A stretch of DNA of 64,000 bases from Pseudomonadota bacterium. Its GTDB lineage: Bacteria > Desulfobacterota > Desulfarculia > Desulfarculales > Desulfarculaceae. The DNA lies in assembly GCA_018819925.1 (NCBI GenBank), contig JAHJPG010000094.1, positions 1 to 64,000 of the forward strand, given 5' to 3'. Made by a program: the position numbers and the translations under genes. The stretch's first letter is position 1; the number at the start of each line of letters is the position of its first letter. The notes beneath the pieces were generated by a model. That model was given only the letters and a program-made list of their open reading frames with translations. It had not been told where the DNA came from and searched no databases. Below are positions 1 to 64,000 of this stretch, in pieces.

Positions 1-315
1 CATCTGGTAAAGGTCGATGTAGGAGGTGCGCAGGGCCTGGAGGCTGGCCTCGATCTCCTGGGTCATTTCCTGGCCGCCGCGCTTCATGGTCTTGGTGGCC
101 AGAATCACCCGGTCCCTAATACCCTCAAAGGCCAGGCCCATCTTGAGCTCGCTGTCGCCGTACATGCGGGCGGTGTCAAAATAGTTGAAGCCCTTGTCCA
201 GGGCGGACCGCAGCAGCGCCACCGCCTCGTCCTGGGTGACGCGGGTGAGGGGTATGCCGCCGAAGCCGACTTCGGAGACCATGAGACCGGTGCTGCCCAG
301 AGGAACTTGTCTCAT
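1..315 (-). CDS. Aldo/keto reductase (partial, 3' part outside window)
   Basis: Reading leftward from an ATG at 315-313, the frame encodes the N-terminus of an aldo/keto reductase: MRQVPLGSTGLMVSEVGFGG is followed by the family signature FDTARMYGDSE with the catalytic Asp and Tyr, and by ILATKTMKR. Members are NAD(P)H-dependent oxidoreductases of the (beta/alpha)8 fold. The protein is still open at the window edge after about 105 residues. Its ATG overlaps the TGA of the upstream activase gene (ATGA), so the two are translationally coupled and end a six-gene minus-strand operon. The substrate cannot be told from this part. Confidence 0.85.
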   Translation of the reverse strand, partial: MRQVPLGSTGLMVSEVGFGGIPLTRVTQDEAVALLRSALDKGFNYFDTARMYGDSELKMGLAFEGIRDRVILATKTMKRGGQEMTQEIEASLQALRTSYIDLYQM

Positions 316-1091
316 AATGCCGCCCTCACCGCCATCAGTGCCGCGCCCAGGGCCCCCACAATCTGAGGCTCCTGGGGCACGGCGATGTCCACGCCCAAAC
401 GCTCGGCCATCAGCGCCACCACGCCCGCGTTCTTGGCCACCCCGCCGCTCATGATGACCCTGGGCGTTATGCCGATGTTGCCGGTCATGGCCGCCACCCG
501 GTTGACCACCGAGCGGTGCAGGCCCTTGATGACCTGATCTATGGGGTGGTTCTTGGCCACCAGGGACACCACCTCGCTCTCGGCGAACACGGTGCATACG
601 CTGGAGATGCTCACCTCGCCCTGGGCGGCCAAAGACAGCCGCCCCAGGTCGTCCAGGCCCACCCCCAGCTTGGCGGCCATCACCTCCAAAAAGCGGCCGG
701 TGCCTGCGGCGCACTTGTCGTTCATCACGAAATCGGCCACCTTGCCGCCCTCGCCCAGGCGGATCACCTTGGAGTCCTGGCCGCCGATGTCGATGACCGT
801 GCCCACGTCGGGAAACAGGGCGTAGGCCCCCAGGGCGTGGCAGGATATCTCGGTGATCTTCTTGCCCGCCAGGGGCACGGCGGCCCGGCCGTAGCCGGTG
901 GCCACCACAAAGGCCAGGTCATCACGGGTCAGACCGGCCATGTCCAGGGCCGCGTCCAGGGCGGCCTCGGCCGCGTTGGTGCTGTGAGGCCCGGTCTCGG
1001 TTACGCTCCAGCCTTTCAGGTCGCCGTCCTGGCCGATGATGGCCGCGTCGCTGCTGAGAGAACCTACGTCTATTCCCGCGAAGTAGCTCAT
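312..1091 (-). CDS. Acyl-CoA dehydratase activase (BadF/BadG/HgdC family ATPase)
   Basis: This 259-residue protein is an ASKHA-fold ATPase that injects a low-potential electron into a 2-hydroxyacyl-CoA dehydratase or benzoyl-CoA reductase partner at the cost of ATP. Visible motifs are the phosphate-1 loop GIDVGS (6-11), DIGGQDSK (101-108) and NDKCAAGTGRF (124-134). Cys127 and Cys166 match in position the two cysteines that hold the inter-subunit [4Fe-4S] cluster in HgdC, so a homodimer is expected. Length is normal for HgdC. The two probable partner subunits are encoded just upstream on the same strand. Only one activase is present in this visible part, which fits the dehydratase type better than the BcrA/BcrD pair of class I benzoyl-CoA reductase. 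Confidence 0.92.
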   Translation of the reverse strand: MSYFAGIDVGSLSSDAAIIGQDGDLKGWSVTETGPHSTNAAEAALDAALDMAGLTRDDLAFVVATGYGRAAVPLAGKKITEISCHALGAYALFPDVGTVIDIGGQDSKVIRLGEGGKVADFVMNDKCAAGTGRFLEVMAAKLGVGLDDLGRLSLAAQGEVSISSVCTVFAESEVVSLVAKNHPIDQVIKGLHRSVVNRVAAMTGNIGITPRVIMSGGVAKNAGVVALMAERLGVDIAVPQEPQIVGALGAALMAVRAAL

Positions 1092-1157
1092 TTTGCGCTT
1101 TCTATAATGCTTGGCTTAAAAAGCCTACCCCTACCAATTTGCGGTTTGCACCCACGC

Positions 1158-1279
1158 CCGGCACAGCCAGCCACCGGCATACGGTGTTGCTGGCATCGCT
1201 CGGACCTCGACGTAGCTTGGGCTACGCCTCCGGTCCTCGCTCGCCAGGCGCCTTGCCTGCCGGCGGCTGGCTGTGCCGG
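1158..1279. repeat. Long hairpin repeat, copy 1
   Basis: About 122 bp between the activase and the AhpD-like gene. The outer arms (1158-1179 and 1258-1279) are inverted copies with one mismatch in 22 bases. An inner perfect 6-bp stem closes a 4-base loop at 1211-1226. The same element recurs near 58174-58391 and 58868-58992. It has no coding signature, and could act as a transcript-stabilising hairpin or be a non-autonomous mobile repeat. Confidence 0.8.
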
Positions 1280-1282
1280 ACA

Positions 1283-1819
1283 TCAGCAGGCCGGGGCCTC
1301 GTCCATCTTAAAGGCCTTGAACAGGATGCCGTCGCTGACCATGCCCGCTCCGTGCACCGTGGCGTCCAGGATGTCGCGGTCGCTCCAGCCCAGGTCGCGA
1401 AGCTTCTGCATGTCCTCGGCAGCGACCTCGTCCGGGGTCTTGACCGCCTTGAGCACGAACAGGAGCATGGCCTTGTCCTTGCCGCTCAGGGGCGCGCCCG
1501 CCGGATCGGCCAAGACCTTGGCCGCCGCGTCTTCGTCCATGATGCCCACGGCTTTGAGCAACTCGCGGTTAAGGGAGATGCAGTAGTAGTACTTCAGCTC
1601 TTCGGCCACCAGCATGCGGATCAAGGCCAGCAGGCCGGGGTTCAGGCTGGGGTGCTTCATGTAGTAGCCGAGCACCTGGGAGCGCACCCCCACCAGCTCC
1701 GGCGAGGCGCTGTACATCTGGAAGGGGGCCGGCACCATGCCCATTTGCGCGAACAGGTCGTAGCCTTGCTTCACCTTGCCTTCCGCCTCTGCCGGCGGCA
1801 CCACCTTGATAATGGGCAT
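1283..1819 (-). CDS. AhpD/carboxymuconolactone decarboxylase-like protein
   Basis: The 178-residue product has the all-helical AhpD-like fold signature: a long helical N-terminal half with PxPFQMYSASPEL, then ALIRMLVAEELKYYYC in the place where alkylhydroperoxidases carry E..CxxC...H. Only Cys80 of the CxxC pair is left, the other position is Tyr77, and the following His is absent. A classical peroxidase cycle is therefore doubtful. The gene lies 18 bp downstream of the dehydratase-like subunit and upstream of the activase, so it belongs to this operon. A role in protecting or assembling an oxygen-sensitive enzyme is only a guess. Confidence 0.72.
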   Translation of the reverse strand: MPIIKVVPPAEAEGKVKQGYDLFAQMGMVPAPFQMYSASPELVGVRSQVLGYYMKHPSLNPGLLALIRMLVAEELKYYYCISLNRELLKAVGIMDEDAAAKVLADPAGAPLSGKDKAMLLFVLKAVKTPDEVAAEDMQKLRDLGWSDRDILDATVHGAGMVSDGILFKAFKMDEAPAC

Positions 1820-1837
1820 GAATGCTCCTTTTCTGGA

Positions 1838-3157
1838 TTAGGCCGCTTCCAGGGCCTCGAAAAAGGCCTCCAAGCGGGTGAGGGCCTGCTCTTCGCTGAA
1901 AAAGCGGTAGTCGGTAATGTCGGCCTCGATCACCACCGCCGGAATGCCCAGGCGGCGGCTCAACAGGCTCTTCAGGTCATACTGGCCCAGGGAATAGGGC
2001 TTGCAGGAGCGGGCCGAATGCACCACCAGCCCGTCCACCGAATACTCCCTGACCATCTTTTCCATCAGCCCCAGGCGGTGTTTCAGGTTGTTGTTGAGGA
2101 TGACCAGGGAGTAGGTCTTGGCCAGGGACTCCCAGGGCCTGCTCATGTCCAGGTGCTGGATGGTCTCGGCCCAGGCGTTGGTGTAGGTGGCGGCCACGAA
2201 GTTCATGCCTCGGGCGGCGAACAGCTCCGCGAAATCGCGCACCTTGTACCACACCGCGATGTTGTCCCACATCAGGCGCTTTTTCTCGTTGGTGATGGCC
2301 CCGATGCCCTGGCCCACCCGCTCGGTCAGCTCGGCCAGGAGTATCTCGTAATAGTCCCGGGCCACGGGCAGGCCCCGCAGGCTCACCACCGGGGCCAGAT
2401 GCACGAAGGCGTCGAAGATGGTCATGGGCGCGGGGCGGGCCCGCATGGTCTCCAGGCACTGGCCCCATAGCTGGCTGGTGGATTTGCTCAACTCGGCCAG
2501 GCGCATGAAGCGCTGCATGTCAAAGGCCTTGCCCGCCGTCTTTTCCAGCACCGGGATCATCTCCAGGATCTGTTCCTTCATGTAGGCGATGTTCGCCTCG
2601 GTGATCTCCCCGTAGTTGAAAGGGGTGTCGAAGAGCACCAAGGGGATGCCCAGGCGGTGGGCCAGCACCTTGTACCAATAGACCACGGTCTGGCAGATGT
2701 TGTTGGAGCAGAACAAGAGGTCCGGCTTGGGCAGCTGGCCCGCCGGGGTCTTGCCGCTGAAAAAGTGGCCCAGGTCCACCCGGGCGTAGGAGCACAGGTC
2801 AGACGAGTAGCCCTGCTCCTCGGCCGCGGCGCACAGCTCGGGCCCCATCTTCTGGGCCCCGCACAGGGCCCCGTGGTTCTCGGGGTAGATGGTGTAGAAA
2901 TCCAGGGCCCGCAGCAACTCCACCGGGGCCCCGCTGGTGACCCAGGCCACGGGCCGGGCCCCGGGGGCGAAGCGCGACAGGTAGTAGTGGCGGGTCATGA
3001 TCTCCTTGAGCCGCGCGGCGCACTTTAGCGGCGGCCCGAAGTCGGGGTTGGCCGCGCGGGGGGCCCGTTTGCCCTTGGTGGCCTTGGCCAGGCGCAGCAT
3101 GGCCGGCAGCCCCAGGTCCTTCATGAACTGCAAGCGGGCCTTGGCACTCAGGCTCAT
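1838..3157 (-). CDS. 2-hydroxyacyl-CoA dehydratase / benzoyl-CoA reductase-type subunit (HgdB/BcrC family), first subunit
   Basis: The 439-residue protein belongs to the family of [4Fe-4S]-containing subunits of (R)-2-hydroxyacyl-CoA dehydratases and class I benzoyl-CoA reductases. Family landmarks are NHGALCGAQK, the cysteine-rich LLFCSNNICQ segment, and HSARSCKPYSLGQYD near the C-terminus; these cysteines are the likely cluster ligands. It would receive an electron from the activase encoded downstream. Its start overlaps the stop of the second subunit gene (ATGA), indicating coupled translation of a heterodimer. Reaction and substrate are unknown: dehydration of a 2-hydroxyacyl-CoA or ring reduction are both compatible. 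Confidence 0.88.
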   Translation of the reverse strand: MSLSAKARLQFMKDLGLPAMLRLAKATKGKRAPRAANPDFGPPLKCAARLKEIMTRHYYLSRFAPGARPVAWVTSGAPVELLRALDFYTIYPENHGALCGAQKMGPELCAAAEEQGYSSDLCSYARVDLGHFFSGKTPAGQLPKPDLLFCSNNICQTVVYWYKVLAHRLGIPLVLFDTPFNYGEITEANIAYMKEQILEMIPVLEKTAGKAFDMQRFMRLAELSKSTSQLWGQCLETMRARPAPMTIFDAFVHLAPVVSLRGLPVARDYYEILLAELTERVGQGIGAITNEKKRLMWDNIAVWYKVRDFAELFAARGMNFVAATYTNAWAETIQHLDMSRPWESLAKTYSLVILNNNLKHRLGLMEKMVREYSVDGLVVHSARSCKPYSLGQYDLKSLLSRRLGIPAVVIEADITDYRFFSEEQALTRLEAFFEALEAA

Positions 3158-4248
3158 GACAACATCTCCCCAAAGGCCTCCAGGCGGGTGGCCGCCTGGC
3201 CTCCCACCTCCTGGTTGACGTCCACTTCCAGCACCAGGCTGGGCAGCCCCGCCTCCTTGAGCCCCCGGCGCAGCTCGGGCAGGTCAAAAAGCTCGGGCTC
3301 GCAGAACTTGACCACGCTGAACACCACCCCCTGGGCTCCGCCTGCCCGGGCCAGGCCCTTTAGCCACTCCAGGCGCTCGCTCAGGGAAGAGCCCCGAGTG
3401 CTGCAAGGGGGCATGGACAAAAAGCTCTCGGCCAGGGCCTCATAAGGGTCGCCCTCTCCCGGCGGGGGGTAGAGTAGGCGGCGGCTCATGGAGATGAGGT
3501 CGTCATGCACCACCCTGAAGCCCAACTCGTCCAGGGTTTCCAAAAGGTCCGGCGGGCTGGGCAGCACCCCGCTGAGGATTATGCCTTGGCCTTGACCTCC
3601 GCCATTGGCGGGAGCCGAGGCCAGCCAGCCTTCCAGCAGGGGGATGTAGTCCCGGGGATGCATGTATTCCCCGCCCCGCAGCACACGGTAAAACTCCGCC
3701 GCCCCCACCCCCAGTTCGCCGGCCGCCCGGCGGGAATAGGCCTGGGCGTACAGCTCGGACAGGCGGCGGCTCCACTCCAGGGCCCGGGCCATGCCCTCGG
3801 GGGGCTGGGGCCCAAAGACCCGGGTCAGCTCCCGCTCCAGGGTCTGGAGCTGGGCCACGTAAAAGCCCTTGGCCGCCGCCGCGAAGGGGGCCTTGGGGTT
3901 GTAGAAAAACAGGCTGGGCGCGGGCGGGTCCAGATAGTCCTCCACCAGGGAGGCCAGGTTTTGCAGGGAATCGCAGGTGTGGGGGAAGAGGATTGCCCCC
4001 ACATCGTCCAGGCCGCCGGCCAAGAACAACTCCAGGCCCTGGCGCACCACCGAGCAGATGTAGGGCTGCAAGTGGCCCTGGGCCCGGGCCGGGGCCAGGG
4101 GCGGGTCCCACACCTCCATGGGCAACACCCCGTGGGCCCAGAGCAACTCCCGGGGGTATTGGGCCGGGAACACGGCGCAGACCTGACCGCCGCCGCCGCG
4201 CCATTGACTGAAATACTCGCCTCGGCTGATAAGCTCGCTTGGGCTCAT
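3154..4248 (-). CDS. 2-hydroxyacyl-CoA dehydratase / benzoyl-CoA reductase-type subunit, second subunit
   Basis: The 364-residue protein is the partner of the following gene product and belongs to the same family (2-hydroxyglutaryl-CoA dehydratase D-component type). Visible family features are CAVFPAQYPRELLWAHGVLP near the N-terminus, ICSVVRQGLEL, FPHTCDSLQN and VKFCEPELFDLPELRR; the cysteines in these segments are the expected [4Fe-4S] ligands. It is the smaller subunit, first of the pair in the transcript, with an ATGA overlap to the next gene. The VOC gene lies 77 bp upstream on the same strand. The enzyme is expected to be cytoplasmic and oxygen sensitive. Confidence 0.88.
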   Translation of the reverse strand: MSPSELISRGEYFSQWRGGGGQVCAVFPAQYPRELLWAHGVLPMEVWDPPLAPARAQGHLQPYICSVVRQGLELFLAGGLDDVGAILFPHTCDSLQNLASLVEDYLDPPAPSLFFYNPKAPFAAAAKGFYVAQLQTLERELTRVFGPQPPEGMARALEWSRRLSELYAQAYSRRAAGELGVGAAEFYRVLRGGEYMHPRDYIPLLEGWLASAPANGGGQGQGIILSGVLPSPPDLLETLDELGFRVVHDDLISMSRRLLYPPPGEGDPYEALAESFLSMPPCSTRGSSLSERLEWLKGLARAGGAQGVVFSVVKFCEPELFDLPELRRGLKEAGLPSLVLEVDVNQEVGGQAATRLEAFGEMLS

Positions 4249-4325
4249 GGGGCCTCGCTTAAGCTCGGAAAAAGATTGGCCATGGGGTGGCAGCAGTATA
4301 GGTCGGCCGGTGCCGCCATTGCAAC

Positions 4326-4964
4326 TTATGAGTCTGATTCACCAGTTGAGCCGTCTTTGCCTGCCGGGTCCGGCCCCCAGGCGTTGCGCCCGTGGTCGCG
4401 GATGGCCCCGCCCTCGCCGGGGTAGACCACCTTGTCTTCCGGGGCGGTGGGGGTTTGCACCGGAGGCCACTGGCCTGGCTGGGGGTCGCTGCCTTCCAGG
4501 GCCTCGGGGCAGGGGTGGCGGTCGGCCATCACCGGGTGTTGCCTCAGGTCACTGCCCGGCACGTCCCAGGAGAACTCGATGGCGATGCCGTTGGGGTCGA
4601 AAGCATATAAAGAATGGATGAAGCCGTGGTCGATGACCTCGCTGGCCCAGAAACCCGCCGCCTCCAGGCGGTCCTTGATCTCCCACAGGCCGTCCTGGCT
4701 CTCCACCCCCAGGGAGATATGGTCAAAGGCGTAGGCTCCCTTCACCGGCACCCCGTGGTCCTTTTCTGCCAGGGGCTCAACCCCGGGCCACTCGAAGAAG
4801 GCGATATAGTCGTTGAGGCCCAACTCAAAAAAATAATGGCGGTAGCCGGGCTTGCCCAGCCCTCCCACCAGGCGCAGGCCCAAGAGATCACGCCAAAAGC
4901 GGATGGTGGCCGCCATGTCGCCGGTGGCCAGGGCCAGGTGGTTTACCCCCTTGTATCGGATCAT
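4326..4964 (-). CDS. VOC (glyoxalase/dioxygenase superfamily) protein with C-terminal extension
   Basis: Residues 1-140 form a vicinal-oxygen-chelate domain: MIRYKGVNHLALATGDM with the first metal-binding His, FWRDLLGLRLVG, FDHISLGV with a second His, and YAFDPNGIAIEFSWD with the terminal Glu. Residues from about 143 to 212 are a hydrophilic Pro/Gly/Asp-rich tail that is not part of the fold and is unusual. It heads the minus-strand operon with the dehydratase-like subunits. VOC proteins include isomerases, epimerases (for example methylmalonyl-CoA epimerase) and lyases; a CoA-ester isomerase would suit the context but this is inference. Confidence 0.8.
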   Translation of the reverse strand: MIRYKGVNHLALATGDMAATIRFWRDLLGLRLVGGLGKPGYRHYFFELGLNDYIAFFEWPGVEPLAEKDHGVPVKGAYAFDHISLGVESQDGLWEIKDRLEAAGFWASEVIDHGFIHSLYAFDPNGIAIEFSWDVPGSDLRQHPVMADRHPCPEALEGSDPQPGQWPPVQTPTAPEDKVVYPGEGGAIRDHGRNAWGPDPAGKDGSTGESDS

Positions 4965-5100
4965 GGCAGCGCTCCTTGTTGGCCGGTGGGCTGCGTTCAG
5001 TGTGCCTTTATTCTAGCTTCCGGCGGGCCGCTGGGCCACACCCGGGTTTTCCAGCGCCAACGGCCATCCCAATAAAGCCTTTTCGCTGCATGGTTAAAGC

Positions 5101-5129
5101 TTGACTGCCCACCGGGGCTTGTGATAAAT
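5101..5129 (+). promoter_or_regulatory. Candidate sigma-70 promoter for the dsrMKJOP operon
   Basis: A TTGACT hexamer at 5101-5106 is followed by a 17-bp spacer and ATAAAT at 5124-5129. It lies about 140 bp upstream of the first gene of the operon, in the only AT-richer part of this intergenic region. Predicted from sequence only. Confidence 0.5.
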
Positions 5130-5271
5130 ATTGCACCTGATATTCCGGCGCTAAACCCTCTATTGCACTGATAATTGCACGCTTTCCCCAGGCGGGCGGG
5201 CCAGGCGTTCAAGCAAAGAGGCCGCGCCAGTGCACCCAACGGAAAGGGCGGAGCCAACCGGCGCAATCAAA

Positions 5272-5802
5272 ATGAAGCTCAAAACCTTACTGGCTAAACA
5301 CAAGACCGCCCTGGTCGCGCGGTGGGTTGACTCCATTGTGGAGACCTATCCGCCGGAAACCGCCAAGTTTCTGAAAAACAAAAAAGACCAGTTTCAAAAC
5401 CCGGTGGGCCACACCATCGTGGCCGAAACCAAAAATTTGTTCGATCAGGTCCTGGAAGGCGTCGACCGCGAAAAAGCGACCCCTTTCCTGGACCGCATCA
5501 TCCGGGTCAGGGCTATTCAAGAGTTCACGCCTTCCCAGGCGCTTTCTTTTGTCTTTTCGATGAAATACATCATCCGGGAGATCGTGGGCCCGGAGATCGA
5601 CACCGAGGCCCTGGACCAGGAGTTGGTGGATTTGGAAGCCAGCCTGGACTTCATGGCCCTGGTGGCCTTTGACATTTACATGTCCTGCCGTGAGCAGGTA
5701 TTGGATATCAGGGCCAAGGAAGTGCAACAGAACGCCTATCTGTTGCTCAGACGGGCCAATCTTTTAGTGGAAAAGCCCGGCCCCCGGCCGGAAGATTCGT
5801 GA
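5272..5802 (+). CDS. RsbRD N-terminal-like (RsbT co-antagonist) domain protein
   Basis: A small all-helical soluble protein of about 176 residues. The N-terminus MKLKTLLAKHKTALVARWVD, then IVETYPPETAKFLKNKKDQF and the NPVGH segment match the RsbRD N-terminal sensory domain, a globin-like fold found in stressosome proteins. It stands alone, without a STAS domain. I chose the ATG at 5272 because homology begins there; a GTG at 5230 in the same frame would add 14 residues. It lies 39 bp upstream of dsrM and should be cotranscribed with the Dsr complex. A regulatory or redox-sensing role for the complex is inference. Confidence 0.75.
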   Translation: MKLKTLLAKHKTALVARWVDSIVETYPPETAKFLKNKKDQFQNPVGHTIVAETKNLFDQVLEGVDREKATPFLDRIIRVRAIQEFTPSQALSFVFSMKYIIREIVGPEIDTEALDQELVDLEASLDFMALVAFDIYMSCREQVLDIRAKEVQQNAYLLLRRANLLVEKPGPRPEDS

Positions 5803-5841
5803 CGCCAACCAAAAGGCTAACCGAAACGAGGTAGCAGTAGA

Positions 5842-6942
5842 ATGATTGGTTTCCTATTCAGCCTAGTCGCCGTGCTGGTGCTCGTGGGGATAGCGCTGGT
5901 GGGTGTGGGGGGCCTTGGTCTCAAGGTTCTCTTCGGGGTGATCATCCCTTACGCGGCGGTGCTCACCTTCTTCGCGGGGCTGGTCTACCGGGTGGTGGAC
6001 TGGGCCCGCTCGCCAGTGCCATTCCGCATTCCCACCACGTGCGGACAGGAAAAATCCCTGGCTTGGATCAAGCCCAACAAGATCGACAACCCCTGTAGCA
6101 CCGGCGCAGTGGTGCTCAGGATGGTCTTGGAGGTGCTCACCTTCCGCAGCCTTTTCCGGAACATGAAGTTGGACTACCGCGAGGGGCCCAAAATTCGCTA
6201 CAGCTCGGAGAAGTTCCTCTGGCTGTTCGCCATCATGTTCCACTGGGCCTTTTTGGTGGTGATCATCCGCCACATGCGGTTTTTCACCGAGCCCATCGCC
6301 CTGTGGCTGCAAACCCTGGAGCACCTTGACGGATTCATGGAGGTCAACCTGGCCTCTTTCGGAGTGGGCCTGCCCACCATCCAATTGAGCGGCCTGGTGC
6401 TCCTGGGCGGGGTTACCCTGCTACTGCTGAGGCGCATCGTCATTCCCACGGTGCGCTACATTTCCCTGGCCGCGGATTGGTTTCCCCTGTTCTTGATCAC
6501 CGGCATCTGCCTGACCGGCATCCTGGCCCGTTACGTGGTTAGGGTGGATGTGGTCAAGGTCAAGGAAATGGCCATGGGCCTGGCCACCTTCCACCCGGTG
6601 GTTCCCGATGGAATCAGCGTGTGGTTCTACATCCACTTCTTCCTGGTGTGCGTCTTGTTCGCCTATTTCCCCTTCAGCAAGCTCATGCACTTGGCGGGCG
6701 TGTTCCTCAGCCCCACCCGCAACTTGGTGAACAACAGCCGCGCGGTGCGCCACGTCAACCCCTGGAGCTACCCCGTCAAGACTCACGATTATCATGAGTA
6801 CGAGGACGATTTCCGGGAGCAGATGGTCGAGGCCGGCCTGCCCGTTGAAAAGACCCTGGAAGAGGCCGAGGCCGAAAAGACCGCCAAGGAGACGCCGGCC
6901 GCACCAGAGACTCAGGAGACTGAGGAGAAGAGGGAAGAGTAA
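5842..6942 (+). CDS. dsrM: DsrM, membrane b-type cytochrome subunit of the DsrMKJOP complex
   Basis: The 366-residue integral membrane protein resembles NarI/HdrE-type diheme cytochromes b. It has two hydrophobic helices at the N-terminus (residues 1-45), then a soluble loop and further membrane helices with His residues (for example FHWAFLVVIIRHMRFF) suited to bind heme b. The C-terminal 50 residues are acidic and cytoplasmic. DsrM exchanges electrons with the menaquinone pool and passes them to DsrK. The order dsrM-K-J-O-P is the standard arrangement in sulfate reducers, with only 2 bp between dsrM and dsrK. Confidence 0.95.
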   Translation: MIGFLFSLVAVLVLVGIALVGVGGLGLKVLFGVIIPYAAVLTFFAGLVYRVVDWARSPVPFRIPTTCGQEKSLAWIKPNKIDNPCSTGAVVLRMVLEVLTFRSLFRNMKLDYREGPKIRYSSEKFLWLFAIMFHWAFLVVIIRHMRFFTEPIALWLQTLEHLDGFMEVNLASFGVGLPTIQLSGLVLLGGVTLLLLRRIVIPTVRYISLAADWFPLFLITGICLTGILARYVVRVDVVKVKEMAMGLATFHPVVPDGISVWFYIHFFLVCVLFAYFPFSKLMHLAGVFLSPTRNLVNNSRAVRHVNPWSYPVKTHDYHEYEDDFREQMVEAGLPVEKTLEEAEAEKTAKETPAAPETQETEEKREE

Positions 6943-6944
6943 CC

Positions 6945-8600
6945 ATGGCTGCCAAAACTCCGAGTCCCGCAGTAGTCGGACAGATAGATCACCATCCCCC
7001 GGCAAAGGGGTGGATGGACACCAAGCCCGAGTTCAAACCGGGCAACTTCCTATATGCCGGCAAGGCCTCGGCCCTGGAGACCGTAGGCTTGCCCAACCCC
7101 CGGGATTGGTCGCCCACCGATGACGACTGGCAGCTGCCGGCCGACTGGAAGGGCATCGTCCACGAAGGCATGGCTGAGCGTCTGCAACGTTTCCGCAGCT
7201 TCAAGCTGTTCATGGACGTCTGCGTGCGCTGCGGGGCCTGCGCCGACAAGTGCCACTTTTTCATCGGCTCCGGCGACCCCAAGAACATGCCGGTGCTCAG
7301 GGCCGAGCTTATCCGCAGCATCTACCGCGGCGAGTTCAAGACCGCGGGCAAGATACTGGGCAAACTGGCCGGCGGGCGCAAGCTCACCGAAGATGTGATC
7401 AAAGAGTGGTTCTACTACTTCTTCCAGTGCACCGAGTGCCGCCGCTGCAGCGTGTTCTGCCCCTACGGCATCGACACCGCCGAGATCACCATCATCGCCC
7501 GCGAGATTCTCAACCTGATCGGCTGCAACATCGACTGGATCGCCTCGCCGGTGGCCAACTGCTTCATGACCGGCAACCACTTGGGCCTCAAGCCCCACAC
7601 CTTCAAAGAGAACGTCGAATACCTGCTGGACGACATTGAAGAGTACGTGGGGGTGCGCATCGAGCCCACCTTCAACCGCAAGGGGGCCGAGATACTATTC
7701 GTAACCCCCAGCGGCGACGTCTTCGCCGAGCCGGGCATCTTCACCTTCATGGGCTACTTGATGCTCTTCGACCACATCGGGCTGGACTACACCTGGTCCA
7801 CCTACGCTTCAGAGGGCGGCAACTTCGGCTTCTTCACCTCCCACGAGATGATGAAGCGCCTCAACGCCAAGATGTACGCCGAGGCCAAGCGCCTGGGGGT
7901 CAAGTGGATTCTGGGCGGCGAGTGCGGCCACATGTGGCGGGTGGTGCACCAGTACATGAACACCCTGAACGGCCCGGCCGACTTCCTGGAGCAGCCCATC
8001 AGCCCGCTGACCGGCACGCGCTTTGAAAACGCGGCGGCCACCAAGATGGTGCACATCACCGAGTTCACCGCCGACCTTATCAAGAACAACAAGCTCAAGC
8101 TCGACCCCAGCCAGAACGACCACATCATCCCCACCTTCCACGACTCTTGCAACACCTCCCGGGGCATGGGCCTTTTGGAGGAACCGCGCTACGTTCTCAA
8201 CAACGTGTGCAACAACTTCGTGGACATGGCCCCCCAGGTGATTCGGGAAAACACCTTCTGCTGCGGATCGGGTTCCGGCCTCAACGCCGGCGAATACCTG
8301 GAGATGCGCCTTAGGGGCGGCCTGCCCCGGGCCAACGCGGTCAAGCGGGTGCATGAGGACCACGGAGTTAACATGCTCTCGTGCGTGTGCGCCATCGACC
8401 GCGCGGTCTTCCCGGCGCTGATGGACTACTGGGTGCCGGAAGTGGGCGTCTGCGGGGTCAGCGAGCTGGTGGCCAACGCACTGGTCATGGAAGGCCAGGG
8501 CGAGCGCGAGTACAACCTGCGCGGCGAAGAGAACCCTTCTTATAAGCCTCCCGCGGAGGATGAGGCCTCAGCCGAAGCCGGAGAGGAGGGTGAGGAGTAA
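6945..8600 (+). CDS. dsrK: DsrK, HdrD-like iron-sulfur catalytic subunit
   Basis: This 551-residue cytoplasmic, membrane-attached subunit is related to heterodisulfide reductase HdrD. Two [4Fe-4S] motifs are visible: CVRCGACADKCHF near residue 90 and CTECRRCSVFCPYG near residue 163. The C-terminal half carries the CCG-type motifs FHDSCNTSRGMG and NTFCCGSGSGLNAGE that bind the non-cubane catalytic cluster. It is thought to reduce the trisulfide or disulfide of DsrC during sulfite reduction; dsrC is found in this window at 55941. Its last base overlaps the ATG of dsrJ (TAATG). Confidence 0.96.
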   Translation: MAAKTPSPAVVGQIDHHPPAKGWMDTKPEFKPGNFLYAGKASALETVGLPNPRDWSPTDDDWQLPADWKGIVHEGMAERLQRFRSFKLFMDVCVRCGACADKCHFFIGSGDPKNMPVLRAELIRSIYRGEFKTAGKILGKLAGGRKLTEDVIKEWFYYFFQCTECRRCSVFCPYGIDTAEITIIAREILNLIGCNIDWIASPVANCFMTGNHLGLKPHTFKENVEYLLDDIEEYVGVRIEPTFNRKGAEILFVTPSGDVFAEPGIFTFMGYLMLFDHIGLDYTWSTYASEGGNFGFFTSHEMMKRLNAKMYAEAKRLGVKWILGGECGHMWRVVHQYMNTLNGPADFLEQPISPLTGTRFENAAATKMVHITEFTADLIKNNKLKLDPSQNDHIIPTFHDSCNTSRGMGLLEEPRYVLNNVCNNFVDMAPQVIRENTFCCGSGSGLNAGEYLEMRLRGGLPRANAVKRVHEDHGVNMLSCVCAIDRAVFPALMDYWVPEVGVCGVSELVANALVMEGQGEREYNLRGEENPSYKPPAEDEASAEAGEEGEE

Positions 8601-8989
8601 TGTACGACAAAGGCAAAATCATTACCGGCCTGGTCATCTTCCTGGCCATCTTCACCTATCCCTTGTGGAGCAACATGGGCAAAGCCGCCCCGGTGCCCAA
8701 GCCCGAGCTTCCTCCCAAAAGCGTGGCCACCCAGTGCATTGCCGACACCCAGTACATGCGCACCAGTCACATGACGCTCTTGAATACCTGGCGCGACGAT
8801 GTGGTGCGCATGGCTGACCGCGTCTACGTCTCGGCCAGTGGCAAAAGCTACAACATGAGCTTGACCAACACTTGCCTGGAGTGCCACTCCGACAAGGTCA
8901 AGTTCTGTGACCAATGCCACAATTACCTGGCCGTGGCCCCGTTCTGTTGGGACTGCCACCTGGTGCCCAAGCCGAAGGAGAAGAAGTGA
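8600..8989 (+). CDS. dsrJ: DsrJ, triheme periplasmic cytochrome c
   Basis: The 129-residue protein starts with an uncleaved-looking signal anchor (residues 7-24, hydrophobic) and has three CXXCH heme c motifs close together: CLECH, CDQCH and CWDCH. This matches DsrJ, a membrane-anchored triheme cytochrome facing the periplasm. In DsrJ one heme has unusual His/Cys ligation; a free Cys (residue 46) is present here in ATQCIADTQYM. It is translationally coupled at both ends: ATG overlaps the dsrK stop and its TGA overlaps the ATG of dsrO. Confidence 0.95.
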   Translation: MYDKGKIITGLVIFLAIFTYPLWSNMGKAAPVPKPELPPKSVATQCIADTQYMRTSHMTLLNTWRDDVVRMADRVYVSASGKSYNMSLTNTCLECHSDKVKFCDQCHNYLAVAPFCWDCHLVPKPKEKK

Positions 8990-9816
8990 TGGGCGTGGAT
9001 AGGAGAAAGTTTCTAAAACTAGCCGGGGTTTCGGCCGCCCTGGGTCTGGGTGGCGCCACCGGTTTCCAGCTTCTCAGGCCCGGCGCCCTGGATGCGGCCG
9101 AGCGCATGCCCACTCCTTACCAGATGGTCTTTCCCAAGGAGCACGGCGCGGCCGAGATCATGCCCAACCCCAAGCGCCTCCAGGGACGCCGTTGGGGCAT
9201 GGTGGTGGACATGCGCAAGCTGACTCCCGCCTCTGCCCGGGCGGCGATCGAGGCCTGCAACTACTACCACAACGTCCCCCAGATCCCGGGCAAGCAAAAC
9301 ATCAAGTGGATTTGGACGGCCCCCTACGTCAACGTCTTCCCCGAGACGGAGAACCCCTGGGCCGACCCTGATATTAAAAACGCGCAATTCATCGTCATGT
9401 GCAACCATTGCGACAATCCGCCCTGCGTGCGGGTGTGCCCCACCAAGGCCACCTTCCAGCGCGAGGACGGCATTGTGATGATGGACATGCACCGCTGCAT
9501 CGGCTGCCGCTTCTGCATGGCCGGTTGTCCCTACGGCTCCAGAAGCTTCAACTTCCGCGACCCGCGCCCCTTCATCAAGAAGGAATACCCCGACTACCCC
9601 ACCCGCACCCGGGGTGTGGTGGAAAAGTGCAATTTCTGCGCCGAGCGCCTGGCGGTGGGCAAACTGCCCGCATGTGCCGAGGCCAGCGGTGGGGCCATGG
9701 TCTTCGGCGACGTGGACGATGCTGGCAGCGAACTGCGGCAACTCCTGCGCAAACGCTACAGTATCCGCCGTAAACCCAACCTGGGTACCAGTCCCCAGGT
9801 CTACTACCTGGTGTAG
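8989..9816 (+). CDS. dsrO: DsrO, periplasmic ferredoxin-like iron-sulfur protein
   Basis: A 275-residue iron-sulfur protein with a twin-arginine signal (DRRKFLKLAG, residues 4-13), hence exported folded to the periplasm. Typical 4x[4Fe-4S] NrfC/HybA-type cysteine groups are visible: CNHCDNPPCVRVCPTKA, CIGCRFCMAGCPYG and CNFCAERLAVGKLPAC. I chose the start at 8989, where ATG overlaps the dsrJ stop (TGATG) and places the Tat motif at the N-terminus; a longer reading of this frame lies inside dsrJ. DsrO carries electrons between DsrJ and DsrP. Confidence 0.95.
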   Translation: MGVDRRKFLKLAGVSAALGLGGATGFQLLRPGALDAAERMPTPYQMVFPKEHGAAEIMPNPKRLQGRRWGMVVDMRKLTPASARAAIEACNYYHNVPQIPGKQNIKWIWTAPYVNVFPETENPWADPDIKNAQFIVMCNHCDNPPCVRVCPTKATFQREDGIVMMDMHRCIGCRFCMAGCPYGSRSFNFRDPRPFIKKEYPDYPTRTRGVVEKCNFCAERLAVGKLPACAEASGGAMVFGDVDDAGSELRQLLRKRYSIRRKPNLGTSPQVYYLV

Positions 9817-9824
9817 AGGTCGTC

Positions 9825-10985
9825 ATGCTTGAAAAGGCGTTAAGCGGAAGCAAGCTGTACTGGACTTGGCTCATCGGTCTGCTCATTGTGATCGCGGCCG
9901 GCTTCGGAGCCTATCTGGTGCAGTACAACAAAGGCCTTATGATCACCGGCATGAGCCGGGACGTGTCCTGGGGCTTTTACATCGCCCAGTTCACCTTCCT
10001 GGTCGGCGTGGCCGCTTCGGCCGTGATGCTGGTGCTGCCCTATTACCTGCACCACTACAAGACCTTCGGGCGCATCACCATCCTGGGCGAGTTTCTGGCC
10101 ATATCCGCGGTGATCATGTGTAGCTTGTTTATCGTGGTGGACCTTGGTAAGCCCAGCCGCATCTTGAACGTGATGCTGCACCCCACGCCCAACTCAGTGT
10201 TGTTCTGGGACATGGTCGTGTTGAACGGCTACCTGATAATCAACATCTTGGCCGGTTGGGTAACCCTGGAGGCGGAGCGCAAAAACGTGCCCCCTCCGGG
10301 CTGGATCAAGTTCGTCATCTATCTGTCCATACCCTGGGCGGTGTCCATCCATACCGTCACCGCCTTCCTGTATGCCGGTCTGCCCGGCCGCGGCTTCTGG
10401 CTCACCGCCATCATGGCCCCGCGCTTTTTGGCCTCGGCCTTCGCCGCCGGCCCCGCGGTGCTGATCCTGCTGGGCTACCTGGTCAAGAAGCTCACCCGCT
10501 TCGATCCCGGACGGGAGGCCTTCGAGACCCTGGCAAAGATCGTGTGCTACGCCATCATCCTGCACATCTTCTTCTTCCTGCTGGAGGTGTTCACGGTGGC
10601 CTACAGCGCCATCCCCAGCCACACCTCGCACCTGGCGTATCTGTACTTCGGCCTGCACGGGCACAACATGCTGGTGCCCTGGGTGTGGACGGCCATGGGT
10701 TGCGGCATCACCGCCATCATACTGCTGGTGAACCCCCGCACCCGCCAGAACCCCATCATCCTGCCCATCGCCTGCGTCCTGGTGTTTGTCTGCACCTGGA
10801 TCGACAAGGGCATGGCCATGATCGCTGGCGGTTTCGTGCCCAACCCCTTGCATGAGATCACCGAGTACGCCCCCACCGCCCTGGAGCTGATGATAACCCT
10901 GGGCGTGTACGCCACGGGCATCTTGGTGCTCACCATCCTTTACAAGGTGGCCATTGGGGTGAAGCAAGAGGAAGAGGCGGTCTAG
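9825..10985 (+). CDS. dsrP: DsrP, NrfD/PsrC-family membrane subunit
   Basis: The 386-residue protein has about ten hydrophobic helices and is of the NrfD/HybB quinone-interacting family. Conserved stretches include GMSRDVSWGFYIAQFTFLVG, the PTPNSVLFWD loop and SIPWAVSIHTVTAF. It probably exchanges electrons with menaquinol and pairs with DsrO. It is the last gene of the operon, 8 bp after dsrO, and is followed by a strong terminator. A second, closely similar DsrP is encoded alone at 40484-41641. Confidence 0.96.
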   Translation: MLEKALSGSKLYWTWLIGLLIVIAAGFGAYLVQYNKGLMITGMSRDVSWGFYIAQFTFLVGVAASAVMLVLPYYLHHYKTFGRITILGEFLAISAVIMCSLFIVVDLGKPSRILNVMLHPTPNSVLFWDMVVLNGYLIINILAGWVTLEAERKNVPPPGWIKFVIYLSIPWAVSIHTVTAFLYAGLPGRGFWLTAIMAPRFLASAFAAGPAVLILLGYLVKKLTRFDPGREAFETLAKIVCYAIILHIFFFLLEVFTVAYSAIPSHTSHLAYLYFGLHGHNMLVPWVWTAMGCGITAIILLVNPRTRQNPIILPIACVLVFVCTWIDKGMAMIAGGFVPNPLHEITEYAPTALELMITLGVYATGILVLTILYKVAIGVKQEEEAV

Positions 10986-11005
10986 CCCTTCCCCGAAACG
11001 ATAAA

Positions 11006-11044
11006 ACAAAAGCCCCTCCCCCGCCGGGGGAGGGGCTTTTGTTA
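11006..11044 (+). terminator. Rho-independent terminator after dsrP
   Basis: A perfect 15-bp stem (11007-11021 with 11027-11041) is flanked by A-rich and T-rich ends, so it can work on both strands. It closes the dsrMKJOP operon. Confidence 0.9.
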
Positions 11045-11141
11045 TTACACGTGATTATCAACCAAGGAAGCGGCTGGGTATAATTAATACAGCGGCTCCA
11101 AGCAGCCGGGCCGGGGGGGCAACCGATGAGGGAGGTGTGAC

Positions 11142-11480
11142 ATGGCCGAAAACGACCGCCCCCAGGTGAAAGGCACCTGGTTAAACGTCTTTTGCCCCGA
11201 CGGCGCTTGCCTGGTTGACGAGGACACGGACCTGCCCTCGGCCGGCTACGGCAGGCGGCAGTGCTCCGGGCCACGCACCGAGAGCACCGGGCAGGGGGCC
11301 CGGCGGAACACCTTTTCCGCCGTGGAGCCGAACAGTGCGCCGGCCAGGTTGCTGCGGCCCTTGGTGCCCATGACCACCATGGAAATATCACCTTCACGCA
11401 GGAACTTGAGCAATTCGTCGTGGGGATGGCCACTGAGTATCACCACCCGGGTCTTTAGCCCCTCAGCCGCGGGCAGATAG
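11142..11480 (+). CDS. Possible small cysteine-containing protein, unusual overlap with the stress protein gene
   Basis: An ATG at 11142 follows an excellent ribosome site (GGGAGGTG, 11129-11136 region). The first 35 residues, including KGTWLNVFCPDGACLVDEDT, look like a genuine compact small protein. The frame stays open to 11480, but from 11246 on it is antisense to the 3' end of the universal stress protein gene and reads as Arg/Ser-rich shadow sequence. Either the protein is longer than it should be because a stop was lost, or the stretch is an overlap. No family recognised. Confidence 0.4.
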   Translation: MAENDRPQVKGTWLNVFCPDGACLVDEDTDLPSAGYGRRQCSGPRTESTGQGARRNTFSAVEPNSAPARLLRPLVPMTTMEISPSRRNLSNSSWGWPLSITTRVFSPSAAGR

Positions 11481-11731
11481 TCCTTGGCCAACGCTTCGCG
11501 GCGCTCGGCCTCCACCCGCTCCAGGTAGCCCTGCTTGCCGCCCAGGTCATAGCCCTCGGCGGTCAGGCGGTCCAATACGTCCAGCCCCCTGGCGTTGATG
11601 ACATTGACCACCACCAACTCGGCTCCGTGGGCGCGGGCTTCCGCTAGGGCGTAGGCAAAGGTAATTTCTGAATAATCGCTAAAGTCGATGGCTGCGGCCA
11701 CCACCTTCACATCAGCTTTGCAGTCCTGCAT
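11246..11731 (-). CDS. Universal stress protein (UspA family)
   Basis: A 161-residue single-domain Usp. The N-terminal strand VKVVAAAIDFSDYSE, the ELVVVNVI strand, and the C-terminal ATP-binding pattern VMGTKGRSNLAGALFGSTAEKVFRRAPCPVL (G-2x-G-9x-G-S type) are all present. I use the ATG at 11731, preceded by AAGGAGCTGAAA; an upstream in-frame ATG at 11803 has no ribosome site and would add a nonhomologous tail. It is monocistronic, between the dsr terminator and tRNA-Arg. Confidence 0.88.
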   Translation of the reverse strand: MQDCKADVKVVAAAIDFSDYSEITFAYALAEARAHGAELVVVNVINARGLDVLDRLTAEGYDLGGKQGYLERVEAERREALAKDYLPAAEGLKTRVVILSGHPHDELLKFLREGDISMVVMGTKGRSNLAGALFGSTAEKVFRRAPCPVLSVRGPEHCRLP

Positions 11732-11816
11732 TTTCAGCTCCTTGTCAGCATTGGGTTTACCCAGAATTCTAACATTATAACCCGGCGGCGGCCTTCTCGG
11801 CAAAGGCTGTAGTTGG

Positions 11817-11845
11817 TGGACAAGCCCCCGAAGTTGTGGTAAATA
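11817..11845 (+). promoter_or_regulatory. Candidate promoter of tRNA-Arg
   Basis: TGGACA at 11817-11822, a 17-bp spacer, and TAAATA at 11840-11845, placed 18 bp upstream of the mature tRNA 5' end. Confidence 0.5.
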
Positions 11846-11862
11846 TGCCCCCTACGCATTAA

Positions 11863-11939
<77 letters not shown>

Positions 11940-11950
11940 AGGCATATCAA

Positions 11951-11979
11951 GGGGTTAGCCGAACCGGCTAACCCCTTTT
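11951..11979 (+). terminator. Terminator after tRNA-Arg
   Basis: An 11-bp perfect stem (11951-11961 with 11965-11975) followed by TTTT, 11 bp after the tRNA CCA end. Confidence 0.85.
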
Positions 11980-11982
11980 CTG

Positions 11983-12225
11983 TCACCTTCTGTCATTTTT
12001 TGGTTTTTTACCCTCTTCCTCCAAATCCGGGATGCTTCTGGCCGCCCTCTTCTGAGCTCCTTCCAAAACATGGCCATATATGTTCAAGGTGGTGCTGAGG
12101 TCCTTGTGGCCAGCCTGATGCTGAACAGCAGTTGGGCTCCACCCCCTGCCAGCATCTCAGTAGCCGCAATGTGCCTGATGCCGTAACGTCGTATCGGGTG
12201 ATTACCGTAACCTGTCCTCTTTTTG
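11983..12225 (-). pseudogene. Decayed tyrosine recombinase (integrase), C-terminal fragment
   Basis: On the minus strand the C-terminal catalytic part of a phage-type integrase is still readable. One frame gives RYGIRHIAATEMLAGG (the H-x-x-R-type box region); after a frameshift near 12125 another frame gives HQAGHKDLSTTLNIYGHVLE with the GH box and the catalytic Tyr. It ends with GAQKRAARSIPDLEEE and a TGA at 11985-11983. The N-terminal two thirds are missing. It abuts tRNA-Arg, as expected for an integrase at the end of an element inserted in that tRNA. Confidence 0.8.
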
Positions 12226-12800
12226 GAACCTCGCCAAGAAGACCTTATGCTTCCGATTCTCCTCCCGCGAAAATGCACCACCTATGGAATGGCTCGCTGT
12301 CAAACCCATACCCTTCAGGACACGACCGGATGCGCAGGGTCGTATTGGGAGGTTGTGCGCCAGTACCAAAAGCCTTCCGGCCAGGGCAACGGCGGCCACT
12401 TGACGGCCCCGTTTTACAATCAGCCCGCGGACCCATTTACGCAAAGCGGGGGTAAGGCTTTTGCTGCGCATTGCCGGCCAGGCGGCCGGCACCGTGAAGT
12501 AGCGCATCAGACTGGGTCCTTGACGAGTTATTCCGCCCCGACGTTGCACCGCTCCGCTCTCACGGGAAGAAGGGCTCAAACCAGCATAATTGGCCAGCTG
12601 ATTTAAGCGCCAGAAACGCCTTCTGTCATCTATACCGCCGAGAATGCCCATGGTGACTATAGGACCGAAGCCGGGCATTTCCGAGCGATTCAGCCTTAGG
12701 CCAAGGACTCAGCTTCTCTTTGACCAGGGCATCAAGGTGGTGTCTTTCTTGCTCCGAGTGGTCCCAGACACTCTGGTGGGTTGTCAGGAAAGGTTTCATC
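12202..12800 (-). pseudogene. Decayed IS110/IS1111-family transposase, C-terminal part
   Basis: A reading frame from 12678 encodes MPGFGPIVTMGILGGIDDRR, then FWRLNQLANYAGLSPSSRES and GITRQGPSLMRYF, which is the transposase_20 (IS116/IS110/IS902) C-terminal domain, with helix-forming residues further upstream in a second frame (12680-12800). The N-terminal DEDD-type catalytic domain is absent and the reading frame changes at least once. This is an inactive remnant that has landed beside or within the integrase remnant. Confidence 0.8.
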
Positions 12801-13225
12801 CAAATGGGGACGGCTTCTCAAGGGCTTTTTCCCCGTGGATATCCTTGGGCCGCGCCCTTTTTTCCAAAACCAGCCCAGGAGACTAACGCATAAGCTGGAT
12901 TAGCTGAAGGGGGTCAGATCAGCTATTGAATACTAATAGGAAACAAAAAAGTTTCATAAAAAAGCTTTATGGTTGCCCACAACGACCGCGCCAACGACTA
13001 CAAAACAAGCAATAAAATAAATATTATTAATATGTTAACAGCAACAATAGGCTTGTGGGGGAAATGGATTTACATCTTGACTAAAGTTTCCAATTATTAT
13101 ATTTAAGTTTTCATGATCGTGAAGGCGAGGAGCAGGCCGCGATGTAAATGCTTCCTGCTCCGATGACATTGGGGCCAAGTGGATCATTAAGGTCAACGAG
13201 TTCTAATTACACTTGATGGGACCAC
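12801..13225. other. AT-rich intergenic region without clear genes
   Basis: About 425 bp, noticeably richer in A and T than the dsr region. It has no convincing coding frame. It contains one good promoter candidate (13077-13105, listed separately). The rest seems to be worn remnants of the mobile-element junction. Confidence 0.5.
13077..13105 (+). promoter_or_regulatory. Candidate promoter for the TRAP/catabolic gene block
   Basis: TTGACT at 13077-13082, a 17-bp spacer, and TATTTA at 13100-13105 in AT-rich DNA about 280 bp upstream of the TAXI receptor gene. The long leader leaves room for regulation or for the small frame at 13226. Confidence 0.45.
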
Positions 13226-13366
13226 ATGGCCAAGGATGCCGAACTCGGTTTCACCATCGACTCTGACTTCGTGGCGATCAACCGGGCCTACGTCAAAGAG
13301 CTTATGAATGTGGTTGAGGGACCAATAATGCCCAGTGGCCCCATAACCATTATCGGGAATCCTTAA
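13226..13366 (+). CDS. Possible small protein or gene fragment (46 residues)
   Basis: ATG at 13226 to TAA at 13366 encodes 46 residues beginning MAKDAELGFTIDSDFVAINR and ending with ITIIGNP. Composition looks protein-like, but no ribosome site is obvious and no family is recognised. It may be the end of a decayed gene. It stops 17 bp before the TAXI receptor gene. Confidence 0.3.
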   Translation: MAKDAELGFTIDSDFVAINRAYVKELMNVVEGPIMPSGPITIIGNP

Positions 13367-13383
13367 AATGTGGAGGTGGAAGA

Positions 13384-14544
13384 ATGAAAGGGAAAACGGT
13401 CTGGTTTCTGATGGTTGCCACGTTATGTGCTATTTCTTCGATGATGTTCTGCTCTAGTCCGGCCGAGGCTAAAGCGCCCAAGGAGGTGAGCATTACCACC
13501 TATGGGGTCGGCAGCCAGGCGTTTGTCTTTTCGGCTGGCATTGCCGAGGGCGTGCAAAAGGCCGCGGGCATCAAGACCAGGGTGGTGCCCGCCGGAAATG
13601 ACGTGGGCCGCATGCTGCCCTTGCGGAACGGCGAGGTGGATTTCTGCATAGTAACCGGCGCTACCGGCTGGTTCGTTTCTCACGGTACTGGCGACTTTGC
13701 CAGCCCCTCCTGGGGTCCCCAGCCCATCCGCATGGCCTGGCGGGGTGGCAACCTCTTTGTGGGTTTCTACACCCGGGGCGACTCAGGCATCAAAAAGTTG
13801 TCTGAACTGAAAGGAAAACGGGTGGGGCAGATTCCGGGTTCCACCACCATAAACAACATAATCCAGGGTGGTTTGGCTTTCGGGGGGTTGACCTTGAAAG
13901 ACTGCGTGGTGGTTCGTTTGCCCAGCCACGGCGCGGGCGGCAAGGCCCTGACCCAAGGCGCCATTGACTTTTACGAGTTCGGCACCACTGGCTCACGTCC
14001 CATCGAAACCGCGGCCAGCCCCCACGGAATCTACTGGTTCAACATGGACCCCAAGGACAAGGCGGCCTGGAAGCGCTTCTATGAATATTGCCCCTGGACC
14101 GAGGAGGCCCTGGTCACCCGGTACGCAGGCAAGGAAAAGGGGATCAAGCCATTTCATGCCCTGACCTATCCTTACAACATGTGGGCCTGGGATACGACCC
14201 CGGTGGACACGGTTTACGCCTATGCCAAGGCCATGTGGGACAGCTATGACCTCTACAAGTCCCGTCACGCCGAACTTCCCAAATGGAATCACGAGAATCT
14301 GGCCAACGTCAAAGGCTGCTTTTATCCGTACCATGAGGGCGTTGTGAAGCTCCTGAAGGAAAAGGGCAAGTGGACCCCGGCCCACGAGAAGTTCCAAAAG
14401 ACCCAATTGGATAATGAGAAAAAGAGAATGGCCCTGTGGAAAGAAGCCCAAGAGGAAGCCAAGGCAAAAAACATCAAGGTGGGCAGCGAGCAGTGGGGCC
14501 AATTCTGGTGGAACAAGCTGGTAGAAAAGGGCCTGCTCAGGTAA
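13384..14544 (+). CDS. TRAP transporter solute receptor, TAXI family
   Basis: A 386-residue periplasmic binding protein. Residues 1-29 are a Sec signal peptide ending near SPAEAKA. The mature part has the TAXI features ITTYGVGSQAFVFSAGIAEG, the EVDFCIVTGATGW segment, LKGKRVGQIPGST and the GAIDFYEF segment. It delivers an organic acid to the fused permease encoded at 15767. GGAGGTGG precedes the ATG. It opens the catabolic block; expected ligands are carboxylates, but the exact one cannot be read from sequence. Confidence 0.9.
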   Translation: MKGKTVWFLMVATLCAISSMMFCSSPAEAKAPKEVSITTYGVGSQAFVFSAGIAEGVQKAAGIKTRVVPAGNDVGRMLPLRNGEVDFCIVTGATGWFVSHGTGDFASPSWGPQPIRMAWRGGNLFVGFYTRGDSGIKKLSELKGKRVGQIPGSTTINNIIQGGLAFGGLTLKDCVVVRLPSHGAGGKALTQGAIDFYEFGTTGSRPIETAASPHGIYWFNMDPKDKAAWKRFYEYCPWTEEALVTRYAGKEKGIKPFHALTYPYNMWAWDTTPVDTVYAYAKAMWDSYDLYKSRHAELPKWNHENLANVKGCFYPYHEGVVKLLKEKGKWTPAHEKFQKTQLDNEKKRMALWKEAQEEAKAKNIKVGSEQWGQFWWNKLVEKGLLR

Positions 14545-14637
14545 GCGAATGATCTTTTTGGCAATTCTCTGGCACTTGGGGGGGGCCGAGAAAGAGGCCC
14601 CCCCTTTACATCTCGCTCAATTAAAAGGAGCCGCTGC

Positions 14638-15738
14638 ATGAAAGGCAAAAGCCGGGCCATGGTGTTGACCGCTCCGAACCGGTTTGCGATGCAGACATTT
14701 GAATTGCCCGAAATTGGCGATGAGGACGGCATCTTGAAAATGGAGTTGGTGGGGGTCTGCGGGTCCGACGTGGGCATATCCCAGGGAAAGGAGACTTTCG
14801 GCCCTCGCCCCTTTCCCTTGATCATGGGCCATGAGATCGTGGGCCGCATCGCTGAAATGGGTGAGGCCGCAAAAAAAAGGCATGGAGTCAAAGAGGGCGA
14901 TCGGGTGGTGATCGAATACGCCTTTGGCTGCGGCGTGTGCGAGGCATGCTCGGAAGGACGCTATACGACCTGTGAAAAACATTGGAACTACGGTTCCATG
15001 ATTTCCTGCAAAGATTCACCTCATTTGTACGGAGGCTACAGCGAATATCTCTATATTCATCCCAATGCCAAGGTGCACTATGTCGGCGACGATGTCTCGC
15101 CCGAGTTGGGGGTGTTGATTTGTGCGGTGATAGGTAATGGAATCAGATGGCTGCGCCAGATGGGAGGAGTTTCTATCGGCGACGCCGTGGCCATTTTGGG
15201 CCCAGGACAACAGGGGCTGGCCGGAGTGGCGGTAGCTAAGGAGTCGGGGGCCAATCCTATTTTCGCTATCGGATTGAGCAAAGACAGAGAGCGGCTGGAG
15301 ATGGCCAAACGCTTCGGGGCCGATGAGGTGATTATGGCCGACGAACAGGATTCGCTGGCCATCATCCAAGAAGCGACTGGCGGCCGCATGGCCGATGTAG
15401 TCATGGACGTCACGGGACATTATTCCGGGGCGGAACTGGCACTGCCTTTAACCGGCAGAAAAGGCACCCTGGTATTGCCCGGTAATTACAAACACCAAAA
15501 AGCCTCTCTGGACTTGGACATCGTAATGACCAGGGAAATCAGGGTGCAGGGGGTCTTTTCCCATGATTCCCCGGCCGTGCGTGCGGCCATAAAAATGGCC
15601 AAATCAGGGCGTTACCCCTTTGAGGATCTCATCACCACCCGCCTGCCTCTAAGCCAAGCCGAACAGGCGGTAAAAATGGTGGCCGGCGAAATCGGGGAGC
15701 AGATGCCTTTAAAGGTGGTATTGGATCCCAAAATTTAG
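14638..15738 (+). CDS. Zinc-dependent medium-chain alcohol/polyol dehydrogenase
   Basis: A 366-residue MDR-family NAD(P)-dependent dehydrogenase. Catalytic zinc ligands are in GVCGSDV and MGHEIVG, and the structural zinc site has four cysteines in FGCGVCEACSEGRYTTCEKH. The Rossmann segment includes AILGPGQQGLAGVAVAKESG. It lies between the receptor and permease genes of one TRAP system (AAAAGGAG ribosome site), so it probably oxidises the imported hydroxy compound or a product of it. The substrate is unknown. Confidence 0.88.
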   Translation: MKGKSRAMVLTAPNRFAMQTFELPEIGDEDGILKMELVGVCGSDVGISQGKETFGPRPFPLIMGHEIVGRIAEMGEAAKKRHGVKEGDRVVIEYAFGCGVCEACSEGRYTTCEKHWNYGSMISCKDSPHLYGGYSEYLYIHPNAKVHYVGDDVSPELGVLICAVIGNGIRWLRQMGGVSIGDAVAILGPGQQGLAGVAVAKESGANPIFAIGLSKDRERLEMAKRFGADEVIMADEQDSLAIIQEATGGRMADVVMDVTGHYSGAELALPLTGRKGTLVLPGNYKHQKASLDLDIVMTREIRVQGVFSHDSPAVRAAIKMAKSGRYPFEDLITTRLPLSQAEQAVKMVAGEIGEQMPLKVVLDPKI

Positions 15739-15766
15739 CAAAGACACCCAGCTTGGAGAGAGAGCT

Positions 15767-17701
15767 ATGAGTGAGCAGCCCACGGGCCTAAGCGCTAAAT
15801 ACCGTTCGCTCAACGGACCGATGCGTTGGATAGTAATCCTGTTTTCCCTGACGGCCATAGGTTCGGCCGTATTCTACAATTTTTACCTTTCCCTGGACGG
15901 CTGGACCTTTGATCAAACCGGTTATCTCTTTTTTTTGCTGGGGCTTTTTCTGCCTTTGGTGTTTTTAATTTTTCCCGCAAGCAAAACCGCCTCCCGGCAA
16001 AAAACGCCCTGGTATGATTATCTGGCGTCGCTTTTAATCTTAATTTCATGCGGTTATTGCTTCATTCACAGCATGGACATCCTCACCCAGGGCTGGGAGG
16101 TCATGGCGCCTTGGGAAGCAAAAATTTTGTCTCTTATCTTGCTTGTGCTGATTCTGGAGGCCGCCCGCCGCACTGGCGGCCTCATGTTCTGCCTGGTTTG
16201 CTTATTCTTCGGGGCCTATCCCCTTTTTGCCGAATATATGCCGGCCTTTCTGCAGGGCAAGTCCTTCCCCTTCTGGCGGGTTGTCACCTATCAAGCCTTG
16301 GGACCGGAAAGCATCATAGGGCTGCCGCTCAGGGTGGTGGGAACCTTGTTGATCGGGTTTATGATCTTTGCCGTGACCCTGCAGTACACCGGTGCGGGAA
16401 AATTCTTTTTGGATCTGGCCCTGGCGCTTTTGGGCACCGTACGGGGGGGCGCGGCCAAAGTCTCGATCTTTTCCAGCGCCCTTATGGGCAGCGTCAGCGG
16501 AAGCGTTATTTCCAATGTTATCTCCACTGGATCCTTCACCATACCGGCCATGAAAAAGACCGGCTATAAGCCGGAGTTCGCCGCGGCGGTGGAGGCCTGT
16601 GCTTCGGCTGGGGGCGTTATCATGCCGCCTATCATGGGGGCGACCGCCTTTGTCATGGCCGAGGTGCTGCAGGTGCCTTACGTGGAAATCATCGCGGCCG
16701 CCGCGGTTCCTTCCTGCCTTTATTATTTCTGCCTGTTCTATCAGGCCGATGCCTACGCCGCCATGAACAACATAAAAGGCCAGGCCAGGGAAGACTGCCC
16801 CGATCTTTGGAAGGTGCTCAAAGAGGGCTGGTTCTATCTGGTGGCCATGGCTCTTCTGATCTTCATCGTGGTCTTCATGTATCGAGAGTCCCAGGCCGCC
16901 TGGATTACCACGCTTGCGCTTTTGTTTCTGGCCATGCTGCGCAAGGAAACCAGGTTGAACTTTAAAAAGATATTAGCTCTTTTGGAGGGCTCGGGCAGGT
17001 TCATGGCGGAGCTCACAGCCATTCTCGCGGCCTGCGGACTCATAATCGGCTCCATGTCCGTGACCGGCGTAGCCCATTCCTTTGCTCATGAGGTGGTGGC
17101 TTTCGCGGGTGATAACGTGTTGTTGCTGCTTATGCTGGGGGCGTTCGCCAGTTTCATCCTTGGGATGGGAATGACCATAACCGCCTGCTACATCTTTCTA
17201 GCCATCGTCATGGCCCCGGCATTGGTTCAAGCCGGGTATTATCCCCTGGCCGTGCATCTTTTTGTGTTGTATTGGGGCGTGGCTTCATTCATCACCCCTC
17301 CGGTGGCCCTTGGCGCTTATGCCGCATCCACCGTGGCGGGCTCCGATCCCATGCGGACCGGATTTCAGGCCATGCGGCTGGGTTTGGCAAAATATTTTCT
17401 GCCCTTCTTCTTTGTGTACAACCCGGCCTTGATTTTACACGGCACCCCCATGGCTATCTTGCATGCCGTGGTTACCTGCGTTATCGGCATCGCTCTGTTG
17501 GGCAGCGCCCTGGAAGGATATCTCATAGGGGTGGGTAGAATGCCTCGGTGGTCCCGGCCGTTTCTTTTCATCGCCGGATTAGCCCTGGGTTTCCCCGAAG
17601 GCTACTCGGACATAGTGGGCATTATTTTAGCCCTTGTCGTGGTGCTTGCCGCACTGCCTGGCATTAAAAAAAGAGCCCATGTAGGGTTGCCAGCAAGCTA
17701 A
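15767..17701 (+). CDS. TRAP transporter permease, fused small and large membrane subunits (TAXI type)
   Basis: A 644-residue integral membrane protein with roughly 16 or more hydrophobic helices. The first 180 residues correspond to the small (DctQ-like) part and the rest to the DctM-like translocator, including GSVSGSVISNVISTGSFTIP, the ACASAGGVIMPPIMGATAFV segment and FASFILGMGMTITACYIFLA. Fused permeases of this kind work with TAXI receptors, here encoded at 13384, and import solutes with a Na+ or H+ gradient. It starts 28 bp after the dehydrogenase gene with GGAGAG upstream. Confidence 0.92.
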   Translation: MSEQPTGLSAKYRSLNGPMRWIVILFSLTAIGSAVFYNFYLSLDGWTFDQTGYLFFLLGLFLPLVFLIFPASKTASRQKTPWYDYLASLLILISCGYCFIHSMDILTQGWEVMAPWEAKILSLILLVLILEAARRTGGLMFCLVCLFFGAYPLFAEYMPAFLQGKSFPFWRVVTYQALGPESIIGLPLRVVGTLLIGFMIFAVTLQYTGAGKFFLDLALALLGTVRGGAAKVSIFSSALMGSVSGSVISNVISTGSFTIPAMKKTGYKPEFAAAVEACASAGGVIMPPIMGATAFVMAEVLQVPYVEIIAAAAVPSCLYYFCLFYQADAYAAMNNIKGQAREDCPDLWKVLKEGWFYLVAMALLIFIVVFMYRESQAAWITTLALLFLAMLRKETRLNFKKILALLEGSGRFMAELTAILAACGLIIGSMSVTGVAHSFAHEVVAFAGDNVLLLLMLGAFASFILGMGMTITACYIFLAIVMAPALVQAGYYPLAVHLFVLYWGVASFITPPVALGAYAASTVAGSDPMRTGFQAMRLGLAKYFLPFFFVYNPALILHGTPMAILHAVVTCVIGIALLGSALEGYLIGVGRMPRWSRPFLFIAGLALGFPEGYSDIVGIILALVVVLAALPGIKKRAHVGLPAS

Positions 17702-17893
17702 AGCGAAAAGGCTTAACTACCAACCCACAGGTAAAAATAGAAAAAAATTTCCGGCCGTGTCGGCAAATGAGGGACAGCATCTGAAAAACATCTGGTGGCC
17801 GGGACGGTTAGCTAAGTCATACTGATAGTCATAGATATCGAACGCATGTGAGACATGACGGTCTGTTTGCGGGCAAAAGAAAGGATACAGCAA

Positions 17894-18766
17894 GTGAGTT
17901 CTGAGAAGTTGGTCGTCACAGTCAGCGTTACAGGTGGAATCGGCTCGGGAGACGCACCCCATCTGCCGATAACGCCTAAGCAAATAGCGGACAGCGCGAT
18001 AGAGGCCCGCCACGCCGGCGCATCGGTGGCCCACATTCACGTGAGGGATCCAAAAACCAGCGAACAATCCATGGATTTCAAACTCTACAAAGAGGTGTTT
18101 GAACGAATCCGCGACCATTCAGATATATTGATCAATCTCACCCTCGGACCGGGCGCCAGAGTGATTCCGGACAAGAACGACCCCGTCGGCCTGGGGCCGG
18201 GTTCCACATTGTGCCAGCCCCAAAAAAGGATTGAGCACGTCTTGCGCCTAAAACCCGAGCTGTGCTCTTTGGACGTGGGGTCCATGGATTTCGGCCGCCA
18301 CGTTTTTGTAAATTACAGCGAACACATAGAATGGATGGCTGAACAAATACAAGAAGCTGGCGTAAAACCGGAAATGGAGGCCTTCAGCCTGGGGCACATT
18401 GAAATCGGAAAGCGCTTGATTGAAACCAAAAGAGTAAAAGAACCGGCAATTTTCCAACTCTGTTTGGGTATTCCCGGTGGCATACCGGCTACACCCTTGA
18501 ACATGATCGCCATGAAGCAGGCCTTGCCTCCTGACGCCATATGGGCGGGATTCGGCATCGGAGCAGCCTGTTTTCCCATGCTGGCCCAAGCGGCGATTTT
18601 GGGTGGTAACGTAAGGGCGGGTATGGAAGACAATCTGTATCTGGCAAAGGGGATCAGAGCCAAGAGTAACGCCGAACTGGTGGAAAGGGCGGTATCCATA
18701 ATTCGTCTTTTGGGCAAGGAACCGGCCACGCCCGAGGAGGCCAGGAAACTTCTTTGCCTTGACTAA
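17894..18766 (+). CDS. BKACE (beta-keto acid cleavage enzyme, DUF849)
   Basis: A TIM-barrel, divalent-metal enzyme of about 290 residues. Family marks are TVSVTGGIGSGDAPHLPITP, the metal-binding HIHVRDP segment, ILINLTLGPGA, and the Glu/His segments PEMEAFSLGHIE and AGFGIGAACFPM. BKACEs condense a beta-keto acid with acetyl-CoA and split it to acetoacetate plus a CoA ester. I chose GTG at 17894 because AAGGA lies 8 bp upstream; an ATG at 17855 lacks a ribosome site. In context the beta-keto acid could come from the nearby dehydrogenase at 19441. The substrate side chain is unknown. Confidence 0.88.
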   Translation: MSSEKLVVTVSVTGGIGSGDAPHLPITPKQIADSAIEARHAGASVAHIHVRDPKTSEQSMDFKLYKEVFERIRDHSDILINLTLGPGARVIPDKNDPVGLGPGSTLCQPQKRIEHVLRLKPELCSLDVGSMDFGRHVFVNYSEHIEWMAEQIQEAGVKPEMEAFSLGHIEIGKRLIETKRVKEPAIFQLCLGIPGGIPATPLNMIAMKQALPPDAIWAGFGIGAACFPMLAQAAILGGNVRAGMEDNLYLAKGIRAKSNAELVERAVSIIRLLGKEPATPEEARKLLCLD

Positions 18767-18842
18767 AATAATTGAAACGTACAACGCTTATTTTTAGCTT
18801 TCCTGCTGACGTGACGAAGTAATCTTGGAAGGAGGTTAGAGA

Positions 18843-19415
18843 ATGATCTCAGAAAAAGATATCGGTAAAAAGATAAGAGAGGTCCGCCTTTCCAAGGGTA
18901 AGACCCTGGAAGACTTAGCCAAAAAAACCCAGTTCACCAAAGGATATATCTCAAAGATCGAAAACAGCAAAAAAGGGCCGCCTGTTTCTTCTTTGATCAG
19001 AATCGCCGAGGCCTTGGATGTCACCATTTCGGAGATATTCGGGGAGTCGACGGAACCCGATTCAATCTCCGTGGTCAAAAAGGACGAGCGCATAGTCATC
19101 GCCAGAAATGGAACCCAATTTGGGTATAATTACCAAGCGCTTGCCTATAAATATCACAAAAGGCGCATGGACCCCTATTTGCTCATCCGCCCGCCACACC
19201 ACAAAAAAGACATTTGCGCCTTTAAGCACCGTGGAGAGGAAATCATGTTTGTCCTGGAAGGCAAACTAGAGTTTTGTTACGGGGAGAACAAGTATTTGGT
19301 TGAACAAGGCGACTGTGTTTATTTTGACTCCAATATAGAACACTACGCCAACAACATAGGCGACACCGATGTAAAAACGTTAATGATCATATACACCCCC
19401 GAAAACGAGGATTGA
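18843..19415 (+). CDS. XRE-type regulator with C-terminal cupin domain
   Basis: Residues 5-65 form a helix-turn-helix of the XRE type (IREVRLSKGKTLEDLAKKTQ, then FTKGYISKIE). Residues 115-185 form a cupin barrel with FKHRGEEIMFVLEGKLEF and GDCVYFDSNIEHYANN. Such proteins sense small metabolites with the cupin and control adjacent catabolic genes. GGAGG precedes the ATG. It sits inside the block between BKACE and the dehydrogenase and is the likely local regulator. Its codons are clearly more A/T-rich than those of the dsr genes. Confidence 0.9.
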   Translation: MISEKDIGKKIREVRLSKGKTLEDLAKKTQFTKGYISKIENSKKGPPVSSLIRIAEALDVTISEIFGESTEPDSISVVKKDERIVIARNGTQFGYNYQALAYKYHKRRMDPYLLIRPPHHKKDICAFKHRGEEIMFVLEGKLEFCYGENKYLVEQGDCVYFDSNIEHYANNIGDTDVKTLMIIYTPENED

Positions 19416-19440
19416 TAGTTTGCTTTCCCAAGGAGTGATA

Positions 19441-20373
19441 ATGGAAAAAATAGCGATCATAGGCGCGGGCACCATGGGGCATTGTTTTGCCATGCTGTTT
19501 GCCCAGGGTGGTCATCAGGTGTGCTTGAATGATACATCAGAGGGCATCCTCGACCGTGCCAAAAGATTGATCTCCGCCAACCTCGAAACCCTGGCCCAGG
19601 CAGACCTTTTCGACCTGAAAGAGCGCCCGGCCGTGGAAGCCAGGATAAAATACACAACCGATCTTGCCCAGGCGACGGCTGGGGCCGATTTGGTGATCGA
19701 GGCGATATTTGAGGATGTGCAAGCCAAAAAAGAGCTGTTCCGTGAACTAGACAGGCTTGCGCCGCCTGAAGCGGTCCTGGCCAGCAACACCTCGTATTTG
19801 GACATATACAAATACGTGGAAACCGGCCGGCCGGAGAAAATCATAATAACCCATTGGTTCGCCCCACCGCATATCATCCCCTTGGTGGAGATAGTTCCGG
19901 GCCCGCAGACCTCTTCGGAGACCATTGCCTTTACCAAAAAGATCTTAGAGCGGCTGGGCAAGACCACCATTGTACTGAAAAAATATTTGCCCGGTTTCAT
20001 AGCCAACCGTTTGCAGATGGCCATCAATCTTGAGGTTTTATACCTTTTGGACAACGGCTATGCCACGGCAGAGGAAATAGACACGGCCGTTAAAAGCAGC
20101 TTCGCCCTGCGCACACCGCTTATCGGCGTGGTGCAACGCTTTGACTTCACGGGAATGGACATGATTCAACGGGCGCTTAAAAACAAAGCCTATCAGCCTC
20201 CCGAGGTGAGGGGTCGCTCTGACGCGGTGGACGCGCTGGTCGCCCAGGGCAGGATGGGAGTGGTGAGCGGCAAGGGCTTTTACGACTACGAGGGGCGCAG
20301 CACAGAGGAAATAATGCGGAAACGCGACATTAACCTTTTGAAGTTAAGAAATTTTTTAGGCGAATTGGAATGA
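19441..20373 (+). CDS. 3-hydroxyacyl-CoA dehydrogenase family protein
   Basis: A 310-residue NAD-dependent dehydrogenase. The N-terminal Rossmann motif is IAIIGAGTMGHCFAMLFAQG; the catalytic region has LASNTSYLDIYKYV and ITHWFAPPHIIPLVEIVPGP; the C-terminal helical domain has PGFIANRLQMA. The start at 19441 is preceded by AAGGAGTGATA. The gap to the regulator is 25 bp. Besides CoA esters, members of this family oxidise free 3-hydroxy acids such as L-carnitine, and such enzymes are often coupled to BKACE. That link is the likeliest role here, by inference from the neighbours. Confidence 0.88.
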   Translation: MEKIAIIGAGTMGHCFAMLFAQGGHQVCLNDTSEGILDRAKRLISANLETLAQADLFDLKERPAVEARIKYTTDLAQATAGADLVIEAIFEDVQAKKELFRELDRLAPPEAVLASNTSYLDIYKYVETGRPEKIIITHWFAPPHIIPLVEIVPGPQTSSETIAFTKKILERLGKTTIVLKKYLPGFIANRLQMAINLEVLYLLDNGYATAEEIDTAVKSSFALRTPLIGVVQRFDFTGMDMIQRALKNKAYQPPEVRGRSDAVDALVAQGRMGVVSGKGFYDYEGRSTEEIMRKRDINLLKLRNFLGELE

Positions 20374-20792
20374 AGGGCCTTGGCGCCGAGGCAAGGCTTT
20401 TCCCCTTAGGTTATTAAACGCCAAATATCTGTTCGGTATTCAATTTGAAAATCCCTGTGGTTTTGTTGCGGAAACCGCCCATGGGATACCCCCTTGGGAG
20501 GCCAAGGGGGCATGAATTGGATACCCCGGAGCAAGCCCCGTGGGCCTTCTTGATTTGCCGGTGTCCAATTGAAAACGCTCAAGACATTTAAGGATGACGT
20601 GAAGCTCGTCATCGACGAGCGCGCCATTGAGGATTTTGTTGAGGATAAATCATGGCGCGGTGTGCAATCCGGCCTATCCGCGTTTGCCATGTTTAAAAGT
20701 ACTGACGGGTAGGCAAGGAGAACCATAACCAACAGACCATCGTCCTTATTCACGTCACAAAAAACTAAGATGCGGAACCAAAAACTGAAACC
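20374..20792. other. Intergenic region with a possible gene remnant
   Basis: About 420 bp. A short hairpin of GGCCTTG/CAAGG type follows the dehydrogenase gene near 20376-20400. From about 20560 to 20712 one plus-strand frame is open and reads VQLKTLKTFKDDVKLVIDER and then FVEDKSWRGVQSG before a TAG; it has no start with a ribosome site and may be the tail of a lost gene. I see nothing else. Confidence 0.35.
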
Positions 20793-20840
20793 GTGTCGCT
20801 TATGCAGCGGCTTCAATCCGGTTTTAAGGAGTTTAAGGAA

Positions 20841-22082
20841 ATGACCGGCCAGTTTCCTTTTTTTTACCGAGTGGATCAACATTTTGCAGACACGTCAATC
20901 CTAGACGTGTCCGCGGCGGTGCGCGCCGAATTCGCCAAGTTCAATCCGGGCGACAGAATCAAACCGGGGCAGAGCGTGGCCGTGGGAGTGCCCTCGCGCG
21001 GCATGCACGACCTCAAGGACGTAGTGGTAACCACCGTCGAGTGTCTGCGGGAATTGGGGCTGAAGCCATATATAACCCCGGCCATGGGCTCCCACGGCGG
21101 GGCCACCGGGGAGGGCCAGATCGGCGTCTTGGACGGACTGGGCATCAACGAAAGCACCACCGGCGTGCCCTTGAAGGGCTCCATGGATGTGGTGAGCCTG
21201 GGCCGCATAGAGTCCGGCGCGGAGGTGTTTTTGGCCAAGGACGCCCTGGAGGCGGATCACATCGTGGTCATAAACAGGGTGAAGCCCCATACCTCCTTCC
21301 GCGCGGAGGTGGAGTCCGGGCTTTGCAAAATTTTGGCCGTGGGCCTGGGCCGTCAGGTGGGGGCTTCCACCATTCATAAGTACCAACTGGGCGAGACCAT
21401 CGTCCCGGCCGCCAAACTCATCATGGAAAAGGTCCACGTGCTTTTGGGGGTGGCGGTGACCGAGAACGCCCTAGGCGGCACAAACAGCGTGCGCTTGGCG
21501 GTGCCGGAAAAGTTCCCGGAGGTGGACAGCGAACTCCTGCGGGAAGCCTGGACCCTGTTCCCCCGGCTGCCCATCGACCAATTGGATGTCTTGTTGGTAG
21601 ACGAGGCTGGCAAGGATATAAGCGGAGCCGGCATGGACATCAATATCATCGGTTTCTGGCGGCGGGATGGGGGTGAGCGCAAGCCCGACTACCGCGTCTT
21701 GGCCCTATTGAGCCTCACCCCGGATTCCCACGGCAACGCTCTCGGTATGGGCTATGCGGATTTGATCTCTCAGCGAATGATTGACTCGGTGGATATGCAG
21801 GCCACCTATATGAACGCGCTCGCCTCCGGGGCGTTGCGCTCCGCCAGGGTGCCCATGACCCTGGAGACCGACCGCCGGGTGGTAGAGGTGGCCCTGGGCA
21901 TGGTGCCCGACCCCATGAATGCCAGGATGGCGCGCATATCCAATACGCTCAACCTGAGAACCTTCTGGGTGACCGCCCCCCTGCTTCCGGAGTTGAGGCA
22001 AAAACAAGGAGTCACGGTGCATGAAGAGCCGCTGGCCCTTCAGTTCGATGAACAGGACGTCCTGCGCCGGTTTTCTGTTTAA
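20841..22082 (+). CDS. LarA-like (lactate racemase N-terminal domain, DUF2088) protein
   Basis: About 413 residues, related to the nickel-pincer-nucleotide-dependent isomerases typified by lactate racemase LarA. Visible are AVGVPSRGMHDLKDVVVTTV, the active-site-like PAMGSHGGATGEGQ, VVINRVKPHTSFRAEVESGL and a long C-terminal domain. I prefer ATG 20841 (AAGGAG 10 bp upstream) over GTG 20793. Relatives racemise or epimerise 2-hydroxy acids or sugar acids using the NPN cofactor made by LarBCE, not seen in the window. Here it might invert a hydroxyl centre of the imported acid; substrate unknown. Confidence 0.8.
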   Translation: MTGQFPFFYRVDQHFADTSILDVSAAVRAEFAKFNPGDRIKPGQSVAVGVPSRGMHDLKDVVVTTVECLRELGLKPYITPAMGSHGGATGEGQIGVLDGLGINESTTGVPLKGSMDVVSLGRIESGAEVFLAKDALEADHIVVINRVKPHTSFRAEVESGLCKILAVGLGRQVGASTIHKYQLGETIVPAAKLIMEKVHVLLGVAVTENALGGTNSVRLAVPEKFPEVDSELLREAWTLFPRLPIDQLDVLLVDEAGKDISGAGMDINIIGFWRRDGGERKPDYRVLALLSLTPDSHGNALGMGYADLISQRMIDSVDMQATYMNALASGALRSARVPMTLETDRRVVEVALGMVPDPMNARMARISNTLNLRTFWVTAPLLPELRQKQGVTVHEEPLALQFDEQDVLRRFSV

Positions 22083-22295
22083 CCGTTTTCAGGCGGAGTC
22101 TTAATCGCTCGGCCATGATGAATTTGTAAGGGGCCAAGCGTTCCGCTGATGATCCGGCATGGTGTGCATCGGGAGTGTCAGAAGGCTCGAAATGACATGA
22201 AGCTCGGCGACAGCCGCATAATGCGGATTAACATGCTCAAAATTACGGTGATTGCGATTACCACTGGGCTTTCAGTGGACAAAGGAGCTTGACTC

Positions 22296-23732
22296 ATGGG
22301 CGTGATGACCAAGGCGGAATATATAGAGTCTTTACGCAAGCTCAATCCCACGGTCTATATGTTTGGCCAAAAGATAGACAACGTGGTGGATAACCCTCGC
22401 TTGCGGGCTGGCATCGAGGCCACCGGGGCCACCTATGAACTGGCCGAGTTGGATGATTACAAGGATTTGGTGATCCGGCAAAGCGAATTGATCAATGAGC
22501 CCATCAATCGCTTCAACGGTCCGCCCATGTCCATTGAGGATCTAGTGGCCCGGGTGAAGATAAACCGGCTTTTGGGCAAAAGGGTGGGCACCTGCCACCA
22601 GCGCTGTACCGGTATGGATTGCATGTGCGCTTTGGCCATAGTCACCTATGATGTGGACCAAAAATACGGCACCGAGTATCACAAGCGCTATATTGAGTTT
22701 CTCAAATACATGCAGCGCAACGACTTTACCGCCAACGCCGGGGTGACCGATGTAAAAGGCGACCGGGCGCTTTCTCCCAGGGACCAACCCGATCCTGACG
22801 TGTATCTCCGGGTGGTGGAAGAGCGTGAGGACGGCATAGTGGTTCGCGGAGCCAAAGCTCACCAGACCGGCTCCCTGTCCAGCCATGAAATCATCGTGCT
22901 GCCCACCAGGGCGCTCAAGCCGGATGAAACGGATTTTGCCGTGGCTTTTGCGGTCCCCACCGACAGCCCGGGCATTATTCACGTGGTGGGCCGCTCCACC
23001 CTGGATATGCGCGAGTTGGAAGGCTGCGACCGTGGAAACCAGCGGTATTCCAAGTATTGCCCCACGGTGATCTTCGATAATGTATTCGTCCCCTGGGAAC
23101 GGGTGTTTTTATATGGAGAGACCGAATTCGCCGTGGACCTGGTAGTCAAGTTCAGCGCTTTCCATCGCCAGAGCCATGGGGGCTGCAAGGCAGGAAAGAT
23201 AGACTGCATGGTGGGCGCGGCTCTGACCATGATGGAATACAACGGCACCCAAAAAGCCGGGCACCTTAAGCAAAAAGTCATCGATATGATCCACCGGGCC
23301 GAAACTCTGTACGGCTGCTCCTTGGCATCTTCCTATGAAGGGGCTGAACAGCCCTCCGGAGTGTTCTTCATCGATACCGTGTTGGCCAACGCATCCAAGA
23401 TCCACGAAGGCAAGGAGATGGCCGAGGCCATCCGGCTCATGATAGATATATCTGGGGGATTCGTAGCCGATTTGCCCAGCGACCGCGACTTGGATAATGA
23501 TGAAGTGGGGCCGCTTTTGAAGAAATATCTGGTTGGCGCCAGCGGAATTGATGCTGAAAAGCGCATAAAAATGTACCGCTTGATTGAGAAGCTCGCCCTG
23601 GAGAGCGCTGATACCGTGAGTGACATCCACGGCGGCGGCTCGCCCGAAGCCCACCGGATTACCATCTTCCGGGAAAGCGATATTAAATCAAAAAAAGAGG
23701 CCGCCAAAAACCTGGCCGGGATCCGGGATTAG
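22296..23732 (+). CDS. abfD: 4-hydroxybutyryl-CoA dehydratase / vinylacetyl-CoA isomerase-type protein (AbfD family)
   Basis: A 478-residue flavin and [4Fe-4S] enzyme. The four cluster ligands of the Clostridium enzyme are conserved in spacing: Cys100 and Cys104 (GTCHQRCTGMDCMC) and His290 and Cys297 (FHRQSHGGC). Full family length with GDRALSPRDQPDPDVYLRVV and the DIHGGGSPEAHR segment near the C-terminus. The reaction is radical dehydration of 4-hydroxybutyryl-CoA to crotonyl-CoA. It ends the catabolic block; the real substrate may be another 4-hydroxyacyl-CoA. Confidence 0.9.
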   Translation: MGVMTKAEYIESLRKLNPTVYMFGQKIDNVVDNPRLRAGIEATGATYELAELDDYKDLVIRQSELINEPINRFNGPPMSIEDLVARVKINRLLGKRVGTCHQRCTGMDCMCALAIVTYDVDQKYGTEYHKRYIEFLKYMQRNDFTANAGVTDVKGDRALSPRDQPDPDVYLRVVEEREDGIVVRGAKAHQTGSLSSHEIIVLPTRALKPDETDFAVAFAVPTDSPGIIHVVGRSTLDMRELEGCDRGNQRYSKYCPTVIFDNVFVPWERVFLYGETEFAVDLVVKFSAFHRQSHGGCKAGKIDCMVGAALTMMEYNGTQKAGHLKQKVIDMIHRAETLYGCSLASSYEGAEQPSGVFFIDTVLANASKIHEGKEMAEAIRLMIDISGGFVADLPSDRDLDNDEVGPLLKKYLVGASGIDAEKRIKMYRLIEKLALESADTVSDIHGGGSPEAHRITIFRESDIKSKKEAAKNLAGIRD

Positions 23733-23973
23733 CCTGGAGAGAGGACCGAAGCGATGGCGCAACCCGCGGCAGGGCAAGGCTTGCTGGCTGGACAGCGTGG
23801 CGGTGGCCCTTGAGGGGCTGCCATGCGGGCAATAGTTCAGCCAGTGAGGCAAGCGACTCCATGGTGGTAACGCACAAGCTGATCGCGGCATCTAAAAAGA
23901 CAGCGGCTACCGCGCAGAAGTTGGAGCGGATGTTTTCGGGGATTTTGCCGGGGAAATAGCGAGCTACCTAATT

Positions 23974-24825
23974 TCAACTCATCCCCATTGAAAGTATAAA
24001 TACTGCCACAGGATGGCGGAGGAGCCTTTTCCCTTGGTCTGGGTAGGATAGTGCGTAGATGTACTCCACCACTTCTCGCTTAAGGGCTGGGTCGATGTGC
24101 CTGACATCGCATTCCAGAAAGAAGCTGAGGAGTGCCTCGCCTTCGGTTGAACCCCGCAGGAAACATTCTGATACATCTATGTAGCTCTCGATCTGCTCAA
24201 GTTGATTTGGAGTGTGACGGCGTGCCAGAATTTTTTGAATGTCATGACTGGTGAACATCTCCTGCTCGGTGCCCTTGATCCGCTTGATGAATTTTTTCTG
24301 TACCTGGTCAATGCCTAGCGGGGTCTGGTGGAAAATCAGCACCGATCCGGACTCACCTGCCAATCTTGATGCGTGTCCTATCGCCGTCTCGCGATCCGGG
24401 ATGTAGTAGAGACAGTGGGTCAAGAGCACCAAGTTAAATGTTTGCTCTAGCGGACAGGTCTCGAAGCATGATGATTCCAGGTCAAATTTCACTCCATGCA
24501 AGGGCTGGCTGCCTATGCGCTGGCGGAGACGTCGGCACATGGCCTGGCTTGGCTCCACGAAAATATATTCCAGGCTGGAGATGTGGGCTTTTAGTATGGG
24601 AAGCAGGCGCCAGTCAAAATCACCATTCCCGGCTCCCACGCTCAAGGCGCGGAAAGGTGATTTGACCGGAAGGCAAGTTGCAAGCCGTTGTCGGCACCAC
24701 CGGAGCATGCTCAACCATTCGGTGGAATATTTTCTGAAAGTCAGGAAGCAATGAGCGTAGGCCTCGGAGGACAAAGGGGGAGCCTTTGTATCTTCTATCG
24801 GCATGGTTGCGACCATTCTCCTCAC
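23974..24825 (-). CDS. Class I SAM-dependent methyltransferase (histamine N-methyltransferase-like)
   Basis: A 283-residue protein with the SAM-binding glycine loop ALSVGAGNGDFDWRLLPIL, the acidic strand end YIFVEPSQ and FNLVLLTHCLYYIPD as motif IV. The order and the helical N-terminus SEAYAHCFLTFRKYSTEWLS resemble histamine N-methyltransferase-type small-molecule methyltransferases. The start is uncertain (24825, 24816 or 24804). It stands alone on the minus strand after the catabolic block, in AT-richer DNA. The substrate is unknown. Confidence 0.75.
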   Translation of the reverse strand: MRRMVATMPIEDTKAPPLSSEAYAHCFLTFRKYSTEWLSMLRWCRQRLATCLPVKSPFRALSVGAGNGDFDWRLLPILKAHISSLEYIFVEPSQAMCRRLRQRIGSQPLHGVKFDLESSCFETCPLEQTFNLVLLTHCLYYIPDRETAIGHASRLAGESGSVLIFHQTPLGIDQVQKKFIKRIKGTEQEMFTSHDIQKILARRHTPNQLEQIESYIDVSECFLRGSTEGEALLSFFLECDVRHIDPALKREVVEYIYALSYPDQGKRLLRHPVAVFILSMGMS

Positions 24826-25085
24826 TGAGGGCCAATTTCATGAAGGTTGGCAGAAATTTTTCCTCACAAATTGGCCCACGGCCTGATCTAGCATTTCTTA
24901 AGCTTTGTCATATTAACAATTACATATAGAGGTGTTACTTGACAATTAGCGACAATCTGTTTCTTTAAGCTATTGTTTAAAGGTGGCGATGCTCGCCTAG
25001 TAGGTGGCGACCAGAGGTGGTTCGCCCGCAGGGTATTTTTCAGTGATTCCCGCGCTATTATCGACCGTTATCATCCACCAAATAT

Positions 25086-26408
25086 TTAATCCGACGCCAG
25101 TGGAAGAATGCCCATCTCGCGGGCTTGATCCACCGAGATCAATTGATATTCCGCGTCGGCCGGCTTGTCCGATTGGAACTTGTCCACCGCTTTTTCCAAC
25201 TCATCGGTGCCGGCCTTCAGGGCCTTGACGAAGCTGTTCCAAGAAGCGGTGTGTATTTCCTTGCTGAGTTGTTTAGGGGAGAGCTTCTTGGATTTGTATT
25301 GGGCCAGATCGGTATCGCCCATCATGGTGGTTTCCAGGCCTACGATGCGATTTTGGTCCGGGTCGAGGCTGAAGGCGAAAAACGCGTGGCCCGGGATCAG
25401 CACCAGATAGGAGAGTATGTCGATCTTGCGCAAAATGGAGGCGAACAAAACCGTCCCGTCGATGCAGTTGGTCTGTTGCGCGGTCAGCGAATCACCGAAC
25501 AGACGCACGTGTTGGGCGTACACGGCCGGTGAAACCGCCGATGGGGTGGTGATGCTGCTGTATTTCATCCCCCGGCGCTGCATCACGTTCCAGATGGCGA
25601 ACACCTGGCGGATCACCACATTGGGGTCGCCGCTCTGGTAGCCGGTGAAGGCGTCAACCTCCCCGGTCTGCAACGCCTCCTTGAGAATTTGGTCCACCCA
25701 GGGATGGTTCTCGTTGACATATGCGGCGAACATCCAACTCATGTCCACCCCAGGTTCGGCGGCCTGGCTTTCGTCTTCCACGGGGTTCCCATCTTGGTCG
25801 GTGGGCATGAGATAGATGGGGCAGTCGTTGAGGGAACGCACCGTCACCGTCTCTGATTTGATGCCCAGGGACTTGCCGTTTAAGAACAATTCCATCACCA
25901 TCGACATGGGTTGGACCTGGCGGGCCTTGAGCAGGGCATCATAATGCCAGTTGATTTTGGGGAAAATATCGTAGGCCTCTCCCGCTTCGGCGATGGTCCC
26001 CTGGGCGGAGCTTTCCCCCATCAGCCGGTTGCCCTTTACCACCAGCTTGACCGTGCTGCCCGCTGGCGCGTCCTCCACAACCGCCCCGATCAAACCATCG
26101 GGATCCCCAATGAGAAATTCGGAGTCCTCATCCTCCTCCTGGGCCATGGTCATGGTGGCGGTGGACACAATGAGGGAGGGGAATAGTTGCCGGTCCAAGG
26201 CCACCACGGGCTCCCACGTGAGATTGTCGGCCGCTCGGTGGGTTCTTGCTGCAACGGGCATGGCTGAACAGCATATGGCAACAATAACGATCACCGCGAA
26301 CAGCCATGTTTTTTCTGCTTTAATGCCCAAGGCCTTATCCTCGCAAGCTATTTTCCGGCTTCTCGCCAGTTGTATCCATGTGGTGTCTCGTGAGGAATGG
26401 AGAGACAA
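25086..26408 (-). CDS. Secreted or membrane-anchored transglutaminase-like protein
   Basis: Up to 440 residues. A hydrophobic segment (about residues 34-53, WLFAVIVIVAICCSAMPVAA) acts as signal peptide or anchor. The middle part is beta-rich without a known family. Around residues 335-375, QQTNCIDGTVLFASILRKID followed by LIPGHAFFAF gives the Cys and His of a transglutaminase-like cysteine protease core. The most upstream start adds about 30 hydrophilic residues before the signal and may be too early. No close neighbours share its strand. Function unknown; an extracytoplasmic thiol hydrolase or inactive scaffold are options. Confidence 0.65.
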   Translation of the reverse strand: MSLHSSRDTTWIQLARSRKIACEDKALGIKAEKTWLFAVIVIVAICCSAMPVAARTHRAADNLTWEPVVALDRQLFPSLIVSTATMTMAQEEDEDSEFLIGDPDGLIGAVVEDAPAGSTVKLVVKGNRLMGESSAQGTIAEAGEAYDIFPKINWHYDALLKARQVQPMSMVMELFLNGKSLGIKSETVTVRSLNDCPIYLMPTDQDGNPVEDESQAAEPGVDMSWMFAAYVNENHPWVDQILKEALQTGEVDAFTGYQSGDPNVVIRQVFAIWNVMQRRGMKYSSITTPSAVSPAVYAQHVRLFGDSLTAQQTNCIDGTVLFASILRKIDILSYLVLIPGHAFFAFSLDPDQNRIVGLETTMMGDTDLAQYKSKKLSPKQLSKEIHTASWNSFVKALKAGTDELEKAVDKFQSDKPADAEYQLISVDQAREMGILPLASD

Positions 26409-26681
26409 TCCACCACCACATATCTAATAGGATAAGCCACAATTAATAGTCGATCCGCTACTTTTTTCCCGGACACCCTGCAATGGGACCATGCCTCACC
26501 GCTGAACCCTATTAGTTGAAAGCATATAATCTTGCCCGTTTCCCACCACTGACCTGTCCCCGGCCTGACCTCATCCCAAAATTTCCGCCAAGGCGTGGGT
26601 TGGGCCCTCGGGCTGGACAAGCCCCCCTGCCAGCAGATATCTTCGGTGAATCACTTAACCACCCACCCGGAGGGCGCGAGC

Positions 26682-28355
26682 ATGAGCCACCGAAGCAAGG
26701 ACATCCTTTCGGGACCGCGCTGGGCCAAGGTTCGGGCCCTCATGAAATCCATGGGCCATAGCGACTACGACCTGGAGCGGCCCCTGATCGGGGTGGCCAA
26801 CTCCTTCAGCAACATCGTGCCCGGGCACTTCAACCTCAGGCAGGTGGCCGAGTCGGTCAAGCAGGGCGTATATCAGGCAGGGGGCACCCCAATGGAGTTC
26901 GGGGTCATCGGCTGCTGCGACGGGGTGGCCAACGCCCATCTGGGCATGCGCTACATCCTGCCCTCGCGGGAGGTCATCGCCAACTCGGTGGAGGTGATGG
27001 CCCAGGCCCACCGCCTGGACGCCCTGGTGCTCTTGGGCTCCTGCGACAAGATCGTGCCCGGCCTGCTCATGGGCGCGGCTCGCCTGGACCTGCCGGCCAT
27101 CCTGGTCAACGGCGGGCCCTCCCTGGGCGGCTGCCAGTTCGACGGGCGCTCCTCGGACATAACCTCCCTGGCCGAGGGAGTGGGCATGCTGGCCACGGGC
27201 AAGCTGGACGAGGAAGGCTTCGCCCGCCTGGAGGACGGGGTCATGCCAACCTGCGGGTCCTGCTCCTTTTTGGGCACGGCCAACTCCATGGGTTGCGTGG
27301 CCGAGGGCATGGGCATGTGCCTGCCGGGCAGCGCCACCATCCCGGCGGTGTACGCCGCCCGCCTGCGTTCGGCCCAGGCCGCCGGGCGACGCATCGTGGC
27401 CATGGTGGACGAGGGCCTGAGCGCCCGGCGCATCATCAACCGCCAGGGCCTGGAGAACGCGGTGCGCCTGGGCATGGCCATGGGCGGCTCCACCAACCTG
27501 GTGCTGCACCTTTTGGCCATCGCCTACGAGGCCGAGGTGGAGATGGGGGTGGAGGTCTTCGAACAATTTTCCCGCACCACCCCCCACGTGGCCAAGATCT
27601 ACCCCGCCGCGCCGGCCAACGTGCCCGACTTCCACGCGGCGGGCGGGGTGCCGGCGCTGATGCGCGAGATTCTGCCCCTGCTGCACGCCGGGGCCCTGAC
27701 CGTGAGCGGCCAGACGGTGGGCCAAAACGTATCCGAAGCGGCCAAGACCGGCGATGCCATCATCCGCGGCATGGACCACCCCTGGTCGGCTCAAAGCGGC
27801 CTGGCGGTGCTCCGGGGCAACCTGGCCCCGGAGACGGCAGTGACCAAGCCGGCGGCCATCGATCCGGCCATGCAGCGCTTCACCGGGCGGGCCCATTGCT
27901 TCGACTCCGAGGACGCGGCCAACCAGGCCATCATGGAGCGGCGCATAGAGCCGGGCGAGGTGGTGGTAATCCGCTACGAGGGGCCCAAGGGAGGGCCGGG
28001 CATGCCCGAGATGGCCCTGGCCATGAAAATGCTATATGGGCAGGGCCTGGCCCTGAAGACCGCCCTGGTCACCGACGGCCGCTTCTCGGGCACCAACAAC
28101 GGCTGCTTCGTGGGGCACATTTCGCCCGAGGCCGCCGAGGGGGGGCCGCTGGCCGCGGTGCGGGACGGCGACGAGATCACGGTGGACATCCCTGGCCGCC
28201 AGATCAACCTCCGGATTAGCGAGGATGAGCTGGCCGAGCGCATGGCTGCCTGGCAGCCGCCGCCGCCCAAGATCGCCAGCGGCTACCTGGCCCTGTACGC
28301 CCGCCTGGCGGCTTCGGCCGCCAAGGGGGCCATCATCCCCCACCGGGCAGGCTAG
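26682..28355 (+). CDS. ilvD: Dihydroxy-acid dehydratase (IlvD/Edd family)
   Basis: A 557-residue iron-sulfur dehydratase. Visible motifs are GCCDGVANAHLGM, LGSCDKIVPGLLMGAARLDL, MPTCGSCSFLGTANSMGCVA (cluster cysteines), YEGPKGGPGMPEM and TDGRFSGTNNGCFVGHISPE. In branched-chain amino acid synthesis it converts 2,3-dihydroxyisovalerate to 2-oxoisovalerate. The ATG at 26682 has GGAGG 8 bp upstream; a longer frame exists but has no support. It stands without other ilv genes, and the SGTNNGCF motif differs from the usual SGGT form, so a related sugar-acid dehydratase activity is possible. Confidence 0.88.
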   Translation: MSHRSKDILSGPRWAKVRALMKSMGHSDYDLERPLIGVANSFSNIVPGHFNLRQVAESVKQGVYQAGGTPMEFGVIGCCDGVANAHLGMRYILPSREVIANSVEVMAQAHRLDALVLLGSCDKIVPGLLMGAARLDLPAILVNGGPSLGGCQFDGRSSDITSLAEGVGMLATGKLDEEGFARLEDGVMPTCGSCSFLGTANSMGCVAEGMGMCLPGSATIPAVYAARLRSAQAAGRRIVAMVDEGLSARRIINRQGLENAVRLGMAMGGSTNLVLHLLAIAYEAEVEMGVEVFEQFSRTTPHVAKIYPAAPANVPDFHAAGGVPALMREILPLLHAGALTVSGQTVGQNVSEAAKTGDAIIRGMDHPWSAQSGLAVLRGNLAPETAVTKPAAIDPAMQRFTGRAHCFDSEDAANQAIMERRIEPGEVVVIRYEGPKGGPGMPEMALAMKMLYGQGLALKTALVTDGRFSGTNNGCFVGHISPEAAEGGPLAAVRDGDEITVDIPGRQINLRISEDELAERMAAWQPPPPKIASGYLALYARLAASAAKGAIIPHRAG

Positions 28356-28585
28356 GCCGCTTGGGCGAAAGGGCCAAGAAAGCGCCGCCCATCGCCTGGT
28401 AATCCACTGGCCGCGCCCGGGGGCATGCCACGTATAATTTAAAATCAAGGGCGGAGATGCGCCCCTCGCACCGCATGAGAAGCTGTGGATATGGAGCTGT
28501 CATTTATTAACGGCTTCGTGGCCCGGTTGCCGGATTCGTATCAACCCGAGGCAGTTGGGCGCCTCATCACCCATGGAGGGTAACA

Positions 28586-29812
28586 ATGGTTCGTTTGCGG
28601 GACCTGCCCGAGCCCCTGGGCGCCAACCTGGCCGAACTGCCTTGCCCCGAGTTCCCCGATACGCCTTGGGTCCGGCCTTCGGCCTTGGCCGATTGCCGGG
28701 TGGCCGTGATTTCAACAGCCGGGCTGCACCTGCGCGGGGACGCTCCCTTCAGCGGCTTTTCCGGGGAATACAGGGTCATCCCGGGCGACGCGGCGGCCGC
28801 AGACCTGGTGATGAGCCACATCTCCACCAACTTCGACCGTAGCGGCTTTCAGCAGGATTGGAACTTGATGCTGCCCCTGGACCGCCTGCGCGAGTTGGCG
28901 AAGCAGGGGGCCATAGGCTCTCTGGCCTCCTATCACTACTCGTTCATGGGCGCCACGGACCCGGCCCCCATGGAGCAGGCCGCCCGGGAAGTGGCCGGGC
29001 TGCTCAAGGCCGATGCGGTTGACGCCGTTTTGCTGGTGCCGGTGTGACCCCACTGCACGCGCGCCGTGGGCGGGCTGAGTCACTACCTGGAACAAGAGGG
29101 GCTGGCCACCACCCAAATCAGCTTGATTCGAGAGCACAGTGAGACGATCAAGCCTCCCAGGGCGCTTTGGGTGCCCTTCGAGTTGGGCCGGCCTCTGGGA
29201 GTCCCCAATGACCCGGCTTTCCAGGGGCGCGTGCTGCTTGCGGCCCTGAAGCTTCTGGAAGCGCCCTCCGGGCCGGTGTTGATCGATTTTCCGGAAGAGG
29301 CTCCCGCCAGCGCCCCCCAGGCCGAGCCTTTGGCTTGCCCAATATCGTTGCCCCAGGAGCAGGAGGACCTGGGCAGCGACGAGGGGTTGCGCCAGGCTTT
29401 TTTGCGTGAGGTGGGCCAGATGACCATATGGCACCGGGAAGCCGAGAAAAAGCGGGGCCGGACCACCTATGGGGCCAGCGGATTGGAGCCCATGGCCGCC
29501 GCCCGATTCCTGGCGGGTTTTCTGGACGGCGGAGCGCCTCCCAATCCCAGAAACGACCTGAGCCTGCCCTCCCTGGCCAAGCTGGCCAGCGAGGACATCA
29601 AGGCCCTGTACCTGGAGGCCGTCACCGCCCGCCCCGGCGGCGCGGCCGACAGCGCCGGCCTAATGGATTGGTTCTTCGGTCAGTGTGCCGCCGGGCGGCT
29701 GTTTTTGAGGCTGCGGGAGGTGATGGGCGCCAGCACGGACCCGGAAACCAGGCTGCTGGGCAAGAAGCTTATGGTGCCCGTGTCCCAGGCCAGCCGCAGG
29801 GCGCCCGCATAA
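28586..29812 (+). CDS. Selenoprotein of the glycine/betaine/sarcosine/D-proline reductase selenoprotein B family (in-frame TGA)
   Basis: A 408-residue protein if TGA at 29045-29047 is read as selenocysteine (residue 154). Family landmarks occur on both sides in one frame: NFDRSGFQQDWNLMLPLDRL, LASYHYSFMGATDP and VDAVLLVPV before the TGA; PHC, then ALWVPFELGRPLGVPNDPAF after it. The resulting U-x-x-C motif is the expected active site. A CCCAC/GTGGG hairpin (29049-29070) just after the TGA is a plausible bacterial SECIS. GGAGGG precedes the ATG. The C-terminal 160 residues extend beyond the common short form. Likely a thiol/selenol reductase; substrate unknown. Confidence 0.88.
29045..29070 (+). 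promoter_or_regulatory. Sec-coding TGA and candidate SECIS hairpin
   Basis: TGA at 29045-29047 is followed at once by a stem of CCCAC (29049-29053) and GTGGG (29066-29070) with a 12-base GC-rich loop. Position and size suit a bacterial SelB-binding element within the coding sequence. The fold is read by eye. Confidence 0.55.
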
Positions 29813-30087
29813 CCGCCGGCATGCCGCCATCACCTTCCGGCGGCACTCCTTCCCGGCCAGCCTGTCTGGCATAAGCGGCAGTATTTCGGATTAACTTAAC
29901 GGCAGCCGCGGGTTGGTTGACGGGTGGGGCATGGTTGACCGTCGAAATGAAAAGGGGTTAGCATATTAGGAGTAACGCACTATGAATCTTGAGGGCGCGC
30001 CGAGAGACTCGGAGGACTAAAAAGAAGACAAGTCACGCGACTGCGTCATAAAACCCGGCTTTGAAATTCTACCAGTGAGGGCGCTAA

Positions 30088-32589
30088 ATGTTCTTCACCA
30101 CCTTGCTGTACAATGCGGCCCTTCTTTTGGCCCTCGGCTACCTCTACAGCCTGATCGCCCGCCACTGGGATAAGCACAACCTCGCGGGCCAAGTCTACAA
30201 AGGGCTTCTTTTTGGCGGGGTGGTCCTGGGGGTCATGGCCAACCCCGTGACCTTCATGCCCGGAATTGTCTTTGACACCCGTTCGGTGGTGGTGAGCATC
30301 GCGGGGATGTTCGGCGGCCCGGTCACCGGGGCCATCGCGGTGGTCTTTGCCAGCGCGTTTAGGGCCTGGACCGGCGGCTCGGGCGCCTTCACCGGCGTAT
30401 TGGTGGTTTTTGTCTCGGGTCTTCTTGGCGTAGCCTACTATTACTGGAAAAAAGGACCGCGCCAAGCCATGCGCCCGGCCCCCCTCTACGGCTTCGGTCT
30501 CCTGGTCCATATCGCCATGCTCCTGTGCATGCTCACACTGCCCTGGCCGGCGGCATTGCTGGTGCTAAAGAAAATTTCCCTGCCGGTGTTGTTGATATAT
30601 CCGGTGGTCACCATGCTTTTGGCGCTAATGCTGGCGGAAGGCGAATCGAACCTCGAGGCCGAGAAGGCCCTGGAGGCCAGCGAGAGCCGCTTTCGGCTCA
30701 GTTTCGAAAACGCCAATATCGGCATGGTATTAACCGGGCTTGATGGCCGTTTGCTTAGGATCAACGACCAGTTTCGCGGGATGCTGGGCTATGGCAGCGA
30801 AGAGTTGGTGGGCAAATATTTCAATGACATCAGCCACCCGGATGACCATCAGGCCGGGTTGGGATTTGTCAGCCAAGCGCTTGCAGGAGGGAAAGAGTCG
30901 GCCCAGCTTGAAAAACGCTATCTTCACAAAAGCGGAAAGCCGGTTTGGTGCAATGTTTCGGCCACGCTTTTGAAAGACCCCAAGGGGGCGCCGAGCCATT
31001 TCATAACCACCGCCCAGGACATCACCGAGCGCAAGCGGGCACAGCAGGCATTGCAACAGAGCGAGGAGAAGTTCTCCCTGGCTTTTCTGACCGCGCCCTA
31101 CGCCATCGCCATCACACGGGCGGAGGACGGCGCCTTCGTCGATGTCAATGACGCATTCACCTCCCTGTCCGGGTTTACCCGCCAAGAAACACTGGCCGGT
31201 TCGTCGATCGGACTGGATCTGTGGGTCGATGAAGAAGATCGGCAGCGCGTCGTGGCCGATCTTGGCGCCGGACGCGCCGTGGTGGGCCGGGAGTACCAGT
31301 TCCGGACCAAGAGCGGCGATATCATCACGGGCTTGTTCTCCGCCCAGCCGATTTTGTTGAGCAATGGGCCCTGTATTATGTCCAGCATCAACGACATCAC
31401 CGAGCGTAAGCGGGCGGAGGAAGAAAAAGAACGCCTGGAGTCCCAACTGCGCCAGGCTCAAAAGATGGAGGCGGTGGGGATCTTGGCCGGGGGCATCGCC
31501 CACGACTTCAACAACATCCTGGGCGCGATCATGGGGTACGTCGAGTTGGCTCAGAACCTGGCCCTGGAGGGGCGGTCCAACGTCGCCGAACTGGCCCAGG
31601 TGCTTCAGTCGGTTTATAGGGCGCGCAATCTGGTGCGGCAGATGATGACCTTCAGCCGCAAGACGGAGGCGGACCTAATGCCGCTGGGTCTCAACAAGGC
31701 GGTCCGGCAGATCACGCAAATGCTGGAGCACTCCCTGCCCAAAATGATAGCCATAGAAACCCGTTTGGCTTCGGACCTGGAGCTCGTCAACGCCGACTCC
31801 ACCCAAATGGAGCAGGTGCTGCTGAACCTGGCCACCAACGCCGCAGACGCCATGCCCGAGGGCGGCAGGCTGGTCATTGAAACCCAGAACATAATTCTTG
31901 GCGAACAGTACAGCCAACAGCACCTGGATGTGGGGCCCGGCCGCTACGTGCTGCTAATGGTGTCGGACACGGGGCACGGCATCGAACCCCAGACCATGGA
32001 GCACATCTTCGATCCCTTTTTCACCACCAAGGAGGTGGGAAAGGGCACGGGGCTGGGACTTTCCACGGTATATGGCATCACCAAGGGACACGGCGGGCAC
32101 GTGTACTGCTATAGCGAACCCGGCATGGGCACCACCTTCAAGGTATATCTTCCCGCGTATCAGGCCGGGGCGGCCGCATCCGCCTTGGAGGAGACCCTGC
32201 CCGAGCAAATTCTAGGTGGCACGGAAACCATACTGCTGGTGGATGACGAGTTGGTCTTGCGGGACCTTGGCGCCCGCGCCCTGGAGAGCATGGGTTACCG
32301 GGTGCTCACCAAAGCCAACGGCGAGGAGGCGTTGGAAACTTATCGCTCCCAAGGGGATGAAATTGATTTGGTGGTGATGGATATTGGCATGCCCGGCATG
32401 GGCGGCCACAAGTGCCTGCTGGAGATATTGGCCATCAACCCAAAGGCCAAGGTGGTCATCGCCAGCGGCTATTCGGCCAACGGCCAGGTGAAAGCCTCGC
32501 TGGAGTCCGGCGCCGCCGGATTCGTGGCCAAGCCCTTCCGGCGGCTGGACCTGCTGGCCACGGTGAGGAGCGCGCTGGACAAAAAGTAA
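30088..32589 (+). CDS. Hybrid sensor histidine kinase with LytS-type 5TM, two PAS, HisKA, HATPase and receiver domains
   Basis: An 833-residue membrane sensor. Residues 1-190 form a 5TM LytS/YhcK-type region (GIVFDTRSVVVSIAGMFGGP). Two PAS domains span about 205-315 and 325-445. The HisKA phosphoacceptor is the His in GGIAHDFNNILGAIMGYVEL near residue 471. The ATPase domain has NLATNAADAMPEGG, VSDTGHGI and GKGTGLGLSTVYGITKGHGG. A C-terminal receiver has the phospho-Asp in VVMDIGMPG near 764. No regulator gene is adjacent, so its output goes elsewhere. The ligand is unknown. Confidence 0.93.
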   Translation: MFFTTLLYNAALLLALGYLYSLIARHWDKHNLAGQVYKGLLFGGVVLGVMANPVTFMPGIVFDTRSVVVSIAGMFGGPVTGAIAVVFASAFRAWTGGSGAFTGVLVVFVSGLLGVAYYYWKKGPRQAMRPAPLYGFGLLVHIAMLLCMLTLPWPAALLVLKKISLPVLLIYPVVTMLLALMLAEGESNLEAEKALEASESRFRLSFENANIGMVLTGLDGRLLRINDQFRGMLGYGSEELVGKYFNDISHPDDHQAGLGFVSQALAGGKESAQLEKRYLHKSGKPVWCNVSATLLKDPKGAPSHFITTAQDITERKRAQQALQQSEEKFSLAFLTAPYAIAITRAEDGAFVDVNDAFTSLSGFTRQETLAGSSIGLDLWVDEEDRQRVVADLGAGRAVVGREYQFRTKSGDIITGLFSAQPILLSNGPCIMSSINDITERKRAEEEKERLESQLRQAQKMEAVGILAGGIAHDFNNILGAIMGYVELAQNLALEGRSNVAELAQVLQSVYRARNLVRQMMTFSRKTEADLMPLGLNKAVRQITQMLEHSLPKMIAIETRLASDLELVNADSTQMEQVLLNLATNAADAMPEGGRLVIETQNIILGEQYSQQHLDVGPGRYVLLMVSDTGHGIEPQTMEHIFDPFFTTKEVGKGTGLGLSTVYGITKGHGGHVYCYSEPGMGTTFKVYLPAYQAGAAASALEETLPEQILGGTETILLVDDELVLRDLGARALESMGYRVLTKANGEEALETYRSQGDEIDLVVMDIGMPGMGGHKCLLEILAINPKAKVVIASGYSANGQVKASLESGAAGFVAKPFRRLDLLATVRSALDKK

Positions 32590-32622
32590 TTAATGCCAGG
32601 TTGGTGGGGGCCGCCCCGGCCC

Positions 32623-33726
32623 TCAGCCGCGCTCCTGAAAAAAGCGGGCGATTTTTTGGGCGCTGTCACCCTGGCCATAGGGTGAGGCGCTTCGTCCCGG
32701 TGTTGCTGCCCGGGCCTGCTCGATCTTGGCCGTGACGTCGGCGGGGTCCAGGGCCCGGGCGAGTCTGCTCCAACCCAACTCCACCAACTCCACCCATTCG
32801 GTTTCTTGCCGTAAGATCACGCAGGGCACCCGGTGAAAGAAGGCCTCCCGCTGCACACCGCCGGAATCGGTGGCGATGACTGCGGCGTTTTTTTCCAGCA
32901 TCACCATGTCCAGGTAGCCCACGGGCTGGATCAGGCAGGGGGCTCCGGGCCGCAAGGCGGCGGAGCCGGCCGGCTGGAGGCCGTCCTTGCCCAGCTTTTG
33001 GCGAGTGCGGGGATGGACCGGGAATACCACCGGGATCTCGCCCGCGATCTGCTCGAAGGCGCGCATGATGCCGGCCAGCCGCCGGGGGTCGTCGGTGTTT
33101 TCCGGCCGATGCACCGTGGCCAAAAGGTAGTTACCCCTGGACAGCCCCAGCTGGTCCAGGATGCCGCTCTGCCGCTCGGCCTTTTGCCCGTAAAACAGGG
33201 CCGCGTCGTACATCACGTCGCCCACCAGGCGCACCTTTTCCCCGGCGATCCCTTCCCGGGCCAGGTTTTTCACGGCCAATTCGGTGGGCACGAAAAGAAC
33301 CTGGGCCGCGTGGTCGGTGAGCACCCGGTTGATTTCTTCGGGCATGCTTCGGTTATAGGAACGAAGCCCCGCTTCCACGTGGGCCAAGGGGATTTGCAGC
33401 TTGGCGGCGGCCAGGGCGCCGGCCAGGGTGGAATCCGTGTCGCCGTACACCATGACCCAGTCGGGGCTTTCTTGCAGCAGAACCCCCTCGATTGCCTCGA
33501 TCATGCGGCCGGTGTTTTGCCCGTGGGTGCCGCCGCCGATGCCCAGGTTGTACTTGGGCCGGGGTATCTCCATTTCATCGAAGAATACCTGACTCATGCC
33601 GGCGTCGAAGTGCTGGCCCGTGTGCAGGAGGATTTCTTCCAGGCCGGGAGCGGCGGCCAGGGCCCGGGACACTGCGGCGGCCTTGATGAACTGGGGCCTG
33701 GCGCCAACGACCGAAACGATTTTCAT
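32623..33726 (-). CDS. wecB: UDP-N-acetylglucosamine 2-epimerase (non-hydrolysing)
   Basis: A 367-residue GT-B-fold enzyme that interconverts UDP-GlcNAc and UDP-ManNAc. Markers are KIVSVVGARPQFIKAAAVSR, HTGQHFDAGMSQVFFDEM, VMVYGDTDSTLAGALAAAK, AHVEAGLRSYNRSMPEEINR, TVHRPENTDD and ATDSGGVQREAFFHRVPC. Start chosen at 33726 with AAAGG upstream; an ATG 24 bp earlier is less likely. It is the last gene of a minus-strand group for surface polysaccharide, following the GT4 gene by about 50 bp. It is convergent with the histidine kinase. Confidence 0.95.
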   Translation of the reverse strand: MKIVSVVGARPQFIKAAAVSRALAAAPGLEEILLHTGQHFDAGMSQVFFDEMEIPRPKYNLGIGGGTHGQNTGRMIEAIEGVLLQESPDWVMVYGDTDSTLAGALAAAKLQIPLAHVEAGLRSYNRSMPEEINRVLTDHAAQVLFVPTELAVKNLAREGIAGEKVRLVGDVMYDAALFYGQKAERQSGILDQLGLSRGNYLLATVHRPENTDDPRRLAGIMRAFEQIAGEIPVVFPVHPRTRQKLGKDGLQPAGSAALRPGAPCLIQPVGYLDMVMLEKNAAVIATDSGGVQREAFFHRVPCVILRQETEWVELVELGWSRLARALDPADVTAKIEQARAATPGRSASPYGQGDSAQKIARFFQERG

Positions 33727-33778
33727 GACTCTATGACCTTTCGGATGCATCTGGCCCGTTCATGCCGATAAAAAGGCG

Positions 33779-34957
33779 CTAGGCCAAAAGCCTTTGGTAA
33801 AGTCCCAACAGGTGCTGTTCTTGCTTGGCCCAATTTTCCTGGGCCATGAGGCGGCCGCAGCCCTCCCTGGCCCGGTCCAGGTCTTGGGGCCGCAACCCGG
33901 CCACCTGGGCCGCCAGGCTCTCGGCCTTCCAGTCCGGGGCCAGGGCCCAGCCGAAACCATGGGCCTGGATCAGCTTCATCATCTCGGGAAAGGGGCTGGC
34001 CAACACCGGCACCCCGGCGCTGGGGTATTCCCAAAGCTTGTTGGGGGTGCAATACCAATGGTTGAGACCCCGTTTCAGGTAGGGGATCAAACCCACGGCG
34101 GCTCCCGCGGTCCACAGCGGCAGCTCGGCCAGGGGGGCGGGGGGGATCAGGGTCAAGGGTGGGTGGGGCCTGCCGATTTTCTTGGCCAAGTCCCGGGCCG
34201 TGCGGGCCAGGGGCTCGCGCAACTCGCCGTGGCCCATCATCACCACCGCCCAGGGCGGGGGCAGATGCCCCGCCGCCGCGGCCACCTCTTCCAGGCCGCG
34301 CATGGCCTTTAGGCCGCCCTGGAAGAGCAGTATCTTCACCTCGGGAGGCAGGCCGGCGGCGCGGTGCAGGCGGCCGTCGTAACGGATGGCCGGCAGCGCC
34401 GGGGCCGCGTTCATCACCACCACCGCTGGGGGCAGCCGGGGATGGTTCTCGGCATACCAGGCGGCGATGCTGGGGTTGATGGTGACAAAGCCGTCGCAGG
34501 CCCAGGCGCAGGCGCGGTGAATACGGCCGAATCGCCTGGCTTGGGCCGGGCCGGCATCGGCCGCCTCCTCGTAGATTTCATGGGCGTCATACACCACCCG
34601 GCAGGACAAAAGGCCCCTGGCCGCCGCGCCCAGGGGAAGGGTGTACACGTCGTGGCAATGCAAAATTCGGGGCCTTGCCCGGCGAATGGCTTGGAACATG
34701 GCCAGCATGCCCCGGGCCTTGCGGCCCAGGGCCGTCAAACGCCGCGCCGCGCCGCCGTGGGGGGCGGAGAGCGGGTAGGCGCAGCGCCGGATGGTCACCC
34801 CGTTGGCCAGGACCTCCCGGCTTTGGTCTTGGCCCGGCTCGGCCACGCCCACGATGGTCACTTGGCGCCCCGCCCGGGCCAGGGCGTGCGCCTGCTTGAG
34901 CACCCGGGTGTCCGAGGAAACCGAGTTGAGCACCACCGAGCAGATATTGGCCACCAC
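33779..34957 (-). CDS. Glycosyltransferase family 4
   Basis: About 392 residues, GT-B fold. The N-terminal NICSVVLNSVSSDTRVLKQA is typical of GT4 enzymes (acceptor side), and the C-terminal half has LLFQGGLKAMRGLEEV, NKLWEYPSAGVPVLASPFPE for nucleotide-sugar binding. I chose GTG at 34957 (GGAG five bases upstream), which lies after the stop of the preceding gene; the longest frame would begin inside that gene at 35014. It probably adds a sugar to an extracellular polysaccharide with the products of wecB and the double glycosyltransferase gene. Confidence 0.88.
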   Translation of the reverse strand: MVANICSVVLNSVSSDTRVLKQAHALARAGRQVTIVGVAEPGQDQSREVLANGVTIRRCAYPLSAPHGGAARRLTALGRKARGMLAMFQAIRRARPRILHCHDVYTLPLGAAARGLLSCRVVYDAHEIYEEAADAGPAQARRFGRIHRACAWACDGFVTINPSIAAWYAENHPRLPPAVVVMNAAPALPAIRYDGRLHRAAGLPPEVKILLFQGGLKAMRGLEEVAAAAGHLPPPWAVVMMGHGELREPLARTARDLAKKIGRPHPPLTLIPPAPLAELPLWTAGAAVGLIPYLKRGLNHWYCTPNKLWEYPSAGVPVLASPFPEMMKLIQAHGFGWALAPDWKAESLAAQVAGLRPQDLDRAREGCGRLMAQENWAKQEQHLLGLYQRLLA

Positions 34958-34976
34958 GCAGGCTCCGGGTTGGTGG

Positions 34977-36032
34977 TTAAAACTCTTCGTCCAGGATGGA
35001 GGCTTCGCTTCCACCCGGCTGGGCCGTTGCCGGGGACTGGGGCTGGCCGTTGAGGATGATGGCGAAGGCCCGGCTGAAATAGTTGTAGAACATGTGGAAA
35101 TTCATGAATACCTTGGGGGCCACCCTCATTTGGGACAAGACGAACATGGCCACGAACAGATAGAGCACCAGGTTGCCGGCCACGGTTTTTTCCTGGGGGA
35201 AGACGGTGAACCAGAATATGGTCACCGCCAGGGCCAAGGCATATTGCAGCCCTCCCGCCAGGTTCCCCAGGTGGGGGATGGTCAAGCGGCGGCGGTAGGT
35301 GTCCATGAACTGAGGGGAGGGCACCTTGGCCTTCACCCCCCGGGTTGTTTCCGAACCAGCCGCCAAGGCTTTGAGGAAATCCGCCTTGGCGGTTTTGTCC
35401 AACACCGCGTGGTCTTCCATGTCTTGAGAAACCTCCTGGGCCTTGCGCCGCAGGAGCATCTGCCCCCCAAAGGCCAGGATCACCACCAGCATTAGGCTCA
35501 GGGTGGCGTAGGTGTTCAGGTAAAACAGAATGGGCAGCCCCACCACCGCCGCGCCCACGGGGAAAATCGCGTTGGAAAGCTCGTAGGCGATGCGCCCGCC
35601 AAAGCGGCAATCCTTGGACAACAGGATGAGCACTTGGTTGTTGCTCATGGCCTTGAGTATCCGCGGCTCTCTTTCCAAGCGCCGGAGCAGCCTGGCCGCG
35701 CAGAGCTTTTCATAGCCGGTCATGATGTTTACCGAAATGAGGCTGTGCAAGAACACCATGCCGGCTGAAATCGCGGCCAGCGCAAAGGCCAGCAAGGGCA
35801 GCCAGAGGCCGGAAGATGCCTTTATTCCCATGATGGCTTCACGAATCAGGCCCGGCAGGGATAGGTGTTGGGTAATGGCGAACATGACAATGCTGACCGC
35901 CAGGGTTTGGCAAACGATCACCGCCCCGGAGAGGCCGGCAATGACCACCAGGCGGAGCCAATAGGCCGCGACCACGTCGCGCACCACCAAAAGGGGGGGC
36001 GGCGCCTGGTTTTGGGGGGCGTCCTTGGTCAT
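34977..36032 (-). CDS. ABC-transporter type-1 transmembrane-like protein without an ATPase domain
   Basis: A 351-residue membrane protein with about six hydrophobic helices, two near residues 28-55 and 76-100, two around 160-200 and two near 265-300. The long cytoplasmic helices between (NIMTGYEKLCAARLLRRLER, and QEVSQDMEDHAVLDKTAKAD) follow the type-1 ABC exporter layout. There is no Walker A/B sequence and no nucleotide-binding gene next door. It lies between two glycosyltransferase genes. It may need an ATPase from elsewhere or may have another role in glycan assembly. The call rests on topology. Confidence 0.6.
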   Translation of the reverse strand: MTKDAPQNQAPPPLLVVRDVVAAYWLRLVVIAGLSGAVIVCQTLAVSIVMFAITQHLSLPGLIREAIMGIKASSGLWLPLLAFALAAISAGMVFLHSLISVNIMTGYEKLCAARLLRRLEREPRILKAMSNNQVLILLSKDCRFGGRIAYELSNAIFPVGAAVVGLPILFYLNTYATLSLMLVVILAFGGQMLLRRKAQEVSQDMEDHAVLDKTAKADFLKALAAGSETTRGVKAKVPSPQFMDTYRRRLTIPHLGNLAGGLQYALALAVTIFWFTVFPQEKTVAGNLVLYLFVAMFVLSQMRVAPKVFMNFHMFYNYFSRAFAIILNGQPQSPATAQPGGSEASILDEEF

Positions 36033-36177
36033 GAAAAAAGCATCAACTCCGCATGGTAATCACAAGCCATCTCGCCTGTGGTCCTTAAAACCGGGCCCAA
36101 CAGACAAACCCGAGTATAACATCCCGCCCGCCCCGCCCGGCGGCCCGGCCCGGCCAGAAGAAAAGGCCGCCCGGTGC

Positions 36178-38700
36178 CTAGGGAAACAGCTTGCGCCTTA
36201 TTTTGCGCTGGGCCTTGCCCAAGGCGGGCCCCCAGCCGCCTTGGCGGGCCTCCTCGAAAAATAGACGCCGGTTTGCCTGGATGGCGGCTCTCAACCTGAT
36301 TAGCGCGCCTTGCTTACGTTTGGCGGCCACGGCCTTTTTCTTGAGGGCCTTGTCCTTGGCGGCCAGGTCCGGGTCCATCCAGCGCCAGAGGGCCGGGGCG
36401 TCCAGTTGGCGGTCCAGGCTCTGGTAAAGGTGCAGCAGGGTTTCGCTCACTTTGACGGCGTCGTGGTGCTCCTGGGCATAGGCCCGGCCCCGCCGGCCCA
36501 ACTCGCGCACCAGGTTTCGATCCGAGGCCAGCCCGGCCAGCACCTCGTAGACATTGTCCGGGTTGGCCAGGGCCAGGGGCGCGGGGTGGGGCAGATGGTG
36601 CTTCAGGTCGTCGCGCACAAACGAAACCACCGCCTTGCCCAGGGCCATGGCCTCCACCGCCAGCACCCCGTACCAGCCTATGCGCAGCTGATCCACCACC
36701 ACCTCGGCCCGGCGGTAGGCCTCCATGGCCTGCTGGTGGCTCATTTTTTCCACCAGGGTCAGCTCCACCTCATAGCCTTGGGCCTTGAGTTTTTCCACGG
36801 CTTGGATCACATAATCGGTGCCCTTGAACAGCCGGTTGGACGGCGCATGCACGATCCGCAAGGGGCCGGAGGGGTCGGCGTCGGCCGGGGTCCATTGGGT
36901 GGTGTCCACCACCCGGGGCACGATCATGGCCTGGGGGGCGTAGGTTTGCAGCTCCGGGTCCACCACCAAAACGCCATGGCATACGCCGGCGGCGAATTCC
37001 AGGAAATCCTGCTGGGCCTCCTCGGGATAGGCCTCCTGGAGGGCTTGGGGCAGCTCGTCGGCGTAGTGGTAGGGGCTCCCCTGTTTGAAAATGGAGGCCA
37101 TCCTGATTTCCGTTCCCCGGAAATGGAACAAGACCTTTTTACCCGCCGCCCGCAACAGGATCAGGTCCAACCCGCTGGGAAACCCCTTGAGGCGCTTGGG
37201 GTAGTAGAGGGGCCGGGCGTGATAGTGAAACACGTCATGCTCTTGGGCGAGTTTTTCGAACCGGGCCATGTCCTCCCCGGGGTCTTTACTGCCCATGAAT
37301 TTTTCAAAGTGGAGGTCGCTGGGGAAATTGTATTTGTTCAAGCCGTTGAGCAGGCAGGAGGCCTGGACGCCGTGTAGGCGCAGGGCCCGGGCCAGGGCAC
37401 CGGGCTGACCGGCCCCCCCCACCGGCAGGTGCAAAACCCGGGGCCGGGCCTTGGGGACCGCCTGGGCCTTGGTTTTGGGTGTCGCCTGGCGGTATATGCC
37501 GGCTATGACCTCTTCCTGGGCCTCCCAGCAATAGTCCGGAGCCAGGGCCCTGATCCGGGCGGGCCACTGGGGGTCTTGCTCCAGGCGGGCCAGGGCTTGG
37601 CCGATGGCCTCAGCCAGGGAGCGGGGGTCGCCGGCCCGGAATACCGTCCCCAAGTCGCGGCGCCGAACGAATTCGGCCATGGTGGGATTGTCGCTGACCA
37701 CCACGGGCAGGCCGGCGTGCATATATTCAAACAGCTTGTTGGGCAAGGCGATGGCCGCGTTGGGGTAGTGCAAAATGGGATGGATGCCCAGGGTGCCGCT
37801 GCTCAAAAAAGAGGTGACTTGCATGGAGGGGACGTATGGGTGGAAATGCACCCTGCTTTCAAGGGACAGCCGCTTGATGATCTGGTGCAAGGAGTCGAGT
37901 TTGTAGTCCGGTAGGTTGGTGATTACGGCCAGGTGGACCTGGCGGTCTAGATGAGGGAGCGCCTCGATAAGGCTCTCCAGCCCCCGTATGGGTTTGACCC
38001 CTCCGCTATAAACCAGGAGCGGGGTGTTTGGCCCCAAACCCAGGGCCTTTCTAATGTCCAGGGGAGCCAGGGGGTCGAAATCCGACAAGCGGGGGGTGTT
38101 CAACACTAGGGCCGGTTCCCGGTCCAAGCCTTGTTCTTGCTTGAGCAGGCGATTGAGGCTGGGGGAAACGCAGGTCAGATAATCAGGGTCTTTGAGGTGT
38201 TGCTTTTCCACCGCGTAAAAGTAGTCCCGCGTGTGCTCCGGCAGATCGGTGAGCCCCTTGACGTATTCATGGATATCGTGAATCCAGCGATAGGGACGGG
38301 AGGTGTGATGCTCCTTCAGCTTTGCCCCGGCGGCCAGGCCCAGCATGTCATGGGTGTGCAGGATATCGGGTTTGATGCGGCCTAGGTGCTCGGCCAGGTC
38401 CTTGGCAAAGGACTCGATGAAGTCTTCCCAGTGCACGATGTCTTGGCCCGAGGCCAACTGGCTATTTTGGAGCATATCGTGCTTGGGATTGGGCAGCAGA
38501 ACTATGTTGAATGGGAAGCCGGTGATTTTCCCAGCCTCGGGGCTGGGCCCCATGCCGAACAAGGTAAGGTCGTAGCCCATCTTGCGCACGGTTTGGGCGG
38601 TCTTGATAACCCGGGAGTCGCCGATCACCCGGTTGGCCACCACCATGGCCACCCGGCAGCGATGACGATCTATATATTCGCGGTCAAAAGTGAAGTGCAT
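36178..38700 (-). CDS. Two-domain glycosyltransferase (tandem GT4-like modules)
   Basis: An 840-residue protein made of two GT-B modules. Module 1 (about 1-405) begins RVAMVVANRVIGDSRVIKTA and contains GPNTPLLVYSGGVKPIRGLE and NKLFEYMHAGLPVVVSDNPT. Module 2 (about 420-760) contains VFHYHARPLYYPKRLKGFPS, HFRGTEIRMASIF, IVHAPSNRLFKGTDYVIQAV and WYGVLAVEAMALGKAVVSFV. The last 70 residues are Lys/Arg-rich. It is the first gene of the group. Each module may add one sugar, giving an alternating disaccharide; this is inference. Confidence 0.87.
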   Translation of the reverse strand: MHFTFDREYIDRHRCRVAMVVANRVIGDSRVIKTAQTVRKMGYDLTLFGMGPSPEAGKITGFPFNIVLLPNPKHDMLQNSQLASGQDIVHWEDFIESFAKDLAEHLGRIKPDILHTHDMLGLAAGAKLKEHHTSRPYRWIHDIHEYVKGLTDLPEHTRDYFYAVEKQHLKDPDYLTCVSPSLNRLLKQEQGLDREPALVLNTPRLSDFDPLAPLDIRKALGLGPNTPLLVYSGGVKPIRGLESLIEALPHLDRQVHLAVITNLPDYKLDSLHQIIKRLSLESRVHFHPYVPSMQVTSFLSSGTLGIHPILHYPNAAIALPNKLFEYMHAGLPVVVSDNPTMAEFVRRRDLGTVFRAGDPRSLAEAIGQALARLEQDPQWPARIRALAPDYCWEAQEEVIAGIYRQATPKTKAQAVPKARPRVLHLPVGGAGQPGALARALRLHGVQASCLLNGLNKYNFPSDLHFEKFMGSKDPGEDMARFEKLAQEHDVFHYHARPLYYPKRLKGFPSGLDLILLRAAGKKVLFHFRGTEIRMASIFKQGSPYHYADELPQALQEAYPEEAQQDFLEFAAGVCHGVLVVDPELQTYAPQAMIVPRVVDTTQWTPADADPSGPLRIVHAPSNRLFKGTDYVIQAVEKLKAQGYEVELTLVEKMSHQQAMEAYRRAEVVVDQLRIGWYGVLAVEAMALGKAVVSFVRDDLKHHLPHPAPLALANPDNVYEVLAGLASDRNLVRELGRRGRAYAQEHHDAVKVSETLLHLYQSLDRQLDAPALWRWMDPDLAAKDKALKKKAVAAKRKQGALIRLRAAIQANRRLFFEEARQGGWGPALGKAQRKIRRKLFP

Positions 38701-38949
38701 CGCGCGGCGCTATCCTTGGCTTTGATTATGCGGATAAGAGTTTGTCGGCCATGTGTTGCCAACGCCGCCCGCTCCGCAGCAAAAATTTCCCCCCCCCCGG
38801 CCGGAAAACATCTTACCCGCTGGGGAGGCATATGGAAATTGACTTGTCGGTGAGCGGGGTCACGGGCTTGAAACGCCGGCGGCTGCTTCCCGGAGTGGGT
38901 TGGCTCCGAGGCAGGGGTGGAATGTGGCGGAATTCAGGGCCCCGGCCAT
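38701..38949. other. Intergenic region, nothing recognised
   Basis: Upstream of the double glycosyltransferase gene. It holds a run of ten C residues at about 38790-38799 but no convincing gene; its promoter is presumably here. Confidence 0.4.
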
Positions 38950-38956
38950 CAGGGAA

Positions 38957-39045
38957 AGTTAAAGGTTTTATCGGGGCCCACCTCCCGCACCCGGGCCCGC
39001 ACCAGCAGTTCGTCGTCAAGGGGCATGGGCGATTTACTGAAATGT
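38957..39045 (-). pseudogene. Fragment of a PaaI-type hotdog thioesterase gene
   Basis: The minus strand reads PMPLDDELLVRARVREVGPD, which aligns with PTPIDGELLLTARVSETGPK in the intact thioesterase at 39911-40366, then KTFNFP and a stop. Only about 25 residues of the central-to-C-terminal part survive and there is no start. This suggests a degenerate paralogue about 1 kb from the intact gene. Confidence 0.55.
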
Positions 39046-39113
39046 TTTTAAATTTTGAATTACTCGGTTATCCGCGTTGCCGCCGGCTGGACGACTTTAA
39101 CGGGGCCGGTGAG

Positions 39114-39833
39114 TTATTCTTTCCCCTCTTCCAAGGCTGCCATCATGGCCATGGGGTCGTAGGGCTTCACCTGGCCCCCGGCTATGGCCTGGGCCATGGC
39201 CTGGCCCAACTCAAAAGCCTCCCGGTCCTGGGCCTCGGTGATCTCGCGGAAAAAGTAGGCTCGCCGCCACTCGTCGTCGTTGAGCTCGCGGGGGAAAACG
39301 GCCCCGGCGTACATATCCCCCACCGGGCTGCCGTTGCAGATCATCACCCCCGCCTCCATCAGCCAGGGGCTGCCGGTGTCGCAGTATTGGCGCAGTTCGG
39401 CGGGCATCATGCCCGCGCTGACCAGGGTGGCCACGGCCCGGGCCTTGCCGGTGAGGCGAGGCTCGGGGCAGCCCTTGAGTCCCATCATCTCGCCGGTGGG
39501 CTTGAGGGTGGTCCAGGTGGCCCGTTCCACAAAGGCGGTCATCAGGCCGCTGACAAAGCCGTTATGCACTGGAGAGGCCAGGATCACCCCGTCGGCCTTG
39601 CGGATCTTCTCCAACACTCCGCGCACGTCGTCGGTGAGCACGCAATCAGCGATCTCGGACTCCTGGTCCTGGTAGCAGGTCAGGCAGTTGGTGCAAAAGC
39701 CGATGTCCAACTCCTTGAGATGCACCATCTCGGTTTGGGCCCCCAGGGAGGCCGCGCCTTCCAGAGCCTTGCCCGCTAGGCGGCTGGTGGTCTTGCCCGG
39801 GCGGTAGGTGGCGTTAACGGCCAGCACTCGCAT
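39114..39833 (-). CDS. Flavodoxin-like NAD(P)H-dependent FMN reductase family protein
   Basis: A 239-residue flavoprotein. The N-terminal MRVLAVNATYRPGKTTSRLA is the FMN-phosphate loop, and DIGFCTNCLTCYQDQESE is the cysteine-containing loop of iron-sulfur-flavoprotein-like members. GVILASPVHNGFVSGLMTAF lies over the flavin. The ATG at 39833 has GGAGG eight bases upstream; an upstream ATG at 39851 is weaker. The C-terminal 70 residues go beyond the minimal fold. It may pass electrons to quinones or aromatic compounds; acceptor unknown. Confidence 0.83.
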   Translation of the reverse strand: MRVLAVNATYRPGKTTSRLAGKALEGAASLGAQTEMVHLKELDIGFCTNCLTCYQDQESEIADCVLTDDVRGVLEKIRKADGVILASPVHNGFVSGLMTAFVERATWTTLKPTGEMMGLKGCPEPRLTGKARAVATLVSAGMMPAELRQYCDTGSPWLMEAGVMICNGSPVGDMYAGAVFPRELNDDEWRRAYFFREITEAQDREAFELGQAMAQAIAGGQVKPYDPMAMMAALEEGKE

Positions 39834-39910
39834 GACACCCTCCTTTGGCAATAGCGGTTAGTCACCTGATCATATTGCAAAAAGGCGGGGCCCAATGCAA
39901 GGGGGTGGGC

Positions 39911-40366
39911 CTATTCCTTGGGCTCGAACCTTATTCCCAACACCTTGCCCACCGCCGTGACCTTGCCTCCGGCCAACAGTTCACATTCCACCAGGGTCTT
40001 TTTGGGGCCCGTTTCACTCACCCGGGCCGTGAGCAGAAGTTCGCCGTCAATGGGGGTGGGGGCCTTGTAGGTTACGTTGAGGTTGCCGGTGACCATGTTT
40101 ATGCGGGGCAGGCTCTCCAGGGTCCGGCCCTCGGCCTGGTAGGCGGCGGCGATGGCCGTGGCTATGCTGTGGCAGTCCATGAGGCAGGCGATGAGCCCGC
40201 CGTAGACCACCCCGCCATAGGCCATGTGCTCGGGTTTGGGAGTGAAACGGCAGATTCCTTGCTCGCCGTCCCAATGGGTCTGAATGTGCAGGCCGGCGGG
40301 GTTGGCCGGGCCGCAGCCAAAGCAAAGGGTGTGCTCGGGGGGATAGTGGGATTGGATGCAGCTCAT
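39911..40366 (-). CDS. PaaI-family hotdog thioesterase
   Basis: A 151-residue single hotdog-fold protein. CFGCGPANPAGLHIQTHWDG, HMAYGGVVYGGLIACLMDCH (the helix and catalytic region) and INMVTGNLNVTYKAPTPIDG are typical of PaaI-like acyl-CoA thioesterases. It probably frees CoA from dead-end acyl or aroyl-CoA esters. The start at 40366 was chosen on homology. It follows the orphan dsrP gene by 117 bp on the same strand and could share its transcript. A fragment of a second copy lies near 38957. Confidence 0.82.
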   Translation of the reverse strand: MSCIQSHYPPEHTLCFGCGPANPAGLHIQTHWDGEQGICRFTPKPEHMAYGGVVYGGLIACLMDCHSIATAIAAAYQAEGRTLESLPRINMVTGNLNVTYKAPTPIDGELLLTARVSETGPKKTLVECELLAGGKVTAVGKVLGIRFEPKE

Positions 40367-40483
40367 GTTGGGCGTCCTTGGATTGGAGGTGTGCAGCAGG
40401 GCAAAAAAACAACGCACCCATCTTGCCAGGGGCGGGAGGGCCTGGCAAGGCGTTTGCGCTGCGTGCGGGGCGGAGGTGGCCGG

Positions 40484-41641
40484 CTAGGTCCCAGTCTCTT
40501 GCTTGACCCCCAGGGCCACCTTATAGAGCACGGTGACGATCAGCGCGCCCAGGGCGTATATGCCGATGCTGACCAATATCTCCACCAGGGTGGGCGCGTA
40601 TTCGGTTACTTGGTGCAAGGCGTTAGGGATGAAGCCGCCGGCCATCATGCCCAGGCCCTTGTCGATCCAGGTGCAACCGAAGACCAGCACGCAGGCCACG
40701 GCCAACAGCGGGTAGCGGCCACGCCAGCGTGGGTTGAGCAGCATCACCACCGCCGAAAGGCCCATGACCAGGGCTGCCCACATCCAGCCCACCAGGGCGC
40801 CGTGTCCGTGCAGCCCGAAGTATAGGTAGGTGAAGTGGGCGGTGTGGCTGGGGATGCCGCTGTAAAAGACCGTGAATACCTCCAGCAGGAAGAAGAACAG
40901 ATGCAGGATGATGGCGTAGGTCACGATCTTGGCCAGGGTCTCTATGGCCCGGCGGCCCGGATCGAAGCTGGTGACGCGCCTAATGACCAGGGCCAGGATT
41001 ATGAGCACCGCCGGTCCGGCGGCGAAGGCAGAGGCCAGAAAGCGCGGCGCCAGGATGGCGGTGAGCCAGTAGCCCCGTCCTGGCAGGCCGGCGTAGAGAA
41101 AGGCGGTGACGGTGTGTATGGAAACCGCCCAGGGGATGGACAGGTAGATCAAGGGCTTCACCCAGCCCGGGGGAGGGACCTGCTTGCGCTCCGCCTCCAG
41201 GCTGACCCAGCCGATGACCAGGTTGAGCAGCAGATAGCCGGTGAGTACGTTGACGTCCCAGAACATCACCGAGTTGGGGGTGGGGTGCAAAAAGATGTTC
41301 AACAGGCGACTGGGCTTGCCGAGGTCCACGGTGACGAAGAGCATGCACATTATCACTGCGGCGATGGCCAGGAACTCGCCCAGGATGGTGATGCGGCCAA
41401 AATCTTTAAAATGGTGCAAATAGTAGGGCAGCACCAGCATCACCGCCGAGGCGGCCACCCCCACCAAGAAGGTGAGTTGGGCGATATACAGGCCCCAGGA
41501 CACGTCCCGGCTCATGCCGGTTACCATCAGGCCTTGGTTGTACTGATACAGGTATGCTCCCAGCCCGGCCAACACCAGGGCCGTCAAAGCGGCCAGCCAG
41601 CCCCAGTAAGCCCGGTTACCCTTTAACGCCAACTCCAACAT
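40484..41641 (-). CDS. Orphan DsrP-like NrfD-family membrane protein
   Basis: A 385-residue paralogue of DsrP (9825-10985), very similar along its whole length: both share QGLMVTGMSRDVSWGLYIAQ with few changes, PTPNSV(M/L)FWD, SIPWAVSIHTVTAFLYAGLP and IDKGxxMxAGGF. It has about ten membrane helices and probably interacts with menaquinone. No dsrO-like iron-sulfur partner, dsrM or dsrK is next to it. It lies 49 bp downstream of a TetR gene on the same strand, so it may be controlled by that regulator. It could replace DsrP in the Dsr complex under some condition, or serve another complex. Confidence 0.92.
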   Translation of the reverse strand: MLELALKGNRAYWGWLAALTALVLAGLGAYLYQYNQGLMVTGMSRDVSWGLYIAQLTFLVGVAASAVMLVLPYYLHHFKDFGRITILGEFLAIAAVIMCMLFVTVDLGKPSRLLNIFLHPTPNSVMFWDVNVLTGYLLLNLVIGWVSLEAERKQVPPPGWVKPLIYLSIPWAVSIHTVTAFLYAGLPGRGYWLTAILAPRFLASAFAAGPAVLIILALVIRRVTSFDPGRRAIETLAKIVTYAIILHLFFFLLEVFTVFYSGIPSHTAHFTYLYFGLHGHGALVGWMWAALVMGLSAVVMLLNPRWRGRYPLLAVACVLVFGCTWIDKGLGMMAGGFIPNALHQVTEYAPTLVEILVSIGIYALGALIVTVLYKVALGVKQETGT

Positions 41642-41690
41642 GGAATACCCCTCTCCGAAATCCGCGGCTAGGTTCGCTTTAAGCTGCTTT

Positions 41691-42323
41691 TCATTTGGTG
41701 CCAGGCGATTCGGGGCTGGCCCCCCGGGCGATCAAATCCGTCAGGCTCTCCAGCATGGCCAACATCTGGTCTGGGTCCGGCTCGGGCTGGCTGAGCCCGA
41801 CGGTGCAGACAAAGCAGTATTCGCCGAACAGAGCCAGATGCATCACCTCGCAATCCACGTCCGGCCTTATCTCACCCCGCTGTTGGGCCGAACGCAGGGT
41901 TCGCACACCGATTTCCCTGGCCGCTTGATCCATGGCCGTGAGCTCCGGGCCTTGCACCTCCAGGCTGAACATCGCTTCCTTTAGTAAGTTGCGCGAAAGA
42001 GAAGGCCGGCGGGCGTAGTACTCGAAAAAGATTTTGGCGGCGTGCAAAAGCTGGGTGCGGTAGTTGGCATCCACAGGCGTGGTGGCCGCGACCTCTTCGA
42101 TGAGTCGTTCCCAATCACCCATGAGCGCGGCGGACAACAGCGACGCCTTGTCCTTGAAATGGCTCATCACGGTTCCCACACCCACCCCGGCGTATTTGGC
42201 CACCGCCCGGATGGTGGTTTTGCCGTAACCCAGGGTTTCGAAAAGCTCCTTGGCCGCCTCCAGGATAATCTGGCGGGTTTGCTGTTTTTGCAGGTCCCGC
42301 CAGGTGCTCCTTGTCTCATGCAT
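41691..42323 (-). CDS. TetR-family transcriptional regulator
   Basis: A 210-residue regulator. The HTH spans about residues 12-58: RQIILEAAKELFETLGYGKT, then TIRAVAKYAGVGVGTVMSHF. The C-terminal ligand domain is helical. GGAG lies 10 bp upstream of the ATG. Two tandem TGAACA-NN-spaced palindromes 30-48 bp upstream (42353-42381) are likely its own operator. Downstream genes on the strand are the orphan dsrP and a thioesterase, possible targets; a fatty acyl-CoA or aryl-CoA inducer would fit but is not shown. Confidence 0.92.
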   Translation of the reverse strand: MHETRSTWRDLQKQQTRQIILEAAKELFETLGYGKTTIRAVAKYAGVGVGTVMSHFKDKASLLSAALMGDWERLIEEVAATTPVDANYRTQLLHAAKIFFEYYARRPSLSRNLLKEAMFSLEVQGPELTAMDQAAREIGVRTLRSAQQRGEIRPDVDCEVMHLALFGEYCFVCTVGLSQPEPDPDQMLAMLESLTDLIARGASPESPGTK

Positions 42324-42352
42324 GGCTGGTGACTCCCTTCGGGCAATTTATA

Positions 42353-42381
42353 TGAACAGGTTCGTTGCATGAACATGTTCA
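42353..42381. promoter_or_regulatory. Tandem palindromic operator upstream of the TetR gene
   Basis: TGAACAGGTTCG (42353-42364) and the perfect palindrome TGAACATGTTCA (42370-42381) are 17 bp apart, less than two helical turns, just before the TetR start. This is a typical autoregulatory arrangement. Confidence 0.6.
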
Positions 42382-42499
42382 ATATACGGACAGGTTATAG
42401 CCCGGCTTCGGCTTTTAGGCAAGATTTAAATTGCGGGGGGCACGCGGGTCAGGGAGGTGGTGGAATAGATAGGATGGCCCTAAAAATTGGTGGTTGGGC

Positions 42500-42967
42500 T
42501 TATTCTTCCAGGCTCTCGATGTACCTGTCCGCCTGTTGTATGAGGATCTGGAAGTTCTGGGTTAAAAAGGTAAATTCCTCGTCGCTTATGCTCTCCAGCA
42601 TGACCGCCATGTTGGCGTCGAAACCCTGGCGAAAGGCTTCGTAGCCCGCTATGGCGGTTTTCCCCCGGGGGGCGAGCTTGAGCAAAACCTCCTTGTCGTT
42701 GTCCGGGGCCTTGAACTTGGCCACGTAACCCCGATCCTCCAGCTTCTTGACGATCTGCGACACAGCGCCCTTGGTGACCACCAATATCCTGGCCAAGCCG
42801 GTGACGTTGATGCCGCGGTTGCGGCCGATGGCCTCGATGGCGTGTATCTCCGCGGCGCTGATTTTCTCGCCGGTGCCGTAGTCGTGGGGAAAAGAACGAA
42901 CGTAAACGATTTTGTTTACTAATTGCTCCAAGAGATTGGTGAGCAGGGTGTAGCGCAGATTTGCCAT
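42500..42967 (-). CDS. MarR-family transcriptional regulator
   Basis: A 155-residue winged-helix protein. GENISAAEIHAIEAIG-like N-terminus, RNRGINVTGLARILVVTKGA (recognition helix), VSQIVKKLEDRGYVAKFKAP and a wing with DNDKEVLLKLAPRGK are characteristic. It lies alone between TetR and the copper ATPase, all on the minus strand. Its promoter would be in the 118 bp before copA's terminator. Target unknown; MarR proteins often control aromatic catabolism. Confidence 0.9.
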   Translation of the reverse strand: MANLRYTLLTNLLEQLVNKIVYVRSFPHDYGTGEKISAAEIHAIEAIGRNRGINVTGLARILVVTKGAVSQIVKKLEDRGYVAKFKAPDNDKEVLLKLAPRGKTAIAGYEAFRQGFDANMAVMLESISDEEFTFLTQNFQILIQQADRYIESLEE

Positions 42968-43037
42968 GAGATATGGTATGTCACCTAAACAATCCAGTCA
43001 AGCTAATGCGTAGCCCGCAGCGCCTTGCTGGCCCCGG

Positions 43038-43068
43038 AAAGGCCGCCCGGCTTGCGTGGGCGGCCTTT
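43038..43068 (-). terminator. Terminator after copA
   Basis: AAAGGCCGCCC (43038-43048) and GGGCGGCCTTT (43058-43068) form an 11-bp stem with a 9-base loop, 18 bp past the copA stop on the minus strand. Confidence 0.7.
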
Positions 43069-43085
43069 GCCCGCTTGGGGTGGGC

Positions 43086-45314
43086 TCAGATTTTTTTGCG
43101 GCCCAGGCGAAGGCTGTTGGTGACCACGGTCACCGAGGAAAAGGCCATGGCCCCGGCGGCCAGCACCGGGTGCAGATCGCGGATGAATATGGGCAGCCAG
43201 GTGACCTGGTGCAGCACCCCGGCGGCCACGGGCACCAACATGAGGTTGTAGAAGAAGGCCCAGAACAGGTTCTGCTTGATGGTGGCCATGGTGGCCTTGG
43301 AGAGCTTGATGGCCCGGCTCACCCCGGTAAGCTCGCCGCCCACCAGGGTGATGTCGCTGGCTTCCATGGCCACGTCGGTGCCGGTGCCGATGGCGATGCC
43401 CACGTCGGCCCTGGCCAGGGCCGGGGCGTCGTTGATGCCGTCGCCCACCATGGCCACCACCGCCCCGCCCTCCTGGGCGGCGCGCACCTGGGCCTCCTTG
43501 TTTTCTGGCAGCACCTCGGCCACCACCAGGTCTATGCCCACCCGGGCGGCCACCGCCGCTGCGGCCAGCCGGTTGTCGCCGGTTATCATCACCGGGGTGA
43601 TGCCCATCTGCTTCAGGTCATTGATGGCTTCGCGGGCGTTGGGCTTTTCCTGGTCGGCCACGGCCAGGATGCCGGCCACCTGACCGTCTATTTCCGCCAG
43701 CATCACCGTCTTGCCCTCCCCTGAGAGCCGGGCAACTTCTTGGCTTACTTCGGGGCCGGCCTGGGGGAACCAGGAGGGCTTGCCCACCTTGACCTGGCGG
43801 CCCTGAACTTGGGCCTGGACCCCGAAGCCGCTGACCGCCTGGAAGTCGACAGGTTCGCTGGTCGCGGCGCCCTTTTCCTTGGCCCCGGCCACCACCGCCT
43901 GGGCGATGGGGTGCTCGCTGCCGCTTTCCACCGAGGCCGCCAGGGACAGGGCCGCCTCGCCCCCGGGCCCCAGGGGCAGCCAGTCGGTGAGCTGGGGCTC
44001 GCCCTTGGTGATGGTGCCGGTCTTGTCCAGCATCACCTTGGTCAGCTTGTGGGCGGTCTCCAGAGCCTCGGAGTTCTTAAAGAGGATGCCCAGGCCCGCT
44101 CCCTTGCCGGTGCCCACCATGATGGCCGTGGGCGTGGCCAGGCCCAAAGCGCAGGGGCAGGCGATGACCAAGACGGCCACCATGCGGATCATGGCCGGCA
44201 CGAACTCGGCGGTCATTATCCACCACACCGCCAGGGTGATGAGCGCCAGGACGATGACCGTGGGCACGAACACCGCCGAGACCTGGTCGGCCAGGCGCTG
44301 GATGGCCGGCTTGGAGCCCTGGGCCTGGCGCACCAGGCGGATGATCTGGGCCAGGGCGGTATCAGAGCCCACTCCGGTGGCCTTGATCTTCAACAATCCT
44401 TGCTGGTTGACCGTGGCCCCGAAAACCTGGTCGCCTTGGTGCTTGTCCACGGGAATGGACTCGCCGGTCATGGCCGACTGGTTAACCGCCGAGGCCCCGC
44501 CGATGACCACCCCGTCCACGGGGATGGCCTCGCCGGGCTTGACCAACACGGTCTGGCCCTTTTGCACCGAGCCCGCCGGGATCTCCCTCTCGTTGCCCTG
44601 CTCGTCGATGACCCGGGCCATCTTGGGGGCCAGGTCCATGAGTTTGCGGATGGCCGCCGAAGCCTGACCCTTGGCCTGGGCCTCCAGGAGCTTGCCCAGC
44701 TTGATAAGGGTGATGATCACCGCCGAGGTTTCGAAGTACACGTGGTGGCCCAGGCCGGGGATGAGCAGCACGGCCAGGGAATAGAAATAGGCGGCCGAGG
44801 AGCCCAGGGCCACCAGCACGTCCATGTTGGCCGCGCCGCCCTTGACGCTCTTGTAGCCGCCCACGTAGAAACCGCCGCCTGTGTAGAACTGCACCGGGGT
44901 GGCCAGGGCCAGGAACAGCCAGTTCACCCAGGCGGCCGAGGCCCAGGGGCCCAGCAGACCGAAGTCCCGGGACATGGAGATGACAAACAGGGGCAGAGTG
45001 AAGGCCACCCCCACCCAGAAGAAGCGCCGCTGGGCGGCCAATTCGGCGGCCCGGGCCTGGGCCTCGGCGTCCTCCAACCCGGCCTCGCCCTCGGTGGGCA
45101 GTATCAGCTCGTAGCCCGCGTTCTTTACCGCCTGGGCCATGTCCTCCAGGCTCACCGCCTCGGGGTCATAGTCCACGCTGGCGGTCTCGGTGCCGAAGTT
45201 CACCGAGGCCTGGGCCACCCCGGGCACCTTTTTAGCCAGGGTGCGCTCCACGTTGGCCGCGCAACGGGCGCAGGTCATGCCCACTACCGGCAGCTCCACA
45301 TGCTGCTGGGCCAA
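43086..45314 (-). CDS. copA: Copper-translocating P1B-type ATPase
   Basis: A 742-residue heavy-metal ATPase. It has one N-terminal HMA domain ([10 protein letters not shown], residues 13-22), about eight membrane helices, the transmembrane CPC motif ([20 protein letters not shown]), the phosphorylation site [10 protein letters not shown], an SEHPIAQAV motif in the nucleotide domain and the hinge [20 protein letters not shown]. It exports Cu(I) from the cytoplasm. Its chaperone gene lies 19 bp upstream on the same strand. The CPC plus MxxC pattern supports copper over zinc. Confidence 0.95.
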
Positions 45315-45333
45315 TGGCTATCTCCCTTGGGTT

Positions 45334-45537
45334 TTACTTGGGCGGGTAGCCGGCGTCCTTGAGGGCAACCACGACTTGGTCCCAGGTGGCCGGGGCGTCC
45401 CACTTGATGGTCACCTGCTTGGTGGCCACGTCGCCTTCCACGGATTTTACGCCCGCTACCTCACCGGCTTCGCGCTTGACGGCCATGAGGCAATGTCCGC
45501 AGGAAATATCTGGGATGTTGACGGTCTTGGTTTCCAT
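45334..45537 (-). CDS. copZ: Heavy-metal-associated (HMA) copper chaperone
   Basis: A 67-residue ferredoxin-like HMA domain with the metal-binding ISCGHC loop (residues 11-16) in place of the usual MxCxxC; Met is replaced by Ile. GGAG precedes the ATG. It is cotranscribed with copA and should hand Cu(I) to the ATPase. Normal length for CopZ. Confidence 0.9.
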   Translation of the reverse strand: METKTVNIPDISCGHCLMAVKREAGEVAGVKSVEGDVATKQVTIKWDAPATWDQVVVALKDAGYPPK

Positions 45538-46026
45538 TTTGCGCTCCGTTCGTTTGGTGGGCCGCTCGGATCATTCGCAGGGGCGGCTTACTTGATTATA
45601 AGGATAACGCCCGAGCGAAGTTTTTGCCATAGCTAACTTAATTAGGCACGGCCACATGCGCGATGCCTAGCCTTCTCCAAGTGTTTATCCTCGCATAAGT
45701 CTTTCGCATTTACTTGATAAGATAAGTCATTACTCGCCAAAGGCAAGGGGAGTGGGCAGGTTACGCCGAGGCAATCCTAGGTGGCTTTCAGGCCGAGAGC
45801 GTTCTAATTGCCAGACCGTTTCATTGGGTGGAACTTTGAAATTGACTCACCAAGGCTAAGGCGTTTAATAATTTGAGATAGACCGCTTAAAAAACCAGCA
45901 CGATTGACAGGCAAGCCTTTTGGGGGAGAGGGCATGCAAGGGAAATGAACGCCCGCCACGGAGTGAGAACGACTCTGGGCGGGCATCATTGTTCGTGGTG
46001 ACTTCTTGCCATTTCAAGGAGAAGAC
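45538..46026. other. Intergenic region between divergent copZ and a small secreted protein gene
   Basis: About 490 bp without a credible gene. It is AT-richer than its surroundings (45620-45740) and so should hold promoters in both directions. A hairpin is present at 45951-45984 (7-bp outer stem, 4-bp inner stem) before the small gene. A copper-responsive operator might be expected but I could not identify one. Confidence 0.45.
45951..45984. other. Inverted repeat upstream of the small secreted protein gene
   Basis: GCCCGCC (45951-45957) pairs with GGCGGGC (45978-45984), and GAGT with ACTC inside. There is no T tract directly after it, so it may be an attenuator, operator or the terminator of an unseen RNA. 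Confidence 0.4.
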
Positions 46027-46320
46027 ATGAAAGCAATGGTTTATGGTTGGTTGGGTCTGGCGGTTTTGAGCCTCTGCCTTGTGGTTGGCGGCGTAGCCAT
46101 GGCGGATGATTCCGGTACCGGGAGCAGCGGGACGCAAACCCAAAACAGTGGTCAAGGACGAGCACAGTCGAGCGAGGCCGCTAACTCAGATCAGTGGCAA
46201 TCCCAGCTTCCTCCTATTCAAACTCAGCCTGCCCCCTCGACGAATAATTATGAAGTCCATATATCGGGAACCACGGTGAGCGGGACATCGCCGGTCGAGA
46301 AGACCGACAAGGACCAATAG
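46027..46320 (+). CDS. Small secreted Gln/Ser/Thr-rich protein
   Basis: A 97-residue protein with a clear signal peptide (residues 1-26: MKAMVYGWLGLAVLSLCLVV then cleavage after VAMA). The mature 70 residues are rich in Ser, Thr, Gln and Asn, with a possible disordered, surface-exposed nature. AAGGAGA lies eight bases upstream of the ATG. No cysteines or metal motifs are present after the signal. No family is recognised. It is divergent from the copper genes and convergent with the hydratase gene. Confidence 0.65.
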   Translation: MKAMVYGWLGLAVLSLCLVVGGVAMADDSGTGSSGTQTQNSGQGRAQSSEAANSDQWQSQLPPIQTQPAPSTNNYEVHISGTTVSGTSPVEKTDKDQ

Positions 46321-46328
46321 AAGAAGTA

Positions 46329-46372
46329 GGCCGACCTCGGTTTAGAGGCCGGCCCACCGACAGACTATTTTT
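46329..46372. terminator. Bidirectional terminator-like hairpin
   Basis: A 10-bp stem with one mismatch (46329-46338 with 46345-46354) lies between convergent genes, with a T-rich stretch at 46366-46372. Confidence 0.5.
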
Positions 46373-47129
46373 CCTTCCACTGGGGCTTGCGCTTGTCCAA
46401 AAAGGCCCGGAGCCCTTCCTCGGCGTCGGCCGTGGGCATCAGTTCTTTTAAATAGATCTTTTCGATAACCTCCAGGCTCTTTTCCTTGTCGTCGCCCAAG
46501 CCCTGCACCACCGCCTTTTTGGTGAGGCCGAGCACCAGGCCCGACAGGTTGGTGAGCTTGCCCACCAGGGCCTGGGTGGCTGCGGCCAACTCCTCGGGCG
46601 GCACCACCTGGTTGACCAGGCCGATCTGTTTGGCCTCGGCCGCGCCGATGATGTCGCCGGTGACGATAAGCTCCAGGGCCTTTTTGTAGCCCAGCTGGCG
46701 GGGGAAGACCAGGGCGGCCACGGGCGGGAACACCCCCACCAAAATTTCGGGCTGGCCGAACTTGGCCTTTTCGCTGGCCACCACCAGGTCGCAATAGGCG
46801 GCCAACTCGCAGCCGCCGCCCAGGGCCGCGCCCTGCACCGAGGCCACGGAAACCACACCCAGCTTTTCCATGCGCCGGAAGATGCCGTGGAACACCTCGA
46901 TCATGTCGTTGACTTGGTCGCCCAGGTGCTCGCCCACGTCCACCCCGGCGCTGAAGGCCTTGCCCTCGGCCTGGATGAGCAGAACCTTGAGCCCGGCCGG
47001 GGTCAAGCTGTCCAGGGCCAGGTTCATCTCTTTCATCATGGCGATGTTCAACACGTTCAGGGGCTCGCGGCACAGGGTCAGGGTGGCCACCCCGCCATCC
47101 ACCGCCAGCTTGATGTGCTCGTAGGCCAT
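46365..47129 (-). CDS. bamR: Cyclohexa-1,5-diene-1-carbonyl-CoA hydratase (dienoyl-CoA hydratase)
   Basis: A 254-residue crotonase-fold protein. KAFSAGVDVGEHLGDQVNDM followed by IEVFHGIFRRMEKL is the pattern seen in Dch/BamR hydratases. The oxyanion-hole segments are AFSAGVDV and GAALGGGCELAAYCDLV. It adds water to the dienoyl-CoA made by benzoyl-CoA reductase. The next enzymes of the route, BamQ and BamA, are encoded upstream on the same strand. GGAGAGG lies before the ATG at 47129. A generic enoyl-CoA hydratase is the alternative. Confidence 0.78.
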   Translation of the reverse strand: MAYEHIKLAVDGGVATLTLCREPLNVLNIAMMKEMNLALDSLTPAGLKVLLIQAEGKAFSAGVDVGEHLGDQVNDMIEVFHGIFRRMEKLGVVSVASVQGAALGGGCELAAYCDLVVASEKAKFGQPEILVGVFPPVAALVFPRQLGYKKALELIVTGDIIGAAEAKQIGLVNQVVPPEELAAATQALVGKLTNLSGLVLGLTKKAVVQGLGDDKEKSLEVIEKIYLKELMPTADAEEGLRAFLDKRKPQWKEK

Positions 47130-47152
47130 GGTTGCCTCTCCTGTCTTGGGGT

Positions 47153-47188
47153 CCAAAAATGAGGGCCGGGCGCTGCGGCCCGGCCCTC
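47153..47188 (-). terminator. Terminator or attenuator between bamA and bamR
   Basis: A perfect 11-bp stem (47161-47171 with 47178-47188) and six-base loop is followed on the minus strand by ATTTTTGG. It would end or reduce transcription after bamA before bamR. Confidence 0.75.
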
Positions 47189-47214
47189 TGGCGTAATGTG
47201 CTCGCTGGGGCCGC

Positions 47215-48372
47215 TTACTTCTGGGGCTTGCCCATCACTTCCGCGAAGGTGGCCTCGTCGGCCTCGGCGCCCTGGGCGATAAGTTGACGGAACTTTATGA
47301 AGTCGATCACGTCGGTGCCGGTGATCTTCTTGGTGTTGAAGGCGCCGAAGCCCAGGAAGGCCTCGTAGTTCATGTTGCTCATGAGCCAGTGGCGGTTGGG
47401 CAGCTTGGCCTGGTCCCAGAAGAACTTCTTCTTGGCGCGGATGCCGTCGATGGACTTCATCACGCAGCCGGGGAACAGGTTGGCGAAGGTCCAGATGATC
47501 TTGTTGACCTCGCCGTCGAGCATGGCGGCGTCCCGGGGCAGTTCCTTCAGTTTGGCCTTGGCCTCGCCCAGGGCGGCCCGGTCTTTCAGATACTCGCCGT
47601 AGACGATCTCGCCGTCGTCAACGTAGCGGTCGGTGATGATCATGGGGTTGCGCACGAACTTGTCGCCGTCCTTGAGCACCGGGACCACCTTGGAGATGAG
47701 GTTTTTGGCCCGCATCTTGTAGGCGCTCCACATCTCGCAGGAGACGCAGTTCCACATGGCGTCTTCCATGTTGAGCATCCAGGGCAGGAAGTCGGTGGAG
47801 CCGCCGTCCGGGGCCGAGCCGTGGCGGGCGCCGGCCTGGCCGAAGATGGCCAAGTCGCTCGACACGGCCAGGTCGCAGGCCATGCCGATTTCCTGGCCGC
47901 CGGCCACGCGCATGCCGTTGACCCGGCAGACGGTGGGCTTCTTGCACATCAGGATGCTGTCCACCATCTCGTTGAACAGGTCCATGTACTCGCCGTACTC
48001 GTTGGGCCGCTTGGAGTAGTACTCGCTGTACTCCTTGGTGTTGCCGCCGGTGCAGAAGGCGTCGAAGCCGGTGCCGGTGAACACCGTGGCCACCACCGAG
48101 CGGTCGCCGCTGGCCGCGCGGAAGCCGGCGATGACTCCCTTGACCATGGTGGTGGTATAGGAGTTGTACTGGCGGGCGTTGTTCAGGCGCACCTCGGCCA
48201 CGTACAGCTCGGGCACTTCTTCGCCGGTCTTTGGGTTGACCAGGGGTTTTTTGGTGTAGACCACGCAGGGGGCGTCGTCGTCGGTGCCCCAATAGCGGCC
48301 CTGTACCATGTCCTCCTCGAAGAGAAGGTGATTCTTAAGCTCGTGCTCTCTCGGCATCCAGTCAAGAGACAT
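47215..48372 (-). CDS. bamA: 6-oxocyclohex-1-ene-1-carbonyl-CoA hydrolase (ring hydrolase)
   Basis: A 385-residue crotonase-superfamily enzyme that hydrolytically opens the ring, giving 3-hydroxypimelyl-CoA, the key step of anaerobic benzoyl-CoA degradation. The long form with NNARQYNSYTTTMVKGVIAG, FTGTGFDAFCTGGNTKEYSE, RVNGMRVAGGQEIGMACDLA and GQAGARHGSAPDGGSTDFLP is diagnostic and is used as a marker of this pathway. The ATG at 48372 is preceded by GGAGG. It lies between bamQ and bamR on the minus strand. Confidence 0.95.
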   Translation of the reverse strand: MSLDWMPREHELKNHLLFEEDMVQGRYWGTDDDAPCVVYTKKPLVNPKTGEEVPELYVAEVRLNNARQYNSYTTTMVKGVIAGFRAASGDRSVVATVFTGTGFDAFCTGGNTKEYSEYYSKRPNEYGEYMDLFNEMVDSILMCKKPTVCRVNGMRVAGGQEIGMACDLAVSSDLAIFGQAGARHGSAPDGGSTDFLPWMLNMEDAMWNCVSCEMWSAYKMRAKNLISKVVPVLKDGDKFVRNPMIITDRYVDDGEIVYGEYLKDRAALGEAKAKLKELPRDAAMLDGEVNKIIWTFANLFPGCVMKSIDGIRAKKKFFWDQAKLPNRHWLMSNMNYEAFLGFGAFNTKKITGTDVIDFIKFRQLIAQGAEADEATFAEVMGKPQK

Positions 48373-48440
48373 GTTTTCCTCCAGCAACTATCCTTGGGTA
48401 AATTGTCATATGTTTAGGCCCTTGGTCTTACGCCGCCGGC

Positions 48441-49529
48441 CTAAAAATCTGGCTCCAGCACCTGGCGTTTGTCGAACAGGCCGGAGTGCTGCTGCGCGAA
48501 GACCTGCTCGATCTGGCTCATGGGCTTGGTCTCCAGGAAGGGCTCGATCTTGACCCGGCCGTCCTGGACCATCTCCAAAACCTTGGGGTAGTACTCGGGC
48601 AGACAGCCCCAGGTGCCGATGATATCGGCGTCAAAGGCCATCAGCTTGCTGAGCATGTACTTGTTGGTTTGCAGGCCGAAGCCCACCACCACCAGCTTGC
48701 CCAGGAAGGACAACAGGGCCAGGGCTATTTCCTGGCCGCCGCCGGTGCCGGTGCACTCGAAGATCTTCCAGCCCACGTTCTTGGGCACGCCGGCCTGCTT
48801 GCAGATGTCGCCGAACTCGCCCTTGATCTGCTTGATGTCCTTGTCCTTGGAGTTGAGCACGTAGTCCACGCCGTAGTTCAGGGCGCGGTCCAGCTTGGCC
48901 TGGTTGCGGGCGATGCCCACCACCACCTTGGCCCCCAGGGCCTTGGCGATTTGGCCCATGTACACGCCCACTCCGCCGGTGATGCCGGTCACCACGACCA
49001 GGTCGCCGTCCTTGAGGCCGGCGCGCATGGCCGCCTGATAGGGGGTGGTGCCAGCATCGGCCACCACCGCGTAGTGGCTCAGGGGGAACTTGGCATCTTC
49101 CACCACGCACAAATCGCCGGCCGGCACCGGAATGTGGCTGGAGAAGCCGCCGTAGACGCCCAGGGAGTTGCCGGGCATCTTCTGGGCCAGACAGCGGTTG
49201 CCCCGGCCCTCGGCGCAGATGGGGCAGTTGCCGCAGGGCATGACAGCCGGAACGATGACCTGCTTGCCCACCAGGGCATCGGGCCCGGCCAGGACCGTGC
49301 CAGCGATTTCGTGGCCCAGGGTCAGGGGGGGCTTGCTCACCGTGGGCACGCCGTCGTAGAAGTAGCTCAGGTCGGTGTGGCACACGCCGCAGCCCGCCAC
49401 CTCCACCAGAGCGTCGTCCGCTCCCAATTCGGGCATGGGGATGGTGGTTTTTTGCAATACCCCGGGCTTGCCTTCCTTGCCCGGCTCCACCATTTGCCAG
49501 GTTTGAATCTTGTCGGGTATGGCCGCCAT
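48441..49529 (-). CDS. bamQ: 6-hydroxycyclohex-1-ene-1-carbonyl-CoA dehydrogenase
   Basis: A 362-residue zinc MDR dehydrogenase. Catalytic ligands are in AGCGVCHTDLSYFYDGV and LGHEIAGTV; structural cysteines are in MPCGNCPICAEGRGNRC; the nucleotide fold has VTGITGGVGVYMGQIAKALG. The beginning IQTWQMVEPGKEGKPGVLQK and HTDLSYFYDGV are typical of Had/BamQ. It oxidises the hydroxy product of BamR to the 6-oxo compound that BamA hydrolyses, reducing NAD. It is followed by bamA after 68 bp. Confidence 0.93.
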   Translation of the reverse strand: MAAIPDKIQTWQMVEPGKEGKPGVLQKTTIPMPELGADDALVEVAGCGVCHTDLSYFYDGVPTVSKPPLTLGHEIAGTVLAGPDALVGKQVIVPAVMPCGNCPICAEGRGNRCLAQKMPGNSLGVYGGFSSHIPVPAGDLCVVEDAKFPLSHYAVVADAGTTPYQAAMRAGLKDGDLVVVTGITGGVGVYMGQIAKALGAKVVVGIARNQAKLDRALNYGVDYVLNSKDKDIKQIKGEFGDICKQAGVPKNVGWKIFECTGTGGGQEIALALLSFLGKLVVVGFGLQTNKYMLSKLMAFDADIIGTWGCLPEYYPKVLEMVQDGRVKIEPFLETKPMSQIEQVFAQQHSGLFDKRQVLEPDF

Positions 49530-49601
49530 TTTCGCCTCCTCGATTATTTGCGCTGTTGGGCCCGCAATAGGTTGCCCGCCCCCAGGGGGCGCGGTCGGTC
49601 T

Positions 49602-50354
49602 CTAGACCATGCCGTAGCCGCCATCCACGCAGATGAGCTGGCCGGTGATGTAGTTAGCCTCGTCGCTGGCCAGGAACACAAAGGCAGGGGTGATGTCGTC
49701 GGCTTCGGCGAAGCGTTTCAGCAGGATTCGGTTCATGTAGATTTCTCGGAGCTTTTCGTCGGTGCGAATCTTTTCGGTCATGTCGGTGGCCACGATGCCC
49801 AGGGAAATGACGTTGCAGCACACTTTGAAACCTGCCATCTCCCGGGCGATGGATTTGGTCAGGCTGATTACCCCGCCCTTGGCCGCGGAATAGTTGACCT
49901 GCCCCACGGTGCCCACCACTCCGGCCACGCTGGTCACGTTGATGATTCTGCCGCCCTGGTTGGCCTTGAACACCGGCTGGGCCGCCTTGCTCATCATCCA
50001 CACCGCCTTGAGGTGGATGCCCAACACCTGGTCCCACTGCTCGCCGCTCATTTTGTGCAGCATGGCCGGGCGGGTGAAACCGGCGTTGTTGACGATGATG
50101 TCCAGGCCGCCCAGGTCGTTGGTGGCCGCGTCCACCAGGGCCTGGCAGTCGGCCTCCTGGGCCACGTCGGCCTTCACGGCCACGGCCTTGCGCCCCATGC
50201 CCTCGATTTGCTTTACTAATTCCCTGGCCGGCCCCTCGGAAGAGCTGTAGTTGACCACCACATCGGCCCCCTGGCGGGCAAAGGCCAGGGCCACGGATGC
50301 GCCGATACCCCGGGACGAACCGGTGACGATGGCTTTTTTTCCGGCTAGACGCAT
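49602..50354 (-). CDS. Short-chain dehydrogenase/reductase (FabG-like)
   Basis: A 250-residue classical SDR. AIVTGSSRGIGASVALAFAR is the nucleotide loop, NNAGFTR the structural motif, and the catalytic Ser-Tyr-Lys is in SVAGVVGTVGQVNYSAAKGG. C-terminal DDITPAFVFLASDEANYITG and CVDGGYGM complete the family. ATG 50354 is preceded by GGGAG. In the bam cluster it could be the 3-hydroxypimelyl-CoA dehydrogenase; a fatty-acid FabG role cannot be excluded. Confidence 0.88.
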   Translation of the reverse strand: MRLAGKKAIVTGSSRGIGASVALAFARQGADVVVNYSSSEGPARELVKQIEGMGRKAVAVKADVAQEADCQALVDAATNDLGGLDIIVNNAGFTRPAMLHKMSGEQWDQVLGIHLKAVWMMSKAAQPVFKANQGGRIINVTSVAGVVGTVGQVNYSAAKGGVISLTKSIAREMAGFKVCCNVISLGIVATDMTEKIRTDEKLREIYMNRILLKRFAEADDITPAFVFLASDEANYITGQLICVDGGYGMV

Positions 50355-50593
50355 GGAGTCTCCCGTTTTTCCCGCCCGGGCCGGGCGCAAGAATCTTCTC
50401 GCGTCCCTGGTTCCCCCTGAGACCCGGGGTGAATAGTGTTAGAATGTAACTTCAATATAGCTACGTTGTAACTATTGGCAAAAGGCGGGCAAAGTGTCAA
50501 GCAAAAATGAACTTGGGGCTTGTAAAACGCCGCTTTGACACCTTGGCCGCTCTGGGCTAGCCTGGAATCCGCCCGCACGATTTGGAGGTTTCA
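50355..50593. promoter_or_regulatory. Divergent promoter region of the bam genes and enoyl-CoA hydratase
   Basis: An AT-richer 240 bp between divergent genes. It contains two TGTAAC elements (around 50446 and 50467) and an inverted pair GTGTCAAGC (50494-50502) / GCTTTGACAC (50532-50541). Either could be an operator for the ring-degradation genes. The factor is unknown. Confidence 0.4.
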
Positions 50594-51373
50594 ATGAGCC
50601 AGCCAGTGCTGTTAGTGGAAGACCACGGTCCGGTGCGCTTGTTCACCCTGAACCGGCCCGAGAGGCTCAATGCCCTTAATCAGGAGATGATGGCCAGCCT
50701 GCGCCTGGCCTTGGATGAGGCGGCGGCCGACGATGGGGTGGGCGCGGTGGTGCTCACCGGAGCGGGGCGGGCCTTCAGCGCCGGGGCCGACCTGGCCGGT
50801 TTCGCCCAGATGGCCCAGGAGGGCGACCAGGCCCGCCGGGTGCTTTTTACCGGCCTGGAGGGCCCCCGGGCCCTGGCCAACTTTCCCAAGCCCCTGATCG
50901 CGGCGGTCAACGGCCCGGCGGTGGGCTGGGGCTTCACGGTGAGTCTGATGTGCGACCTGCGCCTGGCCAGCCAAGAGGCCTATTTCTCCGCCGCCTTCGT
51001 CAAGGTGGGAGTGACCCCGGAGTTCGGCTCCTCCTTCTTGCTGCCGGCCATCGTGGGCCTGGGACGGGCCCTGGAATTGGTGCTCACCGCCCGCCAGATG
51101 CCGGCCCAAGAGGCCCTGGGCATGGGTCTGCTTACCAGCATGACCCCGCCGGCGGAGTTGTTGCCAGCGGCCCTGGAGTTGGCCGGCCGGATCGCGGCCA
51201 TGCCCCGTCCCGCCGTGGGCATGGCCAAGGCCCTGTTGCGCCACGGGGCCGAGGTGGGCCTGGAGCAGGTCTTGGACTATGAGATGCGCTGCTTCCGCAC
51301 GGCCATGGCCTCGCCCGAGCACAAGGCGGCGGTTGAGGCCATGTTGGAGGCCATTCAGGCTAGAAAGGCCTGA
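50594..51373 (+). CDS. Enoyl-CoA hydratase/isomerase family protein
   Basis: A 259-residue crotonase. RLFTLNRPERLNALNQEMMA, TGAGRAFSAGADLAGFAQMA and the oxyanion segment KPLIAAVNGPAVGWGFTVSL are typical; the usual second catalytic Glu region is FVKVGVTPEFGSSFLLP. GGAGG lies 6 bp before ATG 50594. It is divergent from the SDR and probably works in the same pathway, for example on 2,3-didehydropimelyl-CoA or glutaconyl/crotonyl-CoA. The exact substrate is inferred only. Confidence 0.88.
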   Translation: MSQPVLLVEDHGPVRLFTLNRPERLNALNQEMMASLRLALDEAAADDGVGAVVLTGAGRAFSAGADLAGFAQMAQEGDQARRVLFTGLEGPRALANFPKPLIAAVNGPAVGWGFTVSLMCDLRLASQEAYFSAAFVKVGVTPEFGSSFLLPAIVGLGRALELVLTARQMPAQEALGMGLLTSMTPPAELLPAALELAGRIAAMPRPAVGMAKALLRHGAEVGLEQVLDYEMRCFRTAMASPEHKAAVEAMLEAIQARKA

Positions 51374-51379
51374 TCCAGC

Positions 51380-52246
51380 TTGCGCCTGGGCATCCACCTG
51401 TCCGTAGCCGGAGGGCCCATGAGGGCCGCCATTCAGGCCACGGCCCTGGGCTTGGAGTGCCTGCAAATATTCGCGGGCACCCCCCGCACCTGGAAACAGA
51501 AGCCGCTCAAAAAGGCCGACGCCGAGGCCTTTCGCCAGGCCACGGCCCGGGCCGGGCTGGACCCGGTGGTGGTGCATGCCCCCTACCTCATCAATCTGGC
51601 CTCCGGCGACTACGCCCTGTGGCGGCGCTCATATCGGGCCCTGGCCAGCCAACTGAAGCGGGCCGCCGCCCTGGGCGCGGCGGCGGTGGTGGTGCATCCG
51701 GGCAGCCGGGGCAAGCGGGATCTGGAGTGGGGTTTGGACCGGGTGGCCGAGGGGACTCGCCGGGCCTTGGAGGCGGCGGACGGTAAGGCGGCCCTGTGGC
51801 TGGAGAACACCGCCGGCGGGGGAGGGCACCTGGGTGGCTCCCTGGAGGAACTGGCTCGGTTGCTGGAGCGCCTGGAGGGCCTGCCGGTGGGGGCGGTGAT
51901 CGACACGGCCCACGCTTTCGCCGCCGGCTATGCCTTGGACGGCGAGCAGGCGGCCCGGGACTTCGTGGATCAGCTGGAGGCTGTGCTGGGGCTGGACCGG
52001 GTGAAGATGTGGCACCTCAACGACACCGACTTCCCGGCGGGAAGCCGCCGGGACCGGCACGCCCACCTGGGCCGGGGGCTGTTGGGGGCCGGGTGCTTCG
52101 CCGCCTTGATGAGCGACCCCCGGCTAAGGGACGCGGGCGGGGTAATGGAAACCCCCAAGGACAGCCGCTGGGCCGACCGGCGAAATCTGGCCTTCTTGCG
52201 CCGTCTGCGCCGCCGGGCCGCCGGCCCCGCCCGGGCCCACGCATGA
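51380..52246 (+). CDS. nfo: Deoxyribonuclease IV (endonuclease IV)
   Basis: A 288-residue TIM-barrel AP endonuclease with three zinc ions. Segments LGIHLSVAGGPMRAAIQATA, LECLQIFAGTPRTWK, VVHAPYLINLAS, VVVHPGSR, LWLENTAGGGGHLGG, VIDTAHAFAAGY, MWHLNDTDFPAGSRRDRHAH and GGVMETPKD contain the ligands. It repairs abasic sites. The start is a TTG at 51380, six bases after the hydratase stop, and fits the family N-terminus; the two genes may be cotranscribed. Confidence 0.92.
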   Translation: MRLGIHLSVAGGPMRAAIQATALGLECLQIFAGTPRTWKQKPLKKADAEAFRQATARAGLDPVVVHAPYLINLASGDYALWRRSYRALASQLKRAAALGAAAVVVHPGSRGKRDLEWGLDRVAEGTRRALEAADGKAALWLENTAGGGGHLGGSLEELARLLERLEGLPVGAVIDTAHAFAAGYALDGEQAARDFVDQLEAVLGLDRVKMWHLNDTDFPAGSRRDRHAHLGRGLLGAGCFAALMSDPRLRDAGGVMETPKDSRWADRRNLAFLRRLRRRAAGPARAHA

Positions 52247-52317
52247 CCCCGGTTGCTTGGAGCCTGTGAATATGTTAGTTTTCTGGCAAGTTGTCGCCCC
52301 TGTAAGTGGAGCCTTTG

Positions 52318-53025
52318 GTGGATAAGCCGCAAACACCGCCGCCCGGCACTCCCATCATCGAGTTGACCGAGGTGGCCGAGCCTGAGGAACGGGCCTCCCA
52401 GCCTGCGCGCAGGTTCGCCCCGGACAAGGATTTGGGAGAATTGGACCGCATCTTGGCCGAGCTTAACACCCAGACCCCCCCGCCCGCCCGGGATGACGAC
52501 CTGGATAAGTTGATGGCCGAGATGGGCCTGCCGCCTCAACCCCGGGAGCAGGCCCCCAGCCAGGAGGAGAGCGAGTTCCAGGAGTTGTTGCAGGAGTTGG
52601 GCGGCCGGGATCGGCAGGAAGGTGGAGGCCCGGGCCAGGCCGGGGGCACCGGCGACCCGGAGCTGGATGATCTGCTGGCCCAGTTGGGCCGCCAGGGCGC
52701 GGCCCTGGAGCGGGCGGATGATTCCGGCGCGGCCCCGGAGCAGGCGGCCGATTCCGGCGAGGCCCCTCCTGCGGCAGAGCCCGAGGAGCTTGGCGAACTG
52801 GTGCGGCTGGCGGTGCGCCAGATCTTGGAAGAAGATGCTCCGAAGTTGGTGAGCCGCCTGGTGGCCAGTGAGGTGAAAGGCCATCTCAAATCCCTGGTGG
52901 CCCAAGAGCTGGAAATTCAGCTCAAATCCCTGGTGGCCCAGGAGGTTAAGGATATTTTGAAAAAGGCCATGACCATGGCCGGCAAGGCCTCCGAAAAGCG
53001 CGACGACGGGGTAGTAGTAGATTAG
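52318..53025 (+). CDS. Acidic Pro/Glu-rich protein of unknown function
   Basis: About 235 residues. Residues 1-155 are disordered-looking and acidic with repeated short helices of the type DLGELDRILAELN, DLDKLMAEMG, EFQELLQELG and ELDDLLAQLG. The C-terminal 75 residues form amphipathic helices, with LKSLVAQE repeated 12 residues apart owing to an exact 20-bp, 36-bp-period duplication at 52885 and 52921. GTG 52318 has GGAG six bases upstream. No catalytic motif is seen. The repeated LxxLLxxL-like pieces suggest a scaffold or docking protein. Family not recognised. Confidence 0.7.
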   Translation: MDKPQTPPPGTPIIELTEVAEPEERASQPARRFAPDKDLGELDRILAELNTQTPPPARDDDLDKLMAEMGLPPQPREQAPSQEESEFQELLQELGGRDRQEGGGPGQAGGTGDPELDDLLAQLGRQGAALERADDSGAAPEQAADSGEAPPAAEPEELGELVRLAVRQILEEDAPKLVSRLVASEVKGHLKSLVAQELEIQLKSLVAQEVKDILKKAMTMAGKASEKRDDGVVVD

Positions 53026-53051
53026 ACCACCGGCCCCAGGGGCCGGTGGCG

Positions 53052-53084
53052 AGGCAGGGAGGGTGCTCCCCGCCTTTTCTTTTT
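53052..53084 (+). terminator. Terminator before valS
   Basis: A 10-bp stem with one mismatch (53052-53061 with 53066-53075) is followed by a T-rich tract to 53084. A second GC-rich hairpin lies just before it at 53028-53050. Confidence 0.75.
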
Positions 53085-53104
53085 GTCCTAGCGAGGAGCC
53101 CGCA

Positions 53105-55749
53105 ATGGCCCAAGAGACCCTACCCAAATCATACGAGCCGGCCCAGGTGGAAGAGCGTTGGTACGCCTATTGGGAGCGGGAGGGCTTGTTCACCGCCGAT
53201 CCGGCCGGCAAGGGCCCGGCCTACTCCATCGTGATTCCGCCCCCAACGTGACCGGGCAGCTGCACATGGGCCACGCGCTCAACAACACCATGCAGGACAT
53301 CATGTGCCGCTACAAGCGCATGCTGGGCTACGAGGTGTTGTGGATGCCCGGCACCGACCACGCGGGCATAGCCACCCAGAACGTGGTGGAGCGTCAGCTG
53401 GCCAGCGAGGGCAAGAGCCGCCACGACCTGGGCCGGGAGGCCTTCATCGAGCGGGTCTGGGAATGGCGGGCCGAGTACGGCGGCAAGATAATCAACCAGC
53501 TCAAGCGCCTGGGGGCCTCCTGCGACTGGAGCCGCGAGCGTTTTACTATGGACGAGGGCCTTTCAACGGCGGTGCGCGAGGTGTTCGTGCGCCTGTACCA
53601 GGAAGGGCTCATCTACCGGGGCGACTACATCATCAACTGGTGCCCCCGCTGCCACACCGCGCTCAGCGACTTGGAGAGCGAGCACGAGGAGGTTAAGGGC
53701 GGATTGTATCATATCCGCTACCCCTTCAAGAACGGCCAAGGCCATCTGGTGGTGGCCACCACTCGGCCCGAGACCCTCTTGGGCGACACGGCGGTGGCGG
53801 TGAACCCCGAAGACCCCCGCTACCAGGACCTGCCCGACGACACGGTGCTGTTGCCCCTGTTGGGCCGCGAGCTGCCCATTATCCGCGATCCCTACGTGTC
53901 CACCGATTTCGGCACGGGAGCCCTGAAGATAACCCCGGCTCACGACCCCAACGACTTCATGATCGGCCAAAAGCACGGCCTGGCCTCGATCCGTGTCATG
54001 GACGATAGCGGCACCATCAACGCCGAGGGCGGGCCCTACGCCGGCTTGGACCGCTTCGAGGCCCGCAAGGTGATGCTGGCCGACCTGGAGAAGCAGGGCC
54101 TGCTGGAAAAGCAGGAGGACTACCTGCACTCGGTGGGTCACTGCTACCGCTGCAAGACCATGGTGGAGCCGATTCTCTCCAAGCAGTGGTTCGTCAAGGT
54201 GGGGCCCCTGGCCGAGGAGGCCCTAAAGGCGGTGCAGGAGGGGCGCACCAAGATAGTGCCCGCCCAGTGGGAAAAGACCTACTACGAGTGGATGACCAAT
54301 ATCCGCGACTGGTGCGTCAGCCGCCAGATATGGTGGGGCCACCGCATCCCGGCATGGTATTGCTCCTGCGGCGAGGTCATCGTAAGCCACACCACCCCGG
54401 AGGCCTGCCCGGCCTGCGGCTCCAGCGATCTCACTCAGGAAACCGACGTGCTGGACACCTGGTTCAGCAGCGCCCTGTGGCCTTTCTCCACCATGGGCTG
54501 GCCCGAGCAGACCCCGGAGCTGGCCAAGTTCTACCCCACCTCCTGCCTGGTCACCGGCTTCGATATCCTGTTTTTCTGGGTGGCCCGCATGATGATGATG
54601 GGCATCAAGTTCATGGGAGAGGTGCCCTTCACCGACGTGTACATCCACGCCCTGGTGCGCGACGCCTCGGGCCAGAAGATGTCCAAGTCCAAGGGCAACG
54701 TCATCGATCCGCTCATCGTCATGGACCAGTTCGGCACCGACGCCTTCCGTTTTACTCTGGCCGCCTTCGCCGCCCAGGGCCGCGACATCAAAATGAGCGA
54801 GGAGCGCATCGCCGGATACCGCAACTTCGTCAACAAGATATGGAACGCGGCCCGCTTCACGATGATGAACCTGGGTGAAGACGAACCGGGCGAGTTGCCG
54901 GTGGAGCCGACCCTGGAGGACCGCTGGATACTTTCCCGGGTGAGCCGGGTGGCCCAGGAAGTGGGCCGGGCCATCGAGGAGTACCGCTTCAACGAGGCGG
55001 CCAACTTGGCCTACCAGTTCGGGTGGCACGAGTTCTGTGACTGGTACCTGGAATTGGCCAAGGGGTCCCTGTATGACCAGGGCGACCCCAAGCGCCAGGA
55101 AGCCACCCGGGCGGTGTTGGCCGAGGTGTTTTCGCGCCTGCTCAGGGTGCTGCACCCATTCATGCCCTTTGTCACCGAGGAACTGTGGCAGCGCCTGCCC
55201 GGGACCAATGACAGCATCATGACCGCTCCCTGGCCCGGTGACCACGACGGCGAGATCGACCCCCAGGCCGAGCATGACATGGGCCTGGTCATGGAGGTGA
55301 TCGGCGCGGTGCGCAACATCCGTGGCGAGATGGGCATAAACCCCGGCACGGTGGTGCCGGTGATCCTGTCGGCCCAGGGCGGCCAGACGCGCCAGGTGCT
55401 GGAGGCCCAGGCCGCGCGCATCCAGAGCCTGGCCAAGACCCAGGAACTGGCCTGGGCGGCCGAGGGCGAGCAACCGGCCAAGTCGGCCGGCGCGGCCCTG
55501 CCCGAAGTCTCCGTGTTTGTGCCCTTGGAGGGCTTGGTGGACTTCAGCGCCGAGGAGGCTCGCCTGGAAAAGGAGTTGGCCAAGCTTGACAAAGAGTTAA
55601 CCCCCAGCCGCAAGAAGTTGACCAACCAGGGCTTTTTGGCCAAAGCCCCGGAAGAGGTGGTGGCCAAGGAAAAGGCCAAGGTGGCCGAGGGCGAAGACAA
55701 AATCATCCGGCTCAAGGAGAACTTGGCCAGGGTGCAAAGCTTTCGCTAG
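53105..55749 (+). CDS. valS: Valyl-tRNA synthetase, with an apparent one-base frameshift near 53240-53244
   Basis: A class I aminoacyl-tRNA synthetase of about 881 residues if the frame is restored. The first frame (53105-53251) reads [20 protein letters not shown] to YSIVIPPPT and stops at TGA 53249. The second frame continues [20 protein letters not shown] (HIGH motif) to the KMSKSKGN motif (about 54678) and a C-terminal coiled coil. The expected IPPPNVTG is restored by adding one C to a five-C run at 53240-53244. As the enzyme is essential and no other copy is visible, a sequencing or assembly error is more likely than a mutation. Confidence 0.93.
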
Positions 55750-55828
55750 GACCGGGCCTGGGCTTGGGTCCGGGCCCCGGACGGGGGCGGCCACGCGGTG
55801 GAAGCTGTGGTAAAAAGGCAGTTTGTGC

Positions 55829-55857
55829 TTGACAGCACTATGCCAAGTTGATAGACA
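55829..55857 (+). promoter_or_regulatory. Candidate promoter of dsrC
   Basis: A consensus TTGACA (55829-55834), a 17-bp spacer and a weak TAGACA (55852-55857), 84 bp upstream of dsrC. Confidence 0.45.
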
Positions 55858-55940
55858 GTTCATTGTGCTTTTAAGACCCCCCCCGAGGAAGAAATGGCCT
55901 GTCAGGCCGATTCATAAAGTCGTAAAGGAGGAAACCCAAG

Positions 55941-56258
55941 ATGCCGACCGTGAGCTTTAAGGGCAAAGATTTTGAAGTCGACGAGGACGGCTTCCTGCAA
56001 GATCCGGAGACCTGGGCCCCTGACTTCGCTTTCTACGTGAAGGAACAAGAGGGCATCTCCGAGTTGACCGACGAACACTGGAAGGTTATCCACTACCTCC
56101 AGGACTACTACAAGAAAAACGGAATCGCCCCCATGGTCCGGATCATGACCAAGGTCACCGGCTACAAGCTGAAACAGATCTACGAGCTGTTCCCCAGCGG
56201 CCCCGGCAAGGGCGCCTGCAAGATGGCAGGTCTGGCCAAGCCCACCGGCTGCGTTTAG
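55941..56258 (+). CDS. dsrC: DsrC, sulfur carrier of dissimilatory sulfite reduction
   Basis: A 105-residue TusE/DsrC protein. The C-terminal arm GPGKGACKMAGLAKPTGCV holds both redox cysteines, CysB (11 residues before) and the penultimate CysA, so it is a true DsrC rather than a one-cysteine TusE. It forms a trisulfide with DsrAB during sulfite reduction, and this is thought to be reduced by DsrMKJOP (5842-10985). A very strong AAAGGAGGAAA ribosome site fits its usual high expression. It stands apart from dsr operons and is directly followed by the YcaO-TPR gene. Confidence 0.96.
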   Translation: MPTVSFKGKDFEVDEDGFLQDPETWAPDFAFYVKEQEGISELTDEHWKVIHYLQDYYKKNGIAPMVRIMTKVTGYKLKQIYELFPSGPGKGACKMAGLAKPTGCV

Positions 56259-56382
56259 TAGCCAGCGATCCGCGAGACACGGTGCCCCGTCGAGCAATCG
56301 GCGGGCGCCGTCTTTTAGGGCGCGATATATACAATATTTTGGGTATACGCTTTCTGGTGCAGGATGGCGGAGCGTGACAGGC

Positions 56383-58122
56383 ATGAGCGCTACTACATCA
56401 AAGTTGGAACTTAAAGCCGCCCCCAAGGGTTATCAGGGCGAACAGGACAAGGCCCGGGCCCCGGAAGAGACCGTGGCCTGGGTGCGGGAGCGCTTTGTGG
56501 CCATGGGCCAGGACATCTTGCGCAAGGTGATGCGCATCGACACCGGCCGCCTGGAAATTCCGGTTTATATAAGTATTTGCGGGGACGGGGCCAAGGGCGT
56601 CACCGGCACCCAGAAGCAGATGGGCAAGGGGGCCAGCCCCATCCAGGCCGAGGCCAGCGCGCTTATGGAACTGGCGGAGCGCTTTTCCTTTTTCAGCTTC
56701 ATCAAGGGAGGCGGCTTTCCCTGGCTCACCGCGCCGCAAGCAGGCCCCCAGGCCATGGATTTCGCCCAGGCGGCCAAGGCGGTGTACCACCCCGCCGGCG
56801 ACCTGGGGCGGGCCAAGGCGGCGTATGACCTGCTGCCCCAGACCTGGGCCTGGGCCCGCAACCTGGGCCGGGAGCGGGATGAGCGCTTGCCCCTGAGCTG
56901 GTTTTACGCCATCAACGAGTACAACGGGCCTGCGGCGGGCAACTGCCTGGAAGAGGCGGTGCTGCAGAGCCTGTGCGAGGTGGTGGAGCGCCACGTGTCG
57001 GCGGTGGTGACTTTGGAAGAGCGGCCAACCCCGGCCATCGATCCGGGCAGCGTGACCGACCCCATCGCCGCCGAGCTTATCGCCAAGTTCCGGCGGGCGG
57101 GCATCGAGGTGTTCCTCAAGGACTTCACCTGCGGCATGGGCATCCCCTCGGTGGCGGCATTGTGCTACGATCCCAGCACCTTCCCCGCCTCCAGCGAGAT
57201 CGTCTACGCGGCGGGCACCGCCACCAGCCCGGCCATGGCCCTTATCAGGGCGCTGACCGAGGTGGCCCAACTGGCCGGCGAGTTCAACACCCACACCTCC
57301 TACAAAGTAAGCGCCCTGCCCAAGTTCGCCAGCCTGGCCGAGGCCCAGTACGTAACCCGGGCCGACGGCGTGGTGGCGCTGGAGACCCTGCCCGACCTCA
57401 GCGCTCCGGACTTTCGCGACGAGGTGACGGCATGCGTGGGCGCCCTGGAGCGGCGGGGATATTCGACCTATTGCTTTAACGTAACCCACCCCCAGCTGGG
57501 GGTGCCCAGCGTGTACACCGTAGTGCCCGGGGCCCACTTCGCCTATCGCACCACCGGCACGGACGTGGTTTTCCACGCGGCCAAGGCGGCCAGCCAACTG
57601 CCGGACCCGGCGCAATCCTTGGCGATATTAAATCAAATGCTGGATGCAGCTGGCCAAAGTTATTACTTGGAGTTTTTCAGGGCCCTGGCCATGTTGACCC
57701 TGGAGCGGCCGGCAGAGGCCCTTGAGGCCCTGGACGCCGCCTTGACCCTGAATCCCCCGGCCAGCGACGAGGCTTCAATTCACACCCACCGCGGGGCGGC
57801 GCTCAAGGACTTGGGCCGCTACGATGAGGCCAAGGAGTCCCTGCGCCGGGCGGCTTCCTTTGACGAGCCGCACTCCGAAGTATTCAACCTGCTTGGGTTC
57901 TGCCACTACATGCTCAAAGAGCATGAGGAGGCGGTCGAAGCCTTCAGCCGCGCCATCGAGCTGGAGCCGGGCCTGGCCATAAATTATGCCAATATCGGCA
58001 GCAACTTGCGCGAGATGGGCCAGATAAAAGAGGCCTGCCAGATGTACGAGCACGCACTTGAACTAGACCCAGGCCTGGACTTCGCGCGAGACAACCTGGC
58101 AAAGTTAAAGCAAAAGATTTAA
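56383..58122 (+). CDS. YcaO-domain protein fused to C-terminal TPR repeats
   Basis: About 579 residues. Residues 1-400 are a YcaO domain with ATP-binding pieces GKGASPIQAEASALMELAER, LEEAVLQSLCEVVERHVSAV and GTATSPAMALIRALTEVAQL (E-x-x-x-E/E-x-x-Q type). Residues from about 420 form four TPR helices-pairs (for example IHTHRGAALKDLGRYDEAKE and AINYANIGSNLREMGQIKEA). YcaO enzymes activate an amide backbone with ATP, giving azolines, thioamides or amidines. It starts 124 bp after dsrC in the same direction. DsrC or a sulfur-transfer partner is the attractive substrate; this is inference. GTG 56374 is an alternative start. Confidence 0.9.
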   Translation: MSATTSKLELKAAPKGYQGEQDKARAPEETVAWVRERFVAMGQDILRKVMRIDTGRLEIPVYISICGDGAKGVTGTQKQMGKGASPIQAEASALMELAERFSFFSFIKGGGFPWLTAPQAGPQAMDFAQAAKAVYHPAGDLGRAKAAYDLLPQTWAWARNLGRERDERLPLSWFYAINEYNGPAAGNCLEEAVLQSLCEVVERHVSAVVTLEERPTPAIDPGSVTDPIAAELIAKFRRAGIEVFLKDFTCGMGIPSVAALCYDPSTFPASSEIVYAAGTATSPAMALIRALTEVAQLAGEFNTHTSYKVSALPKFASLAEAQYVTRADGVVALETLPDLSAPDFRDEVTACVGALERRGYSTYCFNVTHPQLGVPSVYTVVPGAHFAYRTTGTDVVFHAAKAASQLPDPAQSLAILNQMLDAAGQSYYLEFFRALAMLTLERPAEALEALDAALTLNPPASDEASIHTHRGAALKDLGRYDEAKESLRRAASFDEPHSEVFNLLGFCHYMLKEHEEAVEAFSRAIELEPGLAINYANIGSNLREMGQIKEACQMYEHALELDPGLDFARDNLAKLKQKI

Positions 58123-58143
58123 TTAGCGCTCCGGCGCAGGCAG

Positions 58144-58169
58144 GCCCCGCCCATTGGCGGGGCTTTTTT
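58144..58169 (+). terminator. Terminator after the YcaO-TPR gene
   Basis: A perfect 8-bp GC stem (58144-58151 with 58156-58163), four-base loop and six T residues, 22 bp past the stop. Confidence 0.9.
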
Positions 58170-58173
58170 ATGC

Positions 58174-58391
58174 CCCGGCTGCGCCAGCCGCCGGCATACG
58201 GCGTTGCTGGCTGCGCTCGGGCCTCGACATAGGCTTGCTACGCCTGCGGCCCTCCCTCGCCCCAGCGCGCCGCTGGAGGCAAATTGGGTCGAGCAACGAG
58301 TTGCCAACACCAACCTTGACTGCTCCCGGTGAAACTTTTTTGGGAGCCCAAGCCTTGGGCCGCCTTGTCTGCCGGCGGCTGGCTGTGCCGG
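58174..58391. repeat. Long hairpin repeat, copy 2, interrupted
   Basis: Matches copy 1 at both ends (arms GCGCCAGCCGCCGGCA and TGCCGGCGGCTGGCTGTGCC) but the interior is interrupted from about 58261 to 58359 by unrelated DNA that itself includes a CTCCCGGTGA...TTTTTTGGGAG hairpin-like piece. Beyond the right arm, GTGCAAACCGC also matches the flank of copy 1 in reverse orientation. Confidence 0.75.
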
Positions 58392-58495
58392 GTCCAAGTG
58401 CAAACCGCGCCCCACAAGGATAAGTGTTTTTCAAAGGGTCGCATAAAGGTTAATTAGTTGTCCGTTGCCGTCCAATTATTCACGAAATATCCGGG
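58392..58495. other. Repeat-derived spacer with a MITE-like end
   Basis: The spacer ends with TCACGAAATATCCGGGC (58480-58496) followed by TA, the same terminal sequence as the MITE-like element at 58838-59100. No gene is seen. Confidence 0.5.
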
Positions 58496-58834
58496 CTAGT
58501 CGCCCGAGGGGATCTTGCGCAGGGCCTTGATCTGCCCCCGCTGCTTTTTGGCTTCCAGACGGCGGCGCTTGGCCGCCCGGGAGGGCCGGGTGGGCCGTCT
58601 TTTCTTGGGGGGTGGCTTGTTTTTTTCGGCCAGAGCAGCGGCCAGGCGGCGCAGGGCCACCTCCCGGTTCTGGTGTTGGGAGCGGCGCTCGGTGGCGCTG
58701 ACGGTTATGCCGCTGGGCAGGTGGGTAAGGCGAACGCCGGTTTCGGTCTTGTTGCGGTGTTGCCCGCCCGGGCCGGTGGCCCGGAAAAATTCCCAGCGCA
58801 GGTCTTTTTCCTCGATGCTTGGCGGCAGGTCCAC
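58496..58834 (-). CDS. Release-factor-like peptidyl-tRNA hydrolase (ArfB/YaeJ-type, GGQ domain)
   Basis: A 112-residue protein with the catalytic GGQ motif in RATGPGGQHRNKTETGVRLT and a basic C-terminal tail (PKKRRPTRPSRAAKRRRLEA), as in ribosome-rescue factors of the ArfB type or small RF-1-domain proteins. It lacks codon-recognition domains. The GTG start at 58834 lies only three bases from the end of a MITE-like element, and its TAG stop is the TA plus G of another element end, so both borders may have been reshaped by insertions. No ribosome site is evident. Confidence 0.82.
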   Translation of the reverse strand: MDLPPSIEEKDLRWEFFRATGPGGQHRNKTETGVRLTHLPSGITVSATERRSQHQNREVALRRLAAALAEKNKPPPKKRRPTRPSRAAKRRRLEAKKQRGQIKALRKIPSGD

Positions 58835-58837
58835 GGT

Positions 58838-59100
58838 TAGCCCGGATTTTTCATGAAGGCCGTGCGTCCGGTTGCGCCAGCCGCCAGCATACCGCGTTGC
58901 TGGCGGCGCTCGGTCCTCGACGTAGCGCCCCGGCTACGCCTGCGGCCCTCGCTTGCCAGACGCCTTGTCTGCCGTGCGGCTGGCTGTGCCGGGCCGGAGT
59001 ACAAATGGTATCCCGGATAAGCTAACGCTATTTTCATGAGAATCGCATCGCTACCGGTTTTTTGTGCAAGCCGCCCATCCCTCATGAAATATCCGGGCTA
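58838..59100. mobile_element. MITE-like element with 17-bp terminal inverted repeats and TA flanks
   Basis: GCCCGGATTTTTCATGA (58840-58856) and TCATGAAATATCCGGGC (59082-59098) are inverted with one mismatch, and both are flanked by TA (58838-58839 and 59099-59100). The 263 bp have no transposase and include hairpin copy 3. TA flanks suggest mobilisation by an IS630/Tc1-type transposase. Its right end supplies the TAG stop of folE2. Confidence 0.7.
58868..58992. repeat. Long hairpin repeat, copy 3
   Basis: Same element as copies 1 and 2: outer arms near 58868-58888 and 58973-58992, inner stem CGTAGC/GCTACG (58921-58926 and 58933-58938). It lies inside the MITE-like element. Confidence 0.78.
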
Positions 59101-59883
59101 GGCCTTGGGGGCCCGCTTGTCGCACTCGATGTAGGCGTAGGCCGAGTGGTTGTGGATGGATTCGAAGTTTTCGCTGTCCACGGTGAACCACACGATGTTG
59201 CGGTCTTCGGAAAGGTTCCTGGCCACCTCGCGCACCACGTCCTCCACGAACATGGGATTTTCGTAGGCGTGCTCGGTGACGAACTTCTCGTCCTCGCGCT
59301 TGAGCAGGGAGTAGACCTCGCTGGAGGCGCTGCCCTCCACCATCTGGATCAGGTCCTCGATCCAGATGAAGCGCTTGAATCTGACCGCCAGGCGCACCAT
59401 GCCACGCTGGTTGTGGGCCCCGGAGGCGCTTATCTCCTTGGAGCAGGGGCATAGAGTGGTTACCGGAACCCCGATCTCCACTACCAGGTCCATGCCCTCC
59501 CCGTTGAGGCTGCCCCTGAAGGCCACGGCGTACTCCATGAGCCCCTGGGCCCCGCTCACCGGCGCCGCCTTCTCTATGAAATAGGGGAATTCCACCTCGA
59601 TGTGGGCGCTCTCCGCGTCCAGGCGCAGCTTCATCTCCTCCAGGATGTCGGTGATGTTGCTGATGTTGATGCTGCCGCTGTACTCGCTGAGTAGCTCGAT
59701 GAAGCGGCTCATGTGGGTGCCCTTGTATTGGTGGGGCAGGTTCACGTACATGTTGATGGAGGCCACGGTCTGCTGGCTGCCGTTGGCCCGGTCCAACACG
59801 GTGATGGGGTAACGAATATTCTTCACCCCCACCTTGTCGATGGCGATGTTGCGGTGGTCCGGCTGGTTTTGTACGTCGAGCAT
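59098..59883 (-). CDS. folE2: GTP cyclohydrolase FolE2 (type IB)
   Basis: A 261-residue T-fold enzyme forming dihydroneopterin triphosphate from GTP, the first step of folate and also of tetrahydropterin/queuosine precursors. The catalytic Cys is in TTLCPCSKEISASGAHNQRG; GTHMSRFIELLSEYSG, the FPYFIEKAAPVSGAQG segment and SIHNHSAYAYIE are family marks. Type IB replaces zinc by other divalent metals. Full length. Its stop codon coincides with the end of the MITE-like element. Folate links it functionally with fhs nearby. Confidence 0.94.
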   Translation of the reverse strand: MLDVQNQPDHRNIAIDKVGVKNIRYPITVLDRANGSQQTVASINMYVNLPHQYKGTHMSRFIELLSEYSGSINISNITDILEEMKLRLDAESAHIEVEFPYFIEKAAPVSGAQGLMEYAVAFRGSLNGEGMDLVVEIGVPVTTLCPCSKEISASGAHNQRGMVRLAVRFKRFIWIEDLIQMVEGSASSEVYSLLKREDEKFVTEHAYENPMFVEDVVREVARNLSEDRNIVWFTVDSENFESIHNHSAYAYIECDKRAPKA

Positions 59884-60053
59884 GAGTTGCCTGGCTGTTT
59901 TATCTGGGCCGCGCGTCCGGCAGGACCCGGGCGCCGCAGGCTGGTTTACCCTTTGCCTGGGGCCGGCGTGGGCGTGGTTACTCTGGTTTGTCTTCTTTGC
60001 CGGAATCTCTACCCCGGCGCACGCATTTTTTTACTGCGCTCACATTATAAGGC

Positions 60054-60084
60054 GGGGCGCACCGCCTAGCAAGCGATGCGCCCC
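60054..60084 (-). terminator. Hairpin after nfnB
   Basis: A perfect 8-bp stem GGGGCGCA (60054-60061) / TGCGCCCC (60077-60084), 33 bp past the nfnB stop on the minus strand. A T-rich tract is weak, so it may be a 3'-end hairpin rather than a full terminator. Confidence 0.45.
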
Positions 60085-60117
60085 ACCTTGGCTTTTCCTG
60101 TCTTGGGCCTCCGCCCT

Positions 60118-61527
60118 CTACCAGCCCCAGGTCAGGTGCTGGTGAATGCTGTCGGCGGCCAGGCGGCCCGCGCCGGCGGCCTTGATGACCGTGGCCGCGC
60201 CGGTGACGATGTCGCCGCCGGCCCACACGCCGGGCTTCTTGGTCTTGCCCGCCTCGTCGGCCTCGATGTATCCCCACTTGTTCACTGCCAGGCCGGGGGT
60301 GGTCCGGGTGATCAGGGGGTTGGCTCCGGAGCCGATGGCGATGATGGCCAGATCGCAGTCCAGGGTCTTGGTGGAGCCGGGGATGGGCTCGGGACGGCGG
60401 CGGCCGCTGTCGTCGGGCTCGCCCAGCTTCATCTCTTGCAACTCCACCGCCTTGAGGCGGTTGTCCTCGTCGCCGATGAAGCGGACGGGGGTGTGCAGCA
60501 GGAAGAACTGGATGCCCTCGTCCTTGGCGTGGTGGACCTCCTCGGCGCGGGCGGGCAGCTCTTCCTCGGAGCGGCGGTACACGCATTTCACGTCGTCGCA
60601 GCCCATGCGCATGGCGGTGCGCAGGCTGTCCATGGCCACGTTGCCGCCGCCAAAGACGCACACATGCTCGCCGCCCACCAGGGGAGTGTCGTATTCGGGG
60701 AAGAGGTAGCCCTTCATCAGGTTGGCCCGGGTCAGGTACTCGTTGGCGCTGTAGACCCCGATGAGGTTTTCGCCCGGCACCCCCACGAAGCGGGGCAGGC
60801 CCGCGCCCACCCCCAGGTAAATGGCGTCAAAGCCCTCTTCGGTCAACAACTCGTCCACGGTGACCGTGGAACCCACCACCATGTTGCACTCCACCTTCAC
60901 GCCCAGGCGCTCCAAAAAGTTGACCTCCGAGGCCACGATATCCTTGGGAAGGCGGAACTCGGGGATGCCGTAGACCAGCACGCCGCCGGGCTTGTGGAAG
61001 GCCTCGAATACAGTGACCTCGTGGCCCTTGCGGATAAGGTCACCGGCCACGGTGAGGCTGCCGGGGCCCGAACCCACCACCGCCACCTTCTTGCCGGTGG
61101 CCGGGTCCTTGGGAGGCATGGGCAGGTCCTTCTCGGACCGGGCCCAGTCGGCGGCGAAGCGCTCCAGGTTGCCGATGGCCACGGGCTTGTCCTTCTTGCC
61201 GACGATGCAAACGCCCTCGCACTGGCTTTCCTGGGGGCAGACCCGGCCGCACACCGCTGGCAGGGAGTTTTTCTCCCACAGCTTCATGATGGCCCCGGCG
61301 TAGTTGCCCTGGGCGATCTCGGCGATGAACTGGGGGATGTCCACGTTCACCGGGCAGCCCAGCTGGCAAGAAGGCTTTTTGCACTGCAAACAGCGGGCGG
61401 CCTCGGCCAGGGCCATCTCGGCGGTGTAACCCAGGGGGACCTCGTCAAAGTTGCGGCGGCGCACCTCGGGCTTTTGTTCGGGCATCGGGGTGCGCGGGGC
61501 TTTTTCCTTTTTCGCTTGTTCGGCCAT
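60118..61527 (-). CDS. nfnB: NfnB, large subunit of NADH-dependent ferredoxin:NADP+ oxidoreductase
   Basis: A 469-residue flavoprotein of the GltD-like family. The N-terminal part holds two [4Fe-4S] sites with cysteines in CLQCKKPSCQLGCPVNVDIP and CGRVCPQESQCEGVC; the FAD site is VAVVGSGPGSLTVAGDLIRK; the NADPH site is VFGGGNVAMDSLRTAMRMGC; the C-terminal WAGGDIVTGAATVIKAAGAG binds FAD. ATG 61527 has AAGGAG 9 bp upstream. With NfnA it bifurcates electrons between ferredoxin, NADH and NADPH. The genes are 13 bp apart. Annotated elsewhere also as glutamate synthase small chain; the neighbour decides for Nfn. Confidence 0.9.
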   Translation of the reverse strand: MAEQAKKEKAPRTPMPEQKPEVRRRNFDEVPLGYTAEMALAEAARCLQCKKPSCQLGCPVNVDIPQFIAEIAQGNYAGAIMKLWEKNSLPAVCGRVCPQESQCEGVCIVGKKDKPVAIGNLERFAADWARSEKDLPMPPKDPATGKKVAVVGSGPGSLTVAGDLIRKGHEVTVFEAFHKPGGVLVYGIPEFRLPKDIVASEVNFLERLGVKVECNMVVGSTVTVDELLTEEGFDAIYLGVGAGLPRFVGVPGENLIGVYSANEYLTRANLMKGYLFPEYDTPLVGGEHVCVFGGGNVAMDSLRTAMRMGCDDVKCVYRRSEEELPARAEEVHHAKDEGIQFFLLHTPVRFIGDEDNRLKAVELQEMKLGEPDDSGRRRPEPIPGSTKTLDCDLAIIAIGSGANPLITRTTPGLAVNKWGYIEADEAGKTKKPGVWAGGDIVTGAATVIKAAGAGRLAADSIHQHLTWGW

Positions 61528-61540
61528 GCTCACGCTCTCC

Positions 61541-62395
61541 TTATTTACCCTGGGTCCCGCAGGCGCACTTATGCTGGTAAAGGTCCATGGCTTGTTTTTC
61601 CTCGCGCGTGTAGGCGGTCAAGCGCTTGGACAGGCCCTCGAAGTCCACCTTGTGGGCGTCGAACTCCGGGCCGTCCACGCAGGCGAATTTGGTTTCTCCG
61701 CCCACCTGCACGCGGCAGCAGCCGCACATTCCCGTGCCGTCGACCATGATGGCGTTGAGGCTGACCATGGTGGGCACGCCGAACTCCTGGGTTACCTTGG
61801 AGCAGAATTTCATCATGGGCACCGGCCCGATGCACACCGCTTCCTTTACCTCGCCGCCCAGCTTGATCAGCTGCTCGCGCAGCACGTCGGTGACGAAGCC
61901 GTGGTGGCCGTAGGAGCCGTCGTCGGTGCATACGTAAAGCTCGTCGGAAGCCTTTTTCATCTTTTCTTCCAAGATGAGCAGCTCCTTGGTGCGCGCTCCG
62001 ATGATGCTTACGACCTTGTTGCCCGCCTCGTGGAAGCCCCGGGTGATGGGGTGCAGCACGGCCACGCCGGTGCCGCCGCCCACACAGATGATGGCGCCCT
62101 TTTTCTCGATGGGGGTGGGGGTGCCCAAGGGGCCGGCGATGTCCATGATGCTGTCCATAACCTTGAGGCTCTTAAGCAGGGCGGTGGTTTTGCCCACCAC
62201 CTGGTAGATGATGGTGATGGTCCCCCGCTTGGGATCGGTGTCGGCCATGGTCAGGGGAATGCGCTCCCCGGTTTCGTTCACCCGCAAGATGACGAACTGG
62301 CCCGGCTTGGCCTTGGCGGCGATGCGCGGAGCTTCGATTTCATTCTCCACCACCGTGCCCTGGGCCAACTCCCTCTTGGCTAGGATTTTATGCAT
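61541..62395 (-). CDS. nfnA: NfnA, small subunit of NADH-dependent ferredoxin:NADP+ oxidoreductase
   Basis: A 284-residue ferredoxin-NADP reductase-type protein (PyrK/sulfide dehydrogenase-like). An N-terminal FAD domain contains PGQFVILRVNETGERIPLTM; the NAD domain has GAIICVGGGTGVAVLHPITR; a C-terminal [2Fe-2S] site has DGTGMCGCCRVQ and a further Cys in KFACVDGPEFDAH. GGAG precedes the ATG. It is the first gene of the nfnAB pair. It balances NADH, NADPH and reduced ferredoxin in anaerobes. Confidence 0.9.
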   Translation of the reverse strand: MHKILAKRELAQGTVVENEIEAPRIAAKAKPGQFVILRVNETGERIPLTMADTDPKRGTITIIYQVVGKTTALLKSLKVMDSIMDIAGPLGTPTPIEKKGAIICVGGGTGVAVLHPITRGFHEAGNKVVSIIGARTKELLILEEKMKKASDELYVCTDDGSYGHHGFVTDVLREQLIKLGGEVKEAVCIGPVPMMKFCSKVTQEFGVPTMVSLNAIMVDGTGMCGCCRVQVGGETKFACVDGPEFDAHKVDFEGLSKRLTAYTREEKQAMDLYQHKCACGTQGK

Positions 62396-62838
62396 GGAAT
62401 CTCCTCGGCGTTTCGTAATACAAAACCTGCGAAACCCCAGGATAATACCTTAAGGTGGCAGGTGATTAAATGAAAAAGCACGACTAGCTATAATGTAGCC
62501 TCTAAACTGATGGTGTTGTCATTACCATCGCGTTGGACATTAGTCAAAGCAAAATCGGTCTTTGAGAGACTTCGCCCCCCTTGGGTCTAGTGGCCGGCGC
62601 AGGTGTTTGTGACTTAATTCTCTTGACCTGGGCTCTGGAACATGCTATTCGCCGGCGTAGCCATTTTTGTCTGCTTAAGGCTATTAAGAACTTGGGCGGA
62701 AGGCTGGCTAAAGTTACGAACAAGAACCTTTAGGCAAAAGGTCTTGCCATTGGGCCGGGGCATCGCCGGAAATTACCGGGGCTTCACCGGACCTTTTAAG
62801 CACTGCCGCGCTTTTGATTTGTGAAGGAGGAATTAACT
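62396..62838. other. Intergenic region upstream of fhs
   Basis: About 440 bp between divergent nfnA and fhs. It holds promoters of both; the best plus-strand candidate is TTGACC (62623-62628), 17 bp, TATTCG (62646-62651), giving a leader of about 180 nt. A 60-residue frame at 62642 has no ribosome site and I do not regard it as a gene. Confidence 0.4.
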
Positions 62839-64000
62839 ATGTCCAAGCTGCCAGATCCCAGAGAAAATCCAGATTACGTAATCGCCGAGGCAGCCGAAGA
62901 GTACATGAGGCCCATCAAGGAGATCGCCGAAGAGCTGGGAATCACCGATGAGGAGCTCCTGCTGCACGGTCACTACGTGGCCAAGGTGGACTTCAAGAAA
63001 CTGCTCGAACGTTTGAAAGACCGGCCGGACGGCAAGTACATCGACGTGACCGCCATCACCCCCACCCCCCTGGGAGAGGGCAAGTCCACTTCCTCCATGG
63101 GTCTGGTCGAGGGCCTGGGCCAGCGCAAGGTCAACGTGACCGCGGCCATCCGTCAGCCCTCCGGCGGCCCCACCATGAACATCAAGGGCTCGGCGGCCGG
63201 CGGCGGCTTGGCCCAGTGCATCCCCTTGACCCCCTTCAGCCTGGGCCTCACCGGCGACATCAACGCCATCATGAACGCCCACAACCTGGCAATGGTGGCC
63301 CTGAACTCGCGCATGCAGCACGAGCGCAACTATACTGACGAGCAGCTCATTCGCCTGAGTAACATGGAGCGCCTGGACATCGATCCCACCAACGTGGAAA
63401 TGGGCTGGATCATCGATTTCTGCTGCCAGGGCCTGCGTAACATCATCATGGGCCTGGGCGGCCGCACCGACGGCTTCATGATGCAGTCCAAGTTCGGCAT
63501 CGCGGTGAGCTCCGAGGTCATGGCCATTTTGGCCGTGGCCAAGGATCTGGCCGACATGCGCGAGCGCATGGGCAAGATCGTGGTGGCCTACGACAAGAAG
63601 GGCAACCCCGTGACCACCGAGGACTTGGAAGTGGCCGGCGCCATGACCGCCTGGATGGCCGAGGCGCTGAACCCCAACCTGCTGCAGTCCCTGGAAGGCC
63701 AGCCGGTGTTTGTGCACGCCGGTCCCTTCGCCAACATCGCCATCGGCCAAAGCTCCATCCTGGCCGACCGCGTGGCTTTGAAACTCAGCGACTACCATGT
63801 CACCGAGTCGGGCTTCGGCGCTGACATCGGCTTTGAGAAGTTCTGGAACCTGAAATGCCGTTTCAGCGGCTTGAAACCTCACTGCGCCGTGGTGGTGGCC
63901 ACCATCCGCGCCCTCAAGTGCCACGGCGGCGCGCCCATTCCGGTGCCCGGCAAGCCTATGCCGCCCGAGTATGGCAAAGAGAACGTGGGCTGGGTCGAGG
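62839..64000 (+). CDS. fhs: Formate-tetrahydrofolate ligase (5' part; gene continues past window)
   Basis: The first 387 codons of a protein normally about 560-590 residues long. [20 protein letters not shown] is the ATP P-loop region; [40 protein letters not shown] and [20 protein letters not shown] are strong FTHFS signatures. It makes 10-formyl-THF from formate, THF and ATP, a step of the methyl branch of the Wood-Ljungdahl pathway. AAGGAGG lies eight bases upstream of ATG. The gene is open at the right border. Confidence 0.96.

What the first reader, a model, noticed from the sequence alone, without database searches (positions are those of the whole stretch)
28586..29812. Selenoprotein with in-frame TGA and extended C-terminus
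Two frames usually called as two genes (28586-29044 and 29066-29812) are one gene: same frame, separated by one TGA, with family homology continuing on both sides and giving a U-x-x-C active site followed by a hairpin. It belongs to the GrdB/PrdB selenoprotein B family but stands alone, without GrdA, GrdE or PrdA partners, and carries about 160 extra C-terminal residues. The lone, long form has no clear substrate.
Basis: partly seen in the sequence, partly recalled or inferred. Interest (0 to 1): 0.7.

Follow-up and report, generated by a model that had tools for sequence, protein, structure and literature searches.

The report
Lone selenoprotein with unknown helical tail
A gene usually split in two at a stop codon is really one selenium-containing enzyme related to glycine and proline reductases, working without the usual partner subunit and carrying an extra helical domain of unknown role that is shared across three bacterial phyla.

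Summary
Window 28586-29812 is one 408-codon gene with an in-frame TGA at 29045-29047 (U154, motif U-P-H-C). The genome has SelA, SelB, SelD and tRNA-Sec(UCA). Of 45 full-length 'long' rows, 44 have TGA at this codon and one has Cys. A hairpin 12-28 nt after the TGA is supported by compensatory changes (33 cells against 10.0 in shuffles; 0 of 500 as high) and by the strongest synonymous constraint in the gene; folding the window alone does not show it. The protein is a PrdB-sized core (about 21-225) plus a C-terminal helical domain (about 265-395), predicted confidently (pLDDT 93.8) but matching no Pfam or NCBIfam family and no PDB fold at useful significance. Long forms make one clade (SH-aLRT 99) over three phyla. 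By NCBI cut-offs it is neither PrdB nor GrdB. The GrdE/PrdA family (PF09338) is absent from 7 of 8 long-form genomes tested, this one included. Best reading: a stand-alone selenol reductase attacking a small electrophilic organic substrate. Three intact relatives, and some decayed copies, are followed by an HTH-MEDS regulator; the window gene is not. Substrate unproven.

The parts
28586..29812 (+). whole gene: 408-aa long-form GrdB/PrdB-like selenoprotein, ATG to TAA, one in-frame TGA read as Sec
28575..28579 (+). GGAGG, likely ribosome-binding site, 6 nt before ATG
   Evidence: sequence
28646..29260 (+). PrdB-like alpha/beta core (residues 21-225)
   Evidence: TIGR04483 match 21-225, E 1.9e-30 but under its cut-off; alpha/beta model
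29045..29047 (+). TGA = Sec154, first residue of U-P-H-C (C157 at 29054-29056)
29059..29075 (+). SECIS-like hairpin: arms 29059-29064 and 29070-29075 (5 of 6 pairs in the window, G-G mismatch at the third), loop 29065-29069 CGTGG
   Evidence: synonymous constraint
29321..29362 (+). low-confidence linker, residues 246-259, holding Cys251 (Cys in 40 of 45 rows)
   Evidence: pLDDT under 50; column counts
29378..29770 (+). C-terminal helical domain, residues 265-395, no family match; E275, D337, W362 in all 45 rows

Best explanation
The gene makes a stand-alone selenoenzyme. Shown by sequence: UGA154 is kept as a Sec codon with a conserved SECIS-like hairpin in a genome with the full Sec machinery; Sec154 and Cys157 form a U-x-x-C pair where GrdB and PrdB have theirs; a helical domain of single origin follows; no PF09338 partner was found in the genome. 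Inferred: the Sec154 selenolate attacks a small electrophilic organic substrate (a polarised C-X bond, X = N, S, halogen or O), as proposed for GrdB-type proteins; Cys157 resolves the intermediate as a Se-S bond that a thioredoxin-type system reduces; the C-terminal helical bundle binds or closes over the substrate, or builds the oligomer, in place of the PrdA/GrdE subunit. The weakest step is the class of substrate: the only hints are the HTH-MEDS regulator next to some relatives and the published GrdB-like fluoroacetate reductase.
For: Sec machinery. 44 of 45 long rows TGA, 1 Cys. Hairpin: 91.7% of cells paired (shuffled mean 81.9), 33 compensatory cells (10.0), covariation 0.385 (0.195), none of 500 shuffles reaches these three; six slid versions all lower. 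In the one Cys form, by eye, only 2 of the 6 pairs remain, as expected if the hairpin serves Sec insertion. Synonymous constraint peaks at codons 157-162, top of 182 windows (155-162 in the first set). Core similarity to PrdB, GrdH and GrdF in 15 of 15 members. Long form one clade, SH-aLRT 99, 45 long and 63 short rows. C-terminal domain pLDDT 93.8, invariant E, D, W. PF09338 absent from 7 of 8 long-form genomes, control record rings three times. HTH-MEDS regulator downstream in G108 (ATGA overlap), G415, G307. Passages of PMC10838667: a fluoroacetate-reduction operon with GrdB-like FarB and a FarE lacking the pyruvoyl cysteines, so this fold may act without a Schiff base.
Against: No assay exists and no neighbour is conserved across the family, so the substrate is a guess. 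The MEDS link is in 3 of 47 sources examined and not at this window. FarB has a FarE partner; the present protein has none. U-x-x-C is also the motif of ordinary thiol-disulfide enzymes. GrdA, GrdC and GrdD were not searched genome-wide. The assembly is 96.43% complete in 145 contigs, so a partner could be missing from it.
Confidence: 0.5

Rival explanations
1. A thiol-redox or detoxification selenoprotein (peroxide, persulfide or disulfide reductase) that uses U-x-x-C like a thioredoxin-family enzyme, with no C-X bond chemistry.
For: U-x-x-C motif; Cys forms of the short kind occur on Roseomonas and Haematobacter plasmids; PrdB-type selenoproteins were abundant in surface-ocean data (passages of PMC1088965 and PMC2398784), where amino-acid fermentation is unlikely. 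Local regulators are diverse: MarR beside L059, GntR beside L062.
Against: The core matches PrdB and GrdB, not thioredoxin families, and the family's characterised members cleave C-N bonds.
Confidence: 0.22
2. A GrdB-like component of a multi-subunit amino-acid or betaine reductase whose partners are encoded elsewhere in the genome.
For: Same superfamily; a PF09338 gene and a separate GrdB-like gene occur together in G002, which also has the long form.
Against: PF09338 absent from 7 of 8 long-form genomes; in G002 it sits with its own GrdB-like gene on another contig; the long form has no conserved neighbour.
Confidence: 0.1
3. The linker Cys251 is a processing site: the chain is cut there and the C-terminal part carries a new N-terminal pyruvoyl, or Cys251 is a mobile resolving thiol, so the long form is a PrdB and its partner in one chain.
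For: Cys251 is Cys in 40 of 45 rows although it lies in an otherwise variable, low-confidence linker; PrdA forms its pyruvoyl from a cysteine (title of Kabisch 1999, seen in reference lists).
Against: 2 of 45 rows have Ala and 3 a gap at that column; no PF09338 similarity anywhere in the protein.
Confidence: 0.06
4. Two separate genes or one decayed gene; the TGA is a plain stop.
For: Some relatives are decayed: G380, G294, G365, G325, and a fragment in this genome.
Against: 44 of 45 full-length rows keep TGA at one codon and the other has Cys; covarying hairpin; complete Sec machinery; third-position excess on both sides.
Confidence: 0.03

Closest known systems
D-proline reductase subunit PrdB (TIGR04483)
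   Same: Core residues 21-225 align to PrdB 13-219; U-x-x-C at the same place.
   Different: 106.1 bits against a cut-off of 300; about 180 extra C-terminal residues; no PrdA/PF09338 in the genome.
GrdB, GrdF, GrdH: protein B of glycine, sarcosine and betaine reductase (PF07355, TIGR01917, TIGR01918, NF040794, NF040795)
   Same: The C-terminal half of GrdB, up to and past the Sec motif, aligns.
   Different: GrdB's long N-terminal part is missing (residues 75-203 align to 266-398 of 431); all four NCBI cut-offs missed; no PF09338 partner.
Short lone PrdB-like selenoproteins
   Same: Same core, mostly with Sec; nearest branch to the long clade in the tree.
   Different: End soon after residue 230-260; motif usually U-x-x-C-N or U-x-x-C-H instead of U-P-x-C-T.
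FarB, fluoroacetate reductase component of Cloacibacillus (PMC10838667, passages read)
   Same: GrdB-like selenoprotein proposed to act on an electrophile with which no Schiff base can form.
   Different: GrdB type with a FarE partner, transporter and radical SAM enzyme in one operon; not compared here by sequence.

Membership tests
Selenoprotein (Sec by UGA) | SelA, SelB, SelD and tRNA-Sec in the same genome | tested here: met
Selenoprotein (Sec by UGA) | homologues continue past the UGA, with UGA or Cys at that site | tested here: met
   44 TGA and 1 Cys of 45 full-length rows
Selenoprotein (Sec by UGA) | bacterial SECIS hairpin shortly after the UGA | tested here: met
   compensatory changes; not visible in the single-sequence fold
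Selenoprotein (Sec by UGA) | Sec present in the protein | not testable with these tools
   needs 75Se or mass spectrometry
GRDB domain superfamily (PF07355) | score over the Pfam gathering cut-off | tested here: met
   40.5 against 22 bits; 15 of 15 members of A1 match at E up to 1
PrdB, D-proline reductase | score over the TIGR04483 equivalog cut-off | tested here: not met
   106.1 against 300 bits
PrdB, D-proline reductase | PrdA-type partner (PF09338) in the genome | tested here: not met
   no match in G000; control record gives three matches
GrdB, GrdF or GrdH protein B | score over the TIGR01917, TIGR01918, NF040794 or NF040795 cut-off | tested here: not met
   45.5, 52.7, 58.9 and 61.1 bits against 602.2, 65.45, 800 and 775
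GrdB, GrdF or GrdH protein B | GrdA and GrdC/D partners in the genome | not tested
Long-form clade described here | C-terminal helical domain with E275, D337 and W362, one origin | tested here: met

The most novel reading that the evidence does not exclude
A self-contained selenocysteine C-X bond reductase, possibly a reductive dehalogenase or demethylase for small organic compounds: the helical domain replaces the pyruvoyl subunit, so one polypeptide does what the Grd and Prd complexes need two or three for, and in part of the clade an HTH-MEDS sensor of simple hydrocarbon derivatives controls it.
Probability: 0.2. Interest if true: 0.75.

Novelty: new variant of a known kind. Interest (0 to 1): 0.45.

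Why it matters
Standard gene calling cuts this protein at the TGA. PrdB-like selenoproteins were counted as 'proline reductase' in environmental surveys (PMC1088965, PMC2398784), although the one here has neither the partner nor the score of a proline reductase. A clade in three phyla with an unannotated, well-folded domain gives a defined target for asking what these widespread lone proteins reduce. If the substrate is a halogenated or otherwise electrophilic small molecule, a one-chain selenoenzyme for it would matter for carbon and halogen cycling.

Tried and rejected
Single-sequence RNA fold: no excess stability; dropped as evidence. RNAalifold on the first 16 sequences gave no favourable covariation term (+0.09); only the wider set of 44 did. 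In one search one of five measures did not exceed shuffles (further pair types, 9 against 8.8; 316 of 500 as high), and 'pairs with a change on both sides' was reached by 14 of 500.

Structure matches: no PDB chain is a sequence relative; Foldseek gives nothing at E<=0.001 for the whole model or for the C-terminal domain (best E 3.4); VIA-align's best Z is 8.6 for the core (LacI-type regulator, rmsd 3.4, 137 aligned) and 3.7 for the tail (rmsd 4.2, 87 aligned). Taken as common arrangements; a missed fold is not excluded.

Neighbourhoods: no gene is shared across the family. HpaB (2 sources), IlvD (2) and a histidine-kinase cluster (2) were judged incidental, a short-chain dehydrogenase cluster (7) promiscuous. 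RecQ-type helicase, ClpS-type and unnamed genes recur beside three Chloroflexota-phylum loci only. No relative in phage records. The only transposase seen next to a long gene is an IS110 type at L056.

Rows dropped before counts: nine loci (five partial or frameshifted, one short paralogue, three duplicates) before the 45-row set. L051 (genome G087) was kept although it has an in-frame TAA at codon 128. Six duplicate short rows were dropped before the tree. The tree is a quick search with SH-aLRT only, and the chosen outgroup did not fall on one side of one branch.

Full report
OBSERVATION. The frame 28586-29812 is open but for one TGA at 29045-29047; read as U it gives 408 residues with ...LLVPV-U154-P-H-C157-T-R-A-V.... 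A GGAGG precedes the ATG by 6 nt. Neighbours are an IlvD-type dehydratase upstream (26595-28355) and a PAS histidine kinase with a receiver domain downstream (30088-32589); none of ten annotated neighbours is a Grd or Prd gene.

SELENOPROTEIN. The assembly (4.03 Mb, 145 contigs, 96.43% complete) has SelB on C51, tRNA-Sec with anticodon TCA on C61, SelA on C119 and SelD on C9, itself with an in-frame TGA. Many control genomes ring weakly for SelB and SelD; the hits here are over the curated cut-offs. Relatives keep the codon: among 45 full-length long rows, 44 have TGA and one, L186 of genome G467, has Cys.

HAIRPIN. Folded alone, the window's 51 nt show no excess stability. Across 44 ungapped sequences, columns 15-20 pair with 26-31 (window 29059-29064 and 29070-29075; loop 18-22 nt after the TGA). 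Of 252 cells 91.7% are standard pairs (shuffles 81.9), 33 cells have compensatory changes (10.0), covariation is 0.385 (0.195); none of 500 shuffles reaches these three, and all six slid controls are lower. Further pair types (9 against 8.8) do not exceed shuffles. The window itself forms 5 of 6 pairs. In the Cys form only 2 of 6 pairs remain (by eye). Codons 157-162 have the highest synonymous conservation of 182 sliding windows (0.659 against 0.433 overall). The distance of the loop and its conserved G-U fit what I recall of bacterial SECIS elements; that criterion comes from no call.

FAMILY. Pfam GRDB is passed (40.5 against 22 bits), but TIGR04483 PrdB (106.1 against 300), TIGR01918 (52.7 against 65.45) and the GrdB, GrdF and GrdH models are missed. 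The core aligns with nearly all of PrdB; GrdB's N-terminal part is lacking. A tree of 45 long and 63 short N-domains puts the long rows on one side of a branch (SH-aLRT 99; quick method, outgroup not clean). So the tail was most likely gained once.

DISTRIBUTION. Matches spanning core and tail occur in 14 of 395 genomes of the window's phylum, 9 of 396 of the phylum of G442 and 11 of 400 of the phylum of G441; one of the 14 (G087) has an in-frame TAA. G442 and G441 hold the loci whose record titles name an Acidimicrobiales and a Dehalococcoidia MAG, that is, Actinomycetota and Chloroflexota. No call names the window's phylum; I take it for Desulfobacterota from recall. In the genus 2 of 8 genomes have the long form. 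G1225 has four copies, three in one stretch with a PIN-domain gene among them.

TAIL. A model of the tail alone from 45 sequences has pLDDT 93.8, all helical. E275, D337 and W362 are invariant in 45 of 45, T367 in 44, Y342 in 43. No Pfam or NCBIfam family covers it, and no PDB chain matches by sequence or fold at useful significance.

PARTNERS. PF09338 (GrdE and PrdA type) is absent from G000, G031, G143, G160, G431, G441 and G442, and present in G002, where it lies on C68 beside a separate GrdB-like gene; the Peptoclostridium plasmid used as control rings three times. GrdA, GrdC and GrdD were not searched genome-wide.

REGULATOR. Of 47 sources with flanks, three (G108, G415, G307) have related 233-263 aa proteins directly downstream, with HTH_17 and MEDS domains; in G108 stop and start overlap as ATGA. 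Decayed long genes in G294, G325 and, as fragments only, G380 and G431:C41 are followed by the same kind of gene. MEDS is described as a sensor of simple hydrocarbon derivatives, as in DcmR (passages of PMC11507031). A MEDS gene also lies about 2.7 kb from the sarcosine reductase genes of Peptoclostridium. The window gene has no such neighbour.

MECHANISM. Shown: Sec codon, U-x-x-C, conserved tail, no PF09338 partner found. Inferred: Sec154 attacks a polarised C-X bond, Cys157 resolves, a thiol reductant regenerates, and the tail does what a partner subunit does elsewhere. A precedent for GrdB-like chemistry on a non-amino-acid substrate is the fluoroacetate-reduction operon (PMC10838667, passages read), where FarE lacks the pyruvoyl cysteines. 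Precedent is not proof.

LITERATURE. The 2026 selenoproteome review (PMC13188914, passages) lists GrdB and PrdB but, in what I saw, no long form; the 2022 review (PMC9312934, passages) likewise. Searches for selenoprotein with 'MEDS domain' (0 papers) and for selenoprotein, PrdB, 'C-terminal domain' and fusion together (1 paper, the 2026 review) found no description. The library holds open-licence papers only.

VERDICT.

Noticed in passing
L099 1468-1808; L100; L101 2853-3017; L102; L107; and L004 1501-1587 (this genome, contig C132): Decayed copies of the long gene, some with a large internal deletion that leaves both ends (G294 residues 1-65 then 356-404; G365 1-38 then 367-406; G380 broken and deleted); the window's own genome keeps a short tail fragment.
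   Followed up: partly
L138 and L139 (genomes G523, G556): Short PrdB-like forms in which both motif positions are TGA (U-P-I-U), a possible two-selenium version of the U-x-x-C site.
   Followed up: no
L193 6491-11327 (G1225:C27): Three long-form genes on one strand in one stretch, with a PIN-domain gene among them.
   Followed up: no
L103 9282-10313 (G307): A radical SAM gene with DUF3641 lies just upstream of the long gene; a radical SAM gene is also in the published fluoroacetate operon.
   Followed up: no
L186 7001-8095 (G467): The only long form found with Cys in place of Sec; the hairpin after it is largely lost (2 of 6 pairs, by eye).
   Followed up: partly
L111 and L112 (Roseomonas and Haematobacter plasmids): Lone Cys forms annotated 'selenoprotein B family protein' in Alphaproteobacteria, beside SelO and cobalamin genes respectively.
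   Followed up: no
G000:C9:7683-8606: SelD of this genome carries its own in-frame TGA.
   Followed up: no

Follow-up and report, generated by a model that had tools for sequence, protein, structure and literature searches.

A YcaO-TPR protein of dsrA-bearing Desulfobacterota, encoded beside dsrC in several lineages, as a candidate protein thioamidase of sulfite reduction

Why does a gene for a YcaO protein lie directly behind the gene for DsrC, and do the two products belong to one system? The locus lies in a window (the whole stretch of DNA analysed here, 64,000 nucleotides) corresponding to contig C91 of a 4.0 Mb Desulfarculaceae genome assembly. A preliminary description had reported dsrC followed by a YcaO domain fused to four TPRs, and both genes were recovered with the expected domains (Table 1). 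The first product, a member of the DsrC/TusE family, is a canonical two-cysteine DsrC: it scored 117 bits against TIGR03342 (cut-off 53.5), has 7 relatives in the PDB, and carries both arm cysteines, C93 and C104, in its C-terminal KPTGCV arm (...CKMAGLAKPTGCV). The ycaO-TPR gene begins 115 bp past the dsrC stop on the same strand. Its start is more likely the ATG at 56383, which matches the ATG of relatives L012, L022, and L002 in an alignment, than the GTG at 56374, and the product is 579-582 aa long.

Table 1. Features of the dsrC and ycaO-TPR locus (window positions)
Feature	Coordinates	Strand	Basis
Promoter-like TTGACA-N17-TAGACA 5' of dsrC	55829..55857	+	Read from sequence
dsrC ribosome-binding site AAAGGAGG	55924..55931	+	Sequence
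dsrC, canonical DsrC, 105 aa	55941..56258	+	PF04358 E 3.7e-38; TIGR03342 above cut-off
DsrC C-terminal segment Gly89-Val105 (Gly89 candidate site, Cys93, Met95, Cys104)	56205..56255	+	Column comparison, pattern scan
Terminator-like hairpin + CTTTT, directly 3' of dsrC	56279..56316	+	Folding; conserved in Desulfarculaceae
Conserved non-coding motif TATACAnnATTTTGGnTAnAnG 5' of ycaO	56326..56349	+	Most Desulfarculaceae gaps compared
ycaO-TPR gene	56374..58122	+	GTG 56374; ATG 56383 aligns with relatives' ATG
YcaO domain	56620..57534	+	PF02624 residues 83-387, E 7e-66
YcaO ATP-binding motif NxxxExxxQxxxExxER, N190-R206	56941..56991	+	Conservation in homologues
TPR domain	57607..58116	+	Four TPR_1 stretches; model helices 412-581
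Intrinsic terminator after ycaO-TPR	58142..58171	+	Terminator scan

The YcaO-TPR protein is the sole PF02624 match in the window genome, with a score of 223 bits (gathering threshold 25.7) and coverage of profile positions 1-324 of 325. The motif Sx6-7Ex3Qx3ExxER can be read in it with Ala in place of the first Ser, a position that varies among relatives, and N190, E194, Q198, E202, E205, and R206 of the ATP-binding motif are at least 97% identical across 149 homologues. An AlphaFold2 model of the protein has a mean pLDDT of 90 and a pTM of 0.85, and the calculated pI is 5.2 (family median 5.25). In the TPR domain, which spans ~170 residues, A539, N540, and A554 are identical in every homologue that has a residue there, and D537 and N505 are 95% and 85% identical. 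The modelled domain resembles the TPRs of O-GlcNAc transferase (Z about 19), an enzyme that holds peptides via asparagines in the first helix of its TPR repeats. Since N505 and N540 occupy the first helix of consecutive repeats in the model, it is plausible by analogy that the TPR domain binds a peptide.

The preliminary description had placed a terminator after the YcaO-TPR gene and none between the two genes. The terminator scan bore out the former; the latter did not hold, as a terminator-like hairpin, GC-rich, strong, and followed by a short T-run, separates dsrC from ycaO. This hairpin was missed by a strict consensus scan and was revealed by folding and by comparison of gaps. It is kept in 16 of the 16 Desulfarculaceae dsrC-ycaO gaps compared, and its arms co-vary within the family (ACGGTGCCC/GGGCACCGT, GACGGCGCC/GGCGCCGTC, and CGGCGTTCG/CGAACGCCG). 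Behind it, ~25-55 nt ahead of the ycaO start, most of these gaps contain a TATACAnnATTTTGGnTAnAnG-like motif that may be a promoter or operator. With a hairpin and a conserved motif lying between them, the genes are linked by position and probably do not form a simple operon. The promoter-like boxes ahead of dsrC were not reported by the strict promoter and terminator scan, which found no promoter; genomes with the reverse gene order have TTGACA-17-TATAGT-like boxes of their own in the same place before dsrC. Because of the hairpin here and the boxes in the reverse arrangement, co-transcription is doubtful; the two genes look separately controlled, with read-through possible.

The ycaO-TPR gene occurs in 19 of the 21 genomes of the window genome's order, and every Desulfarculaceae locus whose upstream flank is covered (18 of 18) has dsrC directly ahead of it. 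A family-derived profile was run over 394 Desulfobacterota genomes, and 138 loci outside Desulfarculaceae were retrieved for context. Twenty of these, from ten other families, have dsrC on the same strand directly downstream of ycaO-TPR, at a spacing of 88-410 bp (1057 bp in one locus); most of the other loci have no dsrC within 4 kb. Most families keep no adjacency (dsrC and ycaO are apart in 110 of 137 scorable loci), and dsrC occupies the adjoining same-strand position in more families than any other gene (11 of 43 family labels). In three families a codon-usage gene caller dropped dsrC where tblastn finds it. The position of dsrC is upstream in Desulfarculaceae and downstream elsewhere. 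On a FastTree phylogeny of YcaO, the upstream state forms one clade, Desulfarculaceae, and the downstream state is found in one large clade and, apart from it, in part of family f39, and requires five or more changes on branches with good support. The adjacency therefore spans at least three lineages and both gene orders, and the pairing exceeds chance.

We also examined how YcaO-TPR is distributed relative to dsrA, defined as a TIGR02064 match with E below 1e-80. Counting full-length proteins only, which left out two f37 genomes with a divergent, TPR-poor YcaO (154 reduced to 152), YcaO-TPR is present in 152 of the 394 genomes. All 152 have a DsrC-family gene and 150 have dsrA, the two without a clear dsrA being G289 and G301; dsrA is missing from 195 of the 242 genomes that lack YcaO-TPR. 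Among these 394 genomes, no GTDB family without dsrA has YcaO-TPR. Of 53 families with dsrA, 14 have no YcaO-TPR, two are mixed (f32 and f75), and in f37 it occurs in two of four genomes. In one Desulfarculaceae genome (G018, 92% complete), ycaO, dsrC, and dsrA are all missing. Fisher's test of the association with dsrA gives 5e-63, a value that is only descriptive because the genomes are not independent; the same non-independence applies to the observed dsrC adjacency and dsrA nesting as a whole. Together, recurrent adjacency in both orders and near-complete nesting in genomes with dsrA and dsrC support a functional tie between DsrC and YcaO-TPR well, and it is quite probable that YcaO-TPR functions within the sulfite-reduction system. 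The preliminary description had supposed either that DsrC gives sulfur to a YcaO reaction or that YcaO modifies DsrC or a protein bound through the TPRs; the tie itself is well supported, and DsrC may have either role.

In order to place the likely chemistry, YcaO-TPR was compared with curated families and structures. Its nearest curated family is TIGR03266, the McrA-glycine thioamidating YcaO proteins (123.6 bits, missing the equivalog cut-off of 365), followed by TIGR03604, the SagD-type azoline cyclodehydratases (91.6 bits, below the subfamily cut-off of 219.25), and NF040716, the E. coli-type uL16 YcaO (42 bits, below the equivalog cut-off of 700). The nearest structure to the model (residues 16-396) is M. 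jannaschii YcaO (6pe3/6peu, Z 37.4 over 341-342 residues), ahead of M. kandleri YcaO (34.0), LynD (32.8), and E. coli YcaO (29.5). The archaeal McrA-thioamidating enzymes (MJ1094 and M. kandleri; TIGR03266) share the glutamates, Gln, and Arg of the motif with YcaO-TPR, and the azoline-forming cyclodehydratases LynD, TruD, and McbD have the YcaO fold and ATP site in common with it but lack its TPR C-terminus. Neither TfuA (PF07812; M. acetivorans control matched) nor McrA (PF02249; controls matched) was found in any of the 21 genomes of the window genome's order. M. jannaschii and M. kandleri likewise form thioglycine without TfuA (PMC5589413). Unlike these archaeal YcaOs, YcaO-TPR is bacterial, has a C-terminal TPR domain, occurs without McrA, and is tied to dsrA. 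Since it is closest to McrA-thioamidating YcaO proteins and both TfuA and McrA are absent, the most economical reading is a thioamidase with another protein target. We infer that YcaO-TPR is a protein thioamidase and regard this as fairly probable.

The family already has a studied member. DVU2210 of D. vulgaris is a YcaO-like TPR protein whose function and target are stated to be unknown (PMC7774982). It has the same architecture, with the motif SAGNTEEESILQGSCELVER where the window protein has AAGNCLEEAVLQSLCEVVER, and we take it as an orthologue on the strength of this architecture and the printed motif (PMC7774982); profile A1 (~580 aa YcaO-TPR) matches full length in families including f39, with motifs like the printed one. 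Judged by locus number, DVU2210 is not adjacent to dsrC (DVU2776), in contrast to the window gene. Its deletion, studied in 2020, leaves growth by sulfate respiration near the wild-type rate, so any modification that it makes is not essential; the double deletion with sat confers molybdate resistance, the ATP-motif substitution S195R acts like a loss of function, and the authors proposed that DVU2210 activates molybdate directly (PMC7774982). Deletion and complemented strains exist (PMC7774982). The preliminary description knew of no function for the pair: an orthologue of the YcaO-TPR protein has in fact been published, with no function assigned, and the link to dsrC was indeed not found in the literature searched. 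A literature search that reached few subscription journals returned no publication linking YcaO with DsrC or DsrC with a thioamide, and four papers pairing 'thioamide' and 'sulfite reductase' looked irrelevant from their titles.

Where dsrC is not the neighbour, other genes for sulfur handling often are. LarE, a sacrificial sulfur transferase, is encoded immediately upstream of ycaO-TPR in ten loci (f48, f35, f32, and L013) and scored above its curated cut-off in the four loci tested. A NIL-domain 4Fe-4S protein (NIL-ferredoxin) directly adjoins ycaO-TPR in twelve loci (f27, f64, and f37), MnmA occurs close by in ten (f27 and f64), and sulfide-dependent Thi4 is a neighbour in two f37 loci. The L014 locus has a gene for a radical SAM protein together with two YeeE/YedE-like genes, TusA, and a pair of small DsrE-like genes, an arrangement similar to the yeeE/yedE-tusA-dsrEFH cluster of PMC13293266. 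Genes of translation also occur: several families have EF-G close to ycaO-TPR, and in L014 genes for translation lie ahead of ycaO.

DsrC sequences were compared between genomes with and without YcaO-TPR, and columns 89, 33, and 95 gave the best separation of the two groups. All canonical DsrC proteins checked from YcaO-TPR genomes have Gly at residue 89, which is Ala in 27 of 32 dsrC genomes without YcaO-TPR, the other five keeping Gly89. When the 394 genomes were scanned with a DNA pattern for GPGKGACK, it was present in 148 of 150 dsrA-bearing genomes with YcaO-TPR and in 3 of 47 without; the two YcaO-TPR genomes in which it was missing, G123 and G293, gave only weak matches when searched for DsrC. 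Gly89 is also found in several f3 genomes that have no dsrA. Family f37 holds both states: G088 and G117 combine YcaO-TPR with the Gly89 pattern (the DsrC of G088 was also read as sequence), and G054 and G144 combine the divergent, TPR-poor YcaO of ~485 aa with Ala89. On a DsrC tree built with the separating columns removed, Gly89 changes only twice, and the independent contrasts between Gly89 and YcaO-TPR number two for, none against, and two uninformative. The association is thus suggestive and largely confounded by clade. We rejected Gly89 as proof that DsrC is the target, given the few independent contrasts and the equally good separation by column 33.

A published peptide bears on the same segment. 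Table 1 of a 2011 study assigns 'Trimethylation+Oxidation' to the D. vulgaris DsrC peptide LKEVYELFPSGPGK, written LK*EVYELFPSGPGK, in three pull-downs (PMC3125180). This peptide contains no Met, Cys, or Trp and ends with Gly89-Lys90. By our calculation, oxidation (+15.995) and thioamide formation (+15.977) lie 11 ppm apart on it, and the search tolerances of that study (100 ppm, protein identification) are too wide to separate the two (PMC3125180). The total of +58 also fits carboxymethylation (+58.005), 22 ppm away, and iodoacetic acid was used (PMC3125180). The +16 hints at a trace of DsrC thioamidation, and with Gly89 it makes us lean towards DsrC as the target; the alternation of LarE, NIL-ferredoxin/MnmA, and TusA as neighbours fits a sulfur-donor role equally well. 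We put DsrC as the substrate at somewhat below an even chance and Gly89 as the modified site on the doubtful side.

The mechanism that we propose would run as follows. The YcaO domain would phosphorylate a backbone amide oxygen with ATP, and a sulfur nucleophile, either free sulfide or sulfide from a local carrier, would replace the phosphorylated oxygen in a protein substrate held by the TPR superhelix. The likeliest substrate would be DsrC, modified in the stretch SGP-Gly89-Lys-Gly-Ala-Cys93 that leads into its cysteine arm. A thioamide there, at a distance of four residues from Cys93, could adjust the properties of this arm, which makes the Cys93-Cys104 trisulfide. Taken as a whole, the reading of YcaO-TPR as an ATP-dependent protein-backbone thioamidase of Desulfobacterota sulfite reduction, with DsrC as the likeliest substrate, is tentative and falls a little short of probable. 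We further hypothesize that, in canonical sulfate reducers, a dedicated YcaO-TPR installs thioglycine at or near Gly89 of DsrC, which would be the third known protein thioamidation, after those of McrA and uL16, and would concern the carrier at the centre of dissimilatory sulfite reduction; this narrower proposal is possible and on balance rather unlikely.

Three other explanations compete with this one. DsrC, or LarE, NIL-ferredoxin/MnmA, or TusA/DsrEFH in its place, could be the sulfur donor, with YcaO-TPR thioamidating another protein of sulfite reduction such as DsrAB, Apr, or DsrMK. A neighbour that varies by lineage and yet is often sulfur-mobilising suits a donor better than a fixed substrate, the nesting in dsrA genomes is accommodated, and the absence of the usual partner TfuA speaks for it too, as does the lack of a known sulfur donor for the E. 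coli enzyme (PMC13063428). However, a donor role leaves the Gly89 pattern and the +16 on the DsrC peptide unexplained, free sulfide is abundant in sulfate reducers, and the M. jannaschii and M. kandleri enzymes manage without TfuA (PMC5589413); we consider this explanation unlikely, if a serious one. YcaO-TPR might instead have some other ATP-dependent job, on a RiPP-like peptide or a small molecule, the dsrC neighbourhood reflecting no more than common ancestry or gene order. The molybdate resistance of the DVU2210 and sat deletion and the proposed direct activation of molybdate (PMC7774982) would suit such a job, as would a dsrC with its own promoter and terminator and association statistics that are not phylogenetically independent. 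Pure chance sits poorly, however, with three or more separate lineages of opposite gene order, with dsrC ranking first among immediate same-strand neighbours when families are counted, and with the joint absence of dsrA, dsrC, and ycaO in G018. We judge this alternative improbable.

The E. coli enzyme suggests a further possibility, that YcaO-TPR modifies ribosomal protein uL16 and its proximity to dsr genes is incidental. Like YcaO-TPR, E. coli YcaO joins a YcaO domain to a C-terminal TPR-like domain (~150 residues); it acts on a folded protein, having been assigned in 2026 as the thioamidase of uL16 Met82, with the sulfur donor left open (PMC13063428); the EF-G and other translation genes near some ycaO-TPR loci point the same way. 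Nevertheless, E. coli YcaO is structurally farther from YcaO-TPR than the archaeal enzymes are, its pI is 4.4 as against 5.2, and no dsr-linked distribution is given for it in PMC13063428, whereas restriction to dsrA genomes is not what a ribosomal role predicts. With the NF040716 score so far below its cut-off, the pI, and this restriction in mind, we regard uL16 as a very improbable target.

Protein-backbone thioamides are known in two proteins only, McrA and uL16 (PMC13063428). Were YcaO-TPR to thioamidate a protein linked to sulfite reduction, that protein would be the third, a modification would be added to a pathway behind much of the anaerobic sulfur cycle, and it would become clear why most dsrA-bearing Desulfobacterota genomes retain the gene. 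It would also suggest where TfuA-free YcaO enzymes obtain their sulfur, an open question for the E. coli enzyme, and the molybdate and co-culture phenotypes of DVU2210, so far unexplained, would gain a biochemical footing. In evolution lines of D. vulgaris with a methanogen, missense mutations accumulated in dsrC (DVU2776), and in the sulfate-reducing sub-community EPD-09 DVU2210 was one of the genes with a high G-score (PMC8319347). Both dsrC and DVU2210 are high G-score genes in one D. vulgaris evolution experiment (PMC8319347).

Among the 394 Desulfobacterota genomes surveyed, YcaO-TPR, a YcaO domain with a C-terminal TPR domain, was absent from several families bearing true dsrA, as defined by a TIGR02064 match with E < 1e-80 (f4, f7, f18, f19, f23, f25, f29, f31, f38, f53, f55, f71, and f72). 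Those of these families that were sampled carried DsrC of the Ala89 type, named for residue 89. In many of these families, the dsrA matches stopped earlier in the model, at ~387-397 of 402, which may mark another type of Dsr. The GPGKGACK motif of Gly89-type DsrC also occurred in DsrC-family proteins of five genomes from a family of the same class (G215, G235, G255, G330, and G363; f3), all of which lacked both true dsrA and YcaO-TPR.

Additional DsrC relatives were found in several genomes. A divergent second DsrC/TusE-like protein, 35% identical, was encoded in genome G000 (contig C123:6025-6321, locus L018). At three f16 loci (L105, L106, and L110), a DsrC paralogue with an altered arm, TSERAICKIAGLPKPTGCI, was encoded on the opposite strand ~2.7 kb from ycaO-TPR, and a canonical DsrC was also present elsewhere.

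Features of the interval between dsrC and ycaO
Feature	Position in window	Placement	Conservation
Terminator-like hairpin	56279-56316	3' of dsrC	Kept across Desulfarculaceae
24-nt non-coding motif	56326-56349	5' of ycaO	Kept across Desulfarculaceae

At 12 loci (L166 and its relatives, in f77, f105, f47, and f97), a small DUF2934-containing protein was encoded directly upstream of ycaO-TPR. Four f37 loci (L287-L290, in G054, G144, G088, and G117) held a divergent second YcaO of ~485-510 amino acids missing the full TPR domain, which in G054 and G144 was the sole YcaO matched by the profile built from the Desulfarculaceae family. Two Desulfarculaceae genomes (G012 and G013) contained extra, unrelated YcaO-domain genes (L039 and L040), which possibly belong to peptide clusters.
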